Of a stretch of DNA of 38,703 nucleotides, positions 1-38,703 are shown piece by piece (position 1 is the first letter of the stretch; the number at the start of each line of letters is the position of its first letter). This DNA is from an uncultured archaeon. GTDB lineage: Archaea > Halobacteriota > Methanosarcinia > Methanosarcinales > Methanoperedenaceae. Under the pieces are notes generated by a model. That model had not been told where the DNA came from, made no database searches, and saw only the letters and a list, made by a program, of their open reading frames with translations. The stretch lies in NCBI GenBank assembly GCA_902386135.1, contig CABMIB010000068.1, positions 1 to 38,703 of the forward strand, given 5' to 3'. The position numbers and the translations under genes are program-made.

Positions 1-821
1 AGTATAGCAGCTATCGGATTTGCTATGCCTTTTCCTGCAATATCCGGGGCGCTGCCGTGGATGGGCTCAAAAAGCGCATACCGGTCGCCTGTGTTCGCGC
101 TCGGGCAAAGACCAAGCCCGCCTGCTACGGCAGCGGCTTCGTCGCTGAGGATATCCCCGAAGAGGTTGGTGGTCACCATCACGTCGTACTTCTCAGGGCG
201 CAGGATGAGGTCGTACGCCATGGCGTCCACGAGCATTTCATTGTATGTTATGCCGTTTCTCTTTGCAACGCCCGTACAGACATCTCTGAAAAAGGAGTCT
301 GACTTTAACACGTTAGCCTTATGCACGATCGTTATATTCTTTTTGCGGGTCTTTGCCAGGGTGCAGGCGCGCTCCGCTATCCTCTCGCAGCCTTTCCGGG
401 TTAAGACTCTCGTGGTGTACGCCCCGTCTTCATGGAGTTCCTCCACACCTGAGTACATGCCCTCGGTATTCTCCCTGACGATAACGAAGTCGAATTTTTT
501 AGCGCATGGTAATTTTACGGTTTTCAGCGGTGAGAACGGGCGGATGTTAGCATACAGATCAAGCTCTTTTCGCAAGCGGACCAGCACACTCTTGTAATTC
601 GGGTCAGGCGGGGTGGTGATGGCTCCGAACAGCACGCAATCACATCCTTTAATGATGTCCATATCATCATCCGTGAGCGCGCTTCCCGTACGCTCCCATT
701 TTCCATAACCTATTTCAAGAGGTATTTTTTCGACGTCAAGACCAAAAGCATCAAGTACGGTAAGGGCGGCGGGTACGACTTCCTTTCCTATGCCGTCACC
801 GGGAACAACTGCTATTTTCAT
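1..821 (-). CDS. leuB: 3-isopropylmalate/homoisocitrate-type dehydrogenase (LeuB/AksF), 3' end cut by window
   Basis: NAD-dependent beta-decarboxylating dehydrogenase of the isocitrate/isopropylmalate family; it would oxidise 3-isopropylmalate in leucine synthesis, or homoisocitrate-type substrates in coenzyme B synthesis. The visible 273 residues begin MKIAVVPGDGIG and carry the substrate arginine region LRKELDLYANIRP (83-95), VRENTEGMYSG with the catalytic Tyr at 123, HKAN with Lys168, the metal aspartates in VDAMAYD (Asp199) and FGDILSDE (223, 227), and the NAD-site loop HGSAPDIAGKGIANP (255-269). Family members are about 325-370 aa, so roughly the last 50 or more residues lie outside the window. 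The ATG at 821 follows a weak GTGAGT. A ribbon-helix-helix gene ends only 19 bp upstream on the same strand. LeuB and AksF cannot be told apart from sequence alone; the dehydrogenase family call is firm. Confidence 0.9.
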   Translation of the reverse strand, partial: MKIAVVPGDGIGKEVVPAALTVLDAFGLDVEKIPLEIGYGKWERTGSALTDDDMDIIKGCDCVLFGAITTPPDPNYKSVLVRLRKELDLYANIRPFSPLKTVKLPCAKKFDFVIVRENTEGMYSGVEELHEDGAYTTRVLTRKGCERIAERACTLAKTRKKNITIVHKANVLKSDSFFRDVCTGVAKRNGITYNEMLVDAMAYDLILRPEKYDVMVTTNLFGDILSDEAAAVAGGLGLCPSANTGDRYALFEPIHGSAPDIAGKGIANPIAAI

Positions 822-840
822 TATACTCACTCACTATATT

Positions 841-1146
841 TTAAACTATATCCTTAGCAAGCTCTTCTTTACCGTACCGGATATATACACCTCTCTTTCC
901 AAATTCGTCCAGTGTTTCTCTCAGGGTAAGCCCCACAAGGTCTGCTGCTTGCCTTATGGTTATTCTATCCTCTCTATAAAGCTCAGCAGCCTCATCTATG
1001 GACTCTTTCTTCCCATACTCTTTTAGAATCCTCCTTATACCATCCCTTATGACCTCAGAAAGATTCGAATAATGCCTGCCTATCAGGTACTTCTCTACGT
1101 CTTTTTCCAGTTCTTTTGGAAGAGTTATGGTTTTTTTGATATACAT
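841..1146 (-). CDS. Ribbon-helix-helix/UPF0175 antitoxin-like regulator, no toxin partner
   Basis: A 101-residue protein in two parts. Residues 1-45 look like a CopG-type ribbon-helix-helix: a short beta strand (KKTITLPKEL) followed by helices ending in SEVIRDGIRRIL. Residues 50-101 match the UPF0175 pattern, AAELYREDRITIRQAADLVGL, then an EFGKRGV segment, a predicted helix-turn-helix-like domain common in archaeal and cyanobacterial antitoxins. UPF0175 proteins usually sit beside a PIN or DUF3368 toxin; none is present here. Instead the stop codon is 19 bp before the leuB-type gene on the same strand, so the two may be co-transcribed. A perfect 6-bp inverted repeat immediately upstream overlaps its ribosome-binding site, which fits autoregulation. 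The family call is good; the role is inference. Confidence 0.75.
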   Translation of the reverse strand: MYIKKTITLPKELEKDVEKYLIGRHYSNLSEVIRDGIRRILKEYGKKESIDEAAELYREDRITIRQAADLVGLTLRETLDEFGKRGVYIRYGKEELAKDIV

Positions 1147-1151
1147 CTTTT

Positions 1152-1170
1152 ATACCTCTTTAATAGGTAT
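1152..1170 (-). promoter_or_regulatory. Inverted repeat over the RBS of the RHH regulator (candidate operator)
   Basis: The arms ATACCT (1152-1157) and AGGTAT (1165-1170) are perfect reverse complements with a 7-nt spacer. On the minus strand the GAGGT inside the repeat is the Shine-Dalgarno of the gene starting at 1146. Its size suits a ribbon-helix-helix tetramer; an alternative is an RNA hairpin masking the RBS. Confidence 0.45.
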
Positions 1171-1318
1171 TTAAGACAATATACATTTAATGCTTATTAG
1201 GTTTTTGCTTATTATTCATTGCTTACACTTTACCGTTGGCTCGGGTTGATTTTTCAATTTTTAGTAAACCTTTTAATATTATAAAATATAAGAAACCAAC
1301 GTGAGGTAAAATACTTAA

Positions 1319-2926
1319 ATGTCTCCTGGTAAAGAAAAATGGCTGCTCTTGGTTCTGATTTTAATCGGCCTATCGCTGCGGGTTCACAACCTTGATTTCC
1401 CCCCGGTCGGCTATCACAACATGAAAGAAACTGAATATCTCTCCGAGGCAAGAGAATTCTATTTCCACGGTGACTACCTGCACCGCAGGGTCGCATGGTT
1501 TGGAATGGATTCTCCTGACAGCCCGGGTTATTTTGAGGAATACTCTCAGCTTCCGGTTTTACCCTGGCTGATACTTGCAGGATGGAAAGTACTGGGCATC
1601 CATGTATGGATCGGAAGGCTGATAATAGTATTATTTTCCCTGGGGATCATACCGCTGACATATTACATATGTTATGAGCTTACCGGGAAAAAAGAGCTTT
1701 CCATGTACGCTGCTTTTCTTATGACCATCATGCCGTTAGCTGTATTTTTCGGAAGGAACATCCAGCCGGAATCCCCGGCTTTGTTTTTCATAGCGCTGTC
1801 CATATACTACTATTTGAAATGGACAGGAGATTTTGCATCAAAATACTTAGCAGTGTCGCTAATATCCCTGAGCATGGGGGCTTTGTTCAAATACACTTTT
1901 ATGATTTTTGCTATACCTCTCCTCTTTGTTTTTCCCTTCGAGAAATTAAGAAACAAAGATCACAGGAAGAAACTGGTGGGGCAAATCCCCCTTATTGTCA
2001 CTTGCCTGTCCCCGCTATTTTTATGGGCGCTCATCTCGAAAATCACGAATGTAGGCGGCGGTACGCTCTTTACCTACGAAAGGGTCCATCCGTTTGAAAT
2101 ATTTTCCGCCGCTTACTGGAACAATTATTATGGGGCTATCAGTGGATTCCTGGTGTCCAATTTTACGATGTTTTATCTGGGACTGGCGTTCATCGGGCTT
2201 TTACTTTGTTTGCGGGAGATAAAGAAACCGTTCAGCAGGTTCTGCGCAGGATGCGCTCTCATGGCAGTTCCATACTCCATGATCTTATCGGATTACATCC
2301 GCCAGCACAGCTACTACCAGATGCCCTTCCTTCTGCTGATCTCCCTGGCAGGCGCTTATACCCTTTATCAAATATCAGAGACAAAAATAGTCAGTTCTAA
2401 GAGTATAAAATACCTGGTTATCATCGGGCTCATACTGTTATCCGTTCCCGCAGTTAAAGAGAGCATAGATCAACACTACGACAGGATTTTCTTCGGGCTG
2501 GATGTTGCGGGTGATTCCATAAATGAACTCTCGAATAAAGATGACCGGGTGTACATAGCCGGGCATGCTCAGACCGCTGGCATGCTGTGGAACGCGGACA
2601 GGTACGGGGCTTTCCTGCCCGATACATTGGAAAGCTTCAGGGCAGGAGAGGATGAAAGACATATTAAATGGATTTTTGTTTATGACGAATCAGGGGTTTT
2701 TAATTTAAGGAAGAACCCGGAAATATGGGAATATGTTGCTAACAATTACTCAGTAAAGGAGATGGGAATCCTTAAAACAGGCGATACTGAGAAGCAGATG
2801 TACACTATTATGGAAAAGGGCGGCTCGATCAATACAAGTAAACCAAACCCGGAATCTCTAACATTAAGAAAAAAGTATGAAACATCCAGTGGAGAAATGG
2901 AGTTTTACTCTTTAAGGGCTGAGTGA
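1319..2926 (+). CDS. GT39/ArnT-like polyprenyl-phosphate-sugar glycosyltransferase (GT-C fold), membrane
   Basis: Integral-membrane glycosyltransferase of the PMT/ArnT type, expected to move a sugar from a polyprenyl-phosphate donor onto protein or lipid on the outer face of the membrane. The 535-aa protein starts with a transmembrane helix (residues 8-20), then an extracytoplasmic loop with an acidic motif KETEYLSEAREF (36-47) where the GT-C catalytic acid is expected (Glu37). About ten further hydrophobic segments run to about residue 385, followed by a soluble C-terminal domain (about 390-535) without membrane helices. Start: ATG 1319 with GAGGT about 12 nt upstream. It lies on the opposite strand between leuB-type and leuD-type genes, and its last 22 bp overlap the 3' end of the convergent gene at 2905-3765. 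Acceptor and sugar are unknown. Confidence 0.8.
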   Translation: MSPGKEKWLLLVLILIGLSLRVHNLDFPPVGYHNMKETEYLSEAREFYFHGDYLHRRVAWFGMDSPDSPGYFEEYSQLPVLPWLILAGWKVLGIHVWIGRLIIVLFSLGIIPLTYYICYELTGKKELSMYAAFLMTIMPLAVFFGRNIQPESPALFFIALSIYYYLKWTGDFASKYLAVSLISLSMGALFKYTFMIFAIPLLFVFPFEKLRNKDHRKKLVGQIPLIVTCLSPLFLWALISKITNVGGGTLFTYERVHPFEIFSAAYWNNYYGAISGFLVSNFTMFYLGLAFIGLLLCLREIKKPFSRFCAGCALMAVPYSMILSDYIRQHSYYQMPFLLLISLAGAYTLYQISETKIVSSKSIKYLVIIGLILLSVPAVKESIDQHYDRIFFGLDVAGDSINELSNKDDRVYIAGHAQTAGMLWNADRYGAFLPDTLESFRAGEDERHIKWIFVYDESGVFNLRKNPEIWEYVANNYSVKEMGILKTGDTEKQMYTIMEKGGSINTSKPNPESLTLRKKYETSSGEMEFYSLRAE

Positions 2927-3765
2927 TTGTTACCTTTCAAAACCTTCACCAGCATCCTTATCGCATCCACGATATCATACTCGGACGCCCCCCAGTGCAC
3001 CACTGCGCCATCTATGCCGTTTATGTTCACCATGCCTGATTTCTTGCTCTGGCAGCATCTTGTGATGAAAGGCTTCGTGGGCATATACAGCTCCGCCTTA
3101 AGAGGACACATGTTTATGTGCCTGTAAGTGAGGTTGGGGAACCGCAATTCGAATATCTGTTTTGAGATATCGCAGCCGACAAGCTCGGAGTTATTCTCAA
3201 TGTCAGTATCAGTATCGAGGTATTTCCCTTTAAGTTCCGAAGCATAGCAGGGAAAGACCGCTTTTTCACCCTCGAATGAGCGCAAATCGATGAGTTTTTT
3301 AGTGAACCTGATATTAAGTTCTCCCAGTATGCCGCTTTTTACAAGCCTATCTATGGCAGAAGCAAGCCACGGCGGCTCGGGGGGCATGATATCGATGATC
3401 TCTATCTCCATCACTTCATGAAGGCTCGGCTCGTGCACGAAAATGATATGCCTGTCCATGCCTTCAAATATCACTGTATTCACCCGTCCTTTGCACAGCG
3501 GTATTGCCGATTCTATAAGCCGCGTCCTATCGTGCGCATCAAGTTTTTCCTGGAATTTCCTTATCTGTTCCCCTTTTACGATCAACTCAAGTGAAACAAG
3601 CTTTTTCAATAAGCCTTCGCCTTCACTTTTTACCCTGTATATGATATAGCCTGAGGGCAGGTCGGCGATCAGGTATTCGGTTGAAAAATAAATCGGGCAA
3701 CCGAGCCGCCCTGTCGGGTCAGTCCTCGTCACGCCTACACTTTTATAATCTGCCGGGAATATCAT
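2905..3765 (-). CDS. Uncharacterised conserved archaeal protein, translationally coupled to leuD
   Basis: A soluble 286-aa protein with no signal peptide or membrane helix. I do not recognise a characterised family; it looks like a conserved methanogen protein. It holds seven cysteines (23, 91, 173, 198, 220, 237, 238), including a C-terminal [10 protein letters not shown] segment and a CC pair followed by QSKKSG, so metal or cluster binding is possible but no classical motif is formed. Its ATG overlaps the LeuD stop by 4 bp (ATGA, 3762-3765), which implies coupled translation and suggests a role tied to the aconitase-like enzyme, for instance assembly or an auxiliary subunit (inference). Its 3' end overlaps the convergent glycosyltransferase gene by 22 bp. 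Confidence 0.7.
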
Positions 3766-4259
3766 TGCAAAGCCTTCTTTTTCCGATGCTCCACAAGCCC
3801 GCCATCCACGAGTATTTCGCGAAGGAAATCGGGAAGTCTTGTGCCCCGGTAGCTGCGGTCTTTGTTTTTTACTAGCCCTTTCCCGAGATCGATCTCAATA
3901 ATATCCCCCTCTTCACAATCGACTTTTGCCTCGATGATCGGGAGTCCCACGTTAATCGCGTTCCTGAAAAAAATCCTGGCGAACGATTCTGCAACTATAC
4001 ATGCAACACCCGCATGTTTCAGTGCCAGCGGCGCCTGCTCTCTTGACGAGCCGCACCCGAAGTTCTTACCTGCGACTATTATATCGCCTTTCTGCACTTT
4101 TTTTGAGAACTGCGGGTCTATCCCTTCCAAAACGTGCGATGCGAATACGCTCATATCTGTGGTGCGCAGGTATTTGCCCGGGATGATAACATCGGTATCT
4201 ATGTTATCGCCGAATTTCCATACCCTGCCGGATATTTTATCGATGTTTTTATTGCTCAT
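3762..4259 (-). CDS. leuD: 3-isopropylmalate/homoaconitate hydratase small subunit (LeuD/HacB)
   Basis: Small 'swivel' subunit of a two-subunit aconitase-family hydro-lyase that isomerises 2-isopropylmalate (leucine) or hydrates homoaconitate-type acids (coenzyme B precursors). The 165-aa length is normal. The conserved N-terminal [15 protein letters not shown] (17-31) and the substrate-binding [12 protein letters not shown] (68-79) are intact. The specificity loop reads YLRT (30-33); published work on Methanocaldococcus associates YLRT with the homoaconitase-type (HACN) subunit and YLVY/YLVM with strict isopropylmalate isomerases, so broad or homoaconitase-type specificity is favoured. The large [4Fe-4S] subunit is not in this window. 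It lies 33 bp downstream of the protease gene and overlaps the next gene by 4 bp. No strong Shine-Dalgarno precedes the ATG. Confidence 0.9.
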
Positions 4260-4292
4260 TTCTTGCTGCGTATTTGTTCACGGCAAGCATAA

Positions 4293-7200
4293 TCATTTTG
4301 GTGAGAATGCAATCTTCATTTTCTCGAAGATATAGACTGCTGCGAGTATTGCGGTTATTAGTACTAAGATTGCCGTTGCTATCAGCATAATGCCCGTCTC
4401 CGTTTTCTGAACAACTGGTATCGGTCCCGGGTTCACTTTTGCAGGAATGTCAGCAGTCACCGCAGCAGTGACCTGAGCTGCCGCGACACTGCTTGCAGGT
4501 TCCTGGGCTGTGGCTCTCAACATGGTTATCGCGAAAGGAGAGAACTTCCTGGTCTGGGCCGCATAATACTCAAATACATCATCCTCTTTTATTTTTCTGG
4601 TTGGCAGTGCAACCCATCCAGAATCATAATGGTAAAGGGTGATCGTACCGGGCTCAAATTGTTTGACCCATTCTTTTTCAACCCTGAAAGTTATCTCTGC
4701 ATTTTTTATATTCCTCGGTACGGCAAAACCCGATGTCCCGACCCAGATGTTGATATTCTTATAAACTGAGCCTAGCGCAGGCGTTTTTACTAAGGATGAC
4801 GTGTTCCTGAGGATCTCTACAGCCGTATTTATTTCTCCTGCGCTGATATTACCTGTTATATTGACAAACAGAACGGGATTGCTGCGGTTGGTGAAAGCGT
4901 ATGCCGTTACCTTATCTTTGTAAATATACAGGTCATATTTTTCTTTTATCTCAATATTTGTAGCGTTCTCTGCTGAGGCTCCACCGCCTCCGCCGCCTCC
5001 ACCACCGCCGCCCGAAGCACTACTACCGCCTCCGCCGGAAGAGGATGTTGTAAAACTGATTTCGGTACTGTTGGCTGTGTTGTCACTCTGGTCTTTGCTG
5101 CTCACGATATAGTAATACCTGGTGCCCGCAGACAATCCAGTTAATTGTACGCTGTGAGATGTTACATTTGAGGTCTCTTCTTCGGTAGATGTATAGACAC
5201 CGCTGCCTGTACCGTATCTCACACTGCCCTGCGACGCCTCATCCGTAGTCCAGGTTACTGTGGCTGAGTTCGTGGTGATTGAGGATACCGCAACTCCTGA
5301 AATGACAGGCGGTGTGACATCGGCAAGGGGCGCGAATATTGAAAGATGGCTTGTGTATCCCGTAACTGTTTTATTAATGGTATCCACGCTGGAATTATCT
5401 GTGATTTCCCATCTGCTTGCAGTCGTATTGTAAGTCCACAGCCTCAGTTTTGATTCATTTTCAGTGATAAGAGAGGAATTATATTCAACCTCGATCCTGA
5501 GCGGCATATCAAAACTCAGGTTTGATATATTCAGAGCGACCCCGGCATAGCCCATGTCGCCGTACGCAGGAATATCGATAGGAGCGAACAGCGGCTCACC
5601 TGATAGCACGGCAGATTCGGGGATGGTGATCGAGAAATTGAAGTTCACCGTCCCTATCGTAAGATTCAACGATATCGGGGTCCCGATAACCGCAGTGAAT
5701 GTCTTTTTTATTCCAAGAAGTATGGAGGCCGTGGTATTGCTATTATTCCCGGAATCTGTTACATTTACAGGGAGACTTATCAGTGTGCCATCTATCCCTG
5801 TCGTGCTCGTGCTTACATTAAACAGCCATAAGCCGCCTGAGTTCTGCATTTCCTGGGCAGCGCTTCCACCGATACTGCTGAGGTTAACAGTGACGTTCCT
5901 TATGCTGCTCACATTGGCAAAATCGCCTGTGCCGACCTCCAGTATGGCATAATCGGTCCCGCTTGCCTTTATCGAATCCGGAACGGCTGCGGCATGGCTT
6001 ATCAAGGGCGGGGTTGTATCGGTCACATTCAGCAGGACATCCATGTTCTCAAAATTCCCCGCACCGTCTGTGGCATTCACTGAGAGTGAGAAGTTCCCAA
6101 TCGCTGTTGTATTTACAGATAGCTGCCAGACGCCGCTTATATTTTGCATGGGGCTGGCTGAGGAGCCGCCTATTGCGCTCAGGTTCACTGTTACCTGCGC
6201 AACGCCGCTTGTGTTATCAGTTATATTTGCTTTTAATATGGAACTTCCTGAGCCGGCTTCGATCTGGGTGGGGGTTGCACTGGTGTTGATAATGAGGGGA
6301 GGGGTGTTATCTACGGTAACGGATAACCGGGAAGAATTATTAACGTTATTCATGTTATCGTATGCTGTGATGTTGAGATAGTAAGTCCCATCCGAAGCGT
6401 TTACAATTATACTGTTATTTTTCCAGAACCCCGAATCATATGCAAGGGATGCATCGGTAAAAGAGCTGTTTATGGATGAGACATTTACACTTGCGTTTTT
6501 TACTCCTGAGATGGCATCTGTTATCGTGGCATTGAGGGTTATTGCTGTACCATTTTTTGCTGCCGTGTTCCCGCTAGGATAACCTGTGGGATTTGCGGTT
6601 ACAGATAGACCAGTAGTGTCGATAGATAAAACTGCTGCTGATACATTTATCCTCCCTGCGCCGTAAATATTATCCTTTCCCGCACCGCCCAGGTCTATTG
6701 AAGTGTTATTAAGAACGGCTTTTACCTGAGGTGGTGAGAGCGTCGTGCCTTGTCTTTGCGAGGCATTTAAGAGGAGCGCGATTGTACCTGAAACATGGGG
6801 CGTCGCCATTGATGTGCCTGACATAAAAGTATAGCCCCCCAAATAATTTAATGAGTAGATATCAACGCCGGGCGCAACAACCCCATGATCAGCCATAGCT
6901 GCACCTCTGCCGGAAAAATATGCTATGTTATCAGTGTTATCAACAGCACCTGCAGCAATCGCATTCTGGATGCAACCAGGCGAGGATACACCACCTACAT
7001 TGTTCCCTGCCGCTGCTACTACAACTACGCCGGCGTTCACTGCATTATTAATCGCAGTTGTCATAGCAGGATTATCTGCATCGCAATTTGCTGTAGTCCA
7101 CGTTTGAAAGGTGCCCAGGCTCATACTGATTATATTAGCTCCGTTACTCACGGACCACTCTATTCCGCTTATCACGTCGCTTTCAGAACCACTGCCTGCG

Positions 7201-7967
7201 CTGTCAAGCACCTTTACCCCAAATAAGCTCACATTCGGTGCCACGCCTGTTGTAGTTCCTTCGCTCCCGTTTCCGCCCACTATTCCGGCAACATGGGTTC
7301 CATGACCGTTATCATCCATCGGGTCGTTATCATTATTAACGAAATCATACCCTTTGATGACCCGCCCTTTCAGATCAGGGTGATTATAATCTATCCCGGA
7401 ATCAATCACTGATACGTTTACGCCGCTGCCGTCGATCCCAAGTTCCCAGATCTTCGTAGTATTTATGCGCTTTATCTCGGAGGTTGCACTGTTGATTTGC
7501 CCCTGTGAGACCTGGGCAGAAAAACCATCAACGATTTTAACCTCTGAGTCAGGTTCTATACTTGCCACATCATCGCGCATGGAGAGGCTTTCGATGAGGT
7601 CAGGCGATGCGTTCACCGCAATAGCGTTCACGATCCAGAGCTGTTTTATTTTATTCGCTTTTCCCCTGTTCTTTTCCTCGTCCAGTACGGCCGAAAGTTT
7701 CCTCTGGCTGCCTGAAGCTGCATCCTTCATTGCTGCTGCGTCGCCTTTTGAGACCGCTTTAAGAGCAGCCCGGTCTTTCAGGATGATTATTACAGGGACG
7801 TTCTCTCCTTTTAACATGTGGGATTTTATATCCCCTTTGATTTTATCGCTTTTAGCTTCCGCTATTACTGAAAATATACCTGATAAAAACAGCAGAAATA
7901 CAAATATAAAAATTAAAAAGACGATTTTTTTCTCAAAAAGTAATGAACTTACTTTTTTTAAAATCAT
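4293..7967 (-). CDS. Secreted, membrane-anchored subtilisin-like (S8) serine protease with Ig/FN3 repeats and PGF-pre-PGF domain
   Basis: 1224-aa cell-surface endopeptidase. In order: signal/TM helix (16-37); I9-type propeptide (about 55-145); S8 catalytic domain (about 175-450) with a complete triad, Asp189 (VIDSGID), His222 (DNGHGTHVAG) and Ser386 (SGTSMATPHVSG), plus oxyanion Asn322 (AAAGNN); about three Ig-like repeats with TPPLI junctions (about 450-760); a further beta-rich domain; FN3 (about 880-970); a glycine tract (about 975-996); PGF-pre-PGF domain (about 1000-1150); and a C-terminal TM helix (about 1193-1214). Many NxS/T sequons suggest N-glycosylation. Start ATG 7967 follows AAGG at 7-nt spacing. 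It is 33 bp downstream of the PGF-CTERM protein and probably shares its transcript. It ends in a plain TM anchor, not a PGF-CTERM signal. Confidence 0.93.
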   Translation of the reverse strand: MILKKVSSLLFEKKIVFLIFIFVFLLFLSGIFSVIAEAKSDKIKGDIKSHMLKGENVPVIIILKDRAALKAVSKGDAAAMKDAASGSQRKLSAVLDEEKNRGKANKIKQLWIVNAIAVNASPDLIESLSMRDDVASIEPDSEVKIVDGFSAQVSQGQINSATSEIKRINTTKIWELGIDGSGVNVSVIDSGIDYNHPDLKGRVIKGYDFVNNDNDPMDDNGHGTHVAGIVGGNGSEGTTTGVAPNVSLFGVKVLDSAGSGSESDVISGIEWSVSNGANIISMSLGTFQTWTTANCDADNPAMTTAINNAVNAGVVVVAAAGNNVGGVSSPGCIQNAIAAGAVDNTDNIAYFSGRGAAMADHGVVAPGVDIYSLNYLGGYTFMSGTSMATPHVSGTIALLLNASQRQGTTLSPPQVKAVLNNTSIDLGGAGKDNIYGAGRINVSAAVLSIDTTGLSVTANPTGYPSGNTAAKNGTAITLNATITDAISGVKNASVNVSSINSSFTDASLAYDSGFWKNNSIIVNASDGTYYLNITAYDNMNNVNNSSRLSVTVDNTPPLIINTSATPTQIEAGSGSSILKANITDNTSGVAQVTVNLSAIGGSSASPMQNISGVWQLSVNTTAIGNFSLSVNATDGAGNFENMDVLLNVTDTTPPLISHAAAVPDSIKASGTDYAILEVGTGDFANVSSIRNVTVNLSSIGGSAAQEMQNSGGLWLFNVSTSTTGIDGTLISLPVNVTDSGNNSNTTASILLGIKKTFTAVIGTPISLNLTIGTVNFNFSITIPESAVLSGEPLFAPIDIPAYGDMGYAGVALNISNLSFDMPLRIEVEYNSSLITENESKLRLWTYNTTASRWEITDNSSVDTINKTVTGYTSHLSIFAPLADVTPPVISGVAVSSITTNSATVTWTTDEASQGSVRYGTGSGVYTSTEEETSNVTSHSVQLTGLSAGTRYYYIVSSKDQSDNTANSTEISFTTSSSGGGGSSASGGGGGGGGGGGASAENATNIEIKEKYDLYIYKDKVTAYAFTNRSNPVLFVNITGNISAGEINTAVEILRNTSSLVKTPALGSVYKNINIWVGTSGFAVPRNIKNAEITFRVEKEWVKQFEPGTITLYHYDSGWVALPTRKIKEDDVFEYYAAQTRKFSPFAITMLRATAQEPASSVAAAQVTAAVTADIPAKVNPGPIPVVQKTETGIMLIATAILVLITAILAAVYIFEKMKIAFSPK

Positions 7968-8000
7968 ATCTGCCTTATAAAAAATTGAGAAGATGAGGAT

Positions 8001-10727
8001 TCATCTTCTCTTTTTACCGAGCAGGTATACCACACAAAGTGCAAACACGGCAAGCACGGGTTCAAACCCGGGAGCTTTCTCTTTCGACGCCGCTGATGGG
8101 GCATTAGTCGTCTCCACCTGACCCGAAGCAGTCGCAGTTACATTCGCATCTGTCTGCCCCGGTACGGCCTGCGCCTCAGAAGCCTTCATTGCAACTATGG
8201 CAAAACTTGAGAAGCTGTCGGTCTTGGCCTCAAAGTAAGTGAACGCCCCGTCTTTACTCTTTTCTGCAGTCTCACGCTGGATCCACTTGCTGCCGTCCCA
8301 TTTCACAAGTCTGATCTCACTGCCTGCAAAGTTATTGTTGACAAGCCATGAGTTCTCAATCTTGAATTTGATTATAGCTTCCTTTATTTTTTTGGTTCCG
8401 ACTATGATGTTCAGGTTCTTGTATACGGTTCCAGGTGCATTGGTTTTCGCGTTGTTTGAGGTGCCTTTAAGAGACTCAACCCTTACTGTTATCGCATTTT
8501 CGTTCTCTTTGCCTGTAATGACTATCTGGGATATTCCGTTGTCGGCTGCACTGAACGAGTAGGTGACCGGCGTACCGGCAATAAGGTCCTCATCATATCT
8601 CTCCGCCTTCTCTATATTGGAGATAGGCTCGGAAGTTGTTACTCCACTGCCGCCTGTGCTGCCACCGCTGCTGCCACTGCCGCTACTACTGCTTGATGAG
8701 GTCGTCCCAACTATCGTAGGACCGACACCTGAGAAGTGCGGGATTCGGAGCCAGAGAGTGCCGTTCGTTGAGTCGATATAGCATTCTGAGGAAGCATTAC
8801 TTGTACTGCAGGACATTCCTGATGAACCGAACCATGCGTCGTTAAAGCCGCTGTAATCGGAAGGCCTGTCCGCTGATTTATTCCCTGCGCTCAGGTCCCA
8901 TACCGGGTTCCAGTTCTCATCGTAAAGTTTTCCTATTTTTACTCCTGAAATGCTAATGCCCGAACTGATAGGTACTCCGATAAGGACCTCGTCGTAAATC
9001 TCAGGACCCTTGCTGCCGAACCTCCATGCCTGTTCCACCGATGAGCCGCTCCGTGACTGGCTTGCACTGTCATCGAACATCGCATCAGGAGGACCAGAGG
9101 CGATCATATCCACGTTCTTGTAATGCACCGTTATTCTCTGGCTTGGCATCTTTATCCTCATGCTTATCTTGCCGCCGCCCATCACTACCTTGAACGGGTT
9201 GAATTCACTCATATTCTGCCCGTTTGCCGGGTCAGGCATCAGGGAACAGCCCGCTGCAGGGTTCGGAACATCGCATTCCGGCTTGCTCAGCAGCATATCC
9301 AGCATTACATTCGAAAGCGCCGTATCATCCGGCTTCCCCGGTCTGAACGATGTCATGCTGATATTCACAGGCTGCGACTGCAATTGAGAAACGTTCTTTG
9401 AAACCTTGAGAGGTACAAAGTCCTGTGTGAATACGTTGATCTTCTTTATGCCTGCACTGATTGCCGGGATGGAGAATGACCCGTTGCTTGATTGTTGAAC
9501 GTCTACCATCCATTTAAAAGCCGGTCCGTTAGCATATACAGTTGAGTAATCAACCTCAACTTCAACATGCGCAAAACCAGTTATTGGCAAACTTCCGTTC
9601 TTCAACTGGAAAGGAAGTTGCAGGGTTGTTACATTCCGGGTGTTTTGGGGTCCGAAGATACCTGCATCAGTTACAGCAATATTTTCTACAGTTCCTAACA
9701 GCGGCTGCAATGTGAAATTAAAGTCAGTTACTGGCGACGCTGAGTAGTTCATGGTTATATTCCTGAACGCCCCGTAATAAGTGCCGCTCCGGTTCGCTAC
9801 TGCGAAGAGCATTATATTCGCGCCCGCACCCATTGCTGAGCCGGGCAGAGTAATATTGTAGGAGCCGTTCGTTGCATCATATATATCAGATCGCGGCGTC
9901 CGGTTGAATGCACTCATGTTGGAAGGCATCGGGTGGTCTTTACCAATCATATTTCCCGGTTCCATCAGGTAAGCTATTATAGTCAGGTTATTGAAGTTAG
10001 TCGAGCCGTTGGATAAATTTGCATAACCGCTCACCCTTCTTAGTTTAATAGCTGTGTTGAATGTTATATTTGCCGTGTTATTCGGGTATGTGGAGAGATT
10101 GTCCAAGTCATAGCTTATAGGCAGGCTCTGGTTAGGGAATATCATGATAGAGTAGCTCCGTTCCAGAGGAACGTATATGTTATTTGCATTCTCTACTTCA
10201 ACACTGAAGTTATCTGCTATCGGGTAGCCCAGTCTTGTATCCTTTATCATGTATCTGAATCGCTGGTTGGCAGTCCCGTTGGTCGCGTTTATGTTTATTG
10301 TTCCACCCTTTCTCAGGTAGAAATTCATCGGGCTGTCTACTGTAAGCATTGAAATCATTTGATACGGGAATTGAGGTAATGACTGACCGATATAATCAAG
10401 ATCATTGGTTGTAGCGTTAAAGTGCTTTAAAACAGGTTTATAAAAATACTGTGGGAAACTAGGAATGCCGGATACATTAAAGTATCCCGATTCATTGCTT
10501 GAGCTAGAATATACGTTTATAAGCGTCGGCGGTCCGCCTGAGCCCATCTGGTAAACCTCGATGGTGACATTAGTGTTATTTAATGCGGCATTTGTTTCAT
10601 TATATGTATATCCTCTAAAATAAAATCCGGGTATCGCTCCTGCCCCTCCCGCCGCAACTACAGAGAGCAACAGACCCAGCAATACAAAATATACAGTTCC
10701 TTTTACGCTATTCGATTTTATAACCAT
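8001..10727 (-). CDS. PGF-CTERM surface protein with PGF-pre-PGF domain
   Basis: Large exported protein, 908 aa from the preferred start. The longest frame begins at 10772, but the in-frame ATG at 10727 has a strong Shine-Dalgarno (AAGGAG about 10 nt upstream), whereas the ATG at 10772 has none. The signal peptide follows (MVIKSNSVKGTVYFVLLGLL, cleaved near AGAIPG). The central 600 residues are beta-rich, with many NxS/T sequons and carboxypeptidase-regulatory-like segments. A Ser/Gly linker precedes a PGF-pre-PGF domain, and the C-terminus is PGFEPVLAVFALCVVYLLG then KKRR (886-908), a textbook archaeosortase (ArtA) sorting signal: motif, hydrophobic helix, basic tail. After processing the protein would be lipid-anchored at the S-layer. 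No catalytic motif was recognised; adhesion or S-layer association is a guess. Confidence 0.88.
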   Translation of the reverse strand: MVIKSNSVKGTVYFVLLGLLLSVVAAGGAGAIPGFYFRGYTYNETNAALNNTNVTIEVYQMGSGGPPTLINVYSSSSNESGYFNVSGIPSFPQYFYKPVLKHFNATTNDLDYIGQSLPQFPYQMISMLTVDSPMNFYLRKGGTININATNGTANQRFRYMIKDTRLGYPIADNFSVEVENANNIYVPLERSYSIMIFPNQSLPISYDLDNLSTYPNNTANITFNTAIKLRRVSGYANLSNGSTNFNNLTIIAYLMEPGNMIGKDHPMPSNMSAFNRTPRSDIYDATNGSYNITLPGSAMGAGANIMLFAVANRSGTYYGAFRNITMNYSASPVTDFNFTLQPLLGTVENIAVTDAGIFGPQNTRNVTTLQLPFQLKNGSLPITGFAHVEVEVDYSTVYANGPAFKWMVDVQQSSNGSFSIPAISAGIKKINVFTQDFVPLKVSKNVSQLQSQPVNISMTSFRPGKPDDTALSNVMLDMLLSKPECDVPNPAAGCSLMPDPANGQNMSEFNPFKVVMGGGKISMRIKMPSQRITVHYKNVDMIASGPPDAMFDDSASQSRSGSSVEQAWRFGSKGPEIYDEVLIGVPISSGISISGVKIGKLYDENWNPVWDLSAGNKSADRPSDYSGFNDAWFGSSGMSCSTSNASSECYIDSTNGTLWLRIPHFSGVGPTIVGTTSSSSSSGSGSSGGSTGGSGVTTSEPISNIEKAERYDEDLIAGTPVTYSFSAADNGISQIVITGKENENAITVRVESLKGTSNNAKTNAPGTVYKNLNIIVGTKKIKEAIIKFKIENSWLVNNNFAGSEIRLVKWDGSKWIQRETAEKSKDGAFTYFEAKTDSFSSFAIVAMKASEAQAVPGQTDANVTATASGQVETTNAPSAASKEKAPGFEPVLAVFALCVVYLLGKKRR

Positions 10728-10750
10728 AACCGGTTTTCTCCTTAATTCAT

Positions 10751-10777
10751 TAATTATGATAAGCATTATCATAATTA
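10751..10777. promoter_or_regulatory. 27-bp perfect palindrome (12-bp arms, 3-nt spacer), Fur-box-like, before the surface-protein operon
   Basis: The arms at 10751-10762 and 10766-10777 are exact reverse complements around GCA. The core TGATAAGCATTATCA differs at one position from the 7-1-7 Fur-type core TGATAATnATTATCA. It covers the expected transcription start of the minus-strand surface-protein gene, about 25 bp downstream of the TATA box at 10787-10796, as expected for a repressor operator. An RNA hairpin in the 5' leader is the alternative. Confidence 0.6.
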
Positions 10778-10786
10778 TATTAGCGA

Positions 10787-10796
10787 CATATATAAC
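10787..10796 (-). promoter_or_regulatory. Archaeal TATA box for the surface-protein/protease operon
   Basis: The minus strand reads GTTATATATG, placing transcription start near 10766 and a leader of about 40 nt before the ATG at 10727. The divergent gene at 10933 shares this 205-bp intergenic region. Confidence 0.5.
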
Positions 10797-10932
10797 TTAC
10801 TAAATATTAGTTAGATATTAATATAAAAACAGTTTTTATTTGTAGGAAACCCAATAGCTGCGCAGGATTTTCCGGATGCAAACAATAATGTTAAATTAAC
10901 CCAGAGATAATGAGTATAAGCGAGGTTAGTCC

Positions 10933-12255
10933 ATGAGAACAAAAGTCTTAATAATGGGTGCCGCAGGACGGGATTTTCATAATTTCAATGTTTTTTTCAG
11001 AGATAACGAAGATTACGAGGTCATAGCTTTCACAGCAGCGCAGATTCCGGGCATAGCCGGGCGCACTTACCCAAAGGAACTGGCAGGTCCGCTGTACGAA
11101 AAGGATATCCCCATCTATCCGGAGGAGGAATTACCGGGATTGATAAAAGAGCATGGCATAGAACAGGTTGTCCTCGCTTATTCCGATTTATCGCACCAGG
11201 CCGTTATGCAGAAAGCCTCATTAGTCCTGGCGTCGGGGGCGGATTTCCGGCTGATGGGGACTGAAAGCACCATGCTCAAATCAAAAAAACCCGTGATTTC
11301 GGTATGCGCTGTCAGGACGGGTTCGGGCAAAAGTCCTACCTCGCAAAAACTGGTGGACATATTGAAGGAAAAAGGGTTCAAGGTGGTCGTGGTGCGCCAT
11401 CCCATGCCCTACGGGGATTTACTGAAGCAGGAGTGCGAGAGGTTTGCCTCGATGGAAGATTGCATTACTAATGAGTGCACTATCGAAGAGAGAGAAGAAT
11501 ATGAACCCTACATCTGCTGCGGAACTGTAGTTTACAGTGGCGTTGATTTTGCGAAAATCCTGAGTTCTGCGGAAAAAGAGGCTGACGTTATCATCTGGGA
11601 TGGCGGGAACAACGATATTCCGTTCTATAAGCCGGACCTGCATATCGTTATCGCTGACCCGCACAGGCCCGGGCACGAGCTTACCTATTATCCGGGGGAA
11701 GTGAATGTGATGCTTGCGGACGTGGTCATCGTGAACAAGGTGGATTCAGCAAGGAAAGAGGACGTGGAACTGGTAATTAATAATATCAAATCCATAAATA
11801 ATAAAGCACTTATAATAAAAGCCAGGTCGGCGATCACTGCCGATGATCCTGAGCTGATAAAAGAAAAGCGTGTCCTTGTCGTGGAAGACGGACCTACTCT
11901 CACCCACGGCGGCATGGCTTTTGGAGCCGGGACAATAGCCGCTAAAAAATACGGGGCAAAAGAAGTGATTGACCCGCGCCCGCACGCTGTGGGCTCGATC
12001 TCTAAAGTCTATGGGGATTTCCCGCACCTCGGCGCTGTGCTGCCCGCCATGGGATACAGTCAGGAACAGATGAAGGAACTTGAGATGACCATAAACGCTA
12101 CAGATTGCGATGCTGTGATAGCAGGGACGCCAATTGATTTAGGCGGACTGCTGAAGCTCAATAAGCCTGTAGCGAGGGTCAGGTACAGGATCGAAGAAGT
12201 AGATATTAAACTTGAAGATGTCATTGAGAAATGGTTAAAATCGAAACCACGATGA
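10933..12255 (+). CDS. Cyclic 2,3-diphosphoglycerate synthetase-like NTPase (COG2403)
   Basis: A 440-aa protein of the family that includes cyclic 2,3-diphosphoglycerate synthetase, which closes 2,3-DPG with ATP into the cyclic solute of thermophilic methanogens. The N-terminal 115 residues form a Rossmann-like domain (KVLIMGAAGRDFHNFN). A P-loop follows, AVRTGSGKSPTSQKL (126-140), then a Walker-B-like WDGGNND (222-228) and a GTPase-type NKVD (268-271). Length agrees with the family (about 440-460 aa). It starts at ATG 10933 with GAGG about 12 nt upstream. It stands alone, convergent with the histidine kinase gene. COG2403 proteins also occur in organisms not known to make the cyclic solute, so the exact substrate is uncertain while the family is clear. 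Confidence 0.75.
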   Translation: MRTKVLIMGAAGRDFHNFNVFFRDNEDYEVIAFTAAQIPGIAGRTYPKELAGPLYEKDIPIYPEEELPGLIKEHGIEQVVLAYSDLSHQAVMQKASLVLASGADFRLMGTESTMLKSKKPVISVCAVRTGSGKSPTSQKLVDILKEKGFKVVVVRHPMPYGDLLKQECERFASMEDCITNECTIEEREEYEPYICCGTVVYSGVDFAKILSSAEKEADVIIWDGGNNDIPFYKPDLHIVIADPHRPGHELTYYPGEVNVMLADVVIVNKVDSARKEDVELVINNIKSINNKALIIKARSAITADDPELIKEKRVLVVEDGPTLTHGGMAFGAGTIAAKKYGAKEVIDPRPHAVGSISKVYGDFPHLGAVLPAMGYSQEQMKELEMTINATDCDAVIAGTPIDLGGLLKLNKPVARVRYRIEEVDIKLEDVIEKWLKSKPR

Positions 12256-12285
12256 TGCTACAGTTCATCCTTCCCGTATTAGCTT

Positions 12286-15144
12286 CTATTTCGCATTAAT
12301 AACTTCGTATATTGTTTTCAATAATCTTTCCGACGTGAAAGGTTTTGGCAAAAAAGCATATATGTGGTTTATCGCAACTCTTGCAAGCCTGTTCCTTTCG
12401 GTTAGCCCGCTGAATGCGATAATCTTAACTTCAGGGTTAATTTTACGCAGTTCCCGAATGCTTGCCGCCCCCTCCATAACCGGCATCATCATATCCATAA
12501 GAACAACCTTGATTTTATCTCTGTTCTGTGTGTACACTGCTATTGCCTCTGCCCCATCATTAGCCGTGAGCACTCTGTAACCGTGTGTCTCCAGTGTTAA
12601 ACTGGCAATCTCGCGAATCTGGGTCTCATCATCGACAACCAGGATCAACTCTCCCTGCCCTGTCGGAAATTTGGTATGTTCTTCTACTTCTTGTGCTATG
12701 TTAGCCATAATAGCAGGTAAATATATTTTAAATGTAGTTCCCCTATTAACTTCGCTGTATACGTTTATAAATCCACCGTGGCTTTTCACGATCGCAAGGG
12801 CTGTAGAAAGACCAAGACCGGTGCCCTTGCCCAACTCTTTTGTCGTGAAAAACGGGTCAAAAATCCTGTCTATTATTTCATGAGGAATGCCGGTGCCTGT
12901 ATCAGAGACAGTAGTAACTATGTACCGACCAACTTTTGCTTCGATGTTCATGCGGGCGTAGCTCTCATCGATAAAAATATTTTCAGCACAGATGCCGAGG
13001 GTTCCGCCGTCAGGCATCGCATCGCGGGCATTCACGCAGAGGTTCATCAGCACCTGGTGTAGTTGCGTGGCATCTCCCGATATCGTCCAGAGATCTTCGG
13101 GTACATCAATTCTGACTTCGATGGATTTTGGAAATGTCTCTTTTATTATCTGCCTTATTTCAGACATGATACGTGCTACCTGAAGAGCTGCACGTTCGCC
13201 TTTTACACCTCGCGCAAACGACTGGACCTGCTTTACCAGATCAGCTCCACGCTGAGTGCTTCTTTCGAGAATATCAAGCAATTTCCTGCTTTCGTCATCC
13301 GGGAACTTTTCCTGTAATAATTGCAGCGACATCATTATCGGTGACAACACATTGTTGATATCGTGCGTTATGCCGCTGGCAAGCGTGCCTATACTCTCCA
13401 GTCTTTGTGCACGCAGCAACTGCGTTTCCAGATTTTTCTTCGCCGTTATGTCAGTGTTGATGACCAGTATTGATTTCTGTTTTCTCTTACTATCGTGCAC
13501 CAGGGTCCAGCGGCTTTCAACAATGATCTCCTTACCTTCTTTCGTTACATGTCGAAGCTCGCCTGTCCATTCACCTTCTTCGACGACCTTCTTTTTGGCT
13601 TCGATAAGCTGTGGTGACTCTTCTTTATGCAGAAACTCATCGGGATTCTTGCCTATAACTTCTCCTGCTATCCAACCATACAGGCGCTGTGCACCTTTGT
13701 TCCAGTAGATGAGGCGGTGTTCCATGTCATAAACTGCAATAGCATCGTGCGCTTTATCGAGAAGGGCTGCCTGTTCCAGTACTTTCTCTTCCGCCCGCCT
13801 GCGCTCCGTGATATCTTTGGCTATAATAGATATACCGAACTTGGAGTGATAAGCATTAATCTCAAAAACAAGGTTCTTGCCCCCGGCCCGGTACTTATTC
13901 ACAAAATGCTGGGGTTGCTGAGTTTTTAATACCTCTTTATACAGCTTCTCCGCTTTTGATTCTCTCAGTTCAGGGAAAAGCTCAAATAGGGATTTTCCAA
14001 CAGCATCTTTCGCTGAAATCCCTGTAAGAGCTTCAGATGCACTATTCCAGTAGGTATATCTTAGCTCTCTGTCCATTGCATAAAAGACCTCGTCGATACT
14101 TTCGGCAAGTTCCCTGTACCTCGCTTCGCCCTCTTGCAGTGATTCGTTGGCTTTTTCAAGTTCGGAAGTCCACTCCTGAATCGCATTATTGGCTTCTTCC
14201 AGTTCGGCAGTCCGTTCCCGGACTCGTATTTCTAATTCATTGTGTGCCCTTTGCAGCTTTTCTTCCATCAGTTTGCGCTCGGTAATATCACGGGCAACTC
14301 CGGTCGTACCTATGACCTCACCTTTATTATCGTAAATAGGTGTTTTGATGGTCTCTATCCATGTTTTTTTACCTTCCTTATCTACCAGCGGCTCTTCAAC
14401 CTGTTTTCGCCTGCCTGTTGCCATAACTTCCCTATCGTCAACCCTGTACCTTTGCGCAAGCTCCTGCTGCCAGATATCCAGGTCTGTCCTGCCGACCAGT
14501 TCCTCAGGGCTCATCCCGCATGCATCTGCAAATGGTCTATTTACTGCTATAAACCTGCTCTCTTTGTCTTTTAACCAGGCGATATCGGGAATATTATTAA
14601 GGATTGCATTTTGCTGGCGATTACTTTTCAGCAATTCCTCCTCGATCCGCTTGCGCTCGGTAATGTCCCTGATAACCTTGACCCCTGCTATGATTTTTCC
14701 TGCAGAATCCCGTAGAGGCGATCCCGTAAGTTCAAAGTATGTTACCCCATTCTCAGTAGTCAAACTTCTTTCTGCCCTGTGGATCTTTCCGTCCCTGAAT
14801 GACAATTCAACAGGACAGCCCTCGCAGATAGAACCCCTGCCTTCATATGCTTTGTAGCAGTACTCACCAATGCGGTCCCCATATAATTCGTTCTGGACCT
14901 GGTTTTGGTGTATGATCTTAAAATCAGTATCCTGGATGATTATACCATCGCCTATGGCTGCAATAATCGCTTCGGTTTTGGCTTTCTCCTCCTCAAGCCT
15001 TACGATGGTTGCCCGTAGTGTCTCCTCAACCCGTTTGCGTTCTATTTCCGGCTTTTCCGATTCAGCAACCTTCTGGTGCATTTTTACCAATTCGTCTGCA
15101 AGCTGCTTTTTAGTCTTATCTTTATCTATCATCGTTTTTATCAC
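12286..15144 (-). CDS. Multi-PAS hybrid histidine kinase with C-terminal receiver domain
   Basis: Soluble 952-aa sensor kinase. A coiled coil (10-55) leads into four PAS domains (about 56-165, 175-290, 340-450, 455-570), three ending in the DITERK/RR linker; a second coiled coil lies at 295-340. A HisKA dimerisation helix carries the phospho-accepting His594 (LASGITHDINNVLSP). The HATPase domain has the N box NARDAM (705-710), G1 SDTGTGIP (747-754) and G2 GKGTGLGLS (772-780). The receiver (about 832-952) has acidic DDE (838-840), phospho-Asp884 (LMDMMMP), Ser912 and Lys934. PAS1 contains Cys96, Cys107 and Cys110 (CEGCP), a possible metal or redox site. No membrane segments, so the signal is cytoplasmic. 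GTG 15144 or ATG 15132 could start it; neither has a clear RBS. No separate output regulator is adjacent. Confidence 0.93.
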   Translation of the reverse strand: MIKTMIDKDKTKKQLADELVKMHQKVAESEKPEIERKRVEETLRATIVRLEEEKAKTEAIIAAIGDGIIIQDTDFKIIHQNQVQNELYGDRIGEYCYKAYEGRGSICEGCPVELSFRDGKIHRAERSLTTENGVTYFELTGSPLRDSAGKIIAGVKVIRDITERKRIEEELLKSNRQQNAILNNIPDIAWLKDKESRFIAVNRPFADACGMSPEELVGRTDLDIWQQELAQRYRVDDREVMATGRRKQVEEPLVDKEGKKTWIETIKTPIYDNKGEVIGTTGVARDITERKLMEEKLQRAHNELEIRVRERTAELEEANNAIQEWTSELEKANESLQEGEARYRELAESIDEVFYAMDRELRYTYWNSASEALTGISAKDAVGKSLFELFPELRESKAEKLYKEVLKTQQPQHFVNKYRAGGKNLVFEINAYHSKFGISIIAKDITERRRAEEKVLEQAALLDKAHDAIAVYDMEHRLIYWNKGAQRLYGWIAGEVIGKNPDEFLHKEESPQLIEAKKKVVEEGEWTGELRHVTKEGKEIIVESRWTLVHDSKRKQKSILVINTDITAKKNLETQLLRAQRLESIGTLASGITHDINNVLSPIMMSLQLLQEKFPDDESRKLLDILERSTQRGADLVKQVQSFARGVKGERAALQVARIMSEIRQIIKETFPKSIEVRIDVPEDLWTISGDATQLHQVLMNLCVNARDAMPDGGTLGICAENIFIDESYARMNIEAKVGRYIVTTVSDTGTGIPHEIIDRIFDPFFTTKELGKGTGLGLSTALAIVKSHGGFINVYSEVNRGTTFKIYLPAIMANIAQEVEEHTKFPTGQGELILVVDDETQIREIASLTLETHGYRVLTANDGAEAIAVYTQNRDKIKVVLMDMMMPVMEGAASIRELRKINPEVKIIAFSGLTERNRLARVAINHIYAFLPKPFTSERLLKTIYEVINAK

Positions 15145-15183
15145 ATGGAATCAGCTACAATTTTTCCGATCATTTTCACATTT

Positions 15184-15237
15184 AAACCCTGTTTGCATGC
15201 TTCCTCCCGTTCCACCTTCGCATTCAAACACAGGTTT
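15184..15237. repeat. Imperfect inverted repeat upstream of the histidine kinase
   Basis: Arms at 15184-15200 and 15220-15237 share AAACC, TTTG and ATGC blocks in inverted order around a 19-nt spacer. It lies 40-95 bp upstream of the kinase start, in the divergent intergenic region with the phosphoesterase. It could be a binding site or a degenerate repeat; the evidence is weak. Confidence 0.25.
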
Positions 15238-15390
15238 GTTTAGGATGCTTTCATCTGGACTCGATTTATATTAACTGGACTTCAACTTATATTATATATT
15301 TGTCTATTCGAGATGAGATAGGTCTTATATTAACTTAACGGATATATGTCATAAATAATCGTTATTGTAATAATCATTGGAAAGGGTCAT

Positions 15391-15921
15391 ATGAAGCTCA
15401 TTATTATATCAGACACACATATCAAACCAGGGCAATCGCTGCTGGCGCGCCTTCCAGAAGACCTCATCTCAATACTCAAAAGCTCAGATATTATAATCCA
15501 TGCAGGGGATTTCGAAACTTTTGGATGCTACAACGAACTTAAAAATCTAGGGAAACTTATCGCAGTTCACGGAGATACAGACGCTCCTGAAGTGATGAGG
15601 CTCCTTCTTGAACGCGAAACCATCGAAGTAGAAAGTGTGAGAATAGGAGTTATCCACAAAGGGCAGCTCGCATCAGAAAACACTGACCGTCTCCGCTACC
15701 TTGCTAAAGATATGGATGTGGATGTGCTGGTATTCGGTCATTTCCATCATCCGATTGTGGAAAAGACGGGGGTGCTGCTGCTCTCGCCCGGAAGCGTAAT
15801 TGTGCCCGGAATAGCCGAACCAAGCGCAATCGAGCTTGAAATAATAGAAAATAATATTAAAGGGAAGATAATCCGATGTAAAGATAACGTATGCAGCTAT
15901 TTTGAATACGAAAAGCCCTGA
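15391..15921 (+). CDS. YfcE/MJ0936-type metallophosphoesterase
   Basis: Small calcineurin-fold phosphodiesterase, 176 aa, the usual length for the MJ0936/YfcE group, which hydrolyses phosphodiester model substrates with two metal ions. Visible motifs: DTH (Asp8, His10), HAGD (Asp40), HGDTD (60-64) where the family consensus is GNxD, IHKG (88-91) where the consensus is THGH, and GHFHH (116-120). Two metal/substrate motifs therefore deviate (Asn to Asp at 62, HGH to HKG), which may alter metal choice or substrate. The start ATG has GAAAGGG 5-10 nt upstream, and TATA-like CTTATATTAA lies near 15324. It is convergent with afpA with a 1-bp gap. The physiological substrate is unknown. Confidence 0.85.
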   Translation: MKLIIISDTHIKPGQSLLARLPEDLISILKSSDIIIHAGDFETFGCYNELKNLGKLIAVHGDTDAPEVMRLLLERETIEVESVRIGVIHKGQLASENTDRLRYLAKDMDVDVLVFGHFHHPIVEKTGVLLLSPGSVIVPGIAEPSAIELEIIENNIKGKIIRCKDNVCSYFEYEKP

Positions 15922-15922
15922 A

Positions 15923-16480
15923 TCACTTTTTGCCTTCAAGATGTTTCTTAACGATTTCCCTCATCTCATCCGGATGTCCCATAACAGTTATACCCTGCAT
16001 CCTCCTGAGCTTATCCACAGCTTCAAGGTCCACGTCCCTCATTGTAAGCGTGAGTTTCTTTCCGCCGGGTAAATCCGTAGTAATTTCCCCTCTTTTCTGG
16101 TCTGCGGGAAAAATATATACCGGCACTTTTCCTTTCATAGCCTGCGCCGCCGCATTGGAGAGCAGAGTATCGGAGATTCCTGACGCGATCTTTCCGACTG
16201 TGTTCGAGGTGGATGGCATTATGAGGAGAAAATCATATTTACCAAGCTGCAAATCCCCCACTAAGAACGGGACATTCGGGGATTTTTCAACAAAAGTCCT
16301 GGGGAAGCTGGATTTTAGCTCGTTGAAAAGCTTGTACCATTTCACCACAGTTTCGCCTGCCTGCGAAAGATACACCCTGACTTCAAGGTTATATTCCTTT
16401 GTGAGTTCTTTCATTATATCAATACTTTCTTTAAGGTAGTCGCCGCAACCTGTGATTCCCCATGCGATCCGTAGAGTCAT
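15923..16480 (-). CDS. afpA: Archaeoflavoprotein AfpA
   Basis: FMN-binding electron-transfer protein of the archaeal flavoprotein family, 185 aa. The N-terminal WGITGCGDYL (7-16) is the characteristic phosphate/flavin loop; PSTSNTVGKIASGISDTLLSNAAAQA (89-114) matches the flavoprotein (Dfp-like) fold around the isoalloxazine site. Family knowledge: the Archaeoglobus AfpA is reduced by ferredoxin. The gene is 18 bp downstream of an iron-sulfur flavoprotein gene on the same strand, so the two flavoproteins are probably co-expressed and may exchange electrons. The related DmrX (dihydromethanopterin reductase) group is the main alternative; it shares the fold, but its N-terminal loop differs in my recollection. 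Confidence 0.8.
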   Translation of the reverse strand: MTLRIAWGITGCGDYLKESIDIMKELTKEYNLEVRVYLSQAGETVVKWYKLFNELKSSFPRTFVEKSPNVPFLVGDLQLGKYDFLLIMPSTSNTVGKIASGISDTLLSNAAAQAMKGKVPVYIFPADQKRGEITTDLPGGKKLTLTMRDVDLEAVDKLRRMQGITVMGHPDEMREIVKKHLEGKK

Positions 16481-16498
16481 TTATTTACCACTCCGCCA

Positions 16499-17122
16499 TT
16501 ATACTAATCTATTCTCTTTGATCATTAAAGCCATGTTCATCAGCCTGTTCACGGTCTTGCGCATGCTTTTTAAGCCTTCCTCATCCTCTTTTGCGCCCTC
16601 TGCGCCCCTGTCCTTTGACCACAGCGTCCCGCCCAGGTTCGCGCCGAATGAGCCGCCGCCCACTGGGATTGCCTCGTTTATGACATAAAAGTTAAGTATT
16701 GCCTGTATCGACGGCTCCTGCCCTCCGATGCGGTCGCCCCCTACTGCAAGCGCGGCGCCGGGCTTGTTCTGGATGAAGTGAAGATCCTGCGCTGCTATTG
16801 CCCTGCACCTGTCCATTATGACCTTGGTCTGACCGCTCACCATCCCCTGGTATACCGGCGTGCCGATTATGAGCGCATCAGCCCATTTCAGTCTCTCGTA
16901 GACTTGCACCATATCGTCGTTATGGATGCAGCCCTTCTTTTCCCGTATGCAGTAATCGCAGTGGATGCAGAAGTTGAGTTTTTTCCCCTGGGCTGAGAAA
17001 TATTCGGTCTCTGCGGGATATTTTTCGCTGGCGTACCGCAGCGCTTCTCTCACGATGTAATCGGTTGATGCTTTTCTCGGGCTGCCTGATATGCCGAAGA
17101 GTTTTATTTTTTGTTCGCCCAC
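16499..17122 (-). CDS. isf: Iron-sulfur flavoprotein (Isf family), FMN and [4Fe-4S]
   Basis: Flavodoxin-like NAD(P)H-FMN-reductase-fold protein with an extra cluster. The FMN phosphate loop is GISGSPRKASTDYIV, and just after strand 2 comes the compact cysteine motif CIHCDYC then C (CX2CX2CX6C; Cys55, 58, 61, 68 in the longest frame), typical of Isf from Methanosarcina and Archaeoglobus. GTPVYQGMVSGQTK is the second flavin loop. The longest frame starts at GTG 17131, but AAGGTGA lies directly before the GTG at 17122, giving a good 5-6 nt spacing; I therefore prefer 17122 (207 aa). Isf accepts electrons from ferredoxin and can reduce O2/H2O2 in known cases. It is probably an operon with afpA. 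The TATA-like AT-rich stretch near 17170-17195 could be its promoter. Confidence 0.88.
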   Translation of the reverse strand: MGEQKIKLFGISGSPRKASTDYIVREALRYASEKYPAETEYFSAQGKKLNFCIHCDYCIREKKGCIHNDDMVQVYERLKWADALIIGTPVYQGMVSGQTKVIMDRCRAIAAQDLHFIQNKPGAALAVGGDRIGGQEPSIQAILNFYVINEAIPVGGGSFGANLGGTLWSKDRGAEGAKEDEEGLKSMRKTVNRLMNMALMIKENRLV

Positions 17123-17217
17123 GGTGGTCACCTTTGCATGGATATAGAGGAGCTATTTTATCAAATAACTTTTGTGTATAATTTATATTATATTGTTTAT
17201 CAATTGTTCGGAACGAT

Positions 17218-17484
17218 TTATTCATAAACATCGCTTCTAAAATCGACTCTATGAATCAGGATAAGCTTTTGCTCCCAAATAACTTCATAAACAATTCTGA
17301 ACTTCCCTTTACGTATGCGATACTTATTCTTTTCACCTTTTAGTTTGGCAATATCAAGGGATTTTATAGGAACAGGGTCTTCTTTTAAAACAAGAATCGC
17401 TTCTTTGAGGCGTTCTCTATCATGTTTTTGCAGGGATGAAATAAATTTTAAAGGTTTGCCTTTGATATTTATTTCAAAGGTCAT
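17218..17484 (-). CDS. RelE/ParE-superfamily toxin
   Basis: An 88-aa basic protein with the RelE fold pattern: N-terminal helices (FISSLQKHDRERLKEAILVLKEDP), then KLKGEKNKYRIRKGKFRIVYEV, the classic beta-sheet signature LKG..YRIR.G.YRIVYEV, and a C-terminal IHRVDFRSDVYE that matches the usual HR..VY end. RelE toxins cut mRNA at the ribosome; ParE members poison gyrase; the two cannot be separated here, though the KxRIR/RIVYEV core is RelE-like. Its ATG overlaps the upstream antitoxin stop by 4 bp (17481-17484). It is a complete module with the next gene. Confidence 0.85.
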   Translation of the reverse strand: MTFEINIKGKPLKFISSLQKHDRERLKEAILVLKEDPVPIKSLDIAKLKGEKNKYRIRKGKFRIVYEVIWEQKLILIHRVDFRSDVYE

Positions 17485-17669
17485 GCTTCCAATGCCTTTA
17501 GAAGTTCGGATTCTGAAGCTATTCTATCCTTGCTCCTTATTGCTTTGAGGTCTTCGGCCTCTGGTTCTTCTTCTGGAATTAGCCTATCAACAAGTTTTGA
17601 ATATAGATTCGTAAGCATATCAAGGTCTGCACGAATCTTCTTCAATTCAGCTATAGTTTCGGTTTCCAT
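17481..17669 (-). CDS. Antitoxin partner of the RelE-type toxin
   Basis: A 62-aa acidic protein (METETIAELKKIRADLDML...), predicted helix-rich with a long N-terminal helix, a PEEEPEAED acidic linker and a C-terminal segment IASESELLKALEA likely to wrap the toxin. It shows no classical DNA-binding motif. Identification rests on position: immediately upstream of, and overlapping by ATGA, a RelE-family toxin. Short archaeal antitoxins of this composition are commonly paired with RelE. Confidence 0.75.
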   Translation of the reverse strand: METETIAELKKIRADLDMLTNLYSKLVDRLIPEEEPEAEDLKAIRSKDRIASESELLKALEA

Positions 17670-17915
17670 GCAATATCTTTTAATATTTTAAACCTTATAA
17701 GGATTTTCCATAGCCGTTCTGGTTGAAAATGACGCTGAAATGGGATGTTCCTCAAAGTATCTAACGTATTTGTTATTCGAACGCCATCCCGAAGATATAA
17801 CAGCCTCCCCAATAACGTACCAAAAGGAAATCAGGGTGTCATGTTTATGTATGTTACGGATTCTAAAGAATATCCATATTGAGTTATATTTAAATATCCA
17901 TGAAAACAGATTACA
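17670..17915. other. Intergenic region between two divergent toxin-antitoxin modules
   Basis: This 246-bp stretch carries the promoters of both modules. It also contains one 45-codon open frame on the plus strand (17745-17882, ATG to TGA) without a Shine-Dalgarno; I do not regard it as a supported gene. No repeat of note was seen. Confidence 0.4.
17884..17897 (+). promoter_or_regulatory. TATA box of hicAB
   Basis: TTATATTTAAATAT lies with its centre 24-28 bp before the hicA ATG, the archaeal TATA-to-start distance, so the transcript is probably leaderless. No Shine-Dalgarno is present, in agreement. Confidence 0.6.
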
Positions 17916-18110
17916 ATGAAAGTACGCAAAATTATAAAATTGCTAAAAGCCGATGGTTGGTATCTGGTTGCAACTAAAGGCAGCCATCAACAATACAAGC
18001 ATCCAACCAAACCAGGTAGAGTAACAATCGCTGGTCATCCGGCTGATGATTTGTCGCCAGGAACATTAAACAGTATACTAAAGCAAGCTCAATTAAAAAA
18101 GGTGAAGTAA
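17916..18110 (+). CDS. hicA: HicA-family mRNA interferase toxin
   Basis: A 64-aa double-stranded-RNA-binding-fold toxin that cleaves mRNA. It shows the full family pattern: KIIKLLKADGWYLVATKGSHQQYKHP, with catalytic His24 in GSHQQYKH, then RVTIAGHPADDLSPGTLNSILKQA, where TLNSILKQA is the typical C-terminal helix. Length is normal. It is followed after one base by hicB on the same strand. The Lys/Arg richness is as expected for an RNA-binding toxin. The toxin residues look intact, so the module may be active. Confidence 0.93.
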   Translation: MKVRKIIKLLKADGWYLVATKGSHQQYKHPTKPGRVTIAGHPADDLSPGTLNSILKQAQLKKVK

Positions 18111-18111
18111 T

Positions 18112-18351
18112 ATGTATCGTTTCCTTGTTGTAATCGAAAAAGTAAACAATAACTACTCCGCATATTCACCAGACTTACCCGGCTGTGTGGCTACTGGTGC
18201 TACCCGTGAAGAAACTGAAAAGAATATGTATGAAGCTATAGAAATGCATATACAGGGGTTACTGGAAGATCATCTACCAATTCCAGAATCAAAATCATTT
18301 GCAGAGTATGTGGCGGTTGCTGAAAAATCAAGTATTGAGCAAACGGCTTAA
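18112..18351 (+). CDS. hicB: HicB-family antitoxin
   Basis: A 79-aa partial RNase-H-fold antitoxin. The signature YSAYSPDLPGCVATGATREETEKNMYEAIEMHIQGL is nearly consensus. The C-terminus is short and carries no recognisable ribbon-helix-helix or HTH DNA-binding domain, so self-regulation, if any, would need another mechanism. It starts one base after the hicA stop, with AAGGTGA (end of hicA) as its ribosome-binding site, so translation is coupled. Confidence 0.92.
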   Translation: MYRFLVVIEKVNNNYSAYSPDLPGCVATGATREETEKNMYEAIEMHIQGLLEDHLPIPESKSFAEYVAVAEKSSIEQTA

Positions 18352-18401
18352 TCGCAAGTTGCTGAGCTGCTTACTCCAAAACATCTATCCACGCAATGGT
18401 G

Positions 18402-18422
18402 CCCCGTTTTTCGAAAACAGGG
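18402..18422. terminator. Hairpin between hicB and the IorA-like gene (candidate bidirectional terminator)
   Basis: CCC(C)GTTTT and AAAAC(A)GGG form an inverted repeat with a single mismatch around TCG. It lies between two convergent genes. The 3' flank is not strongly T-rich, so the call is tentative. Confidence 0.35.
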
Positions 18423-18453
18423 TTCCGATTTCCATTACTACTTTATAAAGTGT

Positions 18454-19902
18454 TCAATATCTCGGACACCTCGCCCGCGCCAGAACCACCGAAATCCCCT
18501 TCTTCTTGAGCTTTTCCTCAAGTAAACCCTTAATATCAATATCAGCCTGCGGGTTTATTATCTCCGTATCCTGAACACAAGATTCAACCAACCCCGTCAG
18601 ATCAGGAACCTGCTGCCCTCCCGTCATAGCTGCAATATCGTTTTGCAGCACTACCACTACCACTTCATGTTTATTATGGACTGCGTTGATAAGCCCAGCC
18701 ATCCCTGAATGTGCAAGACCGAAATCCCCGATTATTGCAATCCCCTTCCTGTTAAATCCGCAGGCAGTACCGATGGCCGAACCCAGGGAGAACGCCGCGT
18801 CAAGAAGAGAAAGAGGCGGCTGTGAAGTCAGTATGGCACATCCAAGGTCGCCTGCAACAGGCACGTTCAGTTCCTTTATCGCGCTGTACAGAGGGATATA
18901 CGGGCAATCCTCGCATACAGGGCGCTCCCCCCTTTCCTCAACTGTCTGCGACGTGATATTATGCGCCACATTATCCTTATGGATATTTTCGATCGCTTTT
19001 TGTATGTCCTTGATTTCAACAAGCCCGTAAGGCATATGACCTGTGTGTTTTCCTGAGACTTTCCCCGGTAACTGTTTTTCTATAACAGGTTCGGTTTCTT
19101 CCACAACAAGTACGCGCTCATGCTCATCCAGGAAGCGTTTGATCATATCCTGAGGCAGCGGGTTAACAAGCCCGAGAGAAAGGTGTGAGAAGTTCTCGGG
19201 GATCACTGATTCTACCAGCGATGATGGGAAGCCTGAAGATATTATCCCGATAGTCCCTCTTTTTTTATAAACATTCAATTGGCATCTTTCTGCGTATTTG
19301 CACATTTCAGGAAATGAAGTGCTGTGAAAGCGCTGATGCTTGCCCAGCATAGTAAGATGCCATATTTTTTTATCGAACGATTGCGGTTTGTAGTCCGGTT
19401 TATTTATCCTGTTGAAGTTCCCCTCGCTTTTAAGAAGCCTGTCGGTAATCCTGATTATTACGGTGGTGCTTACTTTTTCTGATAATCCGAACGCTTCCCT
19501 GATGCTGAGGTAAAGAGCTTCAGGCGTCGAGGGATCAAATACAGGAACCTCTGCAATAAGCCCGTAAAACCGCGAATCCTGCTCGTTCTGGGATTTCTGC
19601 ACACCGGGGTCATCCCCTGCAAAGATCACCACGCCTGCGCCTATCGTATTGGTCGCAGAAGTTATCAGGGGGTCAGACAGGATATTCATCCCCACATGCT
19701 TTGTTATAACAGCGCTGCGTTCCCCACAGACGGATGAGCCAAGCGCGATTTCAAGAGCAACTTTTTCATTGACAGACCATTCGTGCCTTATTTTCTCCCC
19801 AAGTGCCTCCATCAACCCGGTTACCGGATAGCCCGGAACACCTGTTACTATTTTTACGCCGCTGTCAAGGAGCGCACAAACGGCAGCATCCGTTCCGATC
19901 AT
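18454..19902 (-). CDS. IorA-like thiamine-pyrophosphate enzyme lacking the ferredoxin domain
   Basis: 482-aa 2-oxoacid oxidoreductase-family protein resembling the alpha subunit of indolepyruvate:ferredoxin oxidoreductase. N-terminal pyrimidine-binding domain with NEKVALEIALG (45-55); central domain with VVEETEP; CxxCP (330-334); and TPP-binding C-terminal domain with GDLGC (351-355), GDFGLAHSGMAGLINAVHN (392-410) and QNDIAAMTGGQ (420-430), matching GDSTFFHSG and DNRTTAMTGHQ of IorA. True IorA is about 580-640 aa and ends with two [4Fe-4S] motifs; this one stops right before them (ARARCPRY), and no cluster motif is encoded downstream, so it is not a frameshift. No beta subunit (iorB) is nearby. 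It overlaps the marker-11 gene by 4 bp. Substrate and electron acceptor are unknown. Confidence 0.82.
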   Translation of the reverse strand: MIGTDAAVCALLDSGVKIVTGVPGYPVTGLMEALGEKIRHEWSVNEKVALEIALGSSVCGERSAVITKHVGMNILSDPLITSATNTIGAGVVIFAGDDPGVQKSQNEQDSRFYGLIAEVPVFDPSTPEALYLSIREAFGLSEKVSTTVIIRITDRLLKSEGNFNRINKPDYKPQSFDKKIWHLTMLGKHQRFHSTSFPEMCKYAERCQLNVYKKRGTIGIISSGFPSSLVESVIPENFSHLSLGLVNPLPQDMIKRFLDEHERVLVVEETEPVIEKQLPGKVSGKHTGHMPYGLVEIKDIQKAIENIHKDNVAHNITSQTVEERGERPVCEDCPYIPLYSAIKELNVPVAGDLGCAILTSQPPLSLLDAAFSLGSAIGTACGFNRKGIAIIGDFGLAHSGMAGLINAVHNKHEVVVVVLQNDIAAMTGGQQVPDLTGLVESCVQDTEIINPQADIDIKGLLEEKLKKKGISVVLARARCPRY

Positions 19903-20783
19903 AGCGTCACCGATTCATCATTGCGCGAAAACCAGGGAAGTGCTGCAAGAGCGCCTATGATGCCTTTTCCGCCGATGCATATCTCAACCCCGGCCTCTTT
20001 CGCGGTTTTTAATGTCAGCTCTTTTGTTATCATCCTGCTCCTGCAAAGCTGGCTGTATTCCATAAGAGAAGCGGCATCAAAATCAGACAATGCGACCATT
20101 CCCGTTTCTTTGGACACGCTGTATTCCAGAAGCCCTTCTTTTATTCCTTCAAGCAACTCTTTCTTTGCGCCTTCAACGCATGCAAATTCAAGCACGGTCG
20201 CGACACAATTCTGTGTCTTGTCAGGTACGGGATAAAGCTGGACAAGCGTATGGGAGATGTACTTGTGTTCGAGCGAATCGACTGCTGCCGCGATATTATG
20301 AGCCAGCGTCCATGTCGCACCCACTTCTTTTGAGTCAGTGTTATCTATTCCTATGAGCGCTCTTTCCCTTCTCGGTACAACGATCGTACCGCTTGCGCGC
20401 TTTCCGCCGCCTGATTCCGAGATCCGGCAGCGCAGGACACCGCTTGCGTAAGCCCTGCATGTCGTTGCACCGACGCCTCCGCCCCCGAGACCGCTGTAGG
20501 TTATCTCTATCTCTTTATTATTGACAATGACGGATTCAATGCCGGCAGCCGCAACCGAGGACTGAAGTTGAAGATCTGAGTTCCCTGTCCTGACGAGGTA
20601 GCGCATCATATCCCCGACAGAGCGGCTTTTAATGACGAGCGGGCTCTTGGAATAATGGTACAGTGCCCAGGCGGAGCCGCCATAGCAACTGGAGTGTTCC
20701 ATTATCTCAACATGTTCGTTTTTCATGTCCGCTACGGCATAAATGCCTTTATAGGGGATTGTGTAGGGGTCTGATAGGCGCAT
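19899..20783 (-). CDS. mmp11: Methanogenesis marker protein 11 (TiaS-like domain)
   Basis: 294-aa protein matching, by recall, the family found almost only in methanogens and their methane-oxidising relatives. The C-terminal part contains GIDNTDSKEVGATWTLAHNIA (145-165), which resembles the ATP-binding GIDDTDS motif of TiaS, the tRNA-Ile2 agmatinylcytidine synthetase. A glycine-rich loop GLGGGGVGATTCRAYASGVLRCR (98-120) precedes it. Biochemical function is not known. It is the first gene of a two-gene minus-strand operon; its stop overlaps the IorA-like start by 4 bp (ATGA), implying tight coupling. Only 34 bp separate it from the divergent S16 protease, so the promoters overlap. It is the best lineage marker in this window. 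Confidence 0.8.
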   Translation of the reverse strand: MRLSDPYTIPYKGIYAVADMKNEHVEIMEHSSCYGGSAWALYHYSKSPLVIKSRSVGDMMRYLVRTGNSDLQLQSSVAAAGIESVIVNNKEIEITYSGLGGGGVGATTCRAYASGVLRCRISESGGGKRASGTIVVPRRERALIGIDNTDSKEVGATWTLAHNIAAAVDSLEHKYISHTLVQLYPVPDKTQNCVATVLEFACVEGAKKELLEGIKEGLLEYSVSKETGMVALSDFDAASLMEYSQLCRSRMITKELTLKTAKEAGVEICIGGKGIIGALAALPWFSRNDESVTL

Positions 20784-20817
20784 AATTTACAGTGGTTTTA
20801 AGTATTTTATCTAATAT

Positions 20818-22686
20818 ATGAGTATTTGTGAAGAAATGAACAAGAAATTCGTTTGGGTTATCTTAATACTTTTAATTGCATTGAGCAACGTTAAAGCCTT
20901 GGAGGATGGGGTTACAATCCCGCTCGTAGCTGATCGCAGCGCAGATGGGGGGGGAGATGAAGGTGTGCTGCTTGGAGCCCGGATAATAGTCACAAATGGA
21001 ACAGGGCATGTTTTTGTGGATACGAACCCTTACACGCAGGTCGATCTTCAGGGCTCGGCAAGGCTTGCCGCGATGGTGGCTTCCGACGTGATGGGGATAG
21101 ATGAGAGAACCTATGATTTTTATTATATCATTGATATAAGCTCCCCTATCATAGGAGGACCATCCGCAGGCGGAGCACTGACAGTAGCAACTATTGCAGC
21201 CATGAACAACTGGACGCTGAAGCCGGACGTTGTGATGACAGGCATGATAAACCCGGATGAATCCATAGGTCCTGTTGGCGGTATCCCTTACAAGTTAGAG
21301 GCGGCGGCTGCTAAAAATGCCACTCTTTTCCTTATCCCGCAGGGGCAAAGCACCGTTACAGTCAGGAAGACCACAGGCAGCACAAATGGTACTTTCATAA
21401 TCAGCCAGGTAAAGGACGAGACCGTTGATGTTGTTGAACTTGGGAAAAAATTAAATGTCACGGTGAAGGAAGTCGGTACGATAGAAGATGCTGTTCTGGC
21501 TTTTACGGGGAACGAGATAAAAAAACCTGAGTATAACGGTACTATTATTACCCCGGGTTACCTCGGCCTGCTTGAACCTCTTGCGACCAAATTAAATAAA
21601 GAATCCAGCGATATGTACAATGGGACGGCTGCTCTTGTGCCTCAGGACGATAAATTCCTGAAGCAGGCTAAAGATATCCGCAGCCAGGCAGATGGTATGT
21701 ACGATAATAAGAAATACTATGCAGCAACCTCATTGTACTTTAATTCAATGGTTAACATGCGCACAGCACAGTGGAATTACGGGTACGGCAAAGCAGGGGA
21801 TAAAGAGCAGTATCTTAACGACCTGTCAGGTAAAGTGGAAAAACAGATCAGCAGCTCGGAGACAGATCTTGAGAACTTCAAAATGTACGGTGTAACGGAT
21901 GCGGGCGCTGTCGGCGCGGCTGAATCCAGGATAACTACTGCAAGGGCGAGGCTTGATGATGCAAAGAAACTCAACGGTTCCAAGGATATGATTCCCCCGC
22001 TTGCTCTTGCAAATGAAAGGGCGCGCACGGCGCAGTGGTGGCTGACGCTTGCATCACCCAGTGGGAAAATAATTCCGGAAAGCATATTGAAAGACCGTGC
22101 AGGCTGGTACCTGAGCCAGGCGCAGTCGATAGATACCTATATGCAGGCGCTGATGTCCGAAAGCGCGGCACACCCGGACATTACCACCATCTCAAGTGAG
22201 GATATTGATCATGCCCAGAAAGAAATGATGCAGGGATACTATGCGGGTGCGATTTTCGATGCCCTGCAGGCTACAGTGAAATCCAGTACCATCATAGGGT
22301 TGCTCGGTGAGGTCGATGCTACCAAAAAGGCCGAGCAGAGCGCCAGTGCCGCAGAAGCAGCTATAAATGAAGCCAGGAGGAGCGGTATCGAGCCCACGCT
22401 CGCGGTGAGCGCGTATGAATATGCCGATACTATGACCGAGCCTGTTGACAAGATCAACCAGTACACTTATGCCAAAATGGTCGCAAAGACCTCGCTGGTG
22501 CTTGATTCCCATGCTGTATCCACCAACCAGACACCGATAAAACCTGCGCTTACGCCGTTTATGGAAGAGACGCCGCTGCCTGCTCAGACCGCAAACGCAA
22601 CGGCACAAAGAACAAAAGCCCCGGCTTTTGAGGCTATCGCAGCGATCATAGTAATATTTATTGCAAGGCGCCTGAACAAGGGTTAG
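20818..22686 (+). CDS. Exported Lon-type (S16) serine protease without AAA domain, C-terminally anchored
   Basis: 622-aa protease with the Ser-Lys dyad of Lon but no ATPase. N-terminal signal helix (about 9-28); S16 domain (about 30-235) with GGPSAGGALTVATIAAM (113-129, Ser116), TGMINPDESIGPVGGIPYKLEAA (Lys159) and FLIPQGQ; then about 330 residues of mainly helical repeats. The C-terminus APAFEAIAAIIVIF then ARRLNKG resembles a PGF-CTERM signal with PAF in place of PGF, so it may be archaeosortase-processed or simply a TM anchor. Start: ATG 20818 is the longest frame; ATG 20836 (MNKKFVWVILI) gives a more usual signal peptide and lies about 25-35 bp from TATA-like AAGTATTTTAT, so it may be the true start. 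Substrates would be extracytoplasmic proteins. Confidence 0.85.
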   Translation: MSICEEMNKKFVWVILILLIALSNVKALEDGVTIPLVADRSADGGGDEGVLLGARIIVTNGTGHVFVDTNPYTQVDLQGSARLAAMVASDVMGIDERTYDFYYIIDISSPIIGGPSAGGALTVATIAAMNNWTLKPDVVMTGMINPDESIGPVGGIPYKLEAAAAKNATLFLIPQGQSTVTVRKTTGSTNGTFIISQVKDETVDVVELGKKLNVTVKEVGTIEDAVLAFTGNEIKKPEYNGTIITPGYLGLLEPLATKLNKESSDMYNGTAALVPQDDKFLKQAKDIRSQADGMYDNKKYYAATSLYFNSMVNMRTAQWNYGYGKAGDKEQYLNDLSGKVEKQISSSETDLENFKMYGVTDAGAVGAAESRITTARARLDDAKKLNGSKDMIPPLALANERARTAQWWLTLASPSGKIIPESILKDRAGWYLSQAQSIDTYMQALMSESAAHPDITTISSEDIDHAQKEMMQGYYAGAIFDALQATVKSSTIIGLLGEVDATKKAEQSASAAEAAINEARRSGIEPTLAVSAYEYADTMTEPVDKINQYTYAKMVAKTSLVLDSHAVSTNQTPIKPALTPFMEETPLPAQTANATAQRTKAPAFEAIAAIIVIFIARRLNKG

Positions 22687-22716
22687 CAGGATATGGTCCA
22701 CAGGATATATTTACGG

Positions 22717-23415
22717 TTATTTGTAATCTCGTTTCGAGTATGAGTATTTTGAAGCTTTGCCTCCATTGGTAACTATGTATAGCCATTCATAAACTGATTT
22801 TATCGTCCCGAATTGCTGGAACCTGCGCATTGAGAATCCGACTTTCATACGATCATCCAGCATCACACGCCCTATTTTTCGCATTCTCCTTGCAATCTCA
22901 AGGTCATCGCCTGCATCGATACACCGGTACATGCCAGCACTGATAAAGGCTCTTTTATCAAATGCAGTGTTGCATCCCAGCGTATAATACAGGGTGCGGG
23001 TATAATACCCGATTCTGGAGAAAGTATTTGCACCCATAATAGAGATTTTGTGTTTTATCCCCTCTTCAATCGGATAAACAGTCCCATAGAGTTGAACAAT
23101 ATCTTGCGACTCGAAATCATTCTTTATTATCTCAAGCCATTCGGGAGGAATAATGCAATCTGCATCGGTGGTAGCAATGATATTCCCCTGAGCACTCAAT
23201 ACACCATCATTCCTGGCTCCTCCTACCTTTTTGCTTGTCTGGGTCATAACTTCATCTGCATATGCCCGTGCCAGTTCACATGTTCTGTCCTTCGAATTTC
23301 CATCAACTACGATGAGCTCGTATTCGTCCCTATTAAGTGTCTGATGGCTGAGGGACTCAAGACAGGTTGTAATGCTGCCTTCTTCATTGTAGGTGGGGAT
23401 AATTACGGATATCAT
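22717..23415 (-). CDS. Family 2 glycosyltransferase
   Basis: 232-aa GT-A glycosyltransferase. Nucleotide-sugar binding domain starts at residue 2 (ISVIIPTYNEEGSI), DGNSKDRT follows, and the metal-binding motif is DAD at 84-86 (ATTDADCIIPPEWL). GARNDG (66-71) and a C-terminal GDDLEIARRMRKIG (acceptor-side ED-like motif) are present. No membrane helix is obvious, so it probably acts at the inner face of the membrane using a nucleotide sugar. It is the last of three genes; its ATG overlaps the GT4 stop by 4 bp. Acceptor and sugar unknown. Confidence 0.88.
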   Translation of the reverse strand: MISVIIPTYNEEGSITTCLESLSHQTLNRDEYELIVVDGNSKDRTCELARAYADEVMTQTSKKVGGARNDGVLSAQGNIIATTDADCIIPPEWLEIIKNDFESQDIVQLYGTVYPIEEGIKHKISIMGANTFSRIGYYTRTLYYTLGCNTAFDKRAFISAGMYRCIDAGDDLEIARRMRKIGRVMLDDRMKVGFSMRRFQQFGTIKSVYEWLYIVTNGGKASKYSYSKRDYK

Positions 23416-24389
23416 GTTTCGATCAGCTTCCTATAAAGACTACAATGCATATTTGCAATATTTTTAATGTCATACTGTTCGGTGAAAGCACGTGACCTGA
23501 CAGAATAGCGCCTTAATGAATCATCATCTGTGATCTGCGCTGCAGCCTCCTTTATATTATTAAAGAAGTGCACCATGTCTCCAAAAATATTTCTGAATTC
23601 CGGTATTCCGCGGGCAACTACCGGCAGATCGCAGGCTAATGCCTCTAGGATTACTAATCCAAAAGTTTCTGCATAAGAAGGCATGAAAAATACATCTGAT
23701 CCACTGTACGCTTCTATGATATCAGGGATAAATCCCGTAAATATAGTATTGTCCCCACAAAGGCTCTTCATTAGTTTTATCTGAAAATAATCTTTTGAGA
23801 GCGCCCCATAGGGGACTCCGCCAATCCAGATCCACCGTATCTCAGGATACATTCTTGAGAGTTTAATAAAATCATATATTCCCTTACGTGTCGTCTGCTG
23901 TGCTACAGTAAGTACCACTTTTTCATCATCCTCAATATTTAATTTTTCTCTGAAAATCTTCCGTTTATTTTCATCTCTTTTGAAAAAATCCCGATCAATC
24001 CCATTAGGTATCAGCGTAGTGGGAATATCTGGTAGCATTTGCTCGATTTCACGTTGACATGGTACTGAAACGTTAATAATATGATCAAACTTTCGATATA
24101 TATCGGGATAATAACTATTGATGGATCTGCTGAATGCCAGATTGCCTTCATTGACGCGAGGCGTAGAGTGCGCAGTTAATATTTTGACACCATGAGAATA
24201 TTTCCTATTTAGAAGCGATAATGGTCCGAAAGTGTGGTAATGAACAACATCAAAGTCATAATTGCCCGAATTCCATGATACATCTATGTCCGGCATTCGG
24301 GATAACTGCTTGTAGAGTGTCTTTGCTACTGTTGAACATCCAATATATTTAAGAGAGAGAATATCCTCAGCAAAAATGTTCACTCGCAT
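23412..24389 (-). CDS. Family 4 (GT-B) glycosyltransferase
   Basis: 325-aa retaining GT-B transferase. The donor domain begins near residue 155 (VVLTVAQQTTRKGIYDFIKL) and has the GT4 signature PSYAETFGLVILEALACDLPVVA, with the E-x7-E pair at Glu241 and Glu249. The N-terminal acceptor domain contains DVVHYHTFGP and IPNGIDRDFF. Slightly short for GT4 (340-400 aa) but the motifs are complete. It lies between the flavoprotein and GT2 genes, overlapping by 1 bp and 4 bp, so the three are one operon. The likely role is extension of a glycolipid or surface glycan. Confidence 0.88.
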   Translation of the reverse strand: MRVNIFAEDILSLKYIGCSTVAKTLYKQLSRMPDIDVSWNSGNYDFDVVHYHTFGPLSLLNRKYSHGVKILTAHSTPRVNEGNLAFSRSINSYYPDIYRKFDHIINVSVPCQREIEQMLPDIPTTLIPNGIDRDFFKRDENKRKIFREKLNIEDDEKVVLTVAQQTTRKGIYDFIKLSRMYPEIRWIWIGGVPYGALSKDYFQIKLMKSLCGDNTIFTGFIPDIIEAYSGSDVFFMPSYAETFGLVILEALACDLPVVARGIPEFRNIFGDMVHFFNNIKEAAAQITDDDSLRRYSVRSRAFTEQYDIKNIANMHCSLYRKLIET

Positions 24390-25699
24390 TATCTATTCCT
24401 CGTAAAATTAAGGGCATTCCTGATACAACCATCCATATTAAGATATTCGAACTCTGCAAAGCGTCCGACAAGCCTAATATCTCTTTTCATACAGAAGTCT
24501 TTAACTATGGCGATATTCCTTAAATAATCGAGGTCATAAATAACATATGCATATTTTTGCCGTTCCAAGGCGGTATAAACTACCTCATTATGGGTATTGA
24601 TTATATTCATATTTTTTAGGGCTGCTACCGTATGGTTGATAATTTCCCGGTCTGGCATGGCTGATGCCTGATCACCTTCATGATATGTTATCTCGACGAG
24701 GATTGATGAATGTCCGGGAGGCGCCACCTCAGGACTGTAATTAGAGGGAAATGAGACCCTGTTAAATAAGCCCAAATCTTTTTCATGGACATACAGCCAT
24801 GAAATGTTCGGAACTTTTCCCTTTATACCAATAAAAACACAGGCCAGTGAATTATACTTTAACTTATCACAGGATAGCTGGACACGTTCAGGGACACCAT
24901 CCAGGCATTTCAGGAGTTCTTGTAATGGTATAGTCGATATACAGCGGTCGGCAGTGACTTTATAGGTGCCGTCACTGATAGTAAAAATCCCGTCTTTCTC
25001 CCTGATAGAAGATACGGGAAACCCTGTGCGTATTTTTTCTTTTATGGGCAGAGCAATTGCTTTAATCAATGCTTCTATTCCACCTTTTTTGGGATAACTG
25101 AAAACTGCTTGGTGAGTGTACCCTTCTGTCTCAATACCTATAGCTGACTTTATCACATCCTCCACAGGGGGACGGGGAATGCGTCCATCCACCCAGTGCA
25201 ATGACATCCGCTCTGCTGGAAATTTCCATATCTTTTCATTATAGGGAATCAAGTACAAGTCAGCAATGCCTTTCCCGAAGGTATAGATGATCCACTCACG
25301 AAAATTCGTTGGGGGCTCCAATTCACCTTTTTCAACGGCAATCATCGTCTTAATAAATTCATTAATACAGAAGAAGAGATCTTCTTTGGGAAGCTGATAT
25401 AACCCATTTTCAAATGGATATTTGATATATTGTCCCTTATAGAAGATTTTTGTATTGCGTATATTCTGCTGCCTGTTCTCTCCGAGTACATCATGTACAA
25501 ATTTGAGGACTTCTGCATCGCGGCTGAAAATGATGTGCGAGCCTCCCCTGTCAAAAGTAAATCCGGAATTAATTCTGGAGCAGCATAGTCCGCCATAATC
25601 AGATTCTCGTTCAAGGACTGTCACCTCTTCACCCGTTTCATAAAGCAGACGGGCCAGAGTGACCCCGGTAAGGCCACCACCAAGTACTGCCGTTCTCAC
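24389..25699 (-). CDS. UDP-galactopyranose-mutase-like FAD flavoprotein
   Basis: FAD protein of the amine-oxidase/UGM superfamily. Rossmann loop AVLGGGLTGVTLARLL with an ERESDYGGLCCSR second motif lies at the very N-terminus. PYNEKIWKFPAERMSLHWVDGRIP and SYPKKGGIEALIKAIA resemble UGM/protoporphyrinogen-oxidase-like proteins in glycan clusters. The longest frame runs to a TTG at 25744 (451 aa); I prefer GTG 25699 (436 aa, beginning MRTAVLGGG) because it puts the Rossmann strand at the N-terminus and lies about 27 bp from a strong TATA box. No Shine-Dalgarno favours 25744. It probably supplies a modified sugar (for example a furanose) to the two transferases downstream; that substrate is inference. 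Confidence 0.8.
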   Translation of the reverse strand: MRTAVLGGGLTGVTLARLLYETGEEVTVLERESDYGGLCCSRINSGFTFDRGGSHIIFSRDAEVLKFVHDVLGENRQQNIRNTKIFYKGQYIKYPFENGLYQLPKEDLFFCINEFIKTMIAVEKGELEPPTNFREWIIYTFGKGIADLYLIPYNEKIWKFPAERMSLHWVDGRIPRPPVEDVIKSAIGIETEGYTHQAVFSYPKKGGIEALIKAIALPIKEKIRTGFPVSSIREKDGIFTISDGTYKVTADRCISTIPLQELLKCLDGVPERVQLSCDKLKYNSLACVFIGIKGKVPNISWLYVHEKDLGLFNRVSFPSNYSPEVAPPGHSSILVEITYHEGDQASAMPDREIINHTVAALKNMNIINTHNEVVYTALERQKYAYVIYDLDYLRNIAIVKDFCMKRDIRLVGRFAEFEYLNMDGCIRNALNFTRNR

Positions 25700-25721
25700 A
25701 TCCTTTAATTTGTAATTATTG

Positions 25722-25731
25722 CTTATATAAG
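25722..25731. promoter_or_regulatory. Palindromic TATA box CTTATATAAG of the glycan operon
   Basis: CTTATATAAG is self-complementary. On the minus strand its centre is about 27 bp before GTG 25699, giving a near-leaderless transcript. Being symmetric it could also drive plus-strand transcription from about 25752 toward the PAP2 gene. Confidence 0.5.
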
Positions 25732-25733
25732 TA

Positions 25734-25889
25734 ATGTTAGCCAATCAATTTAATTTTGAAAAAATTTATATCCTGCTGAACAATATAAGGTTTAGGAAAA
25801 GGGCGATACAATTTTCTGATTTGGCAAAAAAATATGAAAGTGTCAAAAAAAGCGGCCCTGAGCTGTTTGAGAGAATATCATGGTATTAA
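25734..25889 (+). CDS. Possible 51-residue small protein or gene remnant upstream of PAP2
   Basis: An open frame from ATG 25734 to TAA 25887-25889 fills the gap before the PAP2 gene. The translation begins MLANQFNFEKIYILLNN and ends SGPELFERISWY; its composition (many Lys/Glu, a final aromatic pair, host-like AGG and ATA codons) looks like real protein, particularly a C-terminus. The PAP2 Shine-Dalgarno AAGGAAT directly follows the stop. There is no clear ribosome-binding site, and the nearest TATA box would start transcription inside the frame, so it may be the tail of a lost gene. No homologue was recognised. Confidence 0.3.
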   Translation: MLANQFNFEKIYILLNNIRFRKRAIQFSDLAKKYESVKKSGPELFERISWY

Positions 25890-25901
25890 GGAATAATAAC
25901 A

Positions 25902-26441
25902 ATGAGCTTCTTGACATATATTGAATCGATAGACCACTCGACTTTTCTGTATATCAACCACAATATCACGAACCCGGTCTTTGATATCGTCTTTCCGGAC
26001 CTGAGATTACTTACGTACGTTTTCTGGACTCTCCTCATCGCTTATTTTTGGTTCAAAAAAGAGAGGAAACTCGCCCTGCTTATGGCATTCGGGATCATTG
26101 CAGGGGCGATTTTTACCTATCCGTTAAAACTTATTATTGACAGGACAAGGCCTTATGAACTGATAGCATCCACAAGGTTATTGACGCCTCCTGAATCCGA
26201 TCCGTCCTTCCCTTCAGGGCATACGGAGCTGAGTTTTATTGCGGCCACTATCGCGTCAAGATTTCATCCTGAGTATGGTAAATACCTCTATGCTTTCTCG
26301 TTCATTGTGGGTTTGAGCAGGATATACGTGGGGGTGCATTTCCCGGCGGATGTGATAGGCGGCATGATCATCGGGATATTAATTGGAAAAATTATTCTGC
26401 TGGCGCAGAAAAATATAAAGATTTTTGAAAAAGAGGCTTAA
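25902..26441 (+). CDS. PAP2-superfamily membrane lipid phosphatase
   Basis: 179-aa integral membrane phosphatase with five to six hydrophobic segments. All three PAP2 motifs are present: K-x6-RP as Lys76 to Arg83-Pro84 (KLIIDRTRP), PSGH (104-107), and SRx5Hx3D as SRIYVGVHFPADV (139-151), with catalytic His107 and His146. Family members dephosphorylate undecaprenyl/dolichyl pyrophosphate or phosphatidate. Next to a glycan operon and with a GT39 gene in the same window, recycling of the polyprenyl carrier is a reasonable inference. Start ATG 25902 with AAGGAAT about 10 nt upstream. Confidence 0.9.
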   Translation: MSFLTYIESIDHSTFLYINHNITNPVFDIVFPDLRLLTYVFWTLLIAYFWFKKERKLALLMAFGIIAGAIFTYPLKLIIDRTRPYELIASTRLLTPPESDPSFPSGHTELSFIAATIASRFHPEYGKYLYAFSFIVGLSRIYVGVHFPADVIGGMIIGILIGKIILLAQKNIKIFEKEA

Positions 26442-26443
26442 TA

Positions 26444-26719
26444 TTATCCCCCGCTCACTGCGGGGAGTATTGATATCTCATCCGTGTTTTTCACGGGGCT
26501 GTTAAGACCGCTTAAATGCCTTATATCCTCGCCGTTCACGTACAGGTTCACGAACCGCCTTACTTCGCCCTTATCAAGTATGCGGCGCTCAAAATCGGCT
26601 CCGTACTGCTCGATGAGTTTATCCAGCACAGCTTTTACGTTCGTGTCGCCAAGGTCCAGGGTCGTTTCACGTGCATGCGTAACATTGCTTAATGCAGAAG
26701 AGAATCTTATTTTTACCAT
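26444..26719 (-). CDS. MoaD/ThiS-family ubiquitin-like sulfur carrier (SAMP-like)
   Basis: 91-aa beta-grasp protein ending in the required Gly-Gly (ILPAVSGG). The family pattern is clear: MVKIRFSSALSNVT, a TNVKAVLDKLIEQYG helix, VNLYVNGEDIRHLSGLNSPVKNTDEISILPAVSGG. Such proteins are adenylated at the C-terminal glycine, then thiocarboxylated to deliver sulfur to molybdopterin, thiamine, tRNA or amino acids, or are conjugated to lysines as SAMPs. It follows the threonine synthase gene by 11 bp on the same strand, with an RBS (AAGGTGAT) just before its ATG. No activating E1-like or MoaE gene is nearby. Confidence 0.9.
   Translation of the reverse strand: MVKIRFSSALSNVTHARETTLDLGDTNVKAVLDKLIEQYGADFERRILDKGEVRRFVNLYVNGEDIRHLSGLNSPVKNTDEISILPAVSGG
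26449..26465. terminator. GC hairpin between convergent PAP2 and moaD genes
   Basis: CCCCGC (26449-26454) and GCGGGG (26460-26465) are a perfect 6-bp stem with a TCACT loop, flanked by AT-rich sequence. It lies 8 bp after the PAP2 stop and inside the last codons of the moaD-like gene, as a shared terminator or mRNA-end structure would. Confidence 0.4.
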
Positions 26720-26730
26720 TTATATCACCT

Positions 26731-28005
26731 TTATGTCCGCGCAAGAGGCGCTATCTCTTGCTGCTTATGAATATCAATTTTTGGCGCTACGAGACGCTCG
26801 AATTCGCCCAGCATAGGCTTGATCACGGGCGGGCGCTGAAGTGATTTGAGAAGCGTGTCCTGCGCTTTAAGACCGTTCCCTGTAACGTAAACGACCACGC
26901 GCTCATCTGGCTGTATATGACCGCTTTCCACCAGTTTCTTTAAGCCGGCAACCGTCGTGCCGCCTGCGGGTTCGGTGAATATGCCCTCTGTTCTTGCAAG
27001 GAGATGGATGGCTTCGATTATCTCTGCATCTGTCGGGGTGGCCGCATAACCGCCTGAATCCAGTATCGTCTTCTTTGCATAGTAGCCGTCTGCGGGGTTG
27101 CCTATTGCAAGGCTGTGAGCTATGGTCTCAAAGTTCCTGACTGGCACGACTTCGCTGTTGTTCCGGACTGCAGTCGCTATGGGAGAACAGTTGAGGGGCT
27201 GCGAGCCTGATAATTTTACATCTGCCCCGTCCACCAATCCGACGCGTTCAAGATCTTTATACCCGCGCGAGATAGCGCAAAGCAGCGCGCCGCTTGCAAG
27301 TGGTGCAACGATGTGGTCCGGTGTCTGCCAGCCGAGCTGCTCGGCGGTCTCATACGCCAGTGTCTTTGAGCCTTCCGTGTAATACGGGCGGATGTTGATG
27401 TTCACAAAAGCCCAGTCCGGATGCGAATCCGCTACTTCACTTGCAAGGCGGTTGGCATCATCGTATGTCCCTTCCACTGCGATCACATGCGGACCGTAAA
27501 TCAGCATCTGGACTATCTTGCCAAGTTCTATTGTACCCGGGATGAAGATATATGCAGGTAATCCGGCCTTGGCAGCATGTGCGCCCACGGCAGCCGCGAG
27601 GTTGCCAGTGCTTGCGCATCCCACAGCCTTGACATCGAATTCAAGGGCCTTTGAGAGAGCCACCGATGTAACCCTGTCTTTGAATGAATTTGTCGGATTC
27701 ACCGATTCGTCAAGGATATAAAGTTCTTTCAGACCGAGCACTGCACCGAGGCGGTCTGCATGGTGAAGGGTGTTAAAACCCGCACCGAGATCGATGCGCT
27801 TCTCAGATTCAACAGGCAGGAGGTCGGCATATCTCCATATGGATTTCGGTCCAGCCGCGATTTTTTCCTTGCTGATATTATCTGAAATATAATCCCAATC
27901 ATAATTGACTTCAAGAGGTCCGAAGCACTCATAACATGTATTCTGGATAACAGCAGGGTACTCCGCACCGCATTCCCTGCATTTCAAACCGATGACACGA
28001 CTCAT
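26731..28005 (-). CDS. thrC: Threonine synthase (PLP-dependent)
   Basis: 424-aa fold-type II PLP enzyme converting O-phosphohomoserine to threonine. N-terminal zinc ribbon Cys9, Cys12, Cys24, Cys27 (CRECG...CYECFGPLEV); PLP lysine Lys109 in NPTNSFKDRVTS; GCASTGNLAAAVGAHAAKAGL phosphate-cradle region; and GTTVAGLKKL toward the C-terminus. Length is typical of archaeal ThrC. Promoter: TATA-like AATATTATATATG about 35 bp upstream with GGTGAAG before the ATG. It forms a two-gene unit with a MoaD-like carrier, which raises the alternative of a sulfur-accepting PLP enzyme as in the CysM-CysO pair; threonine synthase remains the best call. Confidence 0.9.
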   Translation of the reverse strand: MSRVIGLKCRECGAEYPAVIQNTCYECFGPLEVNYDWDYISDNISKEKIAAGPKSIWRYADLLPVESEKRIDLGAGFNTLHHADRLGAVLGLKELYILDESVNPTNSFKDRVTSVALSKALEFDVKAVGCASTGNLAAAVGAHAAKAGLPAYIFIPGTIELGKIVQMLIYGPHVIAVEGTYDDANRLASEVADSHPDWAFVNINIRPYYTEGSKTLAYETAEQLGWQTPDHIVAPLASGALLCAISRGYKDLERVGLVDGADVKLSGSQPLNCSPIATAVRNNSEVVPVRNFETIAHSLAIGNPADGYYAKKTILDSGGYAATPTDAEIIEAIHLLARTEGIFTEPAGGTTVAGLKKLVESGHIQPDERVVVYVTGNGLKAQDTLLKSLQRPPVIKPMLGEFERLVAPKIDIHKQQEIAPLART

Positions 28006-28127
28006 TAAACTTCACCAGTGCATAATAGAACATTACCATATATAATATTTACCCTCAAAAGAGATAACTGTGAGTAATAAAATAGATTAATGTGCAGGAG
28101 TGATTTCTCATTTAAAGCTAAGTGACC

Positions 28128-28136
28128 TATTTAAAT
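28128..28136 (+). promoter_or_regulatory. TATA box of the RNase Z gene
   Basis: TATTTAAAT is centred 27 bp before ATG 28159, giving an essentially leaderless transcript; no Shine-Dalgarno precedes the start. Confidence 0.55.
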
Positions 28137-28158
28137 CCTCAGCACAAATAAGCACTTT

Positions 28159-29076
28159 ATGCTTCGTGTAATTTTTCTCGGGACAGGCGGGACGCTCCCT
28201 ACCATAAATCGCAACCCTTCTGCGATATTTGTCAACAGGAGGGGGGAGATGATGCTTTTTGACTGCGGCGAGGGCACGCAGCAGCAGATGATGCGGGTAA
28301 AGACGGGGATGAAGCTCACCTCGATATTTATTACACACTTCCATGCTGACCATTTTTTAGGCGTACCCGGACTTATCCAGACTATGTCGTTCAACGGGCG
28401 CACCGAACCCCTGGACATATACGGTCCGCGCTGGACGAAGCAGTTTGTAAGGCTCCTTATTGAACTCGGCTATTACAAACTCGGCTTCCAGATAGCTCCA
28501 CACGAGCTTGAGGGCGGGGATGTTATCGATAGAGGGGATTATATCATCAGGGCCATAGCCACAGACCACGGCGTTCCGAGTCTTGGTTACGTCCTCGAAG
28601 AGAAAAAACGCACAGGCAGGTTCAACCGGGAAAGAGCTATCGAGCTTGGTATCCCTGTCGGACCCCTGTTCTCAAAGTTACAGAAGGGTGAGCCTGTTAC
28701 AATTAACGGCAGGGTAATAATGCCTTCCGATGTCGTCGGGCCGGGACGACCTGGCAGGAAACTCGTGTACAGCGGCGATACGCGCCCCTGCGAATCCCTT
28801 GCAAAAGAGAGCGAAGGTGCAGACCTGCTCATCCACGACGGTACGCTGGCTGATGAACTTCATGACTGGGCGCTTGAGACAAAGCATACGACCGCCGGGG
28901 AAGCCGCCTTTCTTGCTAAAAATGCAGGAGTGAAGCAACTTGTGCTGACCCACATCAGTTCAAGGTACTCCGAAAGCACGGATCTGCTTCTACGGGATGC
29001 GAAAAATATATTTGAAAATGTGAAAATCGCGCAGGAATTCATGGAAATCGAAATACCACTTTCCGATAAACATTAA
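28159..29076 (+). CDS. rnz: Ribonuclease Z (tRNA 3'-processing endonuclease)
   Basis: 305-aa metallo-beta-lactamase-fold nuclease that cleaves tRNA precursors after the discriminator base. FLGTGGTLPT N-terminus; zinc motif HFHADH (His60, His62, Asp64, His65); GYVLEEKKRTGRFNRERAIELGIPVGPLFSKLQKGE, the short-form RNase Z exosite and PxKG-like region; YSGDTRP; TTAGEAAFLAK; and HISSRYSE with the distal histidine. Length fits the short archaeal form. No frameshift. It is monocistronic or followed by the small gene at 29111. Confidence 0.95.
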   Translation: MLRVIFLGTGGTLPTINRNPSAIFVNRRGEMMLFDCGEGTQQQMMRVKTGMKLTSIFITHFHADHFLGVPGLIQTMSFNGRTEPLDIYGPRWTKQFVRLLIELGYYKLGFQIAPHELEGGDVIDRGDYIIRAIATDHGVPSLGYVLEEKKRTGRFNRERAIELGIPVGPLFSKLQKGEPVTINGRVIMPSDVVGPGRPGRKLVYSGDTRPCESLAKESEGADLLIHDGTLADELHDWALETKHTTAGEAAFLAKNAGVKQLVLTHISSRYSESTDLLLRDAKNIFENVKIAQEFMEIEIPLSDKH

Positions 29077-29110
29077 ATACACGCAATTACATACTCAAAA
29101 GGTGATTGGG

Positions 29111-29449
29111 TTGAACTCCACTACATTGAAATTCAAACTTGAAATCGAGAGAATAGGGAACGTCCTTGACCTTGATGAACTTAAAATAAAGGAAGCAATA
29201 GAGAGCGGTAAGACCACTCTGATATCTTCCAGGTTCTTCAACAAGGGGATTTACAGGGTGCGCAACGCAAGCAACGGCAGATTTGAGAACATGGCTGTGA
29301 ACATCGATAAGATCGGCGCGGTCACATATGAAGGACTTGTCAAGGAGCTTGGCGAAGGCTGCGTCGATAAGGGCCTCTGGAAGGAAGTGCCTGAAGGCGA
29401 TGTCATATTCTTCTATTCGCTCAAGCTTGAGAGCGATTTTGTGAAATAA
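29111..29449 (+). CDS. Conserved small archaeal protein of unknown function
   Basis: A 112-aa soluble protein (from a TTG start) of unknown function. The longest frame starts at GTG 29102, but AAAGGTGAT ends 4 nt before TTG 29111, so TTG is the more likely start (LNSTTLKFKLEIERIGNVLDL). It begins with a charged helix-prone segment (DLDELKIKEAIESGK) followed by beta-rich FFNKGIYRVRNASNGRFENMAVNIDKIGAVTYE and ends with FFYSLKLESDFVK. No cysteine pair, nucleotide or membrane motif is seen. It follows rnz by about 35 bp in the same direction and is convergent with AMP phosphorylase with a 1-bp gap. Confidence 0.7.
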   Translation: MNSTTLKFKLEIERIGNVLDLDELKIKEAIESGKTTLISSRFFNKGIYRVRNASNGRFENMAVNIDKIGAVTYEGLVKELGEGCVDKGLWKEVPEGDVIFFYSLKLESDFVK

Positions 29450-29450
29450 C

Positions 29451-30968
29451 CTATATGACCCTTACGGACTGGACGCGCTCAAGCAACATGCCTTCTACGA
29501 TGATCGGATAATCGCTCTCTGCGTTTTTTATGGCATTGGTAAGCTTCCAGCCCTTGTCGGCGAATATCGTTATCAGCGGCTCGCCTCTCTTAACAATCTC
29601 TCCTTTTTTGTTATGTATAAAGACGCCTTCCCCGTTATCTGTCGGTGCGCCGGCGAGCCTGGCGATCTCGACGATGCGTTTATTATGGAATTCGATGACG
29701 TAGCCGTCAGCCGGCGAAGCAAGTTCCGCCCTGTGCTCACCCGGCTTGATATCGGTATGCGTTATGTTCGGGTTCCCGCCCTGTGCTTCTATTATCTCTT
29801 TCAGTTTATTGAGCGCCTTGCCTGAGCGCAGTGTTTCCATCGCAAGCTCCTTGCCGTGGTCCCTGGAAGCAGCCCCGCCCATTTCAAGTAAAATACCTGC
29901 AAGACCTGTGCTCTTTTCGATAAGGCTGTTCGGTCCCTGCATAGTCTCCAGCACTTTCAGCGCCTCCCGCACTTCGAGGGCAGGACCTACCGTTCTTCCG
30001 ACCGGTGATGCACCGTATGTCATTGCGCATTCTACTCTCATTCCAAGCCTCTCGCCCAGATCGATCAAGTCCCTGGCGAGCTTTTTCCCTTCCTCCATTG
30101 TAGGGACTTTGGTCCCTATGCCCGTGGGAATGTCAATAACAACGCAATCCGCCCCGACAGCGCCTTTTTTAGCCATTATGGATGCAAGAAGCTGGCTGCG
30201 CGGGTCAATGGAGAGAGGGTATTCGGCGCGTATCAGCTTGTCATCAGCAGGGGCGATATTCGTTGCGCCTCCCCACGTTATCACGCCGCCTACTTTCTCA
30301 GTGATGGTTTTTATCTCCTCGGCTGTGAACTCGACCGGCGCAAGCACCTCCATGAGGTCTGCAGTCCCTGCGGCGCCTGTTATCGCCCTTGAACTGGTCT
30401 TGGGTATGAGAAGCCCGTTCGCTGCGACTATAGGCACGACAAGCAGCGATATTTTGTTCCCGGGCACGCCCCCTATGCTGTGCTTGTCCATAATAGGGTG
30501 GGTATCGAACTCGATTTTTTCGCCCGTATCGATCATGGCTCTTGTGAGCCACTCGACCTCATCTGAGGTCATCCCGTGAATATATGAAGTTGTGACAAAT
30601 GCCGCCATTTCTATCTCCGTTAGGTTCTCCTTGACCATATCCTGTATTATCTGGTAGATCTCTTCCTGTGTCAGCTTCTGCTTGTCCATCATTTTTTTAA
30701 TGAAACCGACGGAATTCGGCCTGGAGGTAGGGACAAGATTTATGGTCAAAGGACATACTTTCCCCAGCTTTTCGCAGCACTCCTGGTATACCCCGACAGT
30801 ACCGGCAGGGATCATATCCCCTGTCTCCACGATCGCGGTCAGGTAGCTGTGGTCTTTTAGCTGCACGCGGTCGCCGGCGTGAACACCCAGTTCCCTTGCA
30901 TCTTCCGTATTAAGCACTACTTTATATTTCCCTGCTTTGATTTGAAGTGGTTGGACTTTAAGTTCCAT
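29451..30968 (-). CDS. deoA: AMP phosphorylase (archaeal DeoA-type)
   Basis: 505-aa nucleoside-phosphorylase-family enzyme, matching the archaeal AMP phosphorylase length (about 503 aa). It phosphorolyses AMP (also CMP/UMP) to the base and ribose-1,5-bisphosphate, feeding the type III RuBisCO nucleotide salvage route. The archaeal-specific N-terminal domain (1-85) precedes the thymidine-phosphorylase-like core with DKHSIGGVPGNK (phosphate site), KTSSRAITGAAGTADLMEVL and GADCVVIDIPTGIGTKV; the C-terminal domain holds the GEGVFIHNKKGEIVKRGEPL biotinyl-like fold. RuBisCO and ribose-1,5-bisphosphate isomerase are not in this window. The ATG 30968 is preceded by AGGAT. Confidence 0.93.
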   Translation of the reverse strand: MELKVQPLQIKAGKYKVVLNTEDARELGVHAGDRVQLKDHSYLTAIVETGDMIPAGTVGVYQECCEKLGKVCPLTINLVPTSRPNSVGFIKKMMDKQKLTQEEIYQIIQDMVKENLTEIEMAAFVTTSYIHGMTSDEVEWLTRAMIDTGEKIEFDTHPIMDKHSIGGVPGNKISLLVVPIVAANGLLIPKTSSRAITGAAGTADLMEVLAPVEFTAEEIKTITEKVGGVITWGGATNIAPADDKLIRAEYPLSIDPRSQLLASIMAKKGAVGADCVVIDIPTGIGTKVPTMEEGKKLARDLIDLGERLGMRVECAMTYGASPVGRTVGPALEVREALKVLETMQGPNSLIEKSTGLAGILLEMGGAASRDHGKELAMETLRSGKALNKLKEIIEAQGGNPNITHTDIKPGEHRAELASPADGYVIEFHNKRIVEIARLAGAPTDNGEGVFIHNKKGEIVKRGEPLITIFADKGWKLTNAIKNAESDYPIIVEGMLLERVQSVRVI

Positions 30969-31140
30969 CGTATCCTGCCCTTTTTACCCTATAGTTAGAG
31001 TTTACAATATTTAGAACTATTGATAATATATTCTGTTACAGTTTTAATAAGTTTTCCGGTCATTTCCAGGGTTATTAGTGTCATTTAAAGGATTCTGGAC
31101 AAACATGAACGTTCTGTAACTTTTTTGGATAATCCCGTAC

Positions 31141-31150
31141 TTTATAATAC
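31141..31150 (+). promoter_or_regulatory. TATA box of the exported DUF5667-type gene
   Basis: TTTATAATAC would start transcription near 31170, leaving a leader of about 55 nt that contains the RBS hairpin. The remaining 257-bp intergenic region upstream (from 30969) shows no other structure. Confidence 0.45.
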
Positions 31151-31195
31151 TATTAAGACAGTAAGTATGCTTATATTCCGGGGAGTTTAATCAGG

Positions 31196-31223
31196 TATCA
31201 CGGCGACATGCCGTAAGGTGATA
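31196..31223 (+). promoter_or_regulatory. Nested inverted repeat enclosing the ribosome-binding site
   Basis: Outer arms TATCAC (31196-31201) and GTGATA (31218-31223) pair perfectly, and inner arms ACGGC (31200-31204) and GCCGT (31210-31214) pair around a GACAT loop. The 3' outer arm is part of the Shine-Dalgarno AAGGTGAT, 2-8 nt before ATG 31226. In the mRNA this hairpin would mask the RBS, as in translational control elements or thermometers. Confidence 0.55.
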
Positions 31224-31225
31224 AT

Positions 31226-32332
31226 ATGGCAGAAAACGTATGGTCAAGAATATTTAAGACGGGATTAAGTAACATAATCCTGGCAGGTATAATCCTGCTG
31301 ATGCTGGCGTTTACCGTAGGTGTTGGCACGGCACAACCGGATCATTCAGCATCGGTAAATACAAAAGATGATGATAATATAACACCCTATGATGGACCGA
31401 TTGGTCCTGACAATGCTTTATACGGATTAAAAATCGCATTTGAGGATTTTGATGAATCCTTCACATTTAATGCAAGTGAAAAGCTTCAGAAAAAGATAGC
31501 TCATGCTAATCTGCGTTTAGCTGAAGCTGAAGGACAATTAAAAAAGAGGAACGCTCAGGCTGCTGAAAGAGCCCTTGAGAGGTTCAATGAAAAAAACACA
31601 GAAGCAGATGATCTAATTTCCAGCTCTTCTGACATCAATTCCGGGCTTCTTCATGCAGAGGAAATGATCAAAAAACACCAGCAGATTCTGTACAATCTCA
31701 CTCAGTTACACCCTGATAACCCAGGACTTGCAAGAGCTTACAGTAACAGCCTGGAACTTGAACAAAAGTTTAACAGGAGGGTATCGGAGCGAGAGGCAAG
31801 AGGAGAACATAACGAAGAAAATGTAGCAATCAAAGCAGAAATCTTTGATAATAATACGGAAGTCAAAGTCAGCGTTAATTTCAAGTCCGTCAATGTCACG
31901 AATTTCTCTATAGCGAATGAAATTCTTGACAAATTCCAATTGAGTGCAGAGAATATCAACACTCTACTGACCGTCGAAAATATGGATGATGGAGAGTTAA
32001 ACACCGAACTTGGGGCTGATGCCAAGATTGAGGATGGATTCTCTATAATCAATGCTGAATATAAGTTCCCGCTGTTGAATACTACCAGCAAGGACGGCAT
32101 CGTTGATGGAATTTATATGAATCTTCATGCCCTAACAATCGAGAACGTAACAAACACACTTGAAATTGAGAATATGACAAAAGTATCAGAAAATAAGAAA
32201 GATGAGAAAGCTGCAATAAAGCAAGCGGCACATGAAATCAAGGATGAGAAGCAAAAGGAGAAGGAGCAGAAGCAGGAGGAGAAAACGGCAATAAAACAAG
32301 AGAGACGTGAAAACAATGGAAGAGATAGGTGA
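31226..32332 (+). CDS. Exported DUF5667-type coiled-coil protein
   Basis: 368-aa secreted or membrane-tethered protein. N-terminal signal/anchor helix at 15-36 (SNIILAGIILLMLAFTVGVG) ending GTAQ; then GPDNALYGLKIAFEDFDESFTFNASEKLQKKIAHANLRLAEAE, the hallmark of the archaeal DUF5667 family, with helices to about residue 200. A beta-rich segment (about 203-310) with several NxS/T sequons precedes a Lys/Glu/Gln-rich coiled tail (about 315-368, KDEKQKEKEQKQEEK). Function of the family is unknown. Its RBS sits in a hairpin and its stop codon lies within a strong terminator stem, so it is expressed as a single-gene transcript. Confidence 0.75.
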   Translation: MAENVWSRIFKTGLSNIILAGIILLMLAFTVGVGTAQPDHSASVNTKDDDNITPYDGPIGPDNALYGLKIAFEDFDESFTFNASEKLQKKIAHANLRLAEAEGQLKKRNAQAAERALERFNEKNTEADDLISSSSDINSGLLHAEEMIKKHQQILYNLTQLHPDNPGLARAYSNSLELEQKFNRRVSEREARGEHNEENVAIKAEIFDNNTEVKVSVNFKSVNVTNFSIANEILDKFQLSAENINTLLTVENMDDGELNTELGADAKIEDGFSIINAEYKFPLLNTTSKDGIVDGIYMNLHALTIENVTNTLEIENMTKVSENKKDEKAAIKQAAHEIKDEKQKEKEQKQEEKTAIKQERRENNGRDR

Positions 32333-32350
32333 ACTTTCACCTATCTTTTT
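32323..32350 (+). terminator. Intrinsic-type terminator: 10-bp stem, ACTT loop, T-run
   Basis: AGATAGGTGA (32323-32332) and TCACCTATCT (32337-32346) are perfect complements, followed by a T-run to 32350. The gene's TGA stop (32330-32332) is inside the left arm. This is the clearest terminator in the window. Confidence 0.8.
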
Positions 32351-32381
32351 CATCCTTTTAAGTCAATTATTAAAAGCTGGG

Positions 32382-32390
32382 TATTTATAC
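32382..32390 (+). promoter_or_regulatory. TATA box of the membrane winged-helix regulator
   Basis: TATTTATAC is centred about 30 bp before ATG 32416, giving a leader of only a few bases; no Shine-Dalgarno is visible. Confidence 0.5.
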
Positions 32391-32415
32391 TACTAAATAT
32401 ATACACCTGTGCGCT

Positions 32416-33342
32416 ATGGTACTGAAGGCTCTGTATCTTTCCATAATTCTTTTATCGTTAGCCCATGCAGCCAGCGCCACGCCCGCGAACGATTACAAGA
32501 TAACATACACCATCAACATCAACGAGGGCGGCAATGCTGTATGGTACGTCGAATACAGGACACCGCTCGTATCAAAAGAAGATTTTGACTCGTTTGAAAA
32601 TTATACAAAGCAATTGGATTCAGTTTACCTCAATGAATTCAAGGAACTGATGCAGAGGTCGGTCTCCGAGGCGGCGAACGCCACATCAAGGAAAATGGCA
32701 GCCGGGGGCTTTACAGGGGATGCAAAGGTTGAATCCGCGCCCACGGGAACGTTCGGCGTAATCCGTTACTCATTCACCTGGGTGAATTTTGCAAAACTTG
32801 ACCCTGATAAGAACCTTAATATCGGCGATGTTTTCATCGGCGGGCTGTACCTGTCAAAGGACAACACCCTGATGATCCAGTACCCTTCCGATTATACTAT
32901 CGAGCAGGCCGAACCACAGCCTGACCAGGTACGCGATGGCATGGTGTGGTATGGTCTTCGTACATTCAAAGCAGGTGAACCTGCAGTTATACTTTCCAGA
33001 CCTTCCTCGTCCTGGATGCCACCGGTAATCGCCGTCTCTGCTGTTTTTATCTTAGCTGCATTCGTTTATATGCGTAAAGCCCGCGGAAAAAATGCGGAAA
33101 TAGATGCTGCTGCCGGGCCTGTCGCGGAAGCTCTCACAGAAGCGGATATGATGGATGTTCAGGACAGGATAGTAAAACTTTTAAATGAAAGCGACGGGTC
33201 TCTTTACCAGTCCGAGATAGGGAAAAAGCTTGACATTCCCAGGTCCACCGTAAGTGCAGCACTGAACCAGCTTCATGATAAGAAGATAATCCAGAAAGTA
33301 AAGAAAGGGCGCGAGAACCTTATCAGGCTCGTACAATCGTGA
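32416..33342 (+). CDS. Membrane-anchored transcriptional regulator: exported sensor domain, TM helix, winged helix
   Basis: 308-aa one-component regulator. A signal peptide (1-22, cleaved near ASA-TPAN) leads to an exported beta-rich domain (about 25-195; ITYTININEGGNAVWYVEYRT, IGGLYLSKDNTLMIQYPSDY) typical of archaeal DUF-type sensor domains. One TM helix (201-219) with a basic MRKARGK cytoplasmic flank follows, then a MarR/TrmB-like winged helix (248-308; LYQSEIGKKLDIPRSTVSAALNQLHDKKIIQKVKKGREN). Known families of this architecture exist in archaea; signal and targets are unknown. It is transcribed alone just after the terminator of the DUF5667 gene and is a plausible regulator of surface functions. 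Confidence 0.8.
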   Translation: MVLKALYLSIILLSLAHAASATPANDYKITYTININEGGNAVWYVEYRTPLVSKEDFDSFENYTKQLDSVYLNEFKELMQRSVSEAANATSRKMAAGGFTGDAKVESAPTGTFGVIRYSFTWVNFAKLDPDKNLNIGDVFIGGLYLSKDNTLMIQYPSDYTIEQAEPQPDQVRDGMVWYGLRTFKAGEPAVILSRPSSSWMPPVIAVSAVFILAAFVYMRKARGKNAEIDAAAGPVAEALTEADMMDVQDRIVKLLNESDGSLYQSEIGKKLDIPRSTVSAALNQLHDKKIIQKVKKGRENLIRLVQS

Positions 33343-33354
33343 ATACGGCGCAGT

Positions 33355-34029
33355 TCAGAGCAACTTCAGGATAGACCTTAATTCATCCACACGCAATTGC
33401 CCCGGCGCAGTAGAGTTCTCCACATACCCGTATGTCATAACGGATCCATAAATAGGCGCAACAACGCGCGAGTGCCGCCCGGTATCGCCCATCGCTATTG
33501 TGCAAACCGCGCCCTTAGCGTGAAGAGTGACCTCCAGCAGGTGCAGCACGTCCTCAAGCGAGTCCGGCATCACGGCAAGCTTGGCGATATCCGCTCCTGC
33601 CTCGAATGATTCCTTGAGCATTCCAGTCATAACCCTGGTTTCCGGTGTCTTCTTGAAATCATGCGTGGATATTATAACGGTTTTACCGGCACTTCTTGCT
33701 CTTTCAACGACATGCTCCCTTTTCTGCGCGCAAAGCTCGATATCGACAGCATCGGCAAGAGGTAGCAAAGAGACCAGGGTCCGGATGCGTTCATCTTCGC
33801 TCCCTGCCCAGGCGCCCCCTTCTTTTCTCATCCGGTTTGTAATAATGACAGGCATGCCGGTCTTCTTTACATCCAGAAGCGCCTGGCGCGCATCCGAATC
33901 CAGGAGGTCGATTCTTAACTCCAGGATGTCTGCGCCGAGCTTTTTGGCTCCGGCTGCCGAATTAACGGGATTTTTCCCTAAAGACGCCACTATTGACCTG
34001 TCAAGAACCAGACTGCCTATACGCACCAT
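33355..34029 (-). CDS. aroD: 3-dehydroquinate dehydratase, type I
   Basis: 224-aa Schiff-base enzyme of the shikimate pathway (3-dehydroquinate to 3-dehydroshikimate). Catalytic His123 (ISTHDF) and Schiff-base Lys150 (ADIAKLAVMP) are present, with substrate residues ELR (37-39) and a C-terminal GRHSRVVAPIYGSVMTYG. The archaeal length of about 220 aa is normal. It is convergent with the membrane regulator (12-bp gap) and 63 bp downstream of the helicase on the same strand. No other shikimate gene is in the window. Confidence 0.94.
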   Translation of the reverse strand: MVRIGSLVLDRSIVASLGKNPVNSAAGAKKLGADILELRIDLLDSDARQALLDVKKTGMPVIITNRMRKEGGAWAGSEDERIRTLVSLLPLADAVDIELCAQKREHVVERARSAGKTVIISTHDFKKTPETRVMTGMLKESFEAGADIAKLAVMPDSLEDVLHLLEVTLHAKGAVCTIAMGDTGRHSRVVAPIYGSVMTYGYVENSTAPGQLRVDELRSILKLL

Positions 34030-34092
34030 GATTCAGTTAATGTCATTATAATGTGATAAGTTTTCTGGGGAACGTAATAAAAAGCTCGGACT

Positions 34093-36543
34093 TCACCCTT
34101 CCATCTTCTCCCTCAGTTCCCTTGCCTTCATGCTCAACTCCTTCTTACCACATATCCCCGCGATCAATTCCACAGCCTCAAGAGACCTCGCTGCCTGGTC
34201 AAGGTAATTGAGCATATCACCTGCATAAGTATAAACCCCGTATCGCTTCGTAAGCTCGGCGATAATTCCATCAGGCGACAGCCCCTCGGCACATAGCTCA
34301 ATGACCATTGCCGAAAATTTCTTCTCAGCGCAGCCGCAGTAAGGCGAATCCTTGCATCTGCATGCCATGAACTCCCGTGCAAAATCAAGCGCGGTGCGGC
34401 GCAGGTTCTCTTTCAGCTTTGATATACCATCCGCTGAGAAAACGATATCAAGCCCTGCGCCGAAAACCCTTGTCGGGATATCGGTCCCGAGGGCATCGGA
34501 TAACTGCGAGGCATACTTGAAATAAACAGCATCGATAACCTCCAGCCCGGTAATTATATCCATCGGATCGCGCCCGGCAAGTACAGCATCCTTTATCAGG
34601 AATGTCTGCTCCACGCTCAGGAAATGCGCAGCCACAATGAGCCCGAGTTCCACCGGGGAAAATCCCCCGCTGGCTCTTTCAATAAATCCGTACTCTGTGA
34701 GTTTGTCCAGCAAATAATCAAGGTCGCCCCTGCCGAGCAGTAATCCGTTGATCCTCCTTATATCCGGAAGCCTGCGGGCGACCACAATATTGGAAAGCGT
34801 CTCCTCAAGCATCTCGTCTTCTCCGTATTCAACGCCAAAGTGTTCAAGTTCTCCCCTGAGCAGCTTGAAAGCGACTTCGTCTTCAGTATCTCCTTTTCCG
34901 AATCTCTTCTCGGGGTCTGCCAGCAGCACCACCTTGCCGCAATCATGGTAATCCGGTCTCCCGGCGCGCCCGAGCATCTGCTGGAATTCTCGTATGGTCA
35001 GCCATTCTATGCCCATCCCGAGTGTCTCGAATATCACCTGCGATGCCGGGAAATCAACACCTGCAGCAAGAGCCGCAGTTGTCACCACTACGGGCAGTTT
35101 CCCTTTCCCGAACTGCTCCTCCACTCTTTTTCGCTCGTTATAAGAAAGCCCTGCGTGGTAAGGCATCGCTTTTATAGAGAGGCTGTCCGCAAGCATATGG
35201 CAGTTGCGGCGCGAGTTGGTAAATACAATGGTCTGCCCTCTGAAACCCTTGGAAGAACTCTTATCATATTCCTGCTTTGCAAGCCGCTCTATCAGCCGTT
35301 TTTTCTCGTAATCCGGCGAGAAGATGAGATGGCGCTCGATGGGAACCGGTCTTTCTTCAAATTCTATCAGTGCAGCATCAAGTTTTTCTGCAAGCCACTG
35401 CGGCTTTCCAACAGTGGCTGAAAGATATATGAACTGCGTATCCGGGGAGACGAATTTCAGGCGCGCGATAAGACCATCGAGCCTGTGCCCTCTTTCTTTG
35501 TCCTCAAGCATATGCACCTCGTCTATCACCACAGTACCGATCTTCCCCAGCGCTTTTGCATTGCCTGACCTGATGATGAAATCTGCCCCCTCATACGTGC
35601 CCACGATTATATCGGAAGAAAGCGAAGTCCGGATACCTTTTTTACCTTTTGTTATGCGGCTTGTCCCGACACGAAGGGACGTTGAGGCGATGGAAGAATA
35701 GCGTTTTGTGAACTGCTCGTACTTCTGGTTCGCAAGCGCAACAAGAGGGACGAGGAAGAGCATACTGCCTTTTTTATGGAGGATGTTCTGAAGCCCGGCA
35801 AGCTCCCCGACAAGCGTCTTCCCTGTGGCCGTGGCCGAAACTATCAACTGGTTTTTCCCTTCAAGGAGCCCGGCTTTTATCGAGAGCGCCTGGACAGGCA
35901 TAAGTTCTTCCAGTTGGTGAAGAAGTATCTTTTTTAGTTCTTCATGCACAGGCAGGTCTTTTACTTTTATTGAACTCTCAACCCTGTTCGCCTCTATCGT
36001 ATCAAACCTTGTCAGCCCGGAATCCAGTTTTTCAGGGCTGAGCATCGCAAGCACCCTGTCAAGATCCTTTGTCCCGAGCAATATCCGGATAAGCCGTTCC
36101 TGCCCATGCTTTCCGATCTTGTGAATACTTGCTTCCTTCACCACCTCTCTTTTCGCACAATCCTCGCACACATGCTCATTATGGAACCGGATAGAATCGC
36201 TATTTACTCGCGTATATCTGCCTGCAAGAAGGCAGAGGCGGCAGGCGCTCGTATAGCCGTAATCAAGCTGGTACGCTGCAAGCAGCTCTTTGAATTCTGC
36301 TTCGGATCTTTCGTTCCCTTCGGCAATAAGAATCCCGTTCGCAAGGCGCAGGAGCTCTATGACCTCATCTGGTGCCCTGAATTCCTCTTTTTCCCCTTTC
36401 CTTATCCTGAATTTGCCCGCACGTGCGCCTTTTGGGGTTTTCTTTAAAGTCAGTATCCCGTAGAAGATAGGCTCTTTTGCATTGTCCTTGACAGGCAGGA
36501 CTGCGAGCTTTGAATCCTGCGGATGTATAATGATAGAAAGCAT
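34093..36543 (-). CDS. Archaea-specific superfamily II helicase (COG1202)
   Basis: 816-aa DExH helicase. An N-terminal domain (1-190) contains a Cys4 zinc site Cys101, Cys104, Cys126, Cys129 (CRLC...CEDC). Motif I ATATGKT (237-243), motif II DEVH (341-344), motif III LSATVG, and the C-terminal RecA domain with HAGLSYNERKRVEEQF, TTAALAAGVDFP and motif VI QMLGRAGRPDYHD. A second cysteine cluster CRC...CGC (728, 730, 736, 738) is near the C-terminus. The architecture resembles Hel308-like Ski2 relatives but with extra zinc domains, matching the archaea-only group. It likely acts in DNA repair or RNA metabolism; no experimental role is known to me. Start ATG 36543 without obvious SD. Confidence 0.88.
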   Translation of the reverse strand: MLSIIIHPQDSKLAVLPVKDNAKEPIFYGILTLKKTPKGARAGKFRIRKGEKEEFRAPDEVIELLRLANGILIAEGNERSEAEFKELLAAYQLDYGYTSACRLCLLAGRYTRVNSDSIRFHNEHVCEDCAKREVVKEASIHKIGKHGQERLIRILLGTKDLDRVLAMLSPEKLDSGLTRFDTIEANRVESSIKVKDLPVHEELKKILLHQLEELMPVQALSIKAGLLEGKNQLIVSATATGKTLVGELAGLQNILHKKGSMLFLVPLVALANQKYEQFTKRYSSIASTSLRVGTSRITKGKKGIRTSLSSDIIVGTYEGADFIIRSGNAKALGKIGTVVIDEVHMLEDKERGHRLDGLIARLKFVSPDTQFIYLSATVGKPQWLAEKLDAALIEFEERPVPIERHLIFSPDYEKKRLIERLAKQEYDKSSSKGFRGQTIVFTNSRRNCHMLADSLSIKAMPYHAGLSYNERKRVEEQFGKGKLPVVVTTAALAAGVDFPASQVIFETLGMGIEWLTIREFQQMLGRAGRPDYHDCGKVVLLADPEKRFGKGDTEDEVAFKLLRGELEHFGVEYGEDEMLEETLSNIVVARRLPDIRRINGLLLGRGDLDYLLDKLTEYGFIERASGGFSPVELGLIVAAHFLSVEQTFLIKDAVLAGRDPMDIITGLEVIDAVYFKYASQLSDALGTDIPTRVFGAGLDIVFSADGISKLKENLRRTALDFAREFMACRCKDSPYCGCAEKKFSAMVIELCAEGLSPDGIIAELTKRYGVYTYAGDMLNYLDQAARSLEAVELIAGICGKKELSMKARELREKMEG

Positions 36544-36587
36544 CTGTGTTTCCTAAATGAGAATCAGGTTATTAAGCATTAGGACGG

Positions 36588-36595
36588 TTTAAATG
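36588..36595 (+). promoter_or_regulatory. TATA box of tyrS
   Basis: TTTAAATG would start transcription about 25 bp downstream, near 36617, leaving a leader of about 60 nt that contains the AAGGAG ribosome-binding site (36661-36666). Confidence 0.4.
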
Positions 36596-36675
36596 TTTGT
36601 CCATGCTGCATCCGCAGAATTTATGTGTATGCCCCGCATAGAACCGCAGGTTTTGAGCCAAAGGAGTTCGCGATT

Positions 36676-37635
36676 ATGGACAAATTAGCGCTAATTACCA
36701 GGAATACGGAAGAGGTTGTAACAAAAGAGGAACTGGAAGCATTGATCAGTTCGGACAAAAAGCCCTCTGCTTACGCGGGCTATGAGCCCAGCGGGAAGAT
36801 ACATATGGGCCATGTGCTCACCGTTAACAAGCTCCTTGACCTCCAGCAGGCCGGTTTTAAATTAACTGTGCTGCTTGCGGATATACATGCATACCTCAAC
36901 GAAAAGGGAACAATGGACGAAGTGAGGAAGATAGCGGATTATAACAAGAGATGTTTTATCGCGCTCGGCCTTGACGAGAATAATACGAATTTCGTCCTTG
37001 GCTCATCATACCAGTTAGAGCCCGGATACATGCTGGACGTGCTGAAACTGGCACGCAGCACCACGCTGAACAGAGCAAAGCGCAGCATGGATGAGGTGAG
37101 CCGCAATTCCGAGGACCCAAAAGTGTCGCAAATGATATATCCTCTTATGCAGGCGCTGGATATAGCCCACCTTAAGGTTGACGTAGCTGTGGGCGGAATA
37201 GACCAGAGGAAAATCCACATGCTGGCACGTGAAGGGCTGCCCGAGCTTGGATACCCGGCGCCGATATGCATACACACACCTATTCTCCCCGGTCTTGACG
37301 GCAAGAAGATGTCCTCAAGCAAGGGCAATTACATCTCAGTGGACGATGCGCCTGAGGATATCAAAAAGAAAATGAAAGGGGCGTTCTGCGTAGAGGGCGA
37401 GATCAAGGATAATCCCATATTGAGCCTTTTCAAGTACCATATCATGCCGCGCTATCCTGAAATAGTTGTGAAACGCCCCGAAAAATATGGCGGTGACCTG
37501 CATTACAGCAGCTACGAGGCGCTTGAATCCGACTTTGCGGCGCGGCAGGTCCACCCGATGGATTTGAAGGCTGCCGCTGCCGAATACATGAACGAGATAC
37601 TTGAACCCGTAAGGAAGCTGATGGTGGAGAAGTAA
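36676..37635 (+). CDS. tyrS: Tyrosyl-tRNA synthetase
   Basis: 319-aa class I synthetase attaching tyrosine to tRNA-Tyr, closely resembling the archaeal (Methanocaldococcus) enzyme in length and sequence. HIGH-type motif HMGH (43-46) within YEPSGKIHMGH; KMSSS at 211-215; AVGGIDQRKIHMLARE tyrosine/tRNA region; and a terminal EPVRKLM. An in-frame ATG at 36625 extends it by 17 residues, but ATG 36676 has AAGGAG at ideal spacing and starts the known N-terminus (MDKLALITRN), so I chose it. The EFR1-type gene follows by 10 bp. Confidence 0.96.
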   Translation: MDKLALITRNTEEVVTKEELEALISSDKKPSAYAGYEPSGKIHMGHVLTVNKLLDLQQAGFKLTVLLADIHAYLNEKGTMDEVRKIADYNKRCFIALGLDENNTNFVLGSSYQLEPGYMLDVLKLARSTTLNRAKRSMDEVSRNSEDPKVSQMIYPLMQALDIAHLKVDVAVGGIDQRKIHMLAREGLPELGYPAPICIHTPILPGLDGKKMSSSKGNYISVDDAPEDIKKKMKGAFCVEGEIKDNPILSLFKYHIMPRYPEIVVKRPEKYGGDLHYSSYEALESDFAARQVHPMDLKAAAAEYMNEILEPVRKLMVEK

Positions 37636-37645
37636 TTATTTTATT

Positions 37646-38446
37646 ATGAAAGGGATTATTTGCTACTGTTCAGGCTCAGGCAATACAAAGTTAGCTTGCT
37701 GGTACATCATGGGGAAGATAAGAAATATTGAGTTTGACCTTTTCAATATTGTTAAGGACGGCATCCCTGCATTAGAAAAGTATGATATTGTAGGATTTGC
37801 CACATTCACAAATTTTTTGAGTGTTCCATATATTTTTCAGACGTTTATAGATAAATTGCCACAGCAGAACAATAAACCTGCATTTGTGTTTAATACATAT
37901 GGTTTCATCAGCGGCAAGACCCTCAAAATTCTTGATAAAACAGTTACAGCTAAAGGATTTAAAGTTATTGCAGGTCATTCGCTTCATACACCGGAAAGCT
38001 ATCCTCCTATGATCGCCAGAGGTAGAGGTAATGAACAGGCGCCAAACGAAAAAGAAATAAATAATTTTAACAAATTTATTTCTGAATTAGATCATCTCAC
38101 ATATTATCTCAAAAATTGCAATGAACTCAGGAGAAAGAAAATAAGAGTTGGTTTGCTGAACAGTTTAATGCCAGCTTATTCTTTTACCAAAGCACGGGGA
38201 GATATGGGAGAAAAATACGTTGACGAGTCGCTTTGTACAGAGTGTGGTCTGTGTGAAAAATTATGCCCGTATAAAGCAATTAAATGCTCTCCGAAGCCTA
38301 CTTTTAACATGGATAAGTGTTATGGATGCTGGACGTGTTATAATCATTGTCCTGCCAAAGCGATATACACCGCTAAGTACAGGAATGCAGGTCACTATCC
38401 ACAACCTATCAATCAGTTAAAAGAAAAGTTAAAAATCCAGAAATGA
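37646..38446 (+). CDS. EFR1-type flavodoxin-ferredoxin protein (FMN, two [4Fe-4S])
   Basis: 266-aa electron carrier. Flavodoxin-like N-terminus CYCSGSGNTKLACWYI (6-21) with the FMN phosphate loop SGSGNT, then ATFTNFLSVP and NTYGFISGK flavin loops; C-terminal 2x[4Fe-4S] ferredoxin with Cys197/200/203/207 and Cys225/228/231/235 (CTECGLCEKLCP, CYGCWTCYNHCP). EFR1-type proteins are presumed to shuttle electrons from ferredoxin to flavin targets. The gene is visibly more AT-rich (AAA, ATA, TTT codons) than tyrS just upstream, so it may be laterally acquired. No good Shine-Dalgarno; a TATA-like TAATTATTTTAT is adjacent to the start. Confidence 0.88.
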   Translation: MKGIICYCSGSGNTKLACWYIMGKIRNIEFDLFNIVKDGIPALEKYDIVGFATFTNFLSVPYIFQTFIDKLPQQNNKPAFVFNTYGFISGKTLKILDKTVTAKGFKVIAGHSLHTPESYPPMIARGRGNEQAPNEKEINNFNKFISELDHLTYYLKNCNELRRKKIRVGLLNSLMPAYSFTKARGDMGEKYVDESLCTECGLCEKLCPYKAIKCSPKPTFNMDKCYGCWTCYNHCPAKAIYTAKYRNAGHYPQPINQLKEKLKIQK

Positions 38447-38501
38447 AGAATATATAGATTATATCCTAAGAAAAAAGAATATCCCGATGAGGTGAACCGA
38501 A

Positions 38502-38703
38502 TTGATAACACACGTAGTACTTTTTAAACTGAAAGACCACAGTCCCCGGAGTGCTGGAAAAGCCAGGGATGTCCTTCTGGGCATGAGAGGCAAGATCCCA
38601 CAATTGCGCTATCTTGAGGTCGGTGTTGACTTACTTCACTCCGGGCGCTCATTCGACATTGCGCTTATCACGAAATTCGATTCTTTAGAAGAGCTGCAGG
38701 CAT
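38502..38703 (+). CDS. Dabb-family stress-responsive A/B-barrel protein, 3' end cut by window
   Basis: A TTG start with GAGGTGA about 8 nt upstream opens a frame that runs off the window (67 codons visible). The translation ITHVVLFKLKDHSPRS...ARDVLLGMRGKIPQLRYLEVGVDLLHSGRSFDIALITKFDSLEELQA matches the dimeric alpha-beta barrel (Dabb) pattern: HVVLFKL, a helix, LEVGVD, SFDIALITKFDSLEEL. Full members are about 95-100 aa. These small ferredoxin-like proteins form dimers; function is usually unknown. It lies 55 bp after the EFR1-type gene. Confidence 0.85.
   Translation, partial: MITHVVLFKLKDHSPRSAGKARDVLLGMRGKIPQLRYLEVGVDLLHSGRSFDIALITKFDSLEELQA

Follow-up and report, generated by a model that had tools for sequence, protein, structure and literature searches.

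A conserved hairpin at a set distance from the TATA box of archaeal DUF5667 genes, tentatively placed at the mRNA 5′ end

Does the base-paired leader of an archaeal gene for an exported protein hide its ribosome-binding site, or does it serve another purpose? The gene lies in a 38,703-nt stretch of a Methanoperedenaceae contig (the window; G000:C68 in our genome set), and its product carries a PF18915/DUF5667 domain (E 7e-14). Two perfect complementarities of 6 bp (outer) and 5 bp (inner) precede its ATG at 31226, and a TATA-like run lies further upstream, as the first-pass annotation of this DNA had described. That annotation proposed that the outer helix masks the Shine–Dalgarno (SD) sequence in a leader of about 55 nt, making it a candidate translational switch or thermometer. 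The features concerned are:

31226–32332, plus strand: gene for an exported DUF5667 (PF18915) protein of 368 aa
31196–31223, plus strand: outer helix, 6 bp, TATCAC (31196–31201) with GTGATA (31218–31223)
31200–31214, plus strand: inner hairpin, ACGGC (31200–31204), loop GACAT, GCCGT (31210–31214), predicted mRNA 5′ end
31202–31212, plus strand: conserved hairpin core, GGC-N4/5-GCC
31216–31221, plus strand: SD sequence AGGTGA, kept in homologues and predicted to be single-stranded in a short leader

The outer helix is ordinary. It shares A31200 and C31201 with the inner helix, so that the two cannot both form fully and are alternatives rather than nested, as had been supposed. Folded, the 31165–31260 stretch is no more stable than its shuffled versions (z = +0.17; 109 of 200 fold equally well), and in every context tried (5′ ends 31165–31190, many 3′ ends) the outer helix had a probability of 0.0–0.33, against mostly 0.6–0.97 for the inner one. 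A perfect 6-bp partner for a ribosome-site hexamer occurs within 55 nt at 36 of 581 SD genes (6%) across 1.31 Mb of this genome, and SD pairing of the DUF5667 gene in a 55-nt leader ranks at the 50th percentile among genes with an SD. Nor is the masking helix kept in related leaders: the perfect outer arm is found only in the window gene and its closest homologue (in G008), and one of its pairs is broken in 19 of the 26 leaders that were aligned.

The promoter places the leader differently from the earlier proposal. The elements are:

31141–31150, plus strand: upstream TATA-like run TTTATAATAC, assessed by leader comparison and TATA-to-start spacing
31158–31176, plus strand: conserved promoter block ACAGTAAGTATGCTTATAT, with TATA box CTTATAT at 31170–31176
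31199–31202, plus strand: predicted transcription start region, mode 31200, 22–25 nt after the TATA heptamer

Between 12 and 19 of the 19 block positions are common to most DUF5667 homologue leaders, both within the genus and across a second family of its order, and many homologues do not retain the TTTATAATAC run as a TATA box. The 16-mer GTAAGNATGYTTATAT occurs in its own genome only here and at one other place, apparently coding sequence. Homologue leaders read, in order, the promoter block ACAGTAAGNATGCTTATAT, about 25 unconserved bases, GGC-RAMA(T/C)-GCC, GAGGTGA and the start codon. Directly upstream of the TATA box, ACAGTAAGNATG (31158–31169) is kept in the DUF5667 promoters of two archaeal families. 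It is a candidate for a regulator or BRE-type site confined to this group of genes.

We calibrated the distance from TATA box to transcription start on leaderless (SD-less) genes that start with ATG, using 1.31 Mb of this genome. TATA-like heptamers peak 22–25 nt before the ATG of these genes (20 seen versus about 1.4 expected per position), in agreement with the 19–22 nt reported between promoter and start in Methanolobus (PMC5378194). Applied to CTTATAT at 31170–31176, this calibration predicts a start at 31199–31202, at the beginning of the inner stem. With its fixed spacing in relatives, CTTATAT is more likely to be the promoter than TTTATAATAC, although the latter may serve as a possible second promoter with a start at about 31170–31173. 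The leader would thus be about 25 nt long, not 55 nt, and the outer helix is predicted to lie mostly or partly upstream of the transcript start, outside the mRNA. A start downstream of 31196, the result that the first-pass annotation itself had named as contrary to SD masking, is what the calibration predicts. The literature that we searched yielded no transcription start or half-life data for the Methanoperedens genus.

Leader-only folds of such a short mRNA leave the ribosome-binding site open. From 5′ ends 31198–31202 the outer helix has a probability of at most 0.04, the inner hairpin forms with a probability of 0.90–0.98 and the SD is 0.92–0.98 unpaired; the corresponding values for the window's leader-only mRNA are about 0.98 for the inner hairpin and about 0.97 unpaired for the SD. 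Across the predicted mRNAs of the family, the SD is on average 0.72 unpaired, that is, mostly open. In folds extended by coding sequence, that sequence can pair with the start codon and with part of the SD of the window gene. By inspection, the closest homologue (G008_C122) differs where this pairing occurs, so the pairing is probably not a feature of the family.

The inner hairpin exceeds chance, as its conservation indicates. About 28 DUF5667 genes of the genus are preceded by the conserved form GGC-RAMA(T)-GCC, with a loop of 4 or 5 nt. In all 23 members with the promoter block, the distance from TATA block to GGC is 24–27 nt. Among these 23, mean pairwise identity is 0.88 for the SD, 0.77 for the block, 0.74 for the four leading bases of the loop and 0.40 for the spacer; the 0.99 of the arms is circular, since the arms themselves served to pick the members. 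The combined hairpin and SD pattern matched 26 times in 31 genomes (19 of them at the DUF5667 family) versus 5 times for the reversed pattern. A covariance model (R1) gave 26 matches with E below 1e-5 in the 31 genomes, all before DUF5667 genes and exactly one strong match in the window's own genome; its next-best matches had E of 7e-4 or weaker. By sequence comparison, then, the hairpin is conserved, specific to DUF5667 genes and at a fixed distance from the TATA box, and the exported-protein gene does carry a structured, selected leader element in the form of the inner hairpin.

Pair counts in the GGC-type stem show no covariation beyond shuffles, since the core is invariant; the argument is built on position, specificity and replacement stems. 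At the same place, an unrelated stem (TTGCATC/GATGCAA) occurs in the G004 and G019 homologues and another (AGCACAA/TTGTGTT) in four of six members of the second family of the order; these replacement stems begin 21–24 nt after the block. The best stems fall at offset 21–26 in about 21 leaders versus a mean of 5.3 in shuffles, the sequences being related. There are exceptions: in a five-member subgroup (G003, G017, G007_C81, G016_C53 and G021_C47) the hairpin is retained without a TATA block at the usual spacing and may therefore be internal, the stem is lost in G027, and about eight members have no hairpin. Not every member, then, has the element, and its 5′-terminal position is not demonstrable in all that do. 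A genome-wide habit of 5′-terminal hairpins was considered and rejected: among SD genes that have a TATA box, offset 21–26 holds 5 stems against 0–6 in other six-base windows, which is no enrichment.

A short frame begins at an ATG within the hairpin's 3′ half (GGCAAAATGCC) and reads ATG CCG TAA in the window (31208–31226). In about 12 homologues the frame runs for 8–10 codons and overlaps the main start as ATGA; by inspection it is absent or stops early in many others, and we rejected it as a conserved feature.

DUF5667 homologues are present in 39 of the 100 genomes searched (its own counted), often several per genome, and the homologous loci in public genomes belong mostly to Candidatus Methanoperedens; the literature searched made no mention of DUF5667. 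One homologue (G001:C28, 1135–2586) lies in a 483-aa open frame with an N-terminal CxxCH haem-binding-like motif (CGVCHVAP), possibly a fusion to a c-type cytochrome. Another (G008:C112, 1501–2001) has promoter, hairpin and SD intact together with an in-frame stop codon, which marks it as a decaying paralogue. A contig labelled Patescibacteria (JAHIVD010000075.1) carries a typical Methanoperedens DUF5667 gene with its full leader and is probably misbinned.

The gene also has a terminator of its own, as the first-pass annotation had stated:

32316–32353, plus strand: terminator hairpin with U-tract
32324–32345, plus strand: terminator core, GATAGGTGA (32324–32332, including the stop codon), ACTT, TCACCTATC (32337–32345)

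Its stability is pronounced (z = −6.6 for 32300–32365). The motif ATAGGTG-N-CACCTAT marks DUF5667 3′ ends at all 15 of its places in 31 genomes. The 3′ hairpin is conserved in the DUF5667 family at a variable distance from the stop codon, shows compensatory changes at several pairs, and accompanies most of the genes that carry the 5′ hairpin. Within its 3′ arm, UCACCU is complementary to AGGUGA, the SD in the leader of the same gene.

Our leading explanation, held tentatively, is that a short stem-loop at, or about 2 nt from, the 5′ end of an mRNA with a leader of about 25 nt, followed by a strong unpaired SD, protects that end in the manner of Escherichia coli ompA, which combines a 5′ stem-loop with a strong SD (Emory, Bouvet and Belasco 1992, as cited in PMC7509114). 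With the hairpin most likely at the mRNA 5′ end and the SD open, an end-protector or a protein-binding site is favoured over a lid on the SD. We infer that the transcript starts at the hairpin, as we infer stabilization and any regulator. The transcript would begin at the hairpin, and the terminal structure would hinder 5′-to-3′ decay, for which the window's genome encodes an RNase J-type enzyme (TIGR00649). The open SD would recruit ribosomes and the conserved 3′ hairpin would guard the opposite end, yielding a stable message for the exported protein. In bacteria, 5′-terminal stem-loops counteract mRNA decay, and archaeal aCPSF2 is a 5′-to-3′ exoribonuclease (PMC3792030). Placement within a few nucleotides of the 5′ end is predicted by the TATA spacing and by the 23 members with the block, and not by the five-member subgroup; the ribosome-binding site is left free, as in an ompA-type stabilizer, in leader-only folds and in the family mean. 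Against end protection count the stem core of only 3–5 bp and a conservation of arm and loop sequence beyond the demands of a pure end-blocker, as well as the exceptions among members, the 5′ stem's pair counts no higher than in shuffles, the lack of genome-wide enrichment and the potential pairing of start codon and SD with coding sequence.

That same sequence conservation, in the arms and in the A-rich RAMA loop, would be expected if the hairpin were instead the site of an RNA-binding protein or small RNA controlling translation or stability of DUF5667 mRNAs, possibly by autoregulation. We regard this as the less probable but still serious alternative: the hairpin is confined to one gene family and is retained in the subgroup where its 5′ position is not obvious, but unrelated stems take its place in other lineages, no binding partner was found, and the window and seven homologous loci gave no Rfam match at gathering score, which also led us to reject a known Rfam RNA or riboswitch. 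A role in DNA, as a dyad operator for a repressor overlapping the start or as an element of the initiation region, appears unlikely. The dyad straddles the predicted start and adjoins a highly conserved, family-specific promoter block resembling a regulator site; however, half-sites separated by 4, 5 or more nt are rarely tolerated by a dimeric DNA binder, nearly all loops are A-rich on the sense strand, and the stems differ in other lineages. An operator of fixed spacing was rejected, as loop length varies. It is more improbable still that the leader has no function and was inherited when the gene was duplicated with its promoter. The members are paralogues and orthologues whose shared ancestry inflates conservation, but the spacer beside the hairpin is randomized while promoter, hairpin and SD are kept (the figure for the arms being circular).

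SD masking by a longer mRNA from the upstream TATA-like box, the original proposal, we consider very unlikely. The box-like run is there, an mRNA beginning at 31196 or further upstream would let the SD pair partly (0.39 unpaired from 31196), and Methanolobus psychrophilus offers a precedent in temperature-dependent alternative starts with predicted RBS-masking stem-loops (PMC5378194). Against this, the outer helix stays a minority structure even in long leaders, the pairing of the SD there is average for SD genes, the perfect arm is private to two genes, and the predicted starts, like the family mean, leave the SD open. The thermometer model is supported by neither position, folding nor conservation. 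The slimmest chance goes to a two-ended control in which UCACCU of the 3′ hairpin swaps partners with the SD, the 5′ hairpin positions the leader and the 3′ end regulates the gene's own translation start; covariation between the SD and the 3′ arm is seen at most once (G012_C256).

These results correct the promoter and leader assignment of the DUF5667 gene and define a family-specific cis-element in uncultivated methane oxidizers, consisting of promoter block, 5′ hairpin, SD and 3′ hairpin. If end protection is right, the element would be a clear candidate for a 5′-terminal mRNA hairpin maintained by selection in archaea, a domain in which little is understood of how messages decay from the 5′ end, and its roughly 28 natural variants could be used for testing.

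SD-sequestering RNA thermometers form a general class in which a hairpin lies next to the SD; the DUF5667 hairpin likewise adjoins the SD, but its conserved stem does not contain the SD. Methanolobus psychrophilus, also an archaeon of a methanogen lineage with structured leaders and with a promoter 19–22 nt from the start, has cold-selected 5′ UTR isoforms with predicted RBS-masking stem-loops (PMC5378194). There, masking comes from longer leaders made at alternative starts, whereas the DUF5667 leader is predicted to be short with an open SD. With E. coli ompA the element shares a hairpin predicted to lie a few nucleotides from the mRNA 5′ end, the strong open SD that follows it and an exported or envelope protein as the product. 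It differs from ompA in being archaeal, with enzymes of the RNase J/aCPSF type invoked rather than an RNase E-type pathway, and in its short conserved GGC-loop-GCC sequence.
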